A stretch of DNA of 43,428 bases from Oscillospiraceae bacterium (lineage in GTDB: Bacteria > Bacillota > Clostridia > Oscillospirales > Oscillospiraceae), in contig JAETPK010000024.1 in NCBI GenBank assembly GCA_021771265.1, positions 1 to 43,428 of the forward strand. The letters run 5' to 3'. The notes under the pieces were generated by a model. It was not told the DNA's origin, made no database searches, and saw nothing but the letters and a program-made list of their open reading frames with translations. The position numbers and the translations under genes were made by a program. Shown here in pieces: positions 1-43,428 of this stretch. Numbering within the stretch: position 1 is the first letter of the stretch; every line of letters begins with the position of its first letter.

Positions 1-992
1 ACTGCTACTTTACAGCCCATGCGGTAGCCGGGGTCCAGCCCCATGGTGACCTTTCCCTTCACGGGGGGCTGCATAAGCAGGGGCTTCAGATTCAGGGCAA
101 ACTGGCCGATAGCCCCCTCATTGGCGGCGTCTGTCAGGGTGGAGCGGGCCTCCCGCTCCAAGGCGGGGAAAATCAGGCGGTCGTAAGCATCCTCCGCCGC
201 CGCTTTCACAAATTCCATGGCGGCACTGCCGGGAACCACCACCGCCCGCCGCACGGTCCGCAGGGCAAGGTCCCGGTCCAGCTCCACCGACACCTTCAGC
301 TTTTCCTCCTTTTCCCCCCGGTTGATGGCCAGGACCTGGTGGCCCTGGAGCCGGGAGAGCGCCTGGGCAAAATCATAATACAAGCGGTAGACCGTGTCCT
401 CTTCCGTGGCGGCGGCGCTACGCAGGACGCCATTTTTCATCAGCAGCTCCCGGAGCTTCTTCCGCAGCTCCGCGTCATCGGAGATCTGTTCGGCCACGAT
501 ATCGCCGGCGCCCGCCAGAGCATCCTCCGCCGTTTCCACGCCCTTTTCGGCGTCCACATACTTTTCCGCCTCCGTCAGCAGGTCCGGGCAGTCTGGCCCC
601 TGGGCAAACAGTACTTCCGCCAGAGGCGCCAGTCCCTTTTCCCTGGCCACGGTAGCCCGGGTGCGGCGCTTTTGCTTATAAGGCCTGTAAAGGTCCTCTA
701 CTTCCGCCAGGGTCTGGGCCTTGTCGATGGCGGCGGACAACTCCTCCGTCAGCTTGCCCTGCTGGTCAATGGCGTTTTTCACCGCCTCCCGCCGCTCCTG
801 GAGGCCCCGCAGGTATTGAAGCCGCTCCTCCAGGGTCCGCAGGGACGTATCGTCCATGGCGCCGTGGAGCTCCTTGCGGTAGCGGGCGATAAAGGGGATG
901 GTGTTGCCCTCGTCCAGCAGCCGCACCACGTTTTCCACGTGCTGGGGGAGCTTGTCCAGTTCTTTTGCCAGTTGTTCAATGATAAGTTCCAT
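1..992 (-). CDS. tex: Tex-family RNA-binding transcription accessory protein, N-terminal part (truncated by window edge)
   Basis: The frame runs off the left edge, so only about the first 330 residues are present. Tex is a cytoplasmic nucleic-acid-binding protein linked to transcription; the full protein is usually 700-780 residues with N-terminal helical domains, a YqgF/RNase H-like domain, helix-hairpin-helix motifs and a C-terminal S1 domain. The visible part matches the N-terminal helical region: IPFIARYRKE near residue 31, then LEDLYRPYK-like VEDLYRPYKQKRRT near residue 97. The start of the YqgF-like domain (GLDPGYRMGCK) lies at the edge. The start at 992 is supported by GGAAAGG a few bases upstream. 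DUF1846 lies upstream on the same strand, but a terminator-like hairpin separates them. The family call is secure; completeness cannot be judged. Confidence 0.93.
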   Translation of the reverse strand, partial: MELIIEQLAKELDKLPQHVENVVRLLDEGNTIPFIARYRKELHGAMDDTSLRTLEERLQYLRGLQERREAVKNAIDQQGKLTEELSAAIDKAQTLAEVEDLYRPYKQKRRTRATVAREKGLAPLAEVLFAQGPDCPDLLTEAEKYVDAEKGVETAEDALAGAGDIVAEQISDDAELRKKLRELLMKNGVLRSAAATEEDTVYRLYYDFAQALSRLQGHQVLAINRGEKEEKLKVSVELDRDLALRTVRRAVVVPGSAAMEFVKAAAEDAYDRLIFPALEREARSTLTDAANEGAIGQFALNLKPLLMQPPVKGKVTMGLDPGYRMGCKVA

Positions 993-1026
993 AACCGTTC
1001 CTTTCCAGACGCCCGAGGCGTCAACA

Positions 1027-1068
1027 GAGAAAACGGCGGTATGCTTTCCAGCCGGAAATCCACCGCCG
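1027..1068 (-). terminator. Intrinsic terminator after the DUF1846 gene
   Basis: On the minus strand CGGCGGT (1062-1068) pairs with ACCGCCG (1034-1040), with an inner stem GGATTTCC/GGAAA, followed by TTTTCTC. It lies 15 bases past the DUF1846 stop and before the tex ribosome site, so tex expression probably needs readthrough or its own promoter. Confidence 0.65.
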
Positions 1069-1082
1069 CTTTGTCCCACTTC

Positions 1083-2567
1083 TCACTTGTGATACAGCTT
1101 TTTCGTCTCGTACCGCGGCTCACAGCTGACGTTGATGCCCAGGCGCTTGAGGAGCTTTTCGTCCACCTCGCTCAAAATGACGCTGAAGTGGGCGTCGCAG
1201 CCCCGGAGCTTGGGCAGCTGCTGCTGGGCGTGCTCCGCCAGGGGATTGGTGAGGGCGGAGATGGTCAGTGCCATGAGGACCTCGTCCGTGTGGAGGCGGG
1301 GGTTTTTGTGGCCCAGGTATTTGGTCTTCAGGTCGCACACCGGCTCCAGCACCTGGGCGGAGATGAGCTCGAACTGGTCGCCGATGCCGCCCACGGCTTT
1401 CAGCGCGTTCAGCAGCAGCGCCGAGGCGGCGCCCAGCGTATCGGAGGTCTTGCCGGTGACCACCCGCCCGTCCGGCAGGATCATGGCACCGGCGGGGCCG
1501 CCGGTCGTCTCCGCCTTCAGCAGGGCGGCGGACACCGCCGGGCAGATGTCCGGCGTCACGCCGGCCTGCTGCATGACCAATTCCAGCTTCCGCACCGGCT
1601 CGTCGCCGCACTTGCCCTGAAGCCGTTCCACACAGGCGGTATAGTAGCGGCGGAGGATCTCCTGCCGGGACGCGGCACAGCAGACCGCATCGTCCATGAT
1701 GCAGTTTCCCGCCATGTTGACACCCATATCCGTGGGGGACTGGTAGGGAGAACAGCCCTGGATCTTTTTGAAGATGGCGTTGAGCACCGGGAAGATCTCC
1801 ACATCCCGGTTGTAGTTGACGGCGGTCCTGCCGTAGGCCTCCAGATGGAAGGGATCGATCATGTTCACGTCATCCAGGTCCGCCGTGGCGGCCTCATAGG
1901 CCAGGTTCACCGGGTGCTTCAGCGGCAGGTTCCAGATGGGGAAGGTCTCAAATTTGGCGTAGCCGGCGGTGATGCCCCGCTTGTAATCGTGATACAGCTG
2001 GCTGAGACAGGTGGCCATTTTGCCGCTGCCAGGACCCGGGGCCGTCACCACCACCAGGGAGCGGCTGGTCTCGATATAGTCATTTTTACCCAAACCCTCG
2101 TCACTGACGATGTGGGGCACATCGGAAGGATAGCCGGCGATGGGGTAATGGCGATAGCACCGGATGCCCAGGACGGCCAGCCGCTTCAAGAAGGCGTCCG
2201 CCGCAGCCTGGCCGTTGTACCGGGTCATGACCACGCTGCCCACGAACAGGCCCAGACCCCGAAAGATGTCGATGAGCCGCAGCACATCGTCGTCATAGGT
2301 GATGCCCAGGTCTCCCCGGACCTTGTTTTTCTCGATGTCCGCCGCGTTGATGGCGATGACGATCTCCACATCTTCCCGCAGCTGCTGAAGCATCCGGATC
2401 TTGCTGTCCGGCTCAAAGCCCGGCAGTACCCGGGAGGCATGGTAATCGTCAAACAGCTTGCCGCCGAACTCCAAATACAGCTTGCCGCCAAACTGGGCAA
2501 TGCGGCGCTTGATCTGCTCCGACTGGGTGGTCAGGTATTTCTGATTGTCAAATCCAATGGCTGTCAT
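1083..2567 (-). CDS. DUF1846 (UPF0371) family protein
   Basis: A 494-residue protein, the normal full length of the DUF1846/UPF0371 family found in many Firmicutes. Family hallmarks are visible: LYLEFGGKLFDDYHASRVLPGF near residue 30, DVLRLIDIFRGLGL near 95, VSDEGLGKNDYIETSRSLVVVTAPGPGSGKMATCLSQLYH around 155-195, and KFETFPIWNLPLKHPVNLAYEAATADL near 205. The PGPGSGK segment resembles a P-loop-like nucleotide site. The biochemical role is not established, so I assign none. GAGGGG lies upstream of the start. The gene is divergent from purA with about 250 bases between them. Confidence 0.92.
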   Translation of the reverse strand: MTAIGFDNQKYLTTQSEQIKRRIAQFGGKLYLEFGGKLFDDYHASRVLPGFEPDSKIRMLQQLREDVEIVIAINAADIEKNKVRGDLGITYDDDVLRLIDIFRGLGLFVGSVVMTRYNGQAAADAFLKRLAVLGIRCYRHYPIAGYPSDVPHIVSDEGLGKNDYIETSRSLVVVTAPGPGSGKMATCLSQLYHDYKRGITAGYAKFETFPIWNLPLKHPVNLAYEAATADLDDVNMIDPFHLEAYGRTAVNYNRDVEIFPVLNAIFKKIQGCSPYQSPTDMGVNMAGNCIMDDAVCCAASRQEILRRYYTACVERLQGKCGDEPVRKLELVMQQAGVTPDICPAVSAALLKAETTGGPAGAMILPDGRVVTGKTSDTLGAASALLLNALKAVGGIGDQFELISAQVLEPVCDLKTKYLGHKNPRLHTDEVLMALTISALTNPLAEHAQQQLPKLRGCDAHFSVILSEVDEKLLKRLGINVSCEPRYETKKLYHK

Positions 2568-2598
2568 ATGTGCACGACCCCTCTTCGCGTTTTTTCCG

Positions 2599-2633
2599 CA
2601 GGAAAGTATATCATAACTTTCCTGTTTTGGGAA
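2599..2633 (-). promoter_or_regulatory. Possible DUF1846 promoter overlapped by a palindrome
   Basis: On the minus strand TTCCCA (2628-2633) and TATACT (2605-2610) are 17 bases apart. The -10 is embedded in a 9-bp inverted repeat, CAGGAAAGT (2599-2607) / ACTTTCCTG (2616-2624), with an 8-base spacer, which could be an operator. The -35 is a weak match. Confidence 0.4.
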
Positions 2634-2719
2634 GAGCGGTCCCGGTCCGCCGCCGCAAATTTTGCTGTTTATGGACCGGTGTATTAGGAAAATTTATCTT
2701 GATTATTATCACTTTGTTC

Positions 2720-2748
2720 TTTACTTATACAGTCTCTCCCGATATAAT
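2720..2748 (+). promoter_or_regulatory. purA promoter
   Basis: TTTACT (2720-2725) and a perfect TATAAT (2743-2748) with a 17-base spacer, in an AT-rich stretch. The predicted transcript begins near 2755, at the first base of a 7-bp stem AGGTTGG (2754-2760) / CCAACCT (2772-2778). A second small hairpin (2793-2808) holds the purA ribosome site GGGAGG in its loop region. Confidence 0.65.
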
Positions 2749-2814
2749 GATTTAGGTTGGGGTATTATGGTCCAACCTGTCAAAAGCAAAATAAAACCGG
2801 GAGGTTTTTCAAGT

Positions 2815-4089
2815 ATGTCAAATTGCGCCATCGTAGGTATCAACTGGGGCGACGAGGGCAAGGGCCGCATGGTAGACCTGCTCACCAGCGATTATGACGT
2901 GGTCGTCCGCTATCAGGGCGGCGGCAATGCCGGCCACACCGTGGTCAACGAGCTGGGCAAGTTCGCCCTGCATCTGCTGCCCTCCGGCATTTTTCGCAAG
3001 GGCGTCGTGAACGTTCTGGGCAACGGCGTGGCTCTGGACTGTGAAAACCTGTGGACGGAGATCCTGGATGTCACCAGTCACGGCGTTTCCATCACCCCTG
3101 AGAACCTGAAGATCAGCGACCGTGCTTCCCTGCTGCTGCCCTGGCACCGGGACCTGGACGGTTTGGAGGAGGCCCGGCTGGCCGACAAGAAGTACGGCTC
3201 CACCAAGCAGGGCATCGCGCCTTTCTATTCTGACAAATATCAGAAAAAGACGGTCATGGCCGGTGAGCTGCTGTATCCGGACAAGCTGTGGGAGCATCTG
3301 GAGGGCATCCTGGAGTGGAAGAACCTGACGCTGGAAAAGGTCTACGGCGCCAAGCCCTACACTATGGATGACCTGAAAGCCTGGGTAGCCGCCTACGGCG
3401 AAAAGATCAAGCCCTTTATCTGCGACGCCGGCGCTTTCCTGCGCCAGGCCAACAAGGACGGCAAAAGCATCCTGTTTGAGGCCCAGCTGGGCTCCCTCCG
3501 GGACCTGGACTACGGCATTTATCCCATGACCACCTCTTCCAACCCCATCGCCGCTTACGCGCCCGTGGGCTCCGGCTATCCCGAGGCCAAGATCGACAAG
3601 ATCGTGGGCGTGGTGAAGGCCTACTCCTCCTGCGTGGGCGAGGGCCCCTTCACCTGCGAGTGGTTCGGCGAGGAGGCCGAGCAGCTCCGCCAGGCCGGCG
3701 GTGAGTACGGCGCCAAGACCGGACGGCCCCGCCGCGTTGGTCCCATCGACATCGTTGCCACCCGCTACGGCATCCAGTGCCAGGGGGCCACGGACATTGC
3801 CCTGACCAAGCTGGACGTGCTGAGCTATCTGGACGAGATCCCCATCTGCGCCCGTTACGAGCTGAACGGCCAGCAGATCGACGATTTCCCCTTCCCCGTT
3901 GTGCTGCCCGATGCCAAGCCCGTCATGACCTCCATGCCCGGCTGGAAGTGCGACATCTCCGGCGTCCGCAAGTGGGAGGACCTGCCGGAGGCCGCCCGGA
4001 ATTACGTGGAGTATGTGGAACAGCAGATCGGCTGCCGCATCACCTATGTGTCCGTGGGTCCCGAACGGGATTCCATCATTATCCGCTGA
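2815..4089 (+). CDS. purA: Adenylosuccinate synthetase
   Basis: Converts IMP and aspartate to adenylosuccinate with GTP, the first step from IMP to AMP, in the cytoplasm. The 424-residue length is usual. The N-terminal nucleotide loop is present as NWGDEGKGR (residues 10-18, catalytic D13), and NAGHTV (38-43) carries the conserved histidine H41. A diverged form of the STGRGIGP loop appears as STKQGIAP. GPIDIVATRY and TKLDVLS towards the C-terminus are also typical. The frame stays open further upstream (to 2662), but ATG 2815 is chosen because GGGAGG lies 10 bases ahead and the conserved fold starts at once. purB, the next pathway enzyme, follows after about 280 bases. Confidence 0.97.
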   Translation: MSNCAIVGINWGDEGKGRMVDLLTSDYDVVVRYQGGGNAGHTVVNELGKFALHLLPSGIFRKGVVNVLGNGVALDCENLWTEILDVTSHGVSITPENLKISDRASLLLPWHRDLDGLEEARLADKKYGSTKQGIAPFYSDKYQKKTVMAGELLYPDKLWEHLEGILEWKNLTLEKVYGAKPYTMDDLKAWVAAYGEKIKPFICDAGAFLRQANKDGKSILFEAQLGSLRDLDYGIYPMTTSSNPIAAYAPVGSGYPEAKIDKIVGVVKAYSSCVGEGPFTCEWFGEEAEQLRQAGGEYGAKTGRPRRVGPIDIVATRYGIQCQGATDIALTKLDVLSYLDEIPICARYELNGQQIDDFPFPVVLPDAKPVMTSMPGWKCDISGVRKWEDLPEAARNYVEYVEQQIGCRITYVSVGPERDSIIIR

Positions 4090-4119
4090 CTGGCGGCCAC
4101 AGGAGATCGTGCCCTGATT

Positions 4120-4365
4120 TTGTTGTGGATCGTATCCATCATTCTCACTGCTCTGTTTGTTTTCCTGGAAACATGGGATATGGCTGTTTTCGGCATTTTC
4201 TTCTTCGTGTTTTCCAGCATCCGGCTGGTGCGCCGCCGTCGGGGCAAGAGAAATGACGAGCAGGACCGACCGCAGTCATTGTTTCGCCTCCGGCGAAAAC
4301 CACGGAAACAAGCAGGGGGCGTCCGGTTTGGACGCCTCCTATCTTTTTACAGGAAGAAAGGTTGA
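4120..4365 (+). CDS. Possible small hydrophobic membrane protein, 81 residues
   Basis: Low-confidence ORF starting at TTG, with AGGAG 14 bases upstream. The first ~37 residues form two short hydrophobic stretches (LLWIVSIILTALFVFLE, then MAVFGIFFFVFSSIRLV), followed by a strongly basic tail rich in R and K. I recognise no family. The end of the ORF crosses the terminator hairpin at 4314-4340, and its stop codon lies six bases before the purB start, next to the purB ribosome site. It could be a real small membrane protein, a leader ORF coupled to purB, or chance. Confidence 0.35.
   Translation: MLWIVSIILTALFVFLETWDMAVFGIFFFVFSSIRLVRRRRGKRNDEQDRPQSLFRLRRKPRKQAGGVRFGRLLSFYRKKG
4314..4348 (+). 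terminator. Intrinsic terminator between purA and purB
   Basis: An 11-bp stem (4314-4324 with 4330-4340, one G-U pair) with loop GGTTT is followed by ATCTTTTT. It ends only 23 bases before the purB start, leaving no room for a promoter after it. Upstream, TTTCGCC (4282-4288) / GGCGAAA (4292-4298) forms another small stem. purB must be read through this signal, so it may act as an attenuator. Confidence 0.75.
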
Positions 4366-4371
4366 CCTCAT

Positions 4372-5790
4372 ATGTCCAAAGACCGTTATGAATCTCCCCT
4401 GGCGTCCCGGTACGCCTCTCCCTTCATGCTGCACCTGTTCTCCGCTGACATGCGTATCCAGACCTGGCGCCGGCTGTGGGTGGCCCTGGCCCGGGCGGAA
4501 CACAGCCTGGGGCTCCCCGTTACGGAAGAGCAGGTGGCGGAGCTGGAGGCCCATATCACCGATATTGACTACGAGATGGCCGCGGCGCGGGAAAAGGAAG
4601 TCCGCCATGATGTCATGGCCCATGTGTATACTTACGGCAAGGCGGCTCCCTCCGCCGCCGGCATCATCCACCTGGGCGCCACCAGCTGCTATGTCACCGA
4701 CAACGCCGACCTCATCATCTACCGGGAGGGCCTGCGGTATCTCCGGGGCGAGCTCATCGCCGTGCTGTCCAACCTCTCCAAGTTCGCCGACACCTACAAG
4801 GCCACGCCCACGCTGGGGTACACCCACTATCAGCCTGCCCAACTGGTGACGGTGGGCAAGCGGGCCACCCTCTGGATGCAGGACCTGCTGGCCGACCTGG
4901 AGGAGCTGGACTTTGTGCTGGATAACATGAAATTCCTGGGCTGCCGGGGCACCACCGGCACCGAGGCCAGCTTCATGGACCTGTTTGAGGGCGACGGCGA
5001 AAAGATTGACGAGATGAACCGCCAGATCAGCGCCGAGTTCGGCTTTGACAAGTGCTTCCCCGTCTGCGGCCAGACCTACCCCCGCAAGGTGGACAGCCGC
5101 ATTTTAAACTGCCTGAGCTCCATTGCCCAGAGCTGCTACCGCATGGCCAATGACATCCGCCTGCTCCAGCATGACCGGCAGGTGGAGGAACCCTTTGAGA
5201 AAAATCAGATTGGCTCTTCCGCCATGGCCTATAAGCGCAATCCCATGCGGTCCGAGCGCATCTGCTCTCTCAGCCGCTATCTCATGGCCGACGCCATGAA
5301 CGCCCCCATGACCGCCTCCGTCCAGTGGCTGGAGCGGACCCTGGACGATTCCGCCAACCGCCGCATCTCCATGCCGGAGGGCTTCCTGTGTGCCGACGCC
5401 ATTTTGCGTCTGGCCCAGAACGTCACCGACGGTCTCCATGTCAACGAAAAAGTCGTGGACGCCGCGGTGCGGGAGTATTTGCCCTTCATTGCCACGGAGA
5501 ACCTGATGATGGAGGCCGTGAAGCGGGGCGGCGACCGCCAGGAGCTCCACGAGATCATCCGCACCTGCTCCATGGCCGCCACCGCCAAAATGAAGGAGGG
5601 CGAGAAGTGCGACCTCCTCAGCCGTCTGGCGGCGGAGCCCGCTTTCGGTATGACCGAAGCGGAGATGGAGGCTGTCCTGACTCCCAGCGGCTACATCGGC
5701 CGCTGTCCGGAGCAGGTGGACGCCTTCCTTCGCCAGGTACAGCCTCTGCTGAGCCAGGCCAGTGGGGAAAAGCCGGAGATCAACCTGTAA
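4372..5790 (+). CDS. purB: Adenylosuccinate lyase
   Basis: Cleaves adenylosuccinate to AMP and fumarate and also acts on SAICAR in purine synthesis; a cytoplasmic homotetramer of the fumarase/aspartase superfamily. The 472-residue length is normal. The superfamily signature GSSAMAYKRNPM lies near residues 281-292, HLGATSCYVTDNAD near 100 supplies the first active-site loop, and TLGYTHYQPAQ near 145 holds the catalytic-histidine region. The start is supported by AGGAAGAAAGG at 4351-4361. It lies immediately downstream of an intrinsic terminator, which makes its regulation relative to purA notable. Confidence 0.97.
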   Translation: MSKDRYESPLASRYASPFMLHLFSADMRIQTWRRLWVALARAEHSLGLPVTEEQVAELEAHITDIDYEMAAAREKEVRHDVMAHVYTYGKAAPSAAGIIHLGATSCYVTDNADLIIYREGLRYLRGELIAVLSNLSKFADTYKATPTLGYTHYQPAQLVTVGKRATLWMQDLLADLEELDFVLDNMKFLGCRGTTGTEASFMDLFEGDGEKIDEMNRQISAEFGFDKCFPVCGQTYPRKVDSRILNCLSSIAQSCYRMANDIRLLQHDRQVEEPFEKNQIGSSAMAYKRNPMRSERICSLSRYLMADAMNAPMTASVQWLERTLDDSANRRISMPEGFLCADAILRLAQNVTDGLHVNEKVVDAAVREYLPFIATENLMMEAVKRGGDRQELHEIIRTCSMAATAKMKEGEKCDLLSRLAAEPAFGMTEAEMEAVLTPSGYIGRCPEQVDAFLRQVQPLLSQASGEKPEINL

Positions 5791-5803
5791 ATGTAAAAGA
5801 GAA

Positions 5804-6078
5804 ACACGTGCCGCCACGCTTACGTGGCGGCACGTGTGCGCTTATCGAAAAAGGGTGAACTGCTGGAAAGCGGGAAGGAAGATAGTTACGAAAGAAACCC
5901 AGGAGGGGTGTCTCAAGGTGAATTGCCGCGCAGCGGCAAGAGAAGGTGGCCTAGGCCATTCGTTTGAAATCTAAGTTTTTCAGAACTTTTTAAGTTCTGA
6001 AAAACTTGCTCAAGCTGTCGAAAAAAATTTTTTTGACAGCCTGACACGTGCCGCCACAGTTCTCATGGCGGCACGTGT
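5804..6078. repeat. Cluster of strong palindromes flanked by two copies of one hairpin
   Basis: The space between purB and the convergent LysR gene holds a row of hairpins. H1: ACACGTGCCGCCACG (5804-5818) with its exact complement at 5823-5837. TGGCCTAGGCCA at 5947-5958 is self-complementary. H2: AAGTTTTTCAGAACTT (5973-5988) with exact complement at 5992-6007. H3: GCTGTC (6014-6019) / GACAGC (6035-6040) enclosing an A7T7 tract. H4: ACACGTGCCGCCA (6044-6056) with complement at 6066-6078. H1 and H4 share the same 13-base arm, so the ~275-bp unit is bounded by matching palindromic ends. A micro-ORF (GTG near 5920, after AGGAGG) is too short to call. This could be a small palindromic or MITE-like element, or stacked terminators. 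Confidence 0.6.
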
Positions 6079-6087
6079 TTTGACTTT
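6044..6087 (+). terminator. Probable terminator for purB (hairpin H4)
   Basis: 13-bp perfect stem with a nine-base loop, followed by TTTTGACTTT. It lies immediately beyond the LysR stop codon and is the last hairpin downstream of purB. Confidence 0.5.
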
Positions 6088-7015
6088 ACATCCCGGCAAA
6101 CTGCCGGAAAAAATCCTCATACAGCTCGATGTAGTCCCCCTGCTCCCGCAGCTCCGTCAAAACGCTCCGCAGGCAGGCCAAAAACCGGGCCGACGCGGGC
6201 CTGCGGATGCTGTCCGCCGTGTACAGGCAGTATGTCACCCGCCGCGGTACCTCCACATCCAGAGAATGGCATGCCACATCCCCCTCCGCCGCCAAGCCTC
6301 TGCCCACGCTGGCAGGCACGATGGACCATCCGCCCCGGCGGACAAAGTACAGCAGTTGGCTCATGATCTCCACCCGGACCTGAGGCACGCTGTTTTTTCC
6401 AAAGGCGGCCTCATGCCACTGGTGATAGCTTTTGAACCACCCGGTATAGATCTCCCGCCGGGGGTCCAGTTCCCGTACAGAGACACGACGGGGCTCCGCT
6501 GTATCTCCGGTGCATACCAGCACCATGGGCTCTGAAAATACAGGGCTGCTTAGTACCCCCCGGGGCAGTTCCTCTGAAAAGGCAAACGCCAGGTCTGTCT
6601 CCCGCCGCTCCAGACTGGCGCAGACCGGCAGCGTCGGCAGATCCTGGATCTCCAGGACGGTCTCCCGGTTTTGCTGCATGTACCGCTCATAGACAGGCAT
6701 CATCAGATACGTGCCCACGCTGTTCAGAGAAGACACCCGCAGCGTTTCCGGCGCTGTCTGTGTTCCCACCTCCCGCATCTGGCGGATGATGCTCCGGTAT
6801 TGCAGGGCCAGGTCGTAAAATCGCCGACCGGCCTCAGTCAGGGAAAGCTCCCGCTGTCCCTTTCCCCGCGCCAGCAGCCTGCAGCCGGTCTCCTGTTCCA
6901 GCGTCTTCAGCTTTGTACTCAGCGATGGCTGACTGATAAACAGCTTCCCCGCGGCTTTGGAAATGCTTTTCGCCTCACAGATGGCCACAAAGGCCTCGAT
7001 CTCCTCTGTTGTCAT
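6086..7015 (-). CDS. LysR-family transcriptional regulator
   Basis: A 309-residue DNA-binding regulator of usual LysR length. Residues 1-60 form the winged helix-turn-helix: FVAICEAKSISKAAGKLFISQPSLSTKLKTLE has the standard LysR pattern. The rest is the periplasmic-binding-protein-like effector domain, with LRVSSLNSVGTYLMMPVY opening it near residue 90. The start at 7015 is preferred over 7072 because GAGAGGAGG lies just upstream and the HTH begins at residue 4. It is divergent from an EamA exporter and shares a promoter region with it, the classical arrangement for a LysR regulator and its target. The effector is unknown. Confidence 0.93.
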   Translation of the reverse strand: MTTEEIEAFVAICEAKSISKAAGKLFISQPSLSTKLKTLEQETGCRLLARGKGQRELSLTEAGRRFYDLALQYRSIIRQMREVGTQTAPETLRVSSLNSVGTYLMMPVYERYMQQNRETVLEIQDLPTLPVCASLERRETDLAFAFSEELPRGVLSSPVFSEPMVLVCTGDTAEPRRVSVRELDPRREIYTGWFKSYHQWHEAAFGKNSVPQVRVEIMSQLLYFVRRGGWSIVPASVGRGLAAEGDVACHSLDVEVPRRVTYCLYTADSIRRPASARFLACLRSVLTELREQGDYIELYEDFFRQFAGM

Positions 7016-7052
7016 AGCGGCCTCCTCTCCCAAAATATAGAATTTTTTCAAT

Positions 7053-7081
7053 ATTATACAAGTTTTTTTCATATTTTACAA
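7053..7081 (-). promoter_or_regulatory. Promoter of the LysR gene
   Basis: On the minus strand TTGTAA (7076-7081) and a perfect TATAAT (7053-7058) are separated by 17 bases. Its -35 overlaps the -35 of the divergent EamA promoter by five bases, so binding at one should exclude the other. Confidence 0.65.
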
Positions 7082-7103
7082 GGCCCATCCCACCGGATAT
7101 ACT
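7075..7103 (+). promoter_or_regulatory. Promoter of the EamA exporter gene
   Basis: TTTACA (7075-7080) and TATACT (7098-7103) with a 17-base spacer. The AT-rich stretch 7041-7081 upstream is a plausible LysR binding region. Confidence 0.65.
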
Positions 7104-7140
7104 GGGGACAGAACCACTTCCAAAAGGAGGAACGCCGCAA

Positions 7141-8022
7141 ATGCTCCGCCGTCCGAGCCCGCCGGTCCTGGCCATCTGCGCCGGTCAGATCATCTGGGGC
7201 TTCAGCTATCTGTTCATCCGCGTGGCCCTGCGCTATGCGCAGCCGGATATCATGCTGGCCATCCGGTTCGTCTTGGCCTTTCTGCTCATCAACATCCCAC
7301 TCCTGACGGGGCGCCAAAAGATCTCCCTGAAGGGGAAGCCTCTGAAGCCCCTGGTGCTGTTTGCCATCGCGGAGCCGCTGTATTTTTTGGCGGAGAGCTA
7401 CGCCGTCCTATACACCAATTCCACCTACACCGGCGTGATGCTGGCGGTGTCGCCCATCGGTTCCATCGCCCTGGCGGCATTTTTGCTGCGGGAGTTTCCC
7501 TCAAAGCGGCAGCTGCTGTTTTGTCTGCTGCCCATCACCGGCGTCATCCTCATCACGCTGTCCGGCAGCTCCCTGGGCATCGTGACATCCAAAGGCGCTT
7601 TTTTCCTGGCGGCCACCTGTCTGGTGTCCGCCTCCATGCGGACGCTCAACCGCCTGTCCGCCCAGTCCTACACCTCCTTTGAGCGTACATATTTCATCAT
7701 GCTCTCCGGTGCCGTTGTCTTTACCGTCATCGCCCTGGTCCGCTTCCGTGCCCAGCCCCAGGCCTTCACGGAGCCGCTGTCCCAGCCGCTTTTTCTGCTG
7801 GCCATTCTCATTTTGAGCGTGTTCTGCTCCGTGGTGGCAAACCTTCTGGTGAATTATGCCGCCGGAAATATGCCTGTGGCGACCCTCTCCTCCTTCGGCA
7901 CCATCACCACGGTCTGCTCCACATTCTCCGGCGTACTCTTTCTTCACGAGCCGCTGACGCTGACTTCCCTGGTGGGCGCCGTGTTGATCATCGTGGGTAT
8001 TCGCCAGGTGCTGCGATCCTGA
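7141..8022 (+). CDS. EamA/DMT-superfamily membrane transporter
   Basis: A 293-residue inner-membrane protein with about ten hydrophobic segments in two homologous halves, the standard EamA (DMT) architecture. The first half opens with AICAGQIIWGFSYLFIRVAL, and the second starts near residue 150 (GAFFLAATCLVSASMRTLN). The C-terminal VATLSSFGTITTVCSTFSGVLFLHEPLT is characteristic. These proteins usually export amino acids or other small metabolites; the substrate is not readable here. AAAGGAGGA lies ten bases before the ATG. The divergent LysR gene is its likely regulator. Confidence 0.92.
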   Translation: MLRRPSPPVLAICAGQIIWGFSYLFIRVALRYAQPDIMLAIRFVLAFLLINIPLLTGRQKISLKGKPLKPLVLFAIAEPLYFLAESYAVLYTNSTYTGVMLAVSPIGSIALAAFLLREFPSKRQLLFCLLPITGVILITLSGSSLGIVTSKGAFFLAATCLVSASMRTLNRLSAQSYTSFERTYFIMLSGAVVFTVIALVRFRAQPQAFTEPLSQPLFLLAILILSVFCSVVANLLVNYAAGNMPVATLSSFGTITTVCSTFSGVLFLHEPLTLTSLVGAVLIIVGIRQVLRS

Positions 8023-8045
8023 ATCCGGCATCTTTCCTTCTCTCA

Positions 8046-8091
8046 AAGCCACCTGTTTTCACAGAAGAAACAGGTGGCTTCCCTCTTTTTT
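8046..8091 (+). terminator. Terminator after the EamA gene
   Basis: Perfect 13-bp stem AAGCCACCTGTTT (8046-8058) / AAACAGGTGGCTT (8068-8080) followed by CCCTCTTTTTT. Confidence 0.85.
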
Positions 8092-8158
8092 GTAGAAAAT
8101 ATCCTGCCCCGGAGAAAAAAGGACGTGTAAAATCCTTTTGATTTTGTCTGTTTTGACG

Positions 8159-8188
8159 TTGACAACTGTCCGTCCACGGTGGTAAACT
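8159..8188 (+). promoter_or_regulatory. Promoter of the asnB T-box transcript
   Basis: Perfect TTGACA (8159-8164) and TAAACT (8183-8188) with an 18-base spacer, just ahead of the T-box leader. Confidence 0.7.
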
Positions 8189-8189
8189 C

Positions 8190-8484
8190 CAAACATCAAT
8201 TGAAGCATCGACAACGGCGTTGATGGAGAAAAGTACCGCAGAAGTTCCGTTTCAGTGAGCGGGAGACAGTGGAAACCCCGCACAAAGAGTCTGCGTGAAG
8301 AACACTCCGTAGCTGCAATCTGAACGCGGTTTCCGCTAGTAAGTGAGACGAGTTGTGATCGTTACATCACACGGGCTTGTTGGAGCCTTGAAGGTGACCA
8401 TTCCCCCAAGGGGAAGGTAAATTAGGTGGCACCGCGGATAGCAGCTATTCGTCCTAAAATTTTTAGGAGATAGCTGCGTTTTTT
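8190..8484 (+). ncRNA. T-box riboswitch for tRNA-Asn controlling asnB
   Basis: A full transcriptional T-box leader. Stem I has lower stem GGAG/CTCC and an AGTA box (near 8233), and its specifier loop reads GAAGAACA, giving specifier AAC at 8301-8303. The T-box AGGTGGCACCGCGG is at 8424-8437. A terminator pairs GCAGCTAT (8441-8448) with ATAGCTGC (8470-8477) and ends in GTTTTTTG. The acceptor-binding bulge is TGGC, not the common TGGT; its C would pair with the G73 discriminator expected for tRNA-Asn, which agrees independently with the AAC specifier. Uncharged tRNA-Asn should stabilise the antiterminator and switch on asnB, which begins 62 bases later. Confidence 0.93.
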
Positions 8485-8546
8485 GTTATGTGCCGTTTTT
8501 GCCCCTTCCGGGCAGCCGATGGCACAAAATTCTGGAGGTGCTTGCT

Positions 8547-10127
8547 ATGTGTTCCATCATGGGTTTTTCCAAGAAGACCTACACCAAAGAAGAGATCCGG
8601 CCTTATTTTGACCGCACAAAGTCCCGCGGCCCCGACATGAGCCGCATCATCGAAACGCCTTCCGGCTACCTGTGCTTCCACCGCCTGGCCATCATGGGCC
8701 TGACGGAGGCCGGCATGCAGCCCTTTGCGCTGGACGGCGACTACGTGATCTGCAACGGCGAGATCTACGGCTTCCGCCCCCTGAAGCGGCAGCTGTCCGA
8801 AAAGTACGCGTTCAAGAGCGGCAGCGACTGCGAGATCCTGCTCCCCCTGTTCCATGAATACGGCCTTTCCATGTTCTCCCGTCTGGACGCCGAGTTCGCC
8901 CTCATCATTTACGATTCCATGACCGATTCCCTGGTGGCCGCCCGGGACCCCATCGGCATCCGGCCCCTGTTCTACGGCTATGACAAGGACGGCGCCATCA
9001 TGTTCGCCAGCGAGGCCAAGAACCTGGTGGGCCTGTGCGACGAGGTGTGCCCCTTCCCGCCCGGCCACTATTACGCCTATGGCAAGTTCATCCGCTACGC
9101 GGACTTGACCACTGTGAAGAAGTACACCACCGACGACCTGGAGACCGTCTGCCACAGCATCCGCAACAAGCTCATCGCCGGTGTGGATAAGCGGCTGGAC
9201 GCCGACGCCCCTCTGGGCTTCCTGCTCTCCGGTGGCCTGGACTCCTCTCTGGTATGCGCTATCTCCTCCCTCATCCTGGGCAAGAAGATCCGCACCTTCG
9301 CCATCGGCATGGACAAAGACGCCATCGACCTGAAATACGCCCGGGAGGTGGCCGATTACATCGGCGCCGACCACACGGAGGTCTTTATGACCCGCCAGCA
9401 GGTGCTGGATTCCCTGGAAGAAGTCATCGCCATGCTGGGCACCTGGGATATCACCACCATCCGGGCCAGCATGGGCATGTACCTTTGCTGCAAGGCCATC
9501 CATGAGCAGACGGACATCCGGGTGCTGCTGACCGGCGAGATCTCCGACGAGCTGTTCGGCTACAAATACACGGACTTCGCCCCCAGCGCCCAGGCCTTCC
9601 AGGACGAGGCCAAAAAGCGCGTGGATGAGCTGTACATGTACGATGTATTGCGGGCGGACCGCTGCATCTCCGTCAACTCTCTGGAGGCCCGGGTCCCCTT
9701 CGGCGATCTGGATTTTGTGAAATACGTCATGAGCATCGATCCCCAGATGAAGCTCAACACCTACAACATGGGAAAATATCTGCTGCGCCACGCCTTTGAG
9801 AGCGACCACCTGCTGCCCGACGATATCCTCTGGCGCCAGAAAGCCGCCTTCTCCGACGCCGTGGGCCACTCCATGGTGGATGACCTGAAGGCCTACGCCG
9901 AGGAGAAATACACCGACGAGGCCTTTGAGACCCTGCGCCGCAAATACGATTACTGCACGCCCTTCACGAAGGAGAGCCTGCTGTACCGGGAGATCTTTGA
10001 AAAGTACTACCCCGGGCAGGCCCCCATGATCAAAGACTTCTGGATGCCCAACAAGAGCTGGAAAGGCTGCAACGTCAACGATCCCTCCGCCCGCGTTTTG
10101 GCAAACTACGGTGCCAGCGGTCAATAA
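8547..10127 (+). CDS. asnB: Asparagine synthetase, glutamine-hydrolysing
   Basis: Makes asparagine from aspartate, glutamine and ATP. The start is set at 8547, not 8490, because the class II glutaminase domain needs Cys as residue 2 (MCSIMGF) and GGAGGT lies at 8534-8539. Residues 1 to about 190 are the glutaminase domain, with FHRLAIMG, ICNGEIYGF and GSDCEILLPL. The synthetase domain carries the pyrophosphate loop LLSGGLDSSLV near residue 225. The 526-residue length matches the clostridial AsnB form. It is controlled by the upstream tRNA-Asn T-box. The next gene makes glutamine, its nitrogen donor. Confidence 0.96.
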   Translation: MCSIMGFSKKTYTKEEIRPYFDRTKSRGPDMSRIIETPSGYLCFHRLAIMGLTEAGMQPFALDGDYVICNGEIYGFRPLKRQLSEKYAFKSGSDCEILLPLFHEYGLSMFSRLDAEFALIIYDSMTDSLVAARDPIGIRPLFYGYDKDGAIMFASEAKNLVGLCDEVCPFPPGHYYAYGKFIRYADLTTVKKYTTDDLETVCHSIRNKLIAGVDKRLDADAPLGFLLSGGLDSSLVCAISSLILGKKIRTFAIGMDKDAIDLKYAREVADYIGADHTEVFMTRQQVLDSLEEVIAMLGTWDITTIRASMGMYLCCKAIHEQTDIRVLLTGEISDELFGYKYTDFAPSAQAFQDEAKKRVDELYMYDVLRADRCISVNSLEARVPFGDLDFVKYVMSIDPQMKLNTYNMGKYLLRHAFESDHLLPDDILWRQKAAFSDAVGHSMVDDLKAYAEEKYTDEAFETLRRKYDYCTPFTKESLLYREIFEKYYPGQAPMIKDFWMPNKSWKGCNVNDPSARVLANYGASGQ

Positions 10128-10148
10128 TCGCCTGCATTTTTAGAGGTA

Positions 10149-10178
10149 TTACCTATTGAATCTCCTTGATTTTATGAT
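10149..10178 (+). promoter_or_regulatory. Possible promoter of the glutamine synthetase gene
   Basis: TTACCT (10149-10154) and TATGAT (10173-10178) with an 18-base spacer in the AT-rich 86-base gap after asnB. I see no terminator after asnB, so readthrough from the T-box promoter is also possible. Confidence 0.4.
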
Positions 10179-10213
10179 AGGATTCTAATTATGACAAATA
10201 GGAGGATAAACGT

Positions 10214-12301
10214 ATGAGTACCACCCTGAAACTCCCTGAGCTGTTCGGCAGTATGGTCTTCAACGAGGAGACCATGAAGGAGCGGCTTTCTTCCGCTTCC
10301 TATAAGGCCTGGAAAAAGTGCGTCACGGAAGGCACTTCCCTGGACATTTCCACCGCCAATGAGATCGCCGAGGCCATGAAGCAGTGGGCCGTGGAAAAGG
10401 GCGCCACCCACTACACCCATTGGTTCCAGCCTATGACCGGCGTCACCGCCGAGAAGCACGACAGCTTCATCTCCCCCGTGGGCGGCGGTAAGATCATCAT
10501 GGAGTTCTCCGGCAAGGAGCTGGTCCGGGGCGAGCCTGACGCCTCCTCCTTCCCCTCCGGCGGCCTCCGCGCCACCTTTGAGGCCCGGGGCTACACTGCC
10601 TGGGACCCCACCTCCTTCGCGTTCATCAAGGAAGGCTCTTTATGCATTCCCACCATCTTCTGCTCCTATTCCGGCCATGCGCTGGACAAGAAGACCCCCC
10701 TGCTGCGCTCTATGGACGAGGTCTCCCGCCAGGCTGTCCGCATCCTGCGGCTGTTCGGCGACACGGAGACCAAACGGGTCACCGCCCAGGTGGGCCCTGA
10801 GCAGGAGTATTTCCTCATCGACAAGGAGCTGTACAGCAAGCGCGAGGACCTGCGCATGACCGGCCGGACCCTGTTCGGCGCCAAGCCGCCCCGTGGCCAG
10901 GAACTGGAGGACCATTACTTCGGCGCCATCAAGCCCCGGATCGCCGCTTATATGAAGGAACTGGACGAGACGCTGTGGTCTCTGGGCGTCCTCTCCAAGA
11001 CCAAGCACAACGAAGTGGCCCCCTCTCAGCATGAGATGGCCCCCATTTTCTCCGACGCCAACACCGCCTGCGACCACAACCAGCTGGCCATGGAGGTCAT
11101 GAAGAAGGTGGCTGACAAGCACGGCCTCGTCTGCCTGCTCCATGAAAAGCCCTTCGCCGGCGTCAACGGTTCCGGCAAGCACGACAACTGGTCTCTGGGC
11201 ACCGACACCGGCAAGAACCTGTTCAAGCCCGGCTCCACCCCCAGCCAGAACGCCCAGTTCCTGCTGTTCCTGGCCGCTTTCGTCAAGGGCGTTGACGAAT
11301 ATCAGGACTTCCTGCGGGCCACCGTCGCCTTTGCCGGCAACGACCACCGTCTGGGTGCCCAGGAGGCTCCCCCCGCGGTCCTGTCCATTTTCCTGGGCAA
11401 CGATCTCAACGGCGTGGTGCAGTCCATCATCCAGGGCACGGAGTTCAAGGAAGCCGGCAAGCGCAACCTGCAGATCGGCGTGGATGTGCTGCCCTCCATT
11501 CCCCAGGACAACACCGACCGCAACCGCACCTCTCCCATGGCGTTTACCGGCAATAAGTTCGAGTTCCGTATGCTGGGTTCCTCCCAGTCCATTTCCGGCC
11601 CCAACATCGCCCTGAACACCATGATGGCCGAGGAGCTGAAGCAGTTTGCCGACCAGCTGGAGAAGTCCTCCGACTTCCAGGCCGACCTCCATGCCCTGAT
11701 CAAGCAGGTGTTCACTGAGCATCAGCGCATTATCTTCAATGGCAACGGCTATGACGATTCCTGGATCGTCGAGGCGAAGAAGCGGGGCCTGTGCAACCTG
11801 ACCTCCACCGCCGATGCCCTGCCCATGTACACCGCCAAGAAGAATGTGGAGCTGTTCGTGAACCACGGCATCTACACCGAGGAAGAGATCAACGCCCGCG
11901 CCGAGATCCATATTGAGAACTATTCCACCGTCATCGCCATCGAGGCCAACACCATGGTGGATATGATCCGTCACGACATCCTGCCCGCGGTTTCCGCCTA
12001 TGCCACCGACCTGTGCGAGCGGGCCGACAGCAAGAGCGCCCTGGGTGTCAGCAGCAAGTACGAGACTGTCACCGCCAAGAGCGTGGCGGAGCTGACTGAC
12101 GCGCTGCTGGACGCCTGCGACAAGCTGGAGGCCGATGTCGCCGCCAAGCCCGCGGACGCCAAGGAGGCGATGGCATACAGCCATGACGTCATCCTGGCTG
12201 ATATGTCTGCCGCCCGTGCCGCCGCCGACAAGCTGGAAACCATCACCGCCAAGGAATACTGGCCCTTCCCCGTGTACTCCGACCTGCTGTTCTCCGTGTA
12301 A
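10214..12301 (+). CDS. glnN: Type III glutamine synthetase
   Basis: Forms glutamine from glutamate, ammonia and ATP. At 695 residues it is a type III (GSIII) enzyme, much longer than the ~450-residue type I and common in Bacteroidetes and Clostridia. The N-terminus LPELFGSMVFNEETMKERL is the GSIII-specific opening. GPEQEYFLID (near 195) and NEVAPSQHEMAPIF (near 265) hold metal and substrate residues, and HEKPFAGVNGSGKHDNWSL is the GS ammonia/ATP region. AGGAGG lies nine bases before the start. Placed after asnB, it supplies that enzyme's amide donor. A strong terminator follows. Confidence 0.96.
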   Translation: MSTTLKLPELFGSMVFNEETMKERLSSASYKAWKKCVTEGTSLDISTANEIAEAMKQWAVEKGATHYTHWFQPMTGVTAEKHDSFISPVGGGKIIMEFSGKELVRGEPDASSFPSGGLRATFEARGYTAWDPTSFAFIKEGSLCIPTIFCSYSGHALDKKTPLLRSMDEVSRQAVRILRLFGDTETKRVTAQVGPEQEYFLIDKELYSKREDLRMTGRTLFGAKPPRGQELEDHYFGAIKPRIAAYMKELDETLWSLGVLSKTKHNEVAPSQHEMAPIFSDANTACDHNQLAMEVMKKVADKHGLVCLLHEKPFAGVNGSGKHDNWSLGTDTGKNLFKPGSTPSQNAQFLLFLAAFVKGVDEYQDFLRATVAFAGNDHRLGAQEAPPAVLSIFLGNDLNGVVQSIIQGTEFKEAGKRNLQIGVDVLPSIPQDNTDRNRTSPMAFTGNKFEFRMLGSSQSISGPNIALNTMMAEELKQFADQLEKSSDFQADLHALIKQVFTEHQRIIFNGNGYDDSWIVEAKKRGLCNLTSTADALPMYTAKKNVELFVNHGIYTEEEINARAEIHIENYSTVIAIEANTMVDMIRHDILPAVSAYATDLCERADSKSALGVSSKYETVTAKSVAELTDALLDACDKLEADVAAKPADAKEAMAYSHDVILADMSAARAAADKLETITAKEYWPFPVYSDLLFSV

Positions 12302-12337
12302 GGCATTGACCGGGTACTCCCCTTATTCTCCCCTTTG

Positions 12338-12398
12338 AAAAAACGAGCGCAATGGAGCGTGTGGTTCCCCTCCCACCTCTTCCTTGCGCTCGTTTTTT
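12338..12398 (+). terminator. Terminator after glutamine synthetase
   Basis: Perfect 15-bp stem AAAAAACGAGCGCAA (12338-12352) / TTGCGCTCGTTTTTT (12384-12398) with a 31-base loop; the T-run is part of the 3' arm. Confidence 0.8.
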
Positions 12399-12502
12399 AT
12401 AAGCATCGGGAAGCCGCGCCCGTTTTATGCGGCCCCCATGGTTCTCCCCCTTTTTTCACAGTACCGGAATCCTCCGCCCCCTTCTCATCGGGCGTTGGAT
12501 GG

Positions 12503-12547
12503 CGGAATGAAGCGCATGGAGCCGAAGGCTCCATGCGCTTCATTCCG
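12503..12547. repeat. 21-bp perfect palindrome with a three-base loop
   Basis: Arms 12503-12523 and 12527-12547 are exact complements around loop GAA, forming a very stable hairpin between convergent glnN and lrgB. There is no T-run on either side, so it is not a standard terminator. The rest of 12399-12701 shows no convincing gene on either strand. Confidence 0.6.
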
Positions 12548-12701
12548 TTTCCGCCCTTCAGCAGGCACATTCTATATGCTTCACCGTAACGAAGGCGTCC
12601 CGCTGCAAATAGCGAATCGCCTGCAAGGCATAGCGGTACGCCTCCTTGCTGGTGCCGCGTTATCCCACACGGGCATTGGACTGTGCCTCCCCGGCTTATG
12701 G

Positions 12702-13391
12702 TCACAGCAGGGCCTCAAAAAACAGCGCCAGCACCGTGGTGACGATACCGCAAAGGCCGATGGCGACGCCGCTCATGGCACCCTCCGTCTCGCCCAGCTC
12801 CAGTGCCTTGGCAGTCCCCATGGCGTGGCTGCACGCTCCGATGCCAAGGCCTGCCTCCACAGGGTCCTTCACCCGGAACAGCCGGATCAGCAGCGGCGCG
12901 CAGAGGTTGCCCACGATACCTGTAAAAATGACCGCCACCGCCGTGATGGACACGATGCCGCCATGGCTCTCCGCAATGGCGGTGGCAATGGGCGTGGTGA
13001 CGGACTTGGGCAGCAGAGAGGCCGTCAGGGCGGCGTCCAGCCCAAACGCCCGGCACAGCGCCCACACGGAAAGCACGGAGGTCCCCGCGCCCACGGTGCA
13101 GCCCACCAGTACCGGCAGCAGGTTCCGCTTCAGGACATCCCGCTTGGCGTAAATGGACATGGCCACGCACACGGTGGCGGGGGAGAGGAACATATTGATG
13201 ATGCTGCCGCCCACATAGTAATCCTCATAGGGGATGTGGAACACCGTCAGCAGGGCAATGATCATCAGTGCCGCCAGCACCAGACCGTTGCAGATGACAA
13301 GGCCGCTTTTTTTCTGGATCTTCATGCCCAGCACATACGCCGCCGCTGTCAGTGTGATGCCGAAAAAGGGCGATTGGAGCAGCTCTCTCAT
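12702..13391 (-). CDS. lrgB: LrgB-family membrane protein
   Basis: A 229-residue multi-pass membrane protein of the LrgB/CidB family, the partner of LrgA in systems tied to murein hydrolase control, cell lysis or metabolite (pyruvate, glycolate) transport. The family pattern is clear: SPATVCVAMSIYAKRD, LPKSVTTPIATAIAESHGGI and the C-terminal GIGACSHAMGTAKALELGETEGAMSG. The start at 13391 (MRELLQSPFFG) overlaps the lrgA stop as ATGA, with GGAGGG ahead. A longer frame to 13478 would overlap lrgA without family similarity. Confidence 0.94.
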   Translation of the reverse strand: MRELLQSPFFGITLTAAAYVLGMKIQKKSGLVICNGLVLAALMIIALLTVFHIPYEDYYVGGSIINMFLSPATVCVAMSIYAKRDVLKRNLLPVLVGCTVGAGTSVLSVWALCRAFGLDAALTASLLPKSVTTPIATAIAESHGGIVSITAVAVIFTGIVGNLCAPLLIRLFRVKDPVEAGLGIGACSHAMGTAKALELGETEGAMSGVAIGLCGIVTTVLALFFEALL

Positions 13392-13786
13392 TTTTTCTTC
13401 CCTCCGTTCATCAGCCGGATAGTCAGACGCACCGCCAGGACCGTGGCGGCAAAAGTGGCCACCATAGACACCACGCACACCACGATCAACGCCAGCAGAT
13501 TGCTGCGCAGCACCTCTGTGTATTTCATGATGGACACCACCGCCGGTACAAAAAAGAAGGGGAGATTTGCCAGCAGGAAATCCGATTTTTCCTGGATGTG
13601 CTCCGTTTTCACGATTCGCAGCCCCAGCAGCGCCAGCAGCAGCACCATGCCGATGATGCTGGCGGGCATGGTGAAGGGCAGCGCCTGTTCAATGCACTGG
13701 CTGAGCCAGCAGATCCCGAAAACGATCCCGATTTGTGTCAAAAGTTTCAAGACGATCACCTGGTTTTCGCAAAGATTCTTTCTCAT
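13388..13786 (-). CDS. lrgA: LrgA/CidA-family holin-like membrane protein
   Basis: A 132-residue protein with four predicted membrane helices, normal for CidA/LrgA. Family motifs are FTMPASIIGMVLLLALLGLRIVK around 40-60 and FLLANLPFFFVPAVVSIMKY around 70-90. The start at 13786 (MRKNLCEN) is chosen over 13867 because the fold begins there and CGGAGAC precedes it. The stop overlaps the lrgB start by four bases, indicating translational coupling. No LytSR two-component pair is visible nearby. Confidence 0.93.
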   Translation of the reverse strand: MRKNLCENQVIVLKLLTQIGIVFGICWLSQCIEQALPFTMPASIIGMVLLLALLGLRIVKTEHIQEKSDFLLANLPFFFVPAVVSIMKYTEVLRSNLLALIVVCVVSMVATFAATVLAVRLTIRLMNGGKKK

Positions 13787-13910
13787 TTTAAAAGTCTCCG
13801 CGGCGGAAGTCAAACCCAAGCTCCGCGGCGGCGCGATTTTCAGCGTTTCGCCATAAGCCCCGCTCATGGATGCTCCATCAGCTGTTCACATTTATTTTAA
13901 ATAACACCTA

Positions 13911-13940
13911 TTGCTTTTTCCACTTCGGCCATGGTATACT
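13911..13940 (+). promoter_or_regulatory. Promoter of the phospholipase C-like gene
   Basis: TTGCTT (13911-13916) and TATACT (13935-13940) with an 18-base spacer, 36 bases before the start codon. Confidence 0.5.
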
Positions 13941-13976
13941 TTGCTCGTTATTGAATCGCCCCGGAGGTGTTGTTCC

Positions 13977-14528
13977 ATGCAGAAGCGCAGTCATAAGCTC
14001 CTGGCATCCACACTGCTGAAAAACCAGCACGGTTTCACGGCCCGCCGCTTTGAGCTGGCATTTCTGTTCGGCTCCTTTCAGCCGGACTGCAATCCCCTCA
14101 CCTATTTGAAGGGCTCCCTGCGGGCATATAAGCTCCGCGGCCACAACTACTCCAATTCCAGCCTCTATATTGCCGCCCATATCGTCAGCCTTCGCCGGCA
14201 TCAAAACTGGACCATGTGGCAGTACTACACTCTCGGCAAGCTGACCCACTATCTGGCGGACGCGTTCACCTATCCCCACAATGAGACGTATCCGGAGAGC
14301 CTGCTGGCCCACCGGCAGTATGAGGACCAGCTTCGGACCTATCTTGCGGAGTACCTTCAGCAGTGCAGTCTCCTCCGCCAGCAGTTCCGCGAAGATCTGG
14401 CCGCCGCCCTGGAGGAGCTCCACCGCCAATATCTGGAACAGCGCAGCACCATGCAGCGGGATGTGCAATATATCCTGCAGGCCACTTCTTTGCTGATGGC
14501 CGGCTGCTGCCCGGGTGCCGCCGCATAA
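13977..14528 (+). CDS. Zinc-dependent phospholipase C-like protein
   Basis: A 183-residue protein resembling the zinc-dependent phospholipase C (ZnDPC/S1-P1-like) domain found as small cytoplasmic proteins in Clostridia. Candidate metal ligands are spread as in that fold: H6 (RSHKLL), FGSFQPDCNP near 30-39, HNYSNSSLYIAAHI near 58-71, and LGKLTHYLADAFTYPHNE near 87-104. There is no signal peptide, so it is probably intracellular or inactive as a secreted lipase. The start at 13977 is fixed by GGAGGT at 13963-13968. The substrate is unknown. It stands alone before the aromatic operon. Confidence 0.75.
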   Translation: MQKRSHKLLASTLLKNQHGFTARRFELAFLFGSFQPDCNPLTYLKGSLRAYKLRGHNYSNSSLYIAAHIVSLRRHQNWTMWQYYTLGKLTHYLADAFTYPHNETYPESLLAHRQYEDQLRTYLAEYLQQCSLLRQQFREDLAAALEELHRQYLEQRSTMQRDVQYILQATSLLMAGCCPGAAA

Positions 14529-14601
14529 GGATGCCCTCTGTCGCATCTGTGAAAAATAGCCATTATTTCTTTTGTTGTTTGTCAGAATTGTCACTTTTCT
14601 T

Positions 14602-14630
14602 TTGGCAGGCACCGTGCTATTCTTTAAGTA
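14602..14630 (+). promoter_or_regulatory. Tentative promoter of the aromatic operon
   Basis: TTGGCA (14602-14607) with TAAGTA (14625-14630) at 17 bases is the best pair I find before the leader peptide; the -10 is poor, and TATTCT at 14619 is an alternative. Confidence 0.35.
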
Positions 14631-14656
14631 TCTAAAGAGTCTGAAAGGACACCGTC

Positions 14657-14761
14657 ATGATCAACATCACCCGCGCAGCTGAATACCGCTATTTTAGCTT
14701 TACCTACTTTTTTGGTAAGGCTTATTTCGGTTGTGCTGAAAGCGTGTGCGCTCGAGTTTGA
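14657..14761 (+). CDS. Tyr/Phe-rich leader peptide of the aromatic operon (34 residues)
   Basis: A short ORF with a good ribosome site (AAAGGA at 14644-14649) encodes 34 residues, nine of them aromatic: Tyr at 10, 12, 17 and 23, and Phe at 13, 15, 18, 19 and 24. The core reads EYRYFSFTYFFGKAYF. There is no Trp, which fits an operon for Phe and Tyr. It ends 29 bases before an intrinsic terminator, and aroF begins 83 bases after its stop. This is the arrangement of pheL/trpL-type attenuation peptides: a ribosome short of Tyr-tRNA or Phe-tRNA would stall here. The peptide itself probably has no other function. Confidence 0.85.
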   Translation: MINITRAAEYRYFSFTYFFGKAYFGCAESVCARV

Positions 14762-14819
14762 CAGTGTCAAAAACTACCAGTGCATAATTGCCCGCAGCCA
14801 ACCGGCTGCGGGTTTTTTT
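14676..14819 (+). promoter_or_regulatory. Ribosome-mediated transcription attenuator
   Basis: Four segments can pair alternately. Segment 1 is CAGC...ACCG (14676-14688, over the Tyr10 codon). Segment 2 is CGGTTG-T-GCTG (14728-14738, from the Phe24 codon). Segment 3 is CAGCCAACCG (14795-14804). Segment 4 is GGCTGCGGG (14804-14812). Segments 2 and 3 give ten base pairs with one bulged T (antiterminator), 3 and 4 give the terminator, and 1 and 2 can pair through CAGC/GCTG and ACCG/CGGT. A ribosome stalled in the Tyr/Phe cluster would cover segment 1 and free 2 for 3, allowing readthrough. A small hairpin TTTGAC/GTCAAA overlaps the leader stop codon. Confidence 0.75.
14791..14819 (+). terminator. 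Attenuator terminator before aroF
   Basis: CCCGCAGCC (14791-14799) pairs perfectly with GGCTGCGGG (14804-14812) around AACC, followed by seven T. It lies within the leader, after the aromatic peptide and before the aroF ribosome site. Confidence 0.93.
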
Positions 14820-14844
14820 GTACAGATCTTAGGAGGAATTCAAT

Positions 14845-15858
14845 ATGATCGTCGTTTTAAAAAGCAATCCCAACCGTGACCAATTGGACAGCCTCATCAC
14901 CTGGCTGCAGGAAAAGGGGATCATCATCCACACCAGCATCGGCGAGGCCCACACCATTCTGGGCCTGGTGGGCGATACCTCCCAGCTGGACATTGACCTC
15001 ATTGCCGCCCTGGACATCGTGGAGGACGTGAAGCGCGTCCAGGAGCCTTACAAGAACGCCAACCGGAAATTCCACCCCGAGGATACCGTGGTGCAGGTGG
15101 GTGGCACGCAGATCGGCGGCGGCACTCTGACCATCATGGCAGGTCCCTGCTCCGTGGAATCCGAGGAACAGGTCGTGGCCATCGCCAAGGCTGTAAAGGC
15201 CAGCGGTGCCACCATGCTTCGCGGCGGCGCCTTCAAACCCCGCACCTCTCCCTATTCCTTCCAGGGCCTGGGCGCCACGGGTCTGGAGTATTTGAAGGTG
15301 GCCCGTCAGGAGACCGGCCTGCCCATCGTCACCGAGCTGATGGACCTGAGCCAGCTGCCCCTGTTCAAGGATGTGGATGTCATTCAGATCGGCGCCCGCA
15401 ACATGCAGAACTTCGACCTTTTGAAGGCCGTGGGCAAGCAGGACAAACCCGTCATGATCAAGCGGGGCATGTCCGCCACCTATGAAGAGTGGCTTATGAG
15501 CGCCGAGTACGTCATGGCCGGCGGCAATGAAAACGTCATCCTCTGCGAGCGGGGCATCCGCACCTTCGAGTCTTACACCCGCAACACCCTGGATCTGGCA
15601 GCCATCCCCGTGCTGCGCAAGCTCACCCACCTGCCCATCATCATCGACCCCAGCCACGCCACCGGCAAAAGCTGGCTGGTAGAGCCTCTGGCTATGGGCG
15701 CCGTGGCCACCGGCGCTGACGGACTGCAGATTGAGGTCCACAATGACCCGGCCCATGCCCTGTGTGACGGTCCCCAGTCCCTGAAGCCCGAGGTGTTCGA
15801 CGGTCTGGCCCGGAAGCTTCTGAAGCTCCATAAAGCCGTGAAGGCAATGGAGGACTGA
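14845..15858 (+). CDS. aroF: 3-deoxy-7-phosphoheptulonate (DAHP) synthase
   Basis: Joins phosphoenolpyruvate and erythrose 4-phosphate, the entry step of the shikimate pathway. At 337 residues it is the type Iβ form with an N-terminal ferredoxin-like regulatory domain (residues 1 to about 70, IVVLKSNPNRDQLDSLITWLQEKG), as in Thermotoga maritima, where Tyr/Phe inhibit. The barrel holds MAGPCSVES (near 99-107), LRGGAFKPRTSPYSFQGLG (about 130-148), KRGMSATYEEW and IDPSHATGK. AGGAGG is at 14831-14836. It is the first gene of the operon behind the aromatic attenuator, and tyrA begins two bases after its stop. Confidence 0.96.
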   Translation: MIVVLKSNPNRDQLDSLITWLQEKGIIIHTSIGEAHTILGLVGDTSQLDIDLIAALDIVEDVKRVQEPYKNANRKFHPEDTVVQVGGTQIGGGTLTIMAGPCSVESEEQVVAIAKAVKASGATMLRGGAFKPRTSPYSFQGLGATGLEYLKVARQETGLPIVTELMDLSQLPLFKDVDVIQIGARNMQNFDLLKAVGKQDKPVMIKRGMSATYEEWLMSAEYVMAGGNENVILCERGIRTFESYTRNTLDLAAIPVLRKLTHLPIIIDPSHATGKSWLVEPLAMGAVATGADGLQIEVHNDPAHALCDGPQSLKPEVFDGLARKLLKLHKAVKAMED

Positions 15859-15860
15859 CC

Positions 15861-16697
15861 ATGAATGTGGGAATCGTTGGCCTGGGGCTCATCGGGGGCT
15901 CCATGGCAAAGAGCATCAAATCCCGCACCGCCCACACCGTGTGGGGCGTGGACCTGAATCATGAGACTATGACCCTGGCCCGGATGTGCGGCGCCATTGA
16001 CGCCCCCCTAACAGAGGAGAATATCCCCCGGTGCGACATCCTGCTCATCGCCATCCGCCCCGCCGCCGCCATTGAATGGGTGAAGTGCCATGCCCCGCTC
16101 ATCGCCAAAAGCGCCATCGTGGTGGACCTGTGCGGCGTGAAGCGGGTGGTGGTGGCTGGCATCGCCCCCGTGGCGGAGCAGTACGGCTTCGCCTACATCG
16201 GCGGCCATCCCATGGCCGGTAAGGAGCGGGGCGGCTTCACCTCCGCCACCGATGATCTGTATGTAGGTGCCTCCATGATCCTGACGCCGGACAAGCGGAC
16301 GGACATGCAGCTGCTGGAAACGCTGAAAACATTTTTCCTGGACATCGGTTTTGCCGGCCTCACCTTCTCCGACCCGGAGGAGCATGACCGCATCATCGCC
16401 TATACCTCCCAGCTGGCCCATATCGCCTCCAGCGCTTACGTGAAGTCGCCGGAGGCCCAGCGCCGCCGGGGATTTTCCGCCGGCAGCTTCCGGGACATGA
16501 CCCGTGTGGCCCGGCTGGACGAGGATATGTGGACGGAGCTGTTTCTGGATGACGCCGACTACCTGTCCAGGGAGCTGGATGTGCTCATCGCCAATCTGAC
16601 GGAATTCGCCGACGCCCTGAAAGCCGGGGACCCGGACACGCTGCGGACTCTGCTGAAGGACGGCCGGGAGAAAAAAGCCACTGCGGGCGGAAACTGA
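15861..16697 (+). CDS. tyrA: Prephenate dehydrogenase
   Basis: Converts prephenate to 4-hydroxyphenylpyruvate with NAD(P)+, the tyrosine branch. 278 residues: an N-terminal Rossmann domain with GLGLIGGSMAKS (residues 7-18) and a helical C-terminal domain. The catalytic-histidine region is present as GGHPMAGKERGG (near 114-125), followed by the expected SQLAHIASSAYV segment. No ACT domain is present, so allosteric tyrosine control through ACT is unlikely. It lies two bases after aroF. Confidence 0.94.
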   Translation: MNVGIVGLGLIGGSMAKSIKSRTAHTVWGVDLNHETMTLARMCGAIDAPLTEENIPRCDILLIAIRPAAAIEWVKCHAPLIAKSAIVVDLCGVKRVVVAGIAPVAEQYGFAYIGGHPMAGKERGGFTSATDDLYVGASMILTPDKRTDMQLLETLKTFFLDIGFAGLTFSDPEEHDRIIAYTSQLAHIASSAYVKSPEAQRRRGFSAGSFRDMTRVARLDEDMWTELFLDDADYLSRELDVLIANLTEFADALKAGDPDTLRTLLKDGREKKATAGGN

Positions 16698-16734
16698 GTG
16701 CCGCCCCAATCCAACGAAGAAGGAGCATTCCCCT

Positions 16735-17805
16735 ATGTCTGACTCCATCCGAACCATCCAAGTCCATACCCGTCCTGCCTACACGGTCTCCATCGGCAGT
16801 GGGCTGCTGCCCCAGTGCGGGCAGCGGCTGCGGGACGTGCTGCCCCTGTGCCACGTTGCCGTCATCACTGACAGCACCGTGGCGCCGCTTTATCTGGAGG
16901 CGGTGAAGCAAAGCCTTCTTACTGCCGGCTTCACCGTCAGCAGCTACGTGTTCCCCGCCGGAGAGGCCCATAAGAACTTTGAGGCCCTCTCCGGCATCCT
17001 GGAATTTCTGGCAGAGGCCCATCTGACCCGCACAGACTGCGTGGCCGCCCTGGGCGGCGGCGTCGCTGGGGATATGGCGGGCTTTGCCGCCGCCTGCTAC
17101 CTGCGGGGCATCCACTGTGTTCAGCTGCCCACCACGCTTCTCTCCGCCGTGGACTCCTCCGTGGGCGGCAAGACGGCCATTGATCTAAAGGCAGGCAAAA
17201 ACTTGGCGGGCGCCTTCCTCCAGCCCGCCGCCGTTCTGTGCGACACGGACTGCCTGGCCTCCCTCCCCGCCGCCATGTTCGCCGACGGTGCCGCCGAGGC
17301 CATCAAGACCGGCGTCCTCTGCGACGAGAGCCTGTTTGCCCAGTTTGAGGACGGCACCCTCACCGCCGCGCCGGAGGAGGTCATCTCCCGGTGCGTGGCC
17401 TACAAGGCTGGCGTGGTGGAGCGGGACGAGAAGGAGCAGGGGGAGCGCCGCCTGCTGAACCTGGGCCACACCGTGGGCCATGCCATTGAAAAGTGCAGTG
17501 GCTACACCATCCCCCACGGTCACGCCGTGGCGGCGGGCCTGGCCATCATCGCCCGGTCGGCGGAGACCCTGGGCTGGACGGAGGCCCCCATCGCGGCCCG
17601 CATTTCCGCCTGTCTCGCCAAAAACGGCCTGCCCACCGGCACGGAATATTCCGCCGAAGCCCTGGCCGACGCCGCCCTGGCGGACAAGAAACGCGCCGGC
17701 GGCGACATCACCCTGGTCATCCCCAGGCGCATCGGCCTGTGCCAGCTGAAAAAGGTGACGGTGACGGAGCTGCTGCCCATTATCGCCGCGGGATTGGAGG
17801 GCTGA
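16735..17805 (+). CDS. aroB: 3-dehydroquinate synthase
   Basis: Cyclises DAHP to 3-dehydroquinate using NAD+ and a divalent metal. 356 residues, normal length. It shows the NAD-binding segment ALGGGVAGDMAGFAAACYLRG (about 104-124), TTLLSAVDSSVGGKTAIDL (about 131-149), and the metal ligand pattern LGHTVGHAIE and HGHAVAAG towards residue 260. GAAGGAGC precedes the start. Its stop TGA lies one base before the ATG of the aroA remnant. Confidence 0.96.
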   Translation: MSDSIRTIQVHTRPAYTVSIGSGLLPQCGQRLRDVLPLCHVAVITDSTVAPLYLEAVKQSLLTAGFTVSSYVFPAGEAHKNFEALSGILEFLAEAHLTRTDCVAALGGGVAGDMAGFAAACYLRGIHCVQLPTTLLSAVDSSVGGKTAIDLKAGKNLAGAFLQPAAVLCDTDCLASLPAAMFADGAAEAIKTGVLCDESLFAQFEDGTLTAAPEEVISRCVAYKAGVVERDEKEQGERRLLNLGHTVGHAIEKCSGYTIPHGHAVAAGLAIIARSAETLGWTEAPIAARISACLAKNGLPTGTEYSAEALADAALADKKRAGGDITLVIPRRIGLCQLKKVTVTELLPIIAAGLEG

Positions 17806-17806
17806 G

Positions 17807-18938
17807 ATGGACGTTCGTATCCAGCCTCGCCGCCTGTCTGGCGTCCCAGGATATTGAAGCCACCCTCCGCTGCATGGAGGCCCTGGGGATGCGCTGGGAG
17901 CGGCTGGGCGAGGGCACTCTGCGCATCACCGGCATCGGCAGCGCCCGCGCTTTCCCGGAGCTGCCTCATTTTGACTGCGGGGAGTCCGGCTCCACCCTGC
18001 GCTTTCTCATCCCCATCGCCCTGGCTGTGGCGGGGGGCGGCGTGTTCATCGGCCACGGCCGGCTCATGGAGCGGCCCCAGAAGCCCTACTTCGACCTGTT
18101 TGATGAAAAGGGCGTCTCCTTCCGCCAGGAGGACGGCACGCTGACAGTGCAGGGCCGTCTGACACCGGGAGAATACCGCCTTCCCGGCAACGTATCCAGC
18201 CAGTTCTTCACCGGCCTGCTATACGCTCTTCCCCTGCTGGACGGACCTTCCACCATCGCCCCCACCACGGAAGTGGAGAGCCGGGACTATATCTTGATGA
18301 CCGCAGACGCCTTGCTGGGGGCTGGTGTGGCCGTCACAGAGCCCCAGGAGGGCCGAAACTTCTTCCACGTCACGCCGCTGGCCTACCGGCCCTTTGACCG
18401 GGCGGTGGAGGCAGACTGGTCCCAGGCGGGCTTCTGGTACGCCGCCAACTTCCTGAACAGCCAGCTTTCTGTGGAAGGGCTGAATCCCGATTCCATCCAG
18501 GGTGACCGGGTGGTGGCGGAGCATTCCGCGCGTCTCTCCCGCCCCGGCGATGTGGACATCGATGTCTCCGGCTGTCCGGACCTGCTGCCGCCCCTGGCGG
18601 TGATGGCGGCGGTGCGAAACGGCACCACCCGCTTTGTGAACGCCGCCCGCCTGCGCATGAAGGAAAGCGACCGCCTCGCCACCACCGCGGCGGAGTTGAA
18701 CGCGCTGGGCGGTCAGGCGGAGGAAGGTGCGGACAGCTTGACAGTCCACGGTGTCCCCTCGTTTTCCGGCGGCACGGTGGACGGCGCCAACGACCACCGC
18801 ATCGTCATGGCGGCGGCTATTGCCGCCACCCGCTCCACGGCTCCGGTCACGATTCTGGGAGCCGGGGCAGTGAGCAAATCCTACCCCTCCTTCTGGGATG
18901 ACTACAAGCGGTTGGGAGGTAACATTCATGTCCTCTGA
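17807..18938 (+). pseudogene. aroA: EPSP synthase gene disrupted near its N-terminus (internal deletion and frameshift)
   Basis: The start at 17807 reads MDVRIQPRRLSG, a normal EPSP synthase opening, but the frame reaches a stop after four more codons. The remaining gene is in another frame from about 17844 (SQDIEATLRCMEALGM) to 18938. It keeps GESGSTLRFLIPIA, GNVSSQFFTGLLYALP, the DWSQAGFWYA segment, ARLRMKESDRL and DGANDHRIVMAAA. About 33 residues seen in homologues are missing, including the PSKS loop with the catalytic lysine that binds PEP and shikimate 3-phosphate. The join lies in GCCTGTCTGGC (17831-17841), readable in both frames, as expected for deletion between short direct repeats. 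As given it cannot make an active enzyme; an assembly error is the alternative. Confidence 0.85.
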
Positions 18939-20019
18939 GTTTGGAAAACTGCTGAAGATCTCGGTCTTCGGCCAATCCCACGGCAAAGCCATCGGCGTGA
19001 ACATCGATGGCCTGCCCGCCGGGGAGGCCATTGACCTGGAAACGCTGAACGCCTTCCTGGACCGGCGCAGGCCTGGAAAAAGCCCCCTTTCCACCGCCCG
19101 GAGAGAGAACGACGCCCCTGTGTTCCTCTCCGGAATGGAAAACGGCGTCACCTGCGGCGCACCCCTGTGCGCCATCATCGAAAACAGCGACCAGCACTCC
19201 TCGGATTACAGCGAGCTTGTCGACAAGCCCCGCCCCTCCCACGCGGACTACACCGCCCGGGTGAAGTGGGACGGCCACGCGGATATGCGGGGCGGCGGCC
19301 ACTTCTCCGGCCGGTTGACGGCGCCGCTGTGCATCGCCGGCGGCATCGCCAAGCAGATCCTGGCCCGGCGGGGCATCTTCGTAGGGGCCCACCTGGCCGC
19401 TGTGGGCACGGAAAACGACGCGCCCTTCCCCCTGCGCCCCACGCCGGAGCTGTTTGACGCCATCGCCGCCAAGGCCTTCCCCGTGGTGGATGACGACGCG
19501 GGCGCACGAATGCAGGCCCTTATCCTGGAGGCCCGGCAAAACCTGGACTCCGTGGGCGGCATCATCGAATGCGCGGCCATCGGGCTGCCAGCGGGATTGG
19601 GCGATCCCATGTTTGACGGCGTGGAGAACCGTCTGGCGTCGGCTCTGTTCGGCATCCCCGCCGTCAAGGGCGTGGAATTTGGCCTGGGCTTTGGCTCCGC
19701 CCGGCTCCACGGCTCCGAAAACAACGACCCCTTTACCTTGGAAAACGGCACGGTGGTCACTGCCGGCAACCGCGCCGGCGGCATCCTGGGCGGCATCACC
19801 ACCGGCATGCCCGTGACACTGCGGACAGCTATCAAGCCCACGCCGTCCATCTCCCGGCCCCAGCAGACCGTCAGTCTCTCTGCCATGGAAAACGCGGAGC
19901 TGGTCATTCGGGGCCGCCACGACCCTTGTATCGCCCATCGGGCCGTCCCGGTGGTGGAGGCCGTCACCGCGGCGGTATTACTAGATTTATTATTGGAGGG
20001 TAATCATGGAACTTTCTGA
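18928..20019 (+). CDS. aroC: Chorismate synthase
   Basis: Removes phosphate from EPSP to give chorismate, with reduced FMN. 363 residues, typical. It opens with the family signature FGKLLKISVFGQSHGKAIGVNIDGLPAG, then RRPGKSPLSTARRENDAPVFLSGMENGVTCGAPL near 47-80, and ends with GRHDPCIAHRAVPVVEA. ATG 18928 is chosen because GGGAGGT precedes it; it overlaps the aroA end by 11 bases. Its own end overlaps pheA by 14 bases, so translation is probably coupled. With aroA broken, its substrate would not be made by this pathway. Confidence 0.96.
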   Translation: MSSEFGKLLKISVFGQSHGKAIGVNIDGLPAGEAIDLETLNAFLDRRRPGKSPLSTARRENDAPVFLSGMENGVTCGAPLCAIIENSDQHSSDYSELVDKPRPSHADYTARVKWDGHADMRGGGHFSGRLTAPLCIAGGIAKQILARRGIFVGAHLAAVGTENDAPFPLRPTPELFDAIAAKAFPVVDDDAGARMQALILEARQNLDSVGGIIECAAIGLPAGLGDPMFDGVENRLASALFGIPAVKGVEFGLGFGSARLHGSENNDPFTLENGTVVTAGNRAGGILGGITTGMPVTLRTAIKPTPSISRPQQTVSLSAMENAELVIRGRHDPCIAHRAVPVVEAVTAAVLLDLLLEGNHGTF

Positions 20020-21142
20020 GATTCGGGAAAAAATCAATGCTGTGGACGACCAGCTGCTGGACCTGTTTTTGCAGCGGATGGACCTGTCCGAAGAGGTGGC
20101 CGCTTATAAAAACGAGCACCACCAGCCCATTTTGAATAAGCAGCGGGAGCGGGAGATCCTGGCCAAGGTGTCGGAGAAGTCCGGCGAGCGGGAGCGTTTT
20201 TCCTATCACCTGTTCTCCACCATCTTCGAGCTGTCCCGCTCCCGCCAGGCGGAGCTCATCACCGCCCCCACCAAGGTGGAGGCCCAGGTGAGGGCCTCCC
20301 TTGCCGCCGGCGGTGAGGTGTTCCCTCAGACGGGCCTGGTGGCCTGCCAGGGCGTGGAGGGCGCCAACTCTCAGGTGGCCTGCGACCGCCTGCTGCCCCG
20401 GGGCAATCTTGTGTACGTCAAAAGCTTTGAGGCCGTGTTCTCCGCCGTGGAGTCCGGCTTGTGCAAGTTCGGCGTGGTGCCCATCGAAAACAGCTCCAAC
20501 GGCTCCGTCCGGGCCATTTATGACCTCATTCAGCGAAAGAAATTCTCCATCGTCCGCTCCACCCGCCTGTGTATCCGCCACGAACTGCTGGCTCTGCCCG
20601 GTGTGAAGATGGATGACATCACGGAGATCTACTCCCACGAGCAGGCCATCGGCCAGTGCAGCAAGTTTTTGAATGGCCTCAACGGCGTCCGGGTCATCCC
20701 CTGCGACAACACCGCCATGGCCGCCAAAATGGTGGCGGACAGCGGCAGCCGCCACGCCGCCGCCATCTCCTCCCATCCCTGCGCCGCCCTGTACGGCCTC
20801 CAGTGCGTCAACGACGCCATTCAGGACAGCGACAATAACTACACCCGCTTTATCTGCATCACCAAGGACCCCATTATCTACGCCGGCGCCAACCGCATCA
20901 GCCTGATTATCGCCTGCGACAATAAGCCCGGCGCTCTGTATGAGATCTTGTCCAAGCTGGCGGCCCTGGGCATCAACATGACAAAGCTGGAGTCCTGCCC
21001 CGTCACCGGCCGCAATTTCGAGTTCATCTTCTTCCTGGAGCTGGAGGCCTCCGTCCACGAGCCCGGCGTCCTGTCCATGCTGGAGGAGCTGGAGCGCAGC
21101 TGCGCCAACTTCCAGTTTTTGGGCAGCTACGCGGAAGTGTGA
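20006..21142 (+). CDS. pheA: Bifunctional chorismate mutase / prephenate dehydratase (P-protein)
   Basis: 378 residues with three parts: chorismate mutase of the AroQ class (1 to about 90, IREKINAVDDQLLDLFLQRMDL), prephenate dehydratase (about 105-285, including IENSSNGSV and the catalytic TRF at 280-282), and a C-terminal ACT domain (about 295-378). It makes phenylpyruvate from chorismate through prephenate. In the ACT domain the GAL motif is intact (309-311), but the usual ESRP motif reads ESCP (329-332), an Arg-to-Cys change at a position tied to Phe feedback. The start overlaps aroC by 14 bases, and GGAGG precedes it. Confidence 0.95.
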   Translation: MELSEIREKINAVDDQLLDLFLQRMDLSEEVAAYKNEHHQPILNKQREREILAKVSEKSGERERFSYHLFSTIFELSRSRQAELITAPTKVEAQVRASLAAGGEVFPQTGLVACQGVEGANSQVACDRLLPRGNLVYVKSFEAVFSAVESGLCKFGVVPIENSSNGSVRAIYDLIQRKKFSIVRSTRLCIRHELLALPGVKMDDITEIYSHEQAIGQCSKFLNGLNGVRVIPCDNTAMAAKMVADSGSRHAAAISSHPCAALYGLQCVNDAIQDSDNNYTRFICITKDPIIYAGANRISLIIACDNKPGALYEILSKLAALGINMTKLESCPVTGRNFEFIFFLELEASVHEPGVLSMLEELERSCANFQFLGSYAEV

Positions 21143-21145
21143 CCT

Positions 21146-22393
21146 ATGGGCCGGGAACAAGTATTCGGCCTGCTGGGCCGGAAACTGGGCCACAGCTGGT
21201 CCGTGCCCATCCACACCGCCCTGGGCTGTCGGGGCTACCGCCTCATTGAGCTGGAGCCGGAGGCCCTGCCCGCCTTTTTGCGGGAAACGGACATCGGCGG
21301 CTGCAATGTCACCATCCCCTACAAGCGGGATGTGATGCCCTACTGTGACGTCATCGATGATGCCGCCCGGGCCATCGGCAGCGTCAACACCCTGGTCCGC
21401 CGGAAGGACGGCAGGCTGTATGCATGGAACACCGACGCCGCTGGCTTTTGCTATATGCTCCGCCGGGCCGGCATTGACGTTGCCGGCGGCAAGGTGGTCA
21501 TCCTGGGCAGCGGCGGCGCCTCCCTGACGGCCCAGGCCATGTGCCGCCGTCTGGGCGCCCGGGAAGTGGTGGTCATCTCCCGCAGCGGTGAGAACAACTA
21601 CGAAAACCTCTCCCGTCACGCCGATGCGGATATCGTGGTCAACACCACGCCGGTGGGCATGTTCCCCGGCAACGGCGCCGCGCCGGTGGATTTGGCGGCC
21701 TTCCCCGCCTGCCGGGGCGTGGCGGACGTGATATACAATCCCCGCCGTACCGCTCTGCTGCTCCAGGCGGAGCAGCTGGGCATTCTCTGCACCGACGGAC
21801 TTCCCATGCTGGTGGCACAGGCCAAAGCTGCGGAGGAGCATTTTTTTGAGACCTCCATCCCTGACAGTGAAAATGAGCGCATCCTGTCCCAGCTGCGGCG
21901 GGAGACCGCCAACATCGTCCTCATCGGCATGCCTGGCTGCGGCAAGACCACTGTAGGGGAAGCCCTGGCCCGCCTCACCGGCAGGGAGGCTATCGACATT
22001 GACCAGCGCATCGTTCAGACGGCGGGTCGCTCCATTCCGGACATCTTTGCCCAGGAGGGAGAGGCCGCCTTCCGGGAGCTGGAGCGCCGGGAGACCGCTG
22101 AGGCCGGCAAGCTCTCCGGCAAGATCATTCTGACCGGCGGCGGCGTGGTGAAGGACCCCCGTAATTACACTTCCCTGCACCAAAACGGCTACATCTGCCA
22201 TCTGACCCGGGAGCTTTCCCATCTGCCCACCGACGGCCGTCCCCTGTCCCAGGGTGCGGACCTGGCTGCCATGTGGGCCCAGCGGGAGCCTTTATACGCC
22301 CGGTTCCGGGACACGGCCATTGACAATAACGGCACGGTGGCAGACACCGCTGCCGCCATTTGGAGGGATTTTTGTGCACATTCTGGTGATTAA
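21146..22393 (+). CDS. aroEK: Fused shikimate dehydrogenase - shikimate kinase
   Basis: 415 residues joining two consecutive pathway enzymes. Residues 1 to about 250 are shikimate dehydrogenase: FGLLGRKLGHSWSVPIH for substrate serines, GGCNVTIPYK with the catalytic lysine, SVNTL, WNTDAAGF with the aspartate, and VILGSGGASLTAQAM for NADP(H). Residues about 258-415 are shikimate kinase: P-loop GMPGCGKTTVG (261-271), IDIDQRI, the FRELE arginine, LTGGGVV, and DGRPL of the lid. All key residues are present. The gene starts three bases after pheA and overlaps aroQ by 20 bases. The symbol reflects the fusion. Confidence 0.94.
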   Translation: MGREQVFGLLGRKLGHSWSVPIHTALGCRGYRLIELEPEALPAFLRETDIGGCNVTIPYKRDVMPYCDVIDDAARAIGSVNTLVRRKDGRLYAWNTDAAGFCYMLRRAGIDVAGGKVVILGSGGASLTAQAMCRRLGAREVVVISRSGENNYENLSRHADADIVVNTTPVGMFPGNGAAPVDLAAFPACRGVADVIYNPRRTALLLQAEQLGILCTDGLPMLVAQAKAAEEHFFETSIPDSENERILSQLRRETANIVLIGMPGCGKTTVGEALARLTGREAIDIDQRIVQTAGRSIPDIFAQEGEAAFRELERRETAEAGKLSGKIILTGGGVVKDPRNYTSLHQNGYICHLTRELSHLPTDGRPLSQGADLAAMWAQREPLYARFRDTAIDNNGTVADTAAAIWRDFCAHSGD

Positions 22394-22805
22394 CGGCCCC
22401 AATATGAACATGCTGGGCATCCGCCAGCCGGAGATCTACGGCCGGGCCACCTATGCCGATCTGCAAGCGATGATCCGGGAAGAGGCAGGCAGGCTGGGTG
22501 TGCAGGTGTCCTTTTTCCAGTCCAATCACGAGGGCGCCCTGGTGGACGCCATCCAGCAGGCCTACTTTGACAAGGTGGACGGCATCATCATCAATCCCGC
22601 CGCCTACACCCACACCAGTGTGGCGCTGCTGGACGCGGTGAAAGCCGTCGGTATCCCCACCGTGGAGGTCCACGTCTCCGACCCGGACAGCCGGGAGGAA
22701 TTCCGCCATGTCTCCTATATCCGTGCCGCCTGTGTGGCCACCATCCGGGGCCACGGACTGCCTGGCTACTTGGAGGCGCTGCGCCTGCTTTGCCAGCCGC
22801 AATGA
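22374..22805 (+). CDS. aroQ: 3-dehydroquinate dehydratase, type II
   Basis: Dehydrates 3-dehydroquinate to 3-dehydroshikimate. 143 residues, the type II (dodecameric) length. The start is GTG at 22374, set by the family opening HILVINGPNMNMLGIRQPEIYG and GGAGGGA eight bases ahead; an upstream ATG would add about 40 residues of aroEK shadow. FFQSNHEGALVDAIQ and INPAAYTHTSVALLDAV carry the conserved substrate and histidine positions, and REEFRHVSYIR closes the site. Last gene of the aromatic operon, followed by a terminator. Confidence 0.95.
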   Translation: MHILVINGPNMNMLGIRQPEIYGRATYADLQAMIREEAGRLGVQVSFFQSNHEGALVDAIQQAYFDKVDGIIINPAAYTHTSVALLDAVKAVGIPTVEVHVSDPDSREEFRHVSYIRAACVATIRGHGLPGYLEALRLLCQPQ

Positions 22806-22811
22806 AACTGA

Positions 22812-22844
22812 CCGCCTCCGTTTTTACCGGAGGCGGCTTTTTTG
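22812..22844 (+). terminator. Terminator of the aromatic operon
   Basis: CCGCCTCCG (22812-22820) pairs with CGGAGGCGG (22828-22836), followed by CTTTTTTG, seven bases after the aroQ stop. Confidence 0.9.
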
Positions 22845-22848
22845 CGCA

Positions 22849-22881
22849 AAAAAGGACTGCCGCGATGCGGCAGTCCTTTTT
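22849..22881 (-). terminator. Terminator of the cstA operon
   Basis: Perfect 15-bp stem AAAAAGGACTGCCGC (22849-22863) / GCGGCAGTCCTTTTT (22867-22881) around a three-base loop. Symmetrical, so it can act on both strands; it lies 54 bases past the cstA stop. Confidence 0.85.
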
Positions 22882-22934
22882 GTACAGCGGAGACTGGCAA
22901 AACTCCACCGTTTTCTGGCGTTGCAGCAGACAGC

Positions 22935-24647
22935 TTACTTCGCAGCGGTCTTCTTCTGCTTGCCGAGGGTGGCAATACCCTCGATAGCCAAGACCACAGC
23001 CAGGACCACCAGCAGAACACCCAGGATGGCCTGGACATAGGGACCCCAGTCGGCGCCGCCGGCGGAGATCAGACCGATCTGAGTCTTGGTGTTGATGATC
23101 AGAGAGGAAATAGTGACAACCAGCATGAAGATCATGGGCAGAATGAACATCTTGTTGTTCTTGCCGATATTGCCCAGCCAGGTAGCCACAGCCAGCAGGC
23201 CCAGAGCGGCCAGCAGCTGGTTGGCGGAGCCAAACAGGGCCCAGATCTTGCCATAGCCGTTCAGGCCCAGCATCACGCCCAGAATGACGGTGATGATGGT
23301 GGCAACATACATGTTGGAGAAGAACTTCTTGTAGCCGGTGACATTCTCAGGGGTCTCACCCTTGCTGCCGTCCAGCCAGAACTCCTGGAACATGAAGCGG
23401 GCCAGACGGGTGGCGGTGTCCAGAGAGGTCAGGCAGAAGGAGGAATAGGTCAGAACCAGCAGGGTGTACAGCACGCTGTACACGGCGCCGTGGTTGGGAT
23501 CGATCATACCGGCAATGCCGCCGCCGAACAGGACGGTGGGGCCCACGCCGATGTCGCCGCCGTTGGCATTGGCATAGCCAGCCACAGCGCACAGGACCAG
23601 GATAGCCAGCACGCACTCCAGCAGCATGCCGCCGTAAGCGATGGGCTTCGCGTCGGTCTCTTTATCCAGCTGCTTGGAGGTGGTGCCGGAGGAAACCAGA
23701 GAGTGGAAGCCGGAGATGGCGCCGCAGGCGATGGTGGTGAACAGCACGGGGAAAATGGGGGTCTCGCAGGTCTCGCTGGTCACAGCGGGAATGTTCGCCA
23801 GAGTGGGATGGCCCACAAACACGGCCACAGCGGCCAGAGCCAACATGGCGTACAGCAGGAAAGAGCTCAGATAGTCACGGGGCTGCAGCAGGATCCACAC
23901 GGGGGTAACGGAAGCGATGGCGATGTACAGGCCGCAGATCCACATCCAGGCGGTGGTGGACAGATAAATGGGATGGAAGTTCATGCCGATGGCGATGATG
24001 ACCACGATGCCGATGACGCCGACCACGGAGGCCACCGCCATAGGAGCATTGCGGCGATAGACACAGAAGCCGAAGATGATGGCGATCACGATGAACAGCA
24101 GGGACACCATGGCCACGCGGGCGTTGCTCTCAGATGCCGCTATGTCCACAGCACCCGCCTCGGTGAAGGTGGCGCCGAAGGTGCCAGCCACGATGGAGGC
24201 GAAGGCAGCGACCACCAGGATCAAAGTCAGGTAAGCGAAGATCAGGAACAGCATCTTTGCCCGCTTGCTCATGTTTTCGGAGATGATCTCGCCGATGGAG
24301 CGGCCGCCGTGGCGGACGGAGGCAAACAGGGCGCCGAAGTCATGGACGCCGCCGAAGAAGACGCCGCCGATGACGATCCACAGCAGGCAGGGCAGCCAGC
24401 CGAAGCCCAGCTTCAAAGCGGAGATGGGGCCGGTGATGGGGCCGGCGCCTGCGATGGAGGAGAAGTGGTGGCCCATCAGAACGGGGGCCGGGGCGGGGAC
24501 ATAGTCGATACCATCCTGCATGGTATGCGCGGGGGTCTCTTCGTTGTTCTCACCGACGCCCCATTGCTTGCACAGCCAGCGGCCATAGAAAATATAACCG
24601 CAAAGCAGAGCAGCAACGCCAATGATGAAAAGTAACAGACCATTCAT
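22935..24647 (-). CDS. cstA: Carbon starvation protein A family transporter
   Basis: A 570-residue integral membrane protein with many hydrophobic segments, the shorter form of CstA common in Clostridia (E. coli CstA is about 700). The family signature PAPAPVLMGHHFSSIAGAGPITGPISALKLGFGWLP lies at about 50-85, and GGVHDFGALFASVRHGGRSIGE follows. CstA-type proteins take up pyruvate or peptides under starvation; the substrate here is not shown. It lies 21 bases after a small hypothetical gene with which it probably forms an operon. Confidence 0.93.
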   Translation of the reverse strand: MNGLLLFIIGVAALLCGYIFYGRWLCKQWGVGENNEETPAHTMQDGIDYVPAPAPVLMGHHFSSIAGAGPITGPISALKLGFGWLPCLLWIVIGGVFFGGVHDFGALFASVRHGGRSIGEIISENMSKRAKMLFLIFAYLTLILVVAAFASIVAGTFGATFTEAGAVDIAASESNARVAMVSLLFIVIAIIFGFCVYRRNAPMAVASVVGVIGIVVIIAIGMNFHPIYLSTTAWMWICGLYIAIASVTPVWILLQPRDYLSSFLLYAMLALAAVAVFVGHPTLANIPAVTSETCETPIFPVLFTTIACGAISGFHSLVSSGTTSKQLDKETDAKPIAYGGMLLECVLAILVLCAVAGYANANGGDIGVGPTVLFGGGIAGMIDPNHGAVYSVLYTLLVLTYSSFCLTSLDTATRLARFMFQEFWLDGSKGETPENVTGYKKFFSNMYVATIITVILGVMLGLNGYGKIWALFGSANQLLAALGLLAVATWLGNIGKNNKMFILPMIFMLVVTISSLIINTKTQIGLISAGGADWGPYVQAILGVLLVVLAVVLAIEGIATLGKQKKTAAK

Positions 24648-24668
24648 TGATGTATACTCTCCCTTCTT

Positions 24669-25187
24669 TTACTGCGCCTTGGAAGAAAAATTCGCCTCCA
24701 AGGTTTTTTTCGCTTCTTTTCCGGCTGGATTGGAAAGGAAGCTGTGCGTGGAAATTTCCATTGCCGCGATATGATACTCCATCCAGCCATGGAGTGCCAG
24801 CCGAAAATTTTTCCGGAAGCGGGTCTTTTGCAGCAGCTTTTTCGCCTCCGGGGTGATGGTGTCCGCCAGGATCACCAACGTCACAAACGAGGACATGTGC
24901 TCCCTATGGGGCTTGATCCGGCTCATGCCTGCCCGCATGGAAAGCTCGATCTGCTTTTGCAGCGTCTCCTCGTCCAGAGCGTCCGCCAGGTAAAAATACG
25001 TATAATCGTAATTTTCCACGGCGTTGAGCACGTGGCGGCGGCTGATGAGGTAGTTTTCATCTCTCAGATAATAGGTGGCCGAGGCGGGAAAGCTGCCGCC
25101 CTCCACGGTCACATCCCACTGGATGTCATAATGGTAGGAATACGCGTCCAGCAACTTGCCCAGCCGCTCTTGCTTCGTCATTTCCAT
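24669..25187 (-). CDS. Conserved hypothetical protein upstream of cstA
   Basis: A 172-residue soluble protein with no signal peptide or membrane segment. The start at 25187 (MEMTKQERL) has GGAGGACC just ahead; a longer frame to 25478 would include the promoter region. Visible features are YHYDIQWDVTVEGGSFPASATYYLRDENYLISRRHVLNAVENYDYTYFYLADALDE, then HREHMSSFVTLVILADTITPEAKKLL. It looks like a clostridial family of unknown function (possibly DUF8052, from memory only). Its position directly before cstA, with a shared promoter and a 21-base gap, suggests a role linked to that transporter or the starvation response. Confidence 0.8.
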   Translation of the reverse strand: MEMTKQERLGKLLDAYSYHYDIQWDVTVEGGSFPASATYYLRDENYLISRRHVLNAVENYDYTYFYLADALDEETLQKQIELSMRAGMSRIKPHREHMSSFVTLVILADTITPEAKKLLQKTRFRKNFRLALHGWMEYHIAAMEISTHSFLSNPAGKEAKKTLEANFSSKAQ

Positions 25188-25281
25188 AGGAAGGTCCTCC
25201 CGCTTTCTTTCCAGTGGCTTGAAGTCCCATACTGCCGGCAGGACCCAGTACAGACGAATCCCCTCCTGCAAATGCGTAGTT

Positions 25282-25310
25282 ATTATACACCGCCGTGAAG
25301 AATTTGTTAA
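25282..25310 (-). promoter_or_regulatory. Promoter of the hypothetical-cstA operon
   Basis: On the minus strand TTAACA (25305-25310) and a perfect TATAAT (25282-25287) with a 17-base spacer, about 95 bases before the start codon. The remaining 25311-25480 is AT-rich with no gene seen. Confidence 0.7.
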
Positions 25311-25474
25311 GAGGGTGCGGCAAATTTTGTGAATAATTCGTGAACGGCCCTTCTTCAGTTGTTTATTTCGTCGAATTTTTCTTCCAGTTTTTTCAAATTT
25401 TTTTGCTGAATCTACCATATTATGTCTTGCTGTTTGTGCATATTGCTTAATCTCTCCATGTTGTGTCCGGCTTC

Positions 25475-25513
25475 GCAAAACAGGCCGTCAGGAAATATTT
25501 TCCCGCCGGCCTG
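25475..25513 (-). terminator. Probable terminator after the GntR gene
   Basis: On the minus strand CAGGCCG (25507-25513) pairs with CGGCCTG (25481-25487), with an inner GGGAAAATATTTCC stem, followed by TTTTGC, about 20 bases past the gene's stop. Confidence 0.55.
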
Positions 25514-25533
25514 TCAAAAACTCAAAAAAGCTG

Positions 25534-26217
25534 TCACGCCTGCAAAGTGTTGATCAAATGGCGGATATGGATGCTCATGGCGTGCCGTGCGCCGGCCTCA
25601 TCCCGTTGCAGCAGAAATTCCAAAATGATCCGGTTGTCCTCCAGGGCCGTCTCCAGCATCTGCTGGCGGTTCCCGGTGATCTGCATGATCTCATTGACGG
25701 CGCTGTTGATGATGGGATATAGGTGGCGCATATATTCATTGTGGGACGCCTTGATGATGGCCCAGTGAAACTCCTGGTCCGCCAGGGGCCAGTCACCGTC
25801 TTCCGAGGCAATGCGCTCCATCCGCTTCGCCTTTTTTTGGATCATGTCCAGCTCCTCATCACTGGCCCGCTGGCAGGCCAAGGCCACGGTGGCGGGCTCA
25901 AAAATAAGGCGCATTTCAAACAGGTCCTTGGCCCGCACCCGGGAGCGCAGGCCCGCCAGGGCCGTCAGGTCCAGGCCGCCCGCCGGCAGCTCCTCCGCCA
26001 CAAAGGTCCCCCGGCCCCGCCGGATCTCCAGGACCCCCTGGGCCACCAGAAAGGAAATGGACTCCCGCAGTGTGGTACGGCTGACCTGCAATTCCTCGCT
26101 GAGCTCATTTTCATTGGGCAGCTTGCTGCCGGGGGCATAGCGCCCCTCGTCCACGATCATCTCATACAGACGGTCGGCGGTCCGCTCTGACAGCTTCACT
26201 TTTTTTGTCTCTCCCAT
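25534..26217 (-). CDS. GntR-family regulator, FadR/FCD type
   Basis: 227 residues. Residues about 8-75 form the GntR winged helix: ADRLYEMIVDEGRYAPGSKLPNENELSEELQVSRTTLRESISFLVAQGVLEIRRGRGTFV matches the family closely. The rest is the all-helical FCD ligand domain, with metal-ligand candidates in DQEFHWAIIKASHNEYM (D and H) and later histidines near SIHIRHL. FCD regulators usually sense carboxylic acids. The gene is divergent from the 2-oxoacid oxidoreductase operon, and a TTGTCAGACAA palindrome lies in the space between, so it probably controls that operon and itself. AAGGAGGG precedes the start. Confidence 0.94.
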   Translation of the reverse strand: MGETKKVKLSERTADRLYEMIVDEGRYAPGSKLPNENELSEELQVSRTTLRESISFLVAQGVLEIRRGRGTFVAEELPAGGLDLTALAGLRSRVRAKDLFEMRLIFEPATVALACQRASDEELDMIQKKAKRMERIASEDGDWPLADQEFHWAIIKASHNEYMRHLYPIINSAVNEIMQITGNRQQMLETALEDNRIILEFLLQRDEAGARHAMSIHIRHLINTLQA

Positions 26218-26284
26218 ACAGCGCCCTCCTTGTCAGGCGAATACCGGACTTGTGACTTCCGGTCCGCATTTTTCATCTTGAAAT

Positions 26285-26313
26285 ATTATAATCTTTTTTG
26301 TCAGACAACGCAA
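26285..26313 (-). promoter_or_regulatory. Promoter of the GntR gene
   Basis: On the minus strand TTGCGT (26308-26313) and a perfect TATAAT (26285-26290) with a 17-base spacer that contains the palindrome 26298-26308. Confidence 0.55.
26298..26308. promoter_or_regulatory. Probable GntR/FCD operator
   Basis: TTGTCAGACAA is a perfect 11-base palindrome fitting the TNGTNNNACNA operator pattern of FadR/FCD regulators. It sits between the -35 and -10 of the regulator's own promoter and 13 bases before the -35 of the divergent operon, placing it to repress itself and influence the operon. Confidence 0.6.
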
Positions 26314-26321
26314 GAACCCTC

Positions 26322-26350
26322 TTGACATCATATTTTTGCGGTAGTACAAT
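26322..26350 (+). promoter_or_regulatory. Promoter of the ATPase-oxidoreductase operon
   Basis: Perfect TTGACA (26322-26327) and TACAAT (26345-26350) with a 17-base spacer. TGACATCATA occurs twice as a direct repeat (26323-26332 and 26350-26359), once over the -35 and once just after the -10. Confidence 0.8.
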
Positions 26351-26410
26351 GACATCATACAACAAGTCCGAAAATAATACAACTAATTTTGATTTGCGAG
26401 GTGAACCATC

Positions 26411-27091
26411 TTGAGGGCAGATGCGATCTGCACCCACCGCGTTTCCATCATCACCGGCCATTACGGCACCGGCAAAACGGAGTTCGCCGTGAATCTGGCG
26501 TTGCAGCTGGCGGCTTTGGACCATCAGGTCATGGTGGCGGACCTGGATATTGTGAATCCCTATTTCCGCTCCAGGGAGCGGAAAGCCCTGTTCCAGGAGG
26601 CGGGCATCCGCCTGATCTCTTCCTCCCAGGCCTGCTCCGACGCCGATGTGCCCGCCCTGCCGGCGGAGCTTTTGACCATTCTGGAAAACCGGGATATCAC
26701 CGGTGTGCTGGATATCGGCGGTGATCCGGTGGGAGCCCGGGTGCTGGCCCGGTTCAAGGACAAGATCATCACGGAGGATTATCAGCTTATCTATGTGCTC
26801 AACGCCAACCGCCCGGAGGTCCGTGCTCCGGAGGCTGCCATCACCTATCTGCGGGGCATTGAAGCCATCACCGAACTCACCTGCACAGGCATTGTCAACA
26901 ACACCCACCTGTGCGGCGAGACCACGCCGGCGGAGATCCGCAAGGGCGCCCGGCTGGCGGAGGCCGTCTCCCGGGAGACCGGCATCCCCGTTCTCTGCCA
27001 TGCGGCGGAGGAGCGCTTTATCCCGGAGTTGTCCGATCTCTCGGAACCTGTTTTTCCGATCACCATACAAATGAAAAAGCCGTGGGAATGA
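26411..27091 (+). CDS. P-loop ATPase of the CobQ/MinD/ParA type heading the oxidoreductase operon
   Basis: 226 residues. Walker A is ITGHYGTGKTEFAVNLA (near 13-29), followed by VMVADLDIVNPYFRSRE (about 40-56) with the conserved aspartate of the MinD/Mrp class, and GVLDIGGDPVGARVL (near 98-112) as Walker B-like. The start is TTG at 26411, with GAGGTG a few bases ahead and no in-frame ATG. The fold suits an ATP-driven maturation or metal-cluster handling role, but I know of no proven function. It is the first gene of the operon, 34 bases before the ferredoxin subunit. Partnership with the iron-sulfur oxidoreductase is inferred from position. Confidence 0.82.
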   Translation: MRADAICTHRVSIITGHYGTGKTEFAVNLALQLAALDHQVMVADLDIVNPYFRSRERKALFQEAGIRLISSSQACSDADVPALPAELLTILENRDITGVLDIGGDPVGARVLARFKDKIITEDYQLIYVLNANRPEVRAPEAAITYLRGIEAITELTCTGIVNNTHLCGETTPAEIRKGARLAEAVSRETGIPVLCHAAEERFIPELSDLSEPVFPITIQMKKPWE

Positions 27092-27125
27092 ACCACGAAC
27101 CTGGAAAGAAGGAGGAGTATCCAAC

Positions 27126-27338
27126 ATGACCGCAAAAGTGACGTTCAACTCCGACCGCTGCAAAGGCTGTGAACTGTGCGTTTCCGTTTGCCCCAAGCAC
27201 ATCATCGCCATTGACAGCACGGCCATCAACCGCAAGGGCTATCATCCCGCCGCCGTGACAGACATCAGCCAGTGCATTGCCTGTGCCAGCTGCGCGAAAA
27301 TTTGCCCGGATTCCATCATCACCGTGGAAAAATTCTGA
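27126..27338 (+). CDS. 2-oxoacid:ferredoxin oxidoreductase, 4Fe-4S (delta) subunit
   Basis: 70 residues with two 4Fe-4S motifs: CKGCELCVSVCPK (near 12-24) and CIACASCAKICPD (near 50-62). This is a two-cluster ferredoxin subunit of the KorD/VorD type that carries electrons from the catalytic subunits to free ferredoxin. GGAGGA precedes the start, and the alpha subunit follows after 18 bases. Confidence 0.93.
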   Translation: MTAKVTFNSDRCKGCELCVSVCPKHIIAIDSTAINRKGYHPAAVTDISQCIACASCAKICPDSIITVEKF

Positions 27339-27356
27339 AAAAGGAGGTCATCAACC

Positions 27357-28427
27357 GTGGAAAAAGAACTTTGGAAAGGTAATGAAGCCATCGCGGAGGC
27401 CGCTATCCGCGCCGGCTGCGACTGCTTCTTCGGCTATCCCATCACCCCGCAGAGCGAGGTGCCCGAGTATTTGTCCCTGCATATGCCCCAGCACGGCAAG
27501 GTCTTTGTCCAGGCCGAATCCGAGCTGGCCGCCATCAACATGGTCTATGGTGCCGCCGGCTCCGGTATGCGTGCCATGACCTCCTCCTCCTCTCCCGGCA
27601 TCAGCCTGAAGCAGGAGGGCATCACCTACATCGCTGCCGCCGAGCTGCCCTGCGTCATCGTCAACTGCATGCGCGGCGGTCCCGGCCTCGGCACCATTCA
27701 GCCCGGCCAGGGCGATTATTTCCAGGCCACCCGCGGCGGCGGCAACGGCGACTACCGCACCGTCGTTCTGGCGCCCTCCAACATCCAGGAGGCCGTGGAC
27801 TTCGTGCAGGAGGCCTTTGATATCGCCGACTGCTACCGCAACCCCACCATGGTGGTCTGCGACGGCCTCATCGGCCAGATGATGGAGCCCATCGAGTGGC
27901 GTGAGATCCCCAAGCGGGACCTGCCCCCCAAGGACTGGGCCACCACCGGCAAGCACGGCCGTGACCACACCAACATCATCAACTCCCTGTACATGGACCC
28001 CGAGGAGTGCGACGATCACAACGCTGACCTGGAAGCCAAGTACAAGCTGATAGCGGAAAAGGAAGTCCGCTGGGATACAAAGGACTGTGAGGACGCCGAG
28101 CTGGTCATTACCGCCTACGGCACTCCCGCCCGTATCGCTCTCAGCGCGCTGGAGGCTCTGCGGGCCGAGGGCATTAAGGCCGGCCTGTTCCGTCCCATCA
28201 CCCTGTGGCCTTATCCTGAAAAGGCGCTGCACGACCTGGCTGGCCAGGACCACGTCAAGGCGATCCTAGATGTGGAAATGAGCGCCGGCGGTCAGATGAT
28301 CGACGATGTCCGGCTGGCTGTGGAAGGCCAGAAGCCCATCTCCTACCTGGGCCACGCCGGCGGCGTGATGCCCACCATTGAGGAAATCGTGGAATCGGCC
28401 AAAAAGGCCCTGAAGGAGGCTAAGTAA
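27357..28427 (+). CDS. vorB: 2-oxoacid:ferredoxin oxidoreductase alpha subunit (VorB-like, 2-oxoisovalerate type)
   Basis: 356 residues. With the beta and gamma subunits it oxidatively decarboxylates branched-chain 2-oxoacids to acyl-CoA, reducing ferredoxin. The pyrimidine-binding domain opens with GNEAIAEAAIRAGCDCFFGYPITPQSEVPEYL, and the segments SSPGISLKQEGITYIAAAELPCVIVNCMRGGPGLGTIQPGQGDY are typical of the VorB group. The C-terminal transketolase-like domain starts near 240. The start is GTG at 27357 with AAGGAGG ahead. Assignment to 2-oxoisovalerate over 2-oxoglutarate rests on overall resemblance and on ilvE next door. Confidence 0.88.
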   Translation: MEKELWKGNEAIAEAAIRAGCDCFFGYPITPQSEVPEYLSLHMPQHGKVFVQAESELAAINMVYGAAGSGMRAMTSSSSPGISLKQEGITYIAAAELPCVIVNCMRGGPGLGTIQPGQGDYFQATRGGGNGDYRTVVLAPSNIQEAVDFVQEAFDIADCYRNPTMVVCDGLIGQMMEPIEWREIPKRDLPPKDWATTGKHGRDHTNIINSLYMDPEECDDHNADLEAKYKLIAEKEVRWDTKDCEDAELVITAYGTPARIALSALEALRAEGIKAGLFRPITLWPYPEKALHDLAGQDHVKAILDVEMSAGGQMIDDVRLAVEGQKPISYLGHAGGVMPTIEEIVESAKKALKEAK

Positions 28428-28428
28428 T

Positions 28429-29178
28429 ATGGCAATCGTATATCAGAAGTCCAAGGGCCTGACGGATGCCGAACTCCATTACTGCCCTGGCTGCAACCAC
28501 GGCATCGTACATAAGCTGATCGCCGAGGTCCTGGAGGAAATGGGCCTGCTGGATGAGGCCATCGGCGTTTGCCCCGTGGGCTGCTCCGTCTTTGCCTATA
28601 AGTATTTCAACTGCGATATGCAGGAGGCCGCCCATGGCCGCGCTCCCGCTGTGGCCACCGGCATCAAGCGCACCCACCCCACCCAGCCTGTGTTCACCTA
28701 TCAGGGCGACGGCGACCTGGCGTCCATCGGCGCCGCCGAGATCGTTCACGCCGCCATGCGCGGTGAGAAGTTCACCACCATTTTCATCAACAACGCCATT
28801 TACGGCATGACCGGCGGCCAGATGGCCCCCACCACCCTGATCGGCCAGAAGGCCACCACCTGCCAGCTGGGCCGCACCAAGGAGCAGGCCGGTATGCCCA
28901 TGCGGGTATCGGAGCTGCTGTCCACGCTGGACGGCTGCGTCTACGCCGAGCGCGTCTGTGTCACCGATATTCCCCATCTGAACAAGGCGAAAAAGGCCAT
29001 TCGCAAGGCCTTTGAAAAGCAGATGGCCGGCGAGGGCTTCACCTTTGTGGAAGTCCTGTCCACCTGCCCCACCAACTGGGGCATGTCTCCTCTGAAAGCC
29101 AAGCAGTGGCTGATGGACAACATGGTTCCCTATTATCCCCTGGGCGTCATCAAGGAAACCAGCGCGGAGGTGAAGTAA
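28429..29178 (+). CDS. 2-oxoacid:ferredoxin oxidoreductase beta (TPP-binding) subunit
   Basis: 249 residues carrying the thiamine diphosphate site: YQGDGDLASIGAAEIVHAAMRGEKFTTIFINNAIYGMTGGQ (about 97-137) shows the GDG...NN motif. HYCPGCNHGIVHKLI near the N-terminus is the conserved start of KorB/VorA proteins. It forms the catalytic core with the alpha subunit. The start lies one base after the alpha subunit's stop, so the two are probably translationally coupled. Confidence 0.93.
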   Translation: MAIVYQKSKGLTDAELHYCPGCNHGIVHKLIAEVLEEMGLLDEAIGVCPVGCSVFAYKYFNCDMQEAAHGRAPAVATGIKRTHPTQPVFTYQGDGDLASIGAAEIVHAAMRGEKFTTIFINNAIYGMTGGQMAPTTLIGQKATTCQLGRTKEQAGMPMRVSELLSTLDGCVYAERVCVTDIPHLNKAKKAIRKAFEKQMAGEGFTFVEVLSTCPTNWGMSPLKAKQWLMDNMVPYYPLGVIKETSAEVK

Positions 29179-29179
29179 G

Positions 29180-29716
29180 ATGAAAAAAGAGATCATCATT
29201 TCCGGTTTCGGCGGCCAGGGCGGCCTGGCCATCGGCAAAAACCTGGCAGAGGCCGGCATGGCCGAGGGCCTGAACGTCACCTGGGCTCCTTCTTACGGTC
29301 CTGAGATGCGTGGTGGCACCGCCAACTGCTCCGTGGTCCTGTCTGACAAGCCGGTGGGTTCCCCCGTGTTCGCCCACCCCACAGAGCTCATCGCCCTGAA
29401 CGAGCCCTCTTTGGTGAAGTTTGAGGAGGGCGTTCTCCCCGGCGGCACCGTGTTCGTCAACTGCGACGTGGTCACCGACAAGGTCCATCGGACGGACCTG
29501 ACCGCTTACTACATCCCCTGCTCCAAAATCGCCGACGAGGTCGGCAATGCCAAGGTCAGCAACATGGTCATGCTGGGCGCCTATGTGGCCGCTACCAAGG
29601 TCCTCAAGCCCGAGACCATCGAGAAAATGATCCAGGAGATGTTCGCCGGCGCCAAGGCCAAGTTCATCCCCCTGAACATTGAGGCCTTCCACCGGGGCAT
29701 GGCCTGCGTCCAGTAA
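29180..29716 (+). CDS. 2-oxoacid:ferredoxin oxidoreductase gamma subunit
   Basis: 178 residues of the pyruvate/ketoisovalerate oxidoreductase gamma fold. SGFGGQGGLAIGKNLAEAG at residues 7-25 and WAPSYGPEMRGGTANCSVVLS near 37-57 are the family hallmarks. The gene starts one base after the beta subunit and completes a four-subunit enzyme in the order delta-alpha-beta-gamma. A strong terminator follows. Confidence 0.93.
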   Translation: MKKEIIISGFGGQGGLAIGKNLAEAGMAEGLNVTWAPSYGPEMRGGTANCSVVLSDKPVGSPVFAHPTELIALNEPSLVKFEEGVLPGGTVFVNCDVVTDKVHRTDLTAYYIPCSKIADEVGNAKVSNMVMLGAYVAATKVLKPETIEKMIQEMFAGAKAKFIPLNIEAFHRGMACVQ

Positions 29717-29748
29717 AGCCATTTTCTTCCCCTATCCTTACCAAAGCA

Positions 29749-29796
29749 CGCTGGCCCGGCGAAAAAACGCCGGGCCAGCGATGCATCTCTTTCTTT
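29749..29796 (+). terminator. Terminator of the oxidoreductase operon
   Basis: Perfect 13-bp stem CGCTGGCCCGGCG (29749-29761) / CGCCGGGCCAGCG (29768-29780) around A6, followed by a pyrimidine-rich tail with TCTTTCTTTTTT. Confidence 0.8.
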
Positions 29797-29837
29797 TTTC
29801 AGTCTTTCTGTGCATTTTGACCATTGACTTTCGCCTT

Positions 29838-29867
29838 TTGACAGCGTATAAAGTAAATAGTTATAAT
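29838..29867 (+). promoter_or_regulatory. Promoter of the ilvE T-box transcript
   Basis: Perfect TTGACA (29838-29843) and perfect TATAAT (29862-29867) with an 18-base spacer. Confidence 0.8.
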
Positions 29868-29873
29868 CAGTTA

Positions 29874-30137
29874 TAGCATATGTGATGAACGGGACAGGTC
29901 CTGGGTACACGCTCTTTCAGAGAGCTGCCGGTCGGTGCGAGGCAGCAGGAGCCGCCGCAGGGTGTCACCCGGGAGCAGTCCGCAGAACGGGATTTTCCCT
30001 TGTATACGGACCGGGAGCCCTCCGGTATCCGGGCAATTGAGCGGCCGCCATTTCCGGCGGCAATGAGAGTGGTACCACGGAAGTGTGACTTTCGCCTCTC
30101 CTGTACGACAGGCAGGATTGCGCGAAAGTCTTTTTTT
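29874..30137 (+). ncRNA. T-box riboswitch controlling ilvE, probably reading a valine codon
   Basis: A T-box leader. The distal Stem I element CAGAGAGCTGCC-GGTCGGTGCGA-GGCAGC is at 29918-29946, T-box core TGGTACCACGG at 30070-30080, and a terminator pairs GACTTTCGC (30087-30095) with GCGAAAGTC (30122-30130) followed by seven T. Stem I is unusual: CCTGGGTACAC (29900-29910) can pair almost fully with GTGTCACCCGGG (29963-29973 area), and no clear AGTA/GAA pair is seen. The only branched-chain codons on the 3' side of Stem I are valine (GTG, GTC around 29963-29966), so tRNA-Val is the best guess. The TGGT bulge fits A73, as in tRNA-Val. Confidence 0.85.
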
Positions 30138-30173
30138 ATAGCTTCAAACCAAAAGTAAGGGAGAGTTTTTGAA

Positions 30174-31250
30174 ATGTTGGATATCAAGATCACGAAAGCC
30201 GCGACCCTCAAGGCCAAGCCCGCCGACGAGAGCAAGCTGGGCTTCGGCAAGATTTTCACCGATCATATGTTCCTGATGGAATATACCCGCGGCCAGGGCT
30301 GGCACGACGCGCGCATCGTCCCCTACGCCCCCTTTGTTCTGGACCCTGCCTGCGTGGTGTTCCACTATGCCCAGGAGATTTTTGAGGGCATGAAGGCCTA
30401 CCGCGCCGTGGACGGCACCATCCAGCTGTTCCGCCCCGACTGCAACGCCAAGCGCATGCAGGATTCCTGTGACCGGCTGTGCATTCCCACCATTCCCGTG
30501 GAGGATTACATCCAGGCCGTGAAGGCCCTGGTGGAAGTGGAGAAGGACTGGGTCCCCCACACCGAAGGTGCCTCTTTGTACATCCGTCCCTTCATCTTCG
30601 CCACGGATGTGGGCCTGGGCGTTCACGCCAGCCCCACCTATACCTTCTGCATCATCGTCTCTCCCTCCGGCGCCTACTATGCCGAGGGCATCAACCCCGT
30701 CCGCATCTACGTGGAGGACGAATATGTCCGTGCCGCTCCCGGCCTGACCGGCTTCACCAAGTGCGGCGGCAACTACGCCGCCTCCATCAAGGCCGGCGAG
30801 GTTGCTGAAGAAAAGGGCTTTGCCCAGGTCCTGTGGCTGGACGGCGTGGAGAAGAAGTACGTGGAAGAAGTCGGCAGCATGAACATCATGTTCAAGATCA
30901 GCGGCAAGATCTACACTGCTCCCTGCGAGGGCACCGTTCTGCCCGGCGTCACCCGCCGCAGCTGCATCGAGCTGCTGCGCGACTGGGGCTATGAGGTCGA
31001 GGAGAAGCATGTGGCCATCGCCGACATCATGCAGGCCGGTCATGACGGAACGCTGGAAGAGGTCTTCGGCACCGGCACCGCCGCCGTTGTCTCTCCCGTC
31101 AAGGAGCTAGACTGGAAGGGCGACAAGGTCTTCATCTGCGACGGCAAGATCGGTCCCCTGACTCAGAAGCTGTACGATACCATGACCGGCATGCAGTGGG
31201 GCAAGATCCCCGATGACAAAGGCTGGATCGTTCCCGTCTGCAAGGGCTGA
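30174..31250 (+). CDS. ilvE: Branched-chain amino acid aminotransferase
   Basis: Interconverts valine, leucine and isoleucine with their 2-oxoacids using PLP. 358 residues, the class IV aminotransferase of BCAT type II. FHYAQEIFEGMKAYRAVDGTIQLFRPDCNAKRMQDSCDRL (about 62-101) is characteristic, GGNYAASIKA (about 200) carries the PLP lysine, and EVGSMNIMFK and GTVLPGVTRRS hold the substrate and cofactor loops. GGGAGAG precedes the start. Expression is controlled by the T-box just upstream. Its 2-oxoacid product is the substrate of the preceding oxidoreductase operon. Confidence 0.95.
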   Translation: MLDIKITKAATLKAKPADESKLGFGKIFTDHMFLMEYTRGQGWHDARIVPYAPFVLDPACVVFHYAQEIFEGMKAYRAVDGTIQLFRPDCNAKRMQDSCDRLCIPTIPVEDYIQAVKALVEVEKDWVPHTEGASLYIRPFIFATDVGLGVHASPTYTFCIIVSPSGAYYAEGINPVRIYVEDEYVRAAPGLTGFTKCGGNYAASIKAGEVAEEKGFAQVLWLDGVEKKYVEEVGSMNIMFKISGKIYTAPCEGTVLPGVTRRSCIELLRDWGYEVEEKHVAIADIMQAGHDGTLEEVFGTGTAAVVSPVKELDWKGDKVFICDGKIGPLTQKLYDTMTGMQWGKIPDDKGWIVPVCKG

Positions 31251-31274
31251 GTTTCCTGGTCATACATTTATACT

Positions 31275-31304
31275 AAAAAGGAGGAGCATTCGCTCCTCCT
31301 TTTT
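31275..31304 (+). terminator. Terminator after ilvE
   Basis: Perfect 13-bp stem AAAAAGGAGGAGC (31275-31287) / GCTCCTCCTTTTT (31292-31304) around ATTC. It ends six bases before the convergent GNAT gene's stop and is symmetrical enough to serve both. Confidence 0.88.
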
Positions 31305-31310
31305 ATCCTG

Positions 31311-31883
31311 TTACGTGCTTGCCTCCTCCAGGACCCGCATCGCCTGCTCCCGCAGCACCTCCCGCAAAGGCCGCGGCGGCGCCGGAAGCTCGTCATACGT
31401 CCCGATGGCCTTTTCAAACCAGGCCACGTCCCGCCAGGCGCCGTCCTTGTACCCGGTGCTTTTTTGAACGCCCATCAGGTGAAAGCCCATGGACCGGTGC
31501 AGTCCCTCGCTGGCCGGGTTGGGCATGGTGACCAGGGCATAGACCGTGCGGATGCCCTGGAGCCGCAGCAGCTCCATCAAGGCGCTATACAGCCGGCGGC
31601 CCACGCCCTTTCCCCGGACCTGCCGGTCCAGATATACGGACAGCTCCGCATTCCACTGGTAGGCCGCCCGCTCCGCCTGGCGATGGGCGTAAGCATAACC
31701 GATGATGCGCCCGTTCTCCCGGCAGACCAGGTACGGATAGCCGGCGGAAATGCTCCGAATGCGCTCGGCGAACGCCTCTTCTGTGGGCAGCTGGCATTCA
31801 AAGGTGATAGGTGTCTCAATGTACTGGCGGTAAATAGCCAGCAGCTCTCCCGCGTCCTGTAAGGCCGCGAATCCGATCTCCAT
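31311..31883 (-). CDS. GNAT-family N-acetyltransferase
   Basis: 190 residues. MEIGFAALQDAGELLAIYRQYIETPITFE opens like the phosphinothricin/MnaT-type subgroup of GNAT enzymes. The acetyl-CoA loop is VRGKGVGRRLYSALMELL (near 93-110, Q/RxxGxG/A pattern as RGKGVG), and MPNPASEGLHRSMGFHLMGVQKSTGYKDGAWRDVAWFEKAI is the typical C-terminal part. It transfers acetyl from acetyl-CoA to an amine that the sequence does not reveal. The start at 31883 is chosen for family fit; the ribosome site (GGGGGA) is modest. A ~25-residue tail follows the usual domain end. Confidence 0.88.
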   Translation of the reverse strand: MEIGFAALQDAGELLAIYRQYIETPITFECQLPTEEAFAERIRSISAGYPYLVCRENGRIIGYAYAHRQAERAAYQWNAELSVYLDRQVRGKGVGRRLYSALMELLRLQGIRTVYALVTMPNPASEGLHRSMGFHLMGVQKSTGYKDGAWRDVAWFEKAIGTYDELPAPPRPLREVLREQAMRVLEEAST

Positions 31884-31939
31884 ATCGATCCCCCAGATCA
31901 AAAGCAGCAGGGACGCACAGCCTTGTACGCCCCTGAAGC

Positions 31940-32371
31940 TCAGGTTTTCGCATTGATTTTGGCACCGCACTTGGGGCAGGTGATGATGATCTTCCCCTTG
32001 CCCACCGGCACCCGGCAGATGGTCTTGCACTGCTTGCAGGTAAAATATTTGTGGTCCTTGTCGGCATGGCGTGCCTTGGCCCCCTGGCTCCGGTTCTTCA
32101 TACCCCAAATCCAGTTCAGATATTTGGTGTTCTCTCCCTGCCGCTTATAGAGCTTTTTGGAAAACATGCGGAAGAAGATGAGGATCATCAGCGGCCACAG
32201 CAGCAGCTCGCAGATCCTGGCTCCCACGCCCAGTTTCGCCAGGGAACACACCATCTGCACGATAAAAATGCCCAGATATACCCGCAGAAGCGCCACATTC
32301 AGCTGGTCCATGCCATTTCGTCCGTACATAAATCGGGCAAAGGCATTGCCGATCTTGCGGAAAATTCCCAT
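31940..32371 (-). CDS. Membrane protein with C-terminal zinc ribbon, function unknown
   Basis: 143 residues with two membrane segments (about 28-45, VALLRVYLGIFIVQMVCSLA, and 53-68, ELLLWPLMILIFFRMF). A basic region follows, then a C-terminal zinc ribbon CKQCKTICRVPVGKGKIIITCPKCG with two CxxC pairs. The tail is probably cytoplasmic and binds zinc. AAAGGAGT lies nine bases before the start. It precedes the GNAT gene by 56 bases on the same strand. I know no function for this arrangement. Confidence 0.82.
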   Translation of the reverse strand: MGIFRKIGNAFARFMYGRNGMDQLNVALLRVYLGIFIVQMVCSLAKLGVGARICELLLWPLMILIFFRMFSKKLYKRQGENTKYLNWIWGMKNRSQGAKARHADKDHKYFTCKQCKTICRVPVGKGKIIITCPKCGAKINAKT

Positions 32372-32502
32372 AACACAGGACTCCTTTTCCGGCGCGGAGG
32401 GACGCCGGTCAATTTTTCTCTTATTTTACTCTCCTTCCTTCCCGCAGACAACCAATTTGCGCTGAAATTTACAAATTGGTCATTTATTTGTTTTGTTCAA
32501 CG

Positions 32503-32511
32503 TGATATACT
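32503..32511 (+). promoter_or_regulatory. Possible htpG promoter (extended -10)
   Basis: TGATATACT is an extended -10 with TG one base ahead of TATACT. The best -35 at 17 bases (TTTATT, 32483-32488) is weak. I see no CIRCE element. Confidence 0.45.
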
Positions 32512-32553
32512 CAAGCCATTGTGAAAAAATAAATATAAGGAAGTGCATTTCAA

Positions 32554-34437
32554 ATGGCAAAAAAGCAATTCAAGGCGGAGTCCAAGCGGCTGCTGGACCT
32601 CATGATCAACTCCATTTACACCCACAAGGAGATCTTCCTGCGGGAGATCATCTCCAATGCCAGCGACGCCTGCGACAAGCTGTGCTATCAGGCCCTGACG
32701 GATGATTCCGTGGGTATGAGCCGCAAGGACTTCAAAATCGAGCTGAAGGTGGACAAGGATAACCGCCTCATCACGGTCAGCGACAACGGCATCGGCATGG
32801 ACAAGGAGGACCTGGAGAACAACCTGGGCGTCATCGCCTCTTCCGGCTCCTACCGCTTCAAGCAGGAGGTGGGGGATGACGCCAAGGACACCGACGTGAT
32901 CGGCCAATTCGGCGTAGGCTTCTACTCCGCCTTTATGGTGGCGGACCACATCACCGTGGTGACGAAGAAATATGGCAGCGACACCGCTTATATGTGGCAG
33001 TCCGCCGGCGCCGACGGCTACACCATCACCGAATGCGAAAAGACGTCAGTGGGCACCGACATCATCATGCACATCAAGCCCGACACCGAGGATGAGAAGT
33101 ACAGCGAATTCCTGGAGTCCTGGCGTCTCCAGGAGCTGGTGCGCAAATACTCCGACTATATCCGCTTCCCCATCCGCATGGAGGTCAGCAAGACCCGCAA
33201 AAAGGAGGGCACTCCTGACGACAAGCCGGAGTATGAGACCTACAATGAGGTGGAGACCCTCAATTCCATGGTGCCCATCTGGCAGCGGCGTAAGTCCAGC
33301 GTGAAGCCGGAGGAATACAACAAGTTCTACCGGGACAAGTTCCACGACTATGCCGATCCCCAGCGGGTCATCGCCGTGTCCGCTGAGGGCGCCGTCACCT
33401 ACAAGGCGCTGCTGTTCATCCCCGGCGCCACGCCTTTCGACTACTATACCAAGGAGTATGAGAAGGGCCTGCAGCTCTATTCCAACGGCGTGCTCATCAT
33501 GGACAAGTGCGCGGACCTGCTGCCGGAGCATTTCCGTTTCGTCCGGGGCGTTGTGGACTCTCCCGACCTGAGTCTGAATATCTCCCGGGAGCTTTTGCAG
33601 CATGACCGGCAGCTAAAGGTCATCGCCGCCAACCTGGAAAAGAAGATCAAAAGCGAGCTTGCCAAGCTGCTGAAGGAGGACCGGGAGGGCTATGAAACCT
33701 TCTGGAAAAACTTCGGCCGCCAGCTGAAGTACGGCGTGGTGGGCGAATACGGCGCCCACAAGGACCTGCTCCAGGACTTGCTGCTGTTCTACTCCTCCAC
33801 GGAGAAAAAGCCCGTCACCCTGGACGAATATGTCTCCCGGATGCAGGAGGACCAGAAATATATCTACTACGCCGCCGGCGAGAGCCTGGACAAAGTGGAC
33901 AAGCTCCCCCAGACAGAGCTGCTGCGGGACAAGGGCGTGGAGATCCTCTATTTCACCGAGGAGGTGGACGAGTTCTGCGCCCAGATCCTCCACGCGTATA
34001 AGGACAAGGAGTTCCGCTCCGTGCTGGACCAGGAGATCGAGGAGGGCGACGCCAAGCGGGCCGAGGAGGCCGCCGACGCCCACAAGGCCGCCTTTGACTT
34101 TGTGAAGGAGTCCCTGGGCGATGCCGTCAAGGAGGTAAAGGCCTCCGCCCGCCTCAAGTCCCATCCCGTCTGCCTCACCGCCGGGGAAGGCCTCAGCTTC
34201 GAGATGGAGAAGTACTTCCAGTCCGTCCAGCCGGACTCCGGCATCAAGGCGGACCGCATCCTGGAGCTGAATGTGGAGCACCCCGCCTTCCAGGCCCTGG
34301 AGACCGCTGTTACCGCCGACCCGGAGAAGGCGAAAAAATACGCAAAGCTCCTGTACAACCAGGCGCTGCTCATCGCGGGCCTGCCGCTGGAGGACCCCTC
34401 CGGCTACACCGACCTGGTGTGTGAGCTGATGAAGTGA
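32554..34437 (+). CDS. htpG: Molecular chaperone HtpG (Hsp90)
   Basis: An ATP-dependent cytoplasmic homodimeric chaperone. 627 residues, full length. The N-terminal GHKL ATPase domain has FLREIISNASDACDKL (about 28-43, Glu and Asn for Mg-ATP), DNGIGMDKEDL, and the lid GQFGVGFYSAFMVAD. The middle domain (about 220-490) includes LPEHFRFVRGVVDSPDLSLNISRELLQHDRQLKVI with the catalytic arginine. A C-terminal dimerisation domain follows. AAGGAAGTG precedes the start. A shared terminator separates it from the convergent DUF3810 gene. Confidence 0.97.
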   Translation: MAKKQFKAESKRLLDLMINSIYTHKEIFLREIISNASDACDKLCYQALTDDSVGMSRKDFKIELKVDKDNRLITVSDNGIGMDKEDLENNLGVIASSGSYRFKQEVGDDAKDTDVIGQFGVGFYSAFMVADHITVVTKKYGSDTAYMWQSAGADGYTITECEKTSVGTDIIMHIKPDTEDEKYSEFLESWRLQELVRKYSDYIRFPIRMEVSKTRKKEGTPDDKPEYETYNEVETLNSMVPIWQRRKSSVKPEEYNKFYRDKFHDYADPQRVIAVSAEGAVTYKALLFIPGATPFDYYTKEYEKGLQLYSNGVLIMDKCADLLPEHFRFVRGVVDSPDLSLNISRELLQHDRQLKVIAANLEKKIKSELAKLLKEDREGYETFWKNFGRQLKYGVVGEYGAHKDLLQDLLLFYSSTEKKPVTLDEYVSRMQEDQKYIYYAAGESLDKVDKLPQTELLRDKGVEILYFTEEVDEFCAQILHAYKDKEFRSVLDQEIEEGDAKRAEEAADAHKAAFDFVKESLGDAVKEVKASARLKSHPVCLTAGEGLSFEMEKYFQSVQPDSGIKADRILELNVEHPAFQALETAVTADPEKAKKYAKLLYNQALLIAGLPLEDPSGYTDLVCELMK

Positions 34438-34438
34438 T

Positions 34439-34472
34439 AAAAAAATGAGCCGCTTTCGCGGCTCATTTTTTT
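34439..34472. terminator. Bidirectional terminator between htpG and the DUF3810 gene
   Basis: Perfect 15-bp stem AAAAAAATGAGCCGC (34439-34453) / GCGGCTCATTTTTTT (34458-34472) around TTTC. The A and T runs suit both directions, and it begins two bases after the htpG stop and overlaps the stop codon of the opposite gene. Confidence 0.88.
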
Positions 34473-35568
34473 ATATCCGGTCTTTGTAATACGTCACCAG
34501 CAGGTCCGCCACGGTGCCGTAGGACTGGAGCCCCAGCTCCTGGCCATAGCCCTTCAAGAAGCTGTCGTACACCCGGTTGGAGACCTTCTGGGGCGCCTTG
34601 TCCTCAAACTGGTCCCAGTACTCGTTCTGATACCGCAGGTCCGCCTGCACCGTCTCCGGCAGGGCATTGCGAATGGCCCAGTAGGTATCCGGGTCCGCCC
34701 GGTACAGGGCATTGCCCAGGTAGATGTATCCGGACAGCCAACCGGAATAGGCATACGCCTTATCGCCGCAGGTGGTGGCGGCCAGGATGGCCAGGAAGTT
34801 GCACTCCTGCTCTGAGGTGATGCCCCGCTGGTGGGCCAGCTCATGGGCCACCGTGGCAGGCAGCATACTGGCGGGGGAATCGACGTTCACATTGGATTCT
34901 CCCGTAAACGGGCAGTAGATGCCGGTGAAGTCCAGGGCGCTGAGGAAGCGCGAAAAGTATACCGGCTTGACACCTGTGTCCTCAAAGGCCAGGAAGGGAT
35001 ATTCCGCCTCCAGGGCGTCATAGGCGTGGACGCTGTTTTCCAGGATGGTCCGCCGGTCCTCCGCGAACACACCGTCCTCATCCCGGGCCACACCGTCCGC
35101 TACGGCCGACACTTGCTGCGCAAAGTACGCCGTCACCGTCTTCAGGTCCTCCAGCGCCACTGGCTGGGCGTACAAGCCGGATTTTTCCTGAAAGCCGTCA
35201 GCATAGCTGTCAATGCCCAGCAGGAAGCAAAAGCCCACGTAGATGGCGACGCCCACGCACACCGCGCCCAGCAGGGCGCCGTAAGCCCGCCGCAGAGCCC
35301 CCCGGCCCCGGTGCCGTACCACGGCGATGACGCTCCAGGCCAGATACCCGGCGGCCAGCACCGCCAGAAGCACGCACAGCGCCTCCGCCACGGAGAAGTC
35401 CACCCGGTAGCACACCTTGCCGATGGCCCGGCGCAAAGGCGCCGTCACATGGGCCGCCAGGGCGTTCATCCACACCCGGTTGCCTCTGCAAAGCCAATAG
35501 GCTGCCAGCAGACAAAGGTCCGCCAGCAGCCAGATATGGAGTTTTTTATAGGTTTTCAAAAGCTTCAT
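34471..35568 (-). CDS. DUF3810-family membrane zinc metalloprotease-like protein
   Basis: 365 residues. Three N-terminal membrane segments lie within about residues 10-125, followed by a large domain with the zinc-protease motif VAHELAHQRG (HExxH; near 238-247) and a downstream glutamate in EQECNFLA, a gluzincin-like set. SNVNVDSPASMLPATVAHE leads into it. It is probably membrane-anchored with an outward-facing catalytic domain, though the substrate is unknown. The start (MKLLKTYKK) lies four bases after the last ABC transporter gene, and its ribosome site GGAG is inside that gene, so it belongs to the peptide importer operon. Confidence 0.88.
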   Translation of the reverse strand: MKLLKTYKKLHIWLLADLCLLAAYWLCRGNRVWMNALAAHVTAPLRRAIGKVCYRVDFSVAEALCVLLAVLAAGYLAWSVIAVVRHRGRGALRRAYGALLGAVCVGVAIYVGFCFLLGIDSYADGFQEKSGLYAQPVALEDLKTVTAYFAQQVSAVADGVARDEDGVFAEDRRTILENSVHAYDALEAEYPFLAFEDTGVKPVYFSRFLSALDFTGIYCPFTGESNVNVDSPASMLPATVAHELAHQRGITSEQECNFLAILAATTCGDKAYAYSGWLSGYIYLGNALYRADPDTYWAIRNALPETVQADLRYQNEYWDQFEDKAPQKVSNRVYDSFLKGYGQELGLQSYGTVADLLVTYYKDRI

Positions 35569-35572
35569 GGCC

Positions 35573-36307
35573 TTACTCCGCGGCGGCAAGCAGCTGCCGG
35601 GTATACTCCTCCCGGGGATGGTCAAAAATGTCGTCCACTGTGCCGTGCTCCACGATGCGGCCCTGCTTCATCACCAGCACCCGGTCGCACAGCTGGTACA
35701 CCACGTTCAGATCATGGGAGATGAACAGATAGCTCAGGTCCAGCTCCTGCCGCAGCTGCCGCAGCAGCTTTAGGATCTGGGCCTGGATGGTCACATCCAG
35801 AGCGCTGACCGGCTCATCGGCAATGAGGAACCGGGGCCGCTGGATAAGGGCCGTGGCAATGGACACCCGCTGGCGCTGGCCGCCGGAGAGCTCCGCCGGC
35901 TTGGAGCGCAGGCATTCCTCCGGCAGCTCCACCAGAGCCAGCATCTCCCGCACCCGCCGCTGCCGCTCCGCTGCGTCGTACTTGCCGTAAATGCGCAGCG
36001 GCTCCTCCAGGCTCCACTCCACCGTATAGGCGGGATTCAGGGAGCTGTACGGGTCCTGGAAGATCATCTGGGGCCGCTTTGTGTAGTGGATGACCTCTCC
36101 CCGGTCCGGCCGCACCATGCCCAAAATGGTCCTGGCCAGGGTGGACTTGCCGGTGCCGGACTCACCCACCAGGCCCAAGATCTCCCCGTGGCGGACATCA
36201 AAGGACACATCGTGAAGGACCTCTTGATACGCGCCCTTCCGGAAGGGGCCGCCCTCCCGGTAGCCGCTGGTCACATGGCGCAGGGAAAGCACCAATTCGT
36301 CGTTCAT
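35573..36307 (-). CDS. oppF: Oligopeptide/dipeptide ABC transporter ATP-binding protein (OppF/DppF type)
   Basis: 244 residues. Walker A is [15 protein letters not shown] (about 45-59), Q-loop [13 protein letters not shown] (near 79), signature [15 protein letters not shown] (near 140), Walker [15 protein letters not shown], and the H-loop is in [10 protein letters not shown]. It is shorter than typical OppF (~310), ending soon after the core without the C-terminal peptide-transporter extension. It powers the importer with the preceding ATPase. Its start overlaps that gene by four bases. The substrate class is inferred from family. Confidence 0.92.
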
Positions 36308-37095
36308 GGGCGCTCCTCCTTCCGCGTCCGGGTGGGTATGGCGGCAATGAGCCGCTGGGTATAGGGATGTTGGGGGTGGTAGAACACCTGTCCGGCCGCA
36401 CCCGCCTCCACCAGCGCTCCCCGCTGCATGACCGCCACCCGCGTGCAGAGTTTGCGCACCACGTTCAGATTGTGGGAAATGAACAGCATGGAAATGCCGG
36501 ATTCCCGGTTCAGCTTTTTCAAAAGTTCCAGGATCTGCGCCTGGATGGTCACATCCAGGGCAGTGGTAGGCTCGTCCAGCAGCAGGAGCTTCGGCCGGAT
36601 GATGATGGCCGCGGCGATCATGGCCCGCTGGAGCATGCCGCCGGAGAGCTCATGGGGATATTTGTCGTAAACGCCCTCCGGGTCCGGCAGCTCCACCGCC
36701 GTCAGGGCTTCCAGCGCCATGCGGCGCCGCTCCCGGGGCGGTGTGTCACTGTGGAGACACAGCACCTCCTCCACCTGGCGGCCGATCTTCATCAGAGGGT
36801 CCATGGAACTCATGGGCTCCTGAAACACCACGCCGATGTCCTTGCCCTGGACCTTCCGCAAAAGCGCCCGGTCCGCGTGGAGCAGGTCCGTGCCGTCCAG
36901 CAGGATCTCGCCGGAGTAGTCACACTGCTTTCTGGGCAGCAACCCCGCGATGCTCATGGCGGTGACGGATTTGCCGGAGCCGGACTCGCCCACCAGGCCC
37001 AGGATCTCACCGTCCCGGATGGTAAAGCTGACGCCGCCCACGGCCTCCCGGTCCCGGGAGTGGAATCGCACATGTAAGTCTTTGACCTCCAGCAT
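36304..37095 (-). CDS. oppD: Oligopeptide/dipeptide ABC transporter ATP-binding protein (OppD/DppD type)
   Basis: 263 residues, starting [24 protein letters not shown]. Walker A is [16 protein letters not shown]-loop [13 protein letters not shown], signature [14 protein letters not shown], Walker [14 protein letters not shown], and H-loop FISHNLNVV. The C-terminal [17 protein letters not shown] is the peptide-transporter signature. The start at 37095 overlaps the preceding permease stop as TGATG. A longer frame to 37182 would lie inside that permease. Confidence 0.93.
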
Positions 37096-37904
37096 CAGTC
37101 CACCTCCCTGCCCCGGCGCTGCAAGCCCTCGCCGATCAATCCCACACCGAACACCAGCAAAATAATGGTGGCGCCTGTGCACACCGCGTACCAGGGGGCG
37201 GCGGTGAACATGCTCTGGGCCTCAGAGAGCATGTAGCCCAGGGAGGCGTCCGGGGGCGTGACGCCGATGCCCAGATAGCTCATGGAGGCCTCCGCCAGCA
37301 CGGCGTTGTTGAAGCCGATGGTGATGGCCGGCAGCAGCACCTGGATGGTATTGGGCAGAATGTGCACCATCAGGATGCGGCCGCTGCCCGCCCCCATGAG
37401 CCGGGCGCTTTTCACATAGTTCACATCCCGGAGAGACGCGAAGGCCGTCCGGGTGACCCGGGCAAAGCTGGGAATGAACACGATTCCCAGCGCCAGCACC
37501 ACATTGTATTTATTGCCGGGGCCCAGCACGCTGATGATGACCAGGGCCAGCAGAATGCTGGGGAAGGCGGTGAGGGCATCGTTGAGGCGCATGAGGACCT
37601 CGTCCACCACGCCGCCGAAATAGCCGGTGAGGGCGCCGATGATGGTGCCGCACACAGCGCCGATGGCCACCACGGCCGCGGCGATGGCGAAGGTCGTCCC
37701 CGCGCCCTTCAGCACCCGGCTGAAAATGTCCCGGCCGAAGTTGTCGGTGCCCATGAGGTTGTGGAGGGTGGGACCGGACAGCTTGGGTCCCGCCATCATG
37801 GCGGAGGGGTCGTAGGGCGTCCAGAAATAGCCCGCCACGATCAAAAGCGTCATAAAGCCCGTCAGCAAAAGGCCTGCTTTCAGGTATCCGTTCATCCGTT
37901 TCAT
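37095..37904 (-). CDS. oppC: Oligopeptide/dipeptide ABC transporter permease (OppC/DppC type)
   Basis: 269 residues with about six membrane helices. The N-terminal [21 protein letters not shown] is the DppC/OppC hallmark. The EAA loop is present as [34 protein letters not shown], which contacts the ATPases. The final [27 protein letters not shown] is typical. It forms the membrane channel with the following-strand partner permease, whose 3' end its start overlaps by four bases. Confidence 0.94.
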
Positions 37905-38851
37905 GCGTCACCTCCCAGCCGCAGGCGGGGGTCGATCCGCTGGTTGATGAGGTCTGCCACGGTGCCCGCCAGCACCACCCAAAAGGCCAGGATCACCACA
38001 ATGGCCTGGACCACCGGATAGTCCCGGTTGGAGATGGAGGCCACCAGCAGCCGCCCCAGGCCCGGGATGGCGAACACCTGCTCCACCACGATGCTGCCCG
38101 CCACGATCTCCGCCATGGTCTGGGCCAGAAACGTGACCACCGGCACCAGGGCGTTTTTCAGCACGTGGCGGTACAGCACGCCGGAGCGGTCATTGCCCCG
38201 GGAGATAGCGGTGCGGACATAGTCCTTTTGCATCTCCCCCAGGACCGTGCTGCGCAGCATCCGCACCGTCATGGCCACCCGGGGGATGGCGATAGAGATG
38301 GCCGCAAAGAACAGGTATTTCACGGCGCCGGGCAGGTCGGTCCCCAGATTCGGGAATTTTCCGTGGGTAAACCACCGCAAAACAGTGCTGAACAGCCAGG
38401 TCAGCAAAATGCCGGTAAAGAACGGCGGCACTGCCATACAAAACTGGTTCAGGGCCGTGCTCACGCCGTCCAGACGTCCCCCCGCCCGGCGGGCGGAGCG
38501 AACGCCCAGGGGAATGGACACCGCCGCAATGAGCAGAAAGCTCAAAATACTTAGCCATAGCGTCACCAATACCTTGGGGGCGATGAGCTCCCACACCGGC
38601 TGCTTATAGCTGAGGGAGGTGCCCAGGTCTCCGGTGAAAAAGCCCAGCAGCCACTCCCCGTAGCGCACCAGCAAGGGGCGGTCCAGGCCCATTTCCTTTT
38701 CCAGGGCCGCCACCTTCTCCGGCGTGGCCTGGGTGCCCAACATGATCTCAGCGGCGCTGCCGGAGATCAGTGAAAAGGCCGCAAACGCCAAAAAGGAGAC
38801 GATGACCATGGTCAGCAGCAGCATGGCAATGCGCTTGGCCGCGTATTTCAT
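37901..38851 (-). CDS. oppB: Oligopeptide/dipeptide ABC transporter permease (OppB/DppB type)
   Basis: 316 residues with about six membrane helices, opening MKYAAKRIAMLLLTMVIVSFLAFAAFSLI. The DppB signature GDLGTSLSYKQPVWELI lies near 80, and the EAA loop RTAISRGNDRSGVLYRHVLKNALVPVVT near 210. Three ATGs are clustered (38860, 38857, 38851); 38851 is preferred because AAAGGGG then lies about nine bases ahead. It lies about 50 bases after the substrate-binding protein gene. Confidence 0.93.
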   Translation of the reverse strand: MKYAAKRIAMLLLTMVIVSFLAFAAFSLISGSAAEIMLGTQATPEKVAALEKEMGLDRPLLVRYGEWLLGFFTGDLGTSLSYKQPVWELIAPKVLVTLWLSILSFLLIAAVSIPLGVRSARRAGGRLDGVSTALNQFCMAVPPFFTGILLTWLFSTVLRWFTHGKFPNLGTDLPGAVKYLFFAAISIAIPRVAMTVRMLRSTVLGEMQKDYVRTAISRGNDRSGVLYRHVLKNALVPVVTFLAQTMAEIVAGSIVVEQVFAIPGLGRLLVASISNRDYPVVQAIVVILAFWVVLAGTVADLINQRIDPRLRLGGDA

Positions 38852-38902
38852 GGTCATCATCCCCTTTCCGGGTAAGCGGCAAAGCATTTGCCGCGTTTCA
38901 TA

Positions 38903-40450
38903 TTATTCGGCGTACCGGACCGTGGACAGATCCAGCACGTAGATGGGATAGAAGGTCACGCCCTCCAGCCCCTGCCGCACGGCCACCAGGTCCGCCAGGT
39001 CCTGGATGTAGACGTTGGCGGCGTTGACCGTCAGGTTTTCCAGCATCTGCTTGTAGATGGCGGTCTGCTCCGCGTCATCGTAACTGGCCAGCGCTGCGGC
39101 AAACAGCTTGTCGTATTCCGCGTTATTGTAGTTGATAAAGTTGTTGCCGGCGGTGGAGCTGAACCGTTCCAGCAGAGCCCGGGCCGTCATGTTGGAGGCA
39201 TCCACGCCCACCACGGTGGACTGGAACTGGCGGCCGGCGTACACATCGGACAGCCAGGTGCCCCACTCCACCAGCTGGATCTCGGCGGTGACGCCGATCT
39301 CCTTCAACTGCTCCACGATCACCTGGGCGGTGTCAATGTGGGGCTGGTAGTTGGAGGGAACGGTAATGGTCATGGAGAAGCCGTCAGGATAACCGGCCTC
39401 CGCCAGGAGGCTCTTGGCCTTCTCCACGTCCTTGGTATAATAATTGATGAGGTCCTCATCAAAATATTTGCCGAAGGCGGGGTACATGCTGGAGCCGATG
39501 GGGCTGCCGTAGCCATCGAAGGCCAGGTCGATGATGCCCTGCTTGTCCACGGCGTAGCACAAAGCCTGCCGGACCCGCACGTCATCAAAAGGCTTTTCCC
39601 CGTTGTTCAGATACAGGGCCTGCACCAGGTTCATGGTGCCCTCGGCCACGTAGAAATCGTCGCCCAGTTGGGCCACCTGAGTGCTGGTCAGGTGGGAGCA
39701 CAGGTCGATGGCGCCGCTTTGAAGGCTCATGACAAGGCTGTCGGCATTCTCTATGATCTTGAAGGTCACCTTGTCCAGATACGCGGGGGTGCCCCAATAT
39801 TCGTCAAACTTCTCCAGGACGATATTGTCCTGGGCGGCCCGGGAGACGAACTTGAACGGGCCGGTGCCCACGGGGGCGGTATCCTGCTGGTCATAATCGG
39901 CGGGCAGGATGGCGGTGGTCATATAGGAAATGAATTCGTTGCTGGGCTCGGAAATGGTGATGGCGACTGTGCGCGCATCCACGGCCTCTACCGACTGGAT
40001 AACAGAAAACGCCTCCACCAGCGGAGTCCCATCCGTGGTGTCGGCGCAGCGGTTGATGGAATATACAACATCCTCCGCCGTTACTTCGTCACCGTTATGG
40101 AACTTCACGCCTTCCCGCAGGGTAAAGGTGTAAGTCAGCCGATCCTCGGAAACGGTATAGCTTTCAGCAACAGCAGGGGTCAGATCTCCCGTAGAAGTGG
40201 GCTTCATCAAGCCCTCGAACACATTGAACATGACTTCCTTGGTTCCTGCCGCCACCGCCAGGTGAGGGTCAAGACTGTCGTCCAGGTCCTGCGCGATACC
40301 CACTGTGATCTCGTTGGCCACCGCGCCGGTAGAGCCGCCTTGTGTCTGTCCGTCTTCCGGGGTCTTCTCTGTGCTGCTGCCTCCGCAACCGGTGAGTGCG
40401 GCGCACAGGAGACTGGCCAGAAGAAGGAATGCCATCAGTTTCTTCTTCAT
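38903..40450 (-). CDS. oppA: Peptide ABC transporter substrate-binding lipoprotein
   Basis: 515 residues, a solute-binding protein of family 5 (SBP_bac_5). The signal peptide MKKKLMAFLLLASLLCAALTGC has a lipobox (LTGC, Cys22), so it is a membrane-anchored lipoprotein, followed by a GGSSTEKTPEDG linker. FNVFEGLMKP, RLTYTFTLREGVKFHNGDEVTAEDVVYSINR and VRQALCYAVDKQGI are family landmarks. It binds peptides or related solutes outside the cell and passes them to OppBC. First gene of the operon, with a promoter and a 5' hairpin upstream. The exact ligand is not predictable. Confidence 0.94.
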   Translation of the reverse strand: MKKKLMAFLLLASLLCAALTGCGGSSTEKTPEDGQTQGGSTGAVANEITVGIAQDLDDSLDPHLAVAAGTKEVMFNVFEGLMKPTSTGDLTPAVAESYTVSEDRLTYTFTLREGVKFHNGDEVTAEDVVYSINRCADTTDGTPLVEAFSVIQSVEAVDARTVAITISEPSNEFISYMTTAILPADYDQQDTAPVGTGPFKFVSRAAQDNIVLEKFDEYWGTPAYLDKVTFKIIENADSLVMSLQSGAIDLCSHLTSTQVAQLGDDFYVAEGTMNLVQALYLNNGEKPFDDVRVRQALCYAVDKQGIIDLAFDGYGSPIGSSMYPAFGKYFDEDLINYYTKDVEKAKSLLAEAGYPDGFSMTITVPSNYQPHIDTAQVIVEQLKEIGVTAEIQLVEWGTWLSDVYAGRQFQSTVVGVDASNMTARALLERFSSTAGNNFINYNNAEYDKLFAAALASYDDAEQTAIYKQMLENLTVNAANVYIQDLADLVAVRQGLEGVTFYPIYVLDLSTVRYAE

Positions 40451-40549
40451 CTTGGTCTCTCCTTTTCATCACTGCCTCTTTGAGGTCAGTGTTGGGCGGA
40501 AGCTGTCCGCCCTGACAGAAATGATCGGCTCTATTCAATTGTATAAGGA

Positions 40550-40595
40550 GCCTTGCGGAGCAGTCGTTATTTTTATAACAAGCGCCTCGCAAGGC
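40550..40595 (-). other. Stem-loop at the predicted 5' end of the opp mRNA
   Basis: GCCTTGC (40550-40556) with a following GAG pairs with CTC-GCAAGGC (40586-40595), enclosing a second stem GTTAT/ATAAC. The promoter places the transcript start at about 40592, at the foot of this hairpin. It may protect the mRNA or act as a binding site. There is no T-run, so it is not an obvious terminator. Confidence 0.55.
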
Positions 40596-40598
40596 TGT

Positions 40599-40627
40599 AT
40601 TGTACACGATAGTATGGCGGATTGCAA
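40599..40627 (-). promoter_or_regulatory. Promoter of the opp operon
   Basis: On the minus strand TTGCAA (40622-40627) and TACAAT (40599-40604) with a 17-base spacer. Confidence 0.65.
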
Positions 40628-40643
40628 GAGCTTTTCGCAAAAT

Positions 40644-41891
40644 TCAATCGGCTTTTTCGTCTGTTTCGGCAGCGTCCTTCTCCGGGACTGCCATTCCCTC
40701 GGGAGTCCCGGCGGCGTAGGCCTCCGTGGCCAGCGGCAGGTCCTTCTTCTTCAGCAGCACCCGCACCAGGAAATCGGCGGCGCTGTACAGGCAGGCACAC
40801 ACCGGCACGCCGAAAAACATGCCCGCGAGGCCAAAGAAGCTGCCGCCCACCAAAATGGCGATAATGACCCACAGGCTGGAAAGCCCCGTCTTGTCCCCCA
40901 GGATCTTGGGGCCGATGATGTTGCCGTCCAGCTGCTGCAGCAGCAGCACGAACAGCACGAAATACAGTGCCTTCATGGGAGAGACCAGCAGGATGAGGAA
41001 CGTGCTGGGGATCGCCCCCAGGAAGGGCCCGAAAAAGGGGATCACATTGGTGACGCCCACGATAACGGATACCAGAGGCGTATAGGGGAATTTTAGAATG
41101 GAGCAGCCCACGAAGCACATGGCGCCGATGATCAGGGAGTCCAGCAGCTTGCCCCGGACAAATCCGGCGAAAATACTGTCCACCTTGGCGGCGCCCCGCA
41201 GCACCCAGTAGACATGCTCCCTGGGAAACAGGCCGCACACCACCTTGCGGGCGTGGGCGGCGCAGGTCTCCTTGGTAGCCAGGAAGTAAACAGACACGAT
41301 GATGCCCACCAGAAGGTCGCTCACAAAGCCCACCAAACCGAACACACTGCCGGAGACAATGCTCATCAGCGTGGAAGCCTGGGGCAGCACCTCCTTGGTG
41401 ATCCAGTTCATAAGGCTGTTGTAAGACAGGTCCAGCTGCTGGGACACCCAGTGCTCCAGAGGCGGATACGTCTCCAGCAGGTGAGCTACCCAGCCGCTGA
41501 TGGTATGGTAGTAGGTCTCCACATTGGAAAGCAGCTGGGCAATGCTCTTATACAGCTCCGGCAGCAGCACGGAGGCCAGCAGGTACAGCAGCACAACGAT
41601 AATGGCCCAGGTCAGCAGGATGCTCAGGGCCCGAAGCCCTCCGGAGGTCCGTTTTCCCTTTTCAAGCTTCCTTCCCTTGGGCAGGAACAGCTCTTCAAAA
41701 TAATTGACCATGGGTGCCAGCAGATAGGCCATAAAGGCGCCGTACAGCACCGGCGCCAGGGCCGTAAGGAACTGCCGGCTGAAGGATTGCAGCACCCGCC
41801 TGCCGAAAAAGGTGTCATAAAGCAGCAAAATGGCGCTGACTGTGAAAAATACCGTCAGCCCCAACAGCACATGCCCGTCTTTCCGCTTCAT
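40644..41891 (-). CDS. AI-2E family (PerM/YtvI-like) membrane protein
   Basis: 415 residues with about seven or eight membrane segments and a long central hydrophilic region (about 105-175). The family landmarks are in the C-terminal half: VRGKLLDSLIIGAMCFVGCSILKFPYTPLVSVIVGVTNVIPFFGPFLGAIPS and LLLQQLDGNIIGPKILGDKTGLSSLWVIIAILVGGSFFGLAGMFFGVPV. Members are annotated as transporters for autoinducer-2, ions or sporulation-linked functions; none can be assigned here. A charged tail rich in Glu and Ala follows. AAAGGATGG precedes the start. Divergent from the lipid kinase gene. Confidence 0.93.
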   Translation of the reverse strand: MKRKDGHVLLGLTVFFTVSAILLLYDTFFGRRVLQSFSRQFLTALAPVLYGAFMAYLLAPMVNYFEELFLPKGRKLEKGKRTSGGLRALSILLTWAIIVVLLYLLASVLLPELYKSIAQLLSNVETYYHTISGWVAHLLETYPPLEHWVSQQLDLSYNSLMNWITKEVLPQASTLMSIVSGSVFGLVGFVSDLLVGIIVSVYFLATKETCAAHARKVVCGLFPREHVYWVLRGAAKVDSIFAGFVRGKLLDSLIIGAMCFVGCSILKFPYTPLVSVIVGVTNVIPFFGPFLGAIPSTFLILLVSPMKALYFVLFVLLLQQLDGNIIGPKILGDKTGLSSLWVIIAILVGGSFFGLAGMFFGVPVCACLYSAADFLVRVLLKKKDLPLATEAYAAGTPEGMAVPEKDAAETDEKAD

Positions 41892-41917
41892 GTGGACACC
41901 ATCCTTTCGATATTTTC

Positions 41918-41946
41918 ATTCTACACGGCCTCGGAGGGAATTGCAA
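41918..41946 (-). promoter_or_regulatory. Promoter of the AI-2E family gene
   Basis: On the minus strand TTGCAA (41941-41946) and TAGAAT (41918-41923) with a 17-base spacer. The -35 is a palindrome used also by the divergent promoter. Confidence 0.6.
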
Positions 41947-41969
41947 TCCTCATTTCCCCGTGATATACT
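41941..41969 (+). promoter_or_regulatory. Promoter of the lipid kinase gene
   Basis: TTGCAA (41941-41946) and TATACT (41964-41969) with a 17-base spacer and an extended TG just before the -10. It shares the -35 hexamer with the opposite promoter. Confidence 0.65.
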
Positions 41970-42020
41970 ACCCTTCACACCGACGAGACCATCGTCTTTT
42001 GTTTTTTCAGGAGGTATTCC

Positions 42021-42908
42021 ATGACGCAGAGGAAGCTTCTTTTCATCGTCAATCCCCGGGCGGGCCGCAGCAAGTCCCGCAGCCCGCTGTTTGACGCCAT
42101 CTCCGTTTTCTCCGAGGCGGGTTACCTGATCTCCCTGCACAAGACCACCGCCCCCGGCGACGCCTCCATCACTGCCGTCCGGGCGGGGGAGGATTACGAT
42201 CTGGTCGTGGCCGCCGGCGGCGACGGCACGCTCAATGAAGTCATCACCGGGCTGATGCGCCTGGAAAAACGGCCTCCGCTGGGCTATCTGCCCCAGGGCA
42301 GCACCAACGACTTTGCCGCCAGTCTCCAAATCTCCGGCGACCCCGTCATAGCTGCCGGGGCCATCGTCCGCAACGTACCCCGGATGCTGGACGTTGGCCA
42401 GTGGAACGAGCGCTGCTTCGCATACGTGGCCTCCTTCGGCGCATTCGTGAAAAGCTCCTACTCCGCCCCTCAGGCCGCTAAAAACGCGCTGGGTCACTTT
42501 GCCTATATCCTGGAGGGCATGAAGGACCTGAACACCCTGCGGCCTTACCGCATCCGCCTCACCGCCGACGGCGAGGTGCTGGATGGAGAGTATCTGTTCG
42601 GCGCCGTGTGCAACTCCACCTCCATCGGCGGGCTCATGAAGCTGGACCCAGCGCGGGTGGTGTTGGATGACGGCAAATTCGAGCTGCTGCTGATCCCCAA
42701 TCCCCGGACCGCCCTGGACCTGCAAAATCTGGTGATGGCCCTGCTGAACCAGCAATACGACAGAGAGGGGCTAGTGTTCCGCCATGTCTCCACGCTCCAC
42801 CTGGAGACAGAGGAGGACCTGCCCTGGTCCCTGGATGGAGAGTATGCCCCCAGCGCCGCCGTGGTAAACATTCAAAACCACCAGGCCGCGCTGCAGATGC
42901 TGCTGTGA
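42021..42908 (+). CDS. Diacylglycerol kinase catalytic-domain (YegS/DgkB-like) lipid kinase
   Basis: 295 residues. The nucleotide site is VVAAGGDGTLNEVITGLM (about 63-80), preceded by FIVNPRAGRSKSR at the N-terminus and followed by LGYLPQGSTNDFAASL (about 91-106), the family's three motifs in order. FGAFVKSSYSAPQAAKNALGHFAYILEG and WSLDGEYAP near the end are also typical. It phosphorylates a lipid such as diacylglycerol at the membrane. AGGAGGT lies seven bases before the start. Its stop overlaps the next gene's GTG start by four bases. Confidence 0.94.
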   Translation: MTQRKLLFIVNPRAGRSKSRSPLFDAISVFSEAGYLISLHKTTAPGDASITAVRAGEDYDLVVAAGGDGTLNEVITGLMRLEKRPPLGYLPQGSTNDFAASLQISGDPVIAAGAIVRNVPRMLDVGQWNERCFAYVASFGAFVKSSYSAPQAAKNALGHFAYILEGMKDLNTLRPYRIRLTADGEVLDGEYLFGAVCNSTSIGGLMKLDPARVVLDDGKFELLLIPNPRTALDLQNLVMALLNQQYDREGLVFRHVSTLHLETEEDLPWSLDGEYAPSAAVVNIQNHQAALQMLL

Positions 42909-43428
42909 AGGAGCTGGAAGCCCTGCGCCGCCGCTATGGCGGCCATCAGCCGGGACTGCTGGGCGCCCGGCATAGCTACGCCGTTCTCTGTCCGCTGGTG
43001 GAGCGGCCTGACGGCCCGCATCTTTTATTTGAGGTCCGCGCCCGGAACCTGAGCCAGGGCGGCGAGGTCTGCTTTCCCGGCGGCCGTATGGAGCCGGGAG
43101 AAACGCCCGTCCAATGCGCCCTGCGGGAGACGGAGGAGGAGCTGTCCATCCCCGCCGCCGAGGTCTCCTTACTGGGCACGCCGGACTTTATCTGCAACCA
43201 AATGGGTTTTTTGCTGCGGCCGGTGCTGGGGCTGGTCTCCCCCGGCGGCCTTGCCGCCCTGCGGCCCTCCCCCGCCGAGGTGGCGGAGGCGTTCACAGTG
43301 CCCCTGGCCTTTTTCCGGGATACGCAGCCGGAGCCCTGGCGCTATGAGCTGGTGCCCCGTGTGCCGGAGGACTTCCCCTACGAGTCCGTGGGCATTCCCC
43401 GGGATTACGCCTGGAACCACGGCTGGGT
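42905..43428 (+). CDS. CoA pyrophosphatase-type Nudix hydrolase (truncated by window edge)
   Basis: About 174 residues are visible; the end lies beyond the window. The start is GTG at 42905, overlapping the lipid kinase stop as GTGA, which indicates coupling. The CoA-Nudix pattern is present: LSQGGEVCFPGG (near 55-66) followed by the Nudix box GRMEPGETPVQCALRETEEELSI, with the REtxEE glutamates intact and Ser in place of the usual late Gly. Such enzymes cleave CoA or its derivatives to phosphopantetheine and 3',5'-ADP. Few residues seem to be missing at the C-terminus. Confidence 0.9.
   Translation, partial: MKELEALRRRYGGHQPGLLGARHSYAVLCPLVERPDGPHLLFEVRARNLSQGGEVCFPGGRMEPGETPVQCALRETEEELSIPAAEVSLLGTPDFICNQMGFLLRPVLGLVSPGGLAALRPSPAEVAEAFTVPLAFFRDTQPEPWRYELVPRVPEDFPYESVGIPRDYAWNHGW

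Follow-up and report, generated by a model that had tools for sequence, protein, structure and literature searches.

A putative ribosome-mediated attenuator ahead of a phenylalanine and tyrosine operon in Oscillospiraceae, with related leaders in other Clostridia

Main finding

A short open reading frame (ORF) ahead of aroF in a 43,428-nucleotide stretch of DNA from an Oscillospiraceae bacterium (contig JAETPK010000024.1; the whole stretch is referred to as the window) very probably belongs to a ribosome-mediated transcription attenuator of an operon for phenylalanine and tyrosine synthesis. The ORF, the RNA structures, their conservation and covariation, the gene context and the trend in leader codons, on which this reading draws, rest on sequence and computation.

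The leader, the terminator and the operon

As the original prediction had described, the ORF comprises 34 codons with four tyrosines (residues 10, 12, 17 and 23), five phenylalanines (13, 15, 18, 19 and 24) and no tryptophan; the peptide is MINITRAAEYRYFSFTYFFGKAYFGCAESVCARV, encoded by 14657-14761 with the stop codon TGA at 14759-14761. The elements of the region are as follows (all on the forward strand):

14615..14623, +, extended -10 promoter-like site TGC TATTCT, 5' of the leader (sequence; genus pattern)
14644..14649, +, Shine-Dalgarno-like AAAGGA of the leader (sequence)
14657..14761, +, Phe/Tyr leader ORF, 34 residues, stop included (sequence, conservation, shuffles)
14673..14683, +, segment 1, 5' arm of the outer stem, codons Arg6-Glu9 (fold; helix covariation)
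14696..14704, +, 5' arm of the inner stem, AGCUUUACC, Ser-Phe-Thr codons (pairing, compensatory changes)
14714..14722, +, 3' arm of the inner stem, GGUAAGGCU, Gly-Lys-Ala codons (covariation; frozen codons)
14726..14738, +, segment 2 (C), partner of either segment 1 or the terminator 5' arm (C:D tests, fold)
14790..14813, +, intrinsic terminator stem-loop (T run 14813-14819; fold, sequence)
14795..14804, +, segment 3 (D), terminator 5' arm and loop (within the terminator; sequence, fold)
14831..14836, +, Shine-Dalgarno sequence AGGAGG of aroF (sequence)
14845..15858, +, aroF, DAHP synthase, the first gene under putative control (NCBIfam PRK08673, 1e-147)
15861..22393, +, tyrA, aroB, aroA, aroC, pheA and an aroE-aroK fusion, the remainder of the operon (domain search)

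The operon serves the synthesis of phenylalanine and tyrosine (the pheA product is a chorismate mutase-prephenate dehydratase) and contains no trp gene, so that the leader is a short ORF with a start site that is rich in codons for the very products of the operon. In the window's own genome (G000, an assembly that is 95% complete), no match to Chorismate_bind (PF00425) and neither TrpE nor PabB was found, and a leader without tryptophan codons fits a genome without this TrpE/PabB domain. The missing PF00425 match also points to a likely gap in the tryptophan and folate branches of this genome, despite its full shikimate operon.

The claimed intrinsic terminator is present between the leader ORF and aroF: a perfect stem of ten pairs, followed by seven T from 14813 and separated from the leader stop codon by 28 bases, with a fold (z -4.9) whose stability was equalled in none of 200 shuffles. 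A promoter after the terminator had been named as evidence that would count against an attenuator, but the gap between the terminator and aroF (31 bases, 14814-14844) leaves little room for one, and the extended -10-like site TGCTATTCT lies 5' of the leader. The same pattern stands 5' of the leader ATG in 50/51 genus sequences; a generic sigma-70 scan of the window did not call this promoter.

Leader genes can also increase expression by re-initiation (PMC4833913), and the ORF might thus be an ordinary upstream small ORF that raises the translation of aroF, with the terminator unrelated to it. However, aroF owns an AGGAGG sequence, 69 bases past the leader stop codon, a strong terminator intervenes, and the competing helices described below covary, which makes re-initiation a highly improbable explanation of the arrangement.

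Mutually exclusive helices in the leader RNA

The RNA ahead of the terminator folds into one long hairpin, whose outer 3' arm can alternatively pair with the 5' arm of the terminator. The full scheme of pairings 1:2, 2:3 and 3:4 that had been proposed from the sequence is therefore matched by mutually exclusive, conserved helices, as judged by folds, C:D tests and covariation. The proposed antiterminator (14728-14738 with 14795-14804) can indeed form: its best duplex has -17.9 kcal/mol where shuffles average -13.3 (p 0.04, from one sequence), and the longer antiterminator fold (14728-14806) has a z of -4.3, attained by 0/200 shuffles. The proposed 1:2 helix exists and is in the right place, but its register is slightly shifted, the minimum-energy outer stem pairing 14673-14683 with 14726-14736, and the hairpin is larger than drawn. 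The original list of helices was also incomplete, as it lacked the inner stem (14696-14704 with 14714-14722), which is built from leader codons. With outer and inner stem together, the 1:2 hairpin has a z of -3.1 (0/200 shuffles). Segment C reads CGGUUGUGCUG in the window, CGGUUUGGCUG being the usual form in the genus (compared without L115, which is one base from L113).

A further candidate, a hairpin spanning the stop codon within the antiterminator loop, was discarded as too weak (mean z -0.69, with 21/49 sequences below -1); the stop codon is paired inside this candidate in 40/49 genus sequences.

Conservation within the genus

In an AroF-based search of 99 genomes, the window's own included, aroF is present in 54 genomes of the genus (again with the window's own), and a Phe/Tyr leader is present in 52 of their 54 upstream regions, 51 of these detected in one search and the last being the divergent L140, MANVFFGIYYFYFTMQS. 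The ORF is thus conserved, where its lack of conservation had been put forward as grounds for abandoning the prediction. An F/Y-rich ORF preceded by a Shine-Dalgarno sequence occurs in 51/51 genus regions (preselected for the leader), against none on the reverse strand and none in shuffles. One genus member without a leader (L134 in G029) has a different aroF upstream region; in L131 (G018), no leader is present in the region examined, which comprises 200 bases before the contig edge.

It had further been predicted that the codons forming the antiterminator arm are more conserved than codon function requires, and this was borne out in the genus comparison. At six codons whose amino acid is more than 90% conserved, GGT AAG GCT and GGT TTG GCT, the most frequent synonymous codon accounts for 0.99 of cases; at 12 such codons near the start of aroF (codons 2-20), it accounts for 0.73. 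The Gly-Lys-Ala codons are identical in 50/50 leaders of the genus that encode GKA.

Near-invariance of the GKA and G-L-A residues close to the ORF end would also suit a TnaC-like mechanism, in which the nascent peptide senses free phenylalanine or tyrosine and arrests the ribosome, rather than starved codons doing so; invariant C-terminal residues are typical of arrest peptides. However, the invariance extends to the nucleotide level, the synonymous codons being frozen, as the two stems explain. The peptides listed from outside the genus, moreover, differ widely except for their aromatic residues, the identity of these residues tends to follow the operon, and in L140 and L063 the ORF ends ahead of the GGUAA or AGUAA element, which thus falls 3' of the stop codon. 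Peptide arrest is therefore considered very unlikely, and starved codons are the preferred signal.

Covariation of the hairpin

The check for compensatory changes that the original prediction had proposed was carried out, and the helices do show such changes among relatives. For 44 leaders (a subset of 60 trimmed sequences from which redundant genus ones had been removed) aligned by sequence only, and against shuffles that do not preserve the relatedness of the sequences, 82.1% of cells were paired (78.9 in shuffles) with 53 double-change cells (26.5) and a covariation score of 0.188 (0.152), each unmatched in 500 shuffles. Pairs with a double change numbered 16 (10.6; 1/500 as high), and further pair types 45 (41.3; matched by 55/500). 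Versions of the structure slid along the alignment pair 32-49% of cells, yet sliding by -1 yields 18 double-change pairs, more than the 16 of the unshifted structure; for the outer stem, the structure that was counted had been derived by folding these very sequences one at a time, which gives it an advantage over the slid versions. Among 74 distinct sequences fitted to a covariance model, in an alignment that leans towards the structure, 296 double-change cells (121 in shuffles) and a score of 0.414 (0.220) were likewise reached by 0/500 shuffles of the same kind.

The inner stem is paired in 94-97% of cells and the outermost seven pairs in just 62-67%, and RNAalifold on alignment A3 recovered the inner stem only. 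A MAFFT alignment of divergent full leaders misplaced the inner stem and was set aside in favour of the trimmed sets and the model-fitted alignment.

A folding model of the masking ribosome

The effect of a translating ribosome was modelled by placing a 31-base block (the assumed ribosome footprint) at each codon and folding the transcript as far as segment 3 extends; all figures are those of equilibrium folds with the block, without kinetics. For 49 genus sequences, the mean probability of C:D pairing, P(C:D), is 0.75-0.98 with the block over the aromatic codons preceding Gly-Lys-Ala and drops to about 0 once the ribosome is beyond them. With the block at the stop codon, the mean is 0.18 and the median 0.01 (above 0.5 in 7/49), and the mean is 0.49 without a ribosome (above 0.5 in 24/49). 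In the 65 regions from outside the genus, the respective means are 0.58 at aromatic codons, 0.08 at the stop codon and 0.31 without a ribosome; P(C:D) at aromatic codons exceeds that at the stop codon in 62/65 regions and that without a ribosome in 54/65, with L045, L106 and L111 in the opposite direction (aromatic codons not above stop). These 65 include six whose C:D or ORF calls are poor or odd, as well as L052, a near copy of L053. In the equilibrium model, an aromatic stall thus frees segment 2 and completion of the leader masks it. For the window itself, P(C:D) is 0.85 without a ribosome, so that the model does not show the untranslated state to be clearly off.

From these results we infer ribosome stalling, a starvation signal and a termination outcome, which would be connected as follows. 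Transcription would start at the promoter ahead of the leader ORF. When charged tRNA-Phe and tRNA-Tyr are both plentiful, the ribosome would reach the stop codon and cover segment 2 (14726-14738), the terminator would form, and transcription would end ahead of aroF. When either charged tRNA is scarce, the ribosome would stall on the clustered tyrosine and phenylalanine codons 10-19 and keep segment 1 and the inner stem open; the free segment 2 could then pair with the terminator 5' arm, and with this antiterminator formed, RNA polymerase would read through into the operon. According to the folding model, a ribosome stalled at the final aromatic pair, Tyr23-Phe24, would cover segment 2 and so promote termination. 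In the absence of translation, the long 1:2 hairpin might sequester segment 2, again favouring termination.

Related leaders beyond the genus

By record titles, such leaders also occur outside the Oscillospiraceae; putative related switches are found in various other bacteria, mostly Clostridia, judging from the sequences compared. An F/Y-rich ORF (at least 6 F/Y within 12 residues) preceded by a Shine-Dalgarno sequence is present in 48/86 non-genus upstream regions, compared to a shuffle mean of 0.05 (20 rounds) and none on the reverse strand. Helices were analysed in 67 of the 86 regions, the rest being without a leader or terminator by the criteria used, and the C:D and masking tests cover 65, as a wrong, far-upstream ORF had been chosen in L043 and L068 (L043 does have a leader). 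C:D complementarity reaches p<=0.05 in 39/65 divergent regions, where about 3 would be expected, and misses that level in 26/65. This pairing is retained across many sequence changes, with C and D changing together: GUAAUUUGUG with CACAGGUUAC in L140, GCGUUUGGCUG with CAGCUAAACGC in L049, and GAAUUUCGCUGC with GCAGCGAAAUUC in L070. Two layouts occur, in which C lies either inside the end of the ORF, as in the window, or just past the stop codon of shorter leaders.

F/Y-rich leaders also stand before aroF in L072, L080, L105, L058, L100, L095 and L109, which are contigs of metagenome-assembled genomes (MAGs) titled Oligosphaeraceae, Lentisphaerae, Kiritimatiellae, Thermoguttaceae and Treponema and may reflect either horizontal transfer or mislabelled MAGs.

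Searches of whole genomes with covariance models, R1 and R2 having been built without gene context, located 75 distinct places in all: 67 before aroF, 6 before tyrA and 2 elsewhere. Model R1 found 51 places in 50 of 295 genomes of the order (47 before aroF, two of these with a gene context known from the aroF upstream analysis, 3 before tyrA and 1 elsewhere), at least six of which were training sequences (G000, G044, G080, G091, G093 and G096). Model R2, which was trained on most R1 matches, found 11 places among 392 genomes of the class and 8 among 299 of the phylum, all before aroF and each count including the window's own; the class contributed 9 places new to R2, the phylum 7 and the relatives 8. 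Searches of relatives of single genomes gave 15 places for 40 relatives of G190 (13 before aroF, 2 before tyrA), 12 for 40 relatives of G287 (7 aroF, 4 tyrA, 1 elsewhere), and just its two known places for 41 relatives of G969. Occurrence is patchy, with no match under strict filters in 245/295, 381/392 and 292/299 genomes of order, class and phylum, respectively; of the same family but outside the genus, two genomes matched in the order search and at least 20 of those listed did not. Many leaders are missed by R1, since at E<=1 the 76 related loci yielded 27 matches.

Short ORFs are common, and a biased one could come to lie near an intergenic terminator by chance, but the shuffles, the reverse strand, the conservation and the whole-genome specificity contradict this explanation, whose probability is practically negligible.

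Leader codons and the genes controlled

Across the loci compared, the choice of aromatic codons tends to follow the genes that the leaders would control: phenylalanine-rich before aroF-pheA, mixed before aroF-tyrA and leaning towards tyrosine before some tyrA genes. F/(F+Y) has a median of 0.87 in aroF-pheA leaders (n=6, two of them being the tandem pair of one genome, G969), 0.50 in aroF-tyrA leaders (n=38) and 0.33 where tyrA comes first (n=6). Uncorrected for phylogeny, p is 0.002 for aroF-pheA vs aroF-tyrA, 0.01 for tyrA-first vs aroF-pheA and 0.08 for tyrA-first vs aroF-tyrA. Downstream genes were searched in 50 loci, of which 38 are aroF-tyrA and 4 aroF-pheA; the two G969 units bring the latter to 6. 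The others were excluded: L052 and L087 as near or exact copies, L105 for its order aroF-pheA-tyrA, and L050, L081, L095, L097 and L098 because the second gene was unseen or was neither tyrA nor pheA. A further 15 loci (L135-L147, L150 and L151) are too short for this comparison.

Three genomes carry both kinds of leader: the tyrA and aroF leaders have 7 Tyr + 2 Phe and 8 Phe + 3 Tyr in G147, 7 Tyr + 2 Phe and 6 Tyr + 4 Phe in G190, and 9 Tyr + 1 Phe and 6 Tyr + 4 Phe in G138. Three of the six tyrA-first leaders (G1019, G287 and G1018) have phenylalanine and tyrosine in about equal numbers, as does one aroF-pheA leader, L058 (5 Phe + 5 Tyr). In G969 (L217), aroF-pheA is preceded by a tandem of two leader-terminator units, one having 7 Phe/1 Tyr and the other 7 Phe/0 Tyr. 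Judged by eye, each C of this tandem pairs with its own terminator arm.

Comparison with known regulatory systems

Both T-boxes that had been noted in the window are found, one at 8211-8459 above the gathering score and one at 29876-30102 with E 9e-20, whose 87.8 bits fall short of the cut-off of 93; the former precedes asnB and the latter match ilvE. In the genome, the first ORFs after ten T-box matches are tyrS, ileS, leuS, thrS, hisS, ilvE, a TrpB-like gene, a MetN-like ATPase, an aminotransferase and one unnamed ORF.

With 15 T-box matches at E<=0.001 in the window's own genome (4 above the cut-off) and a conserved RNA element ahead of biosynthetic genes, the hairpin might itself be a T-box or a metabolite-binding riboswitch and the ORF incidental. 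At the leader, however, the T-box covariance model has no match, and no family of Rfam 15 matches at gathering score in the window and 20 related loci, on which grounds both candidates were rejected. Furthermore, the ORF, its start site and its aromatic codons are kept whereas the stem sequences vary, and phenylalanine or tyrosine codons tend to follow the downstream gene, which leaves a riboswitch or T-box with a minute probability. No Phe/Tyr leader in Clostridia is reported among the matches listed in the full-text literature, from which subscription journals are mostly absent, so that absence is unproven. The class of mechanism is known; since neither an Rfam match in the loci scanned nor a literature report was found, the RNA family is apparently new, and the leader is best read as classical ribosome-mediated attenuation.

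The E. coli pheA (pheL) and pheST leaders combine a phenylalanine-rich peptide, alternative helices and a terminator. Compared by description, the leader described here differs from them in using tyrosine as well, in preceding a whole shikimate operon and, within the genus, in a segment 2 that forms part of the ORF. The original prediction called leader-peptide attenuation classic in Proteobacteria, with Firmicutes mostly using T-boxes or TRAP; T-boxes are the usual device in Firmicutes and TRAP is another, but leader peptides have already been reported there, for histidine, for leucine and, in Acholeplasma, before aroF. Attenuation by leader peptides is generally regarded as a device of Proteobacteria and Actinobacteria, and the T-box as one of Firmicutes (PMC1262725, PMC2965389). 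The histidine leader peptides of Firmicutes precede the his operon or hisS paralogues and are described from the Bacillus cereus group, some Eubacteriales such as C. difficile, Erysipelotrichales and bacilli; like the present leader, they represent leader attenuation where T-boxes are usual, with histidine codons in their case (PMC2965389, PMC9413887). A leucine-rich attenuator peptide of S. aureus is likewise an instance of leader attenuation in an amino acid pathway of Firmicutes, here that of branched-chain synthesis (PMC5794164). The nearest published relative found is the uORFC-13-1 motif, a uORF with at least one phenylalanine residue followed by a terminator and aroF, for which attenuation was proposed; its 24 unique sequences come from Acholeplasma and unassigned environmental samples only (PMC8632094). 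Compared by description only, the present leaders differ from it in having phenylalanine and tyrosine, in occurring in many Clostridia and also before tyrA, and in their defined 1:2/2:3/3:4 helices.

Implications

On balance, the leaders probably form an uncatalogued family of Phe/Tyr attenuator RNAs scattered over Clostridia, in which one ancestral design, with stems made from aromatic codons, was copied to tyrA, duplicated side by side ahead of aroF-pheA (G969) and adjusted in its Phe:Tyr codon ratio to the branch controlled. The two leaders per genome in G147, G190 and G138, tyrosine-rich at tyrA and less so at aroF, amount to a natural codon-swap experiment, which makes the mechanism directly testable. 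A covariance model of the family can aid the annotation of aromatic amino acid regulation in metagenomes. If true, the occurrence of similar leaders in MAG contigs assigned to Lentisphaerae, Kiritimatiellae, Thermoguttaceae and Treponema would imply that operon and switch are transferred together. Clostridia, many of which stem from metagenomes of animal guts according to record titles, seem to rely on classical attenuation for phenylalanine and tyrosine synthesis; in the case described here, the genome has a T-box match before tyrS as well.
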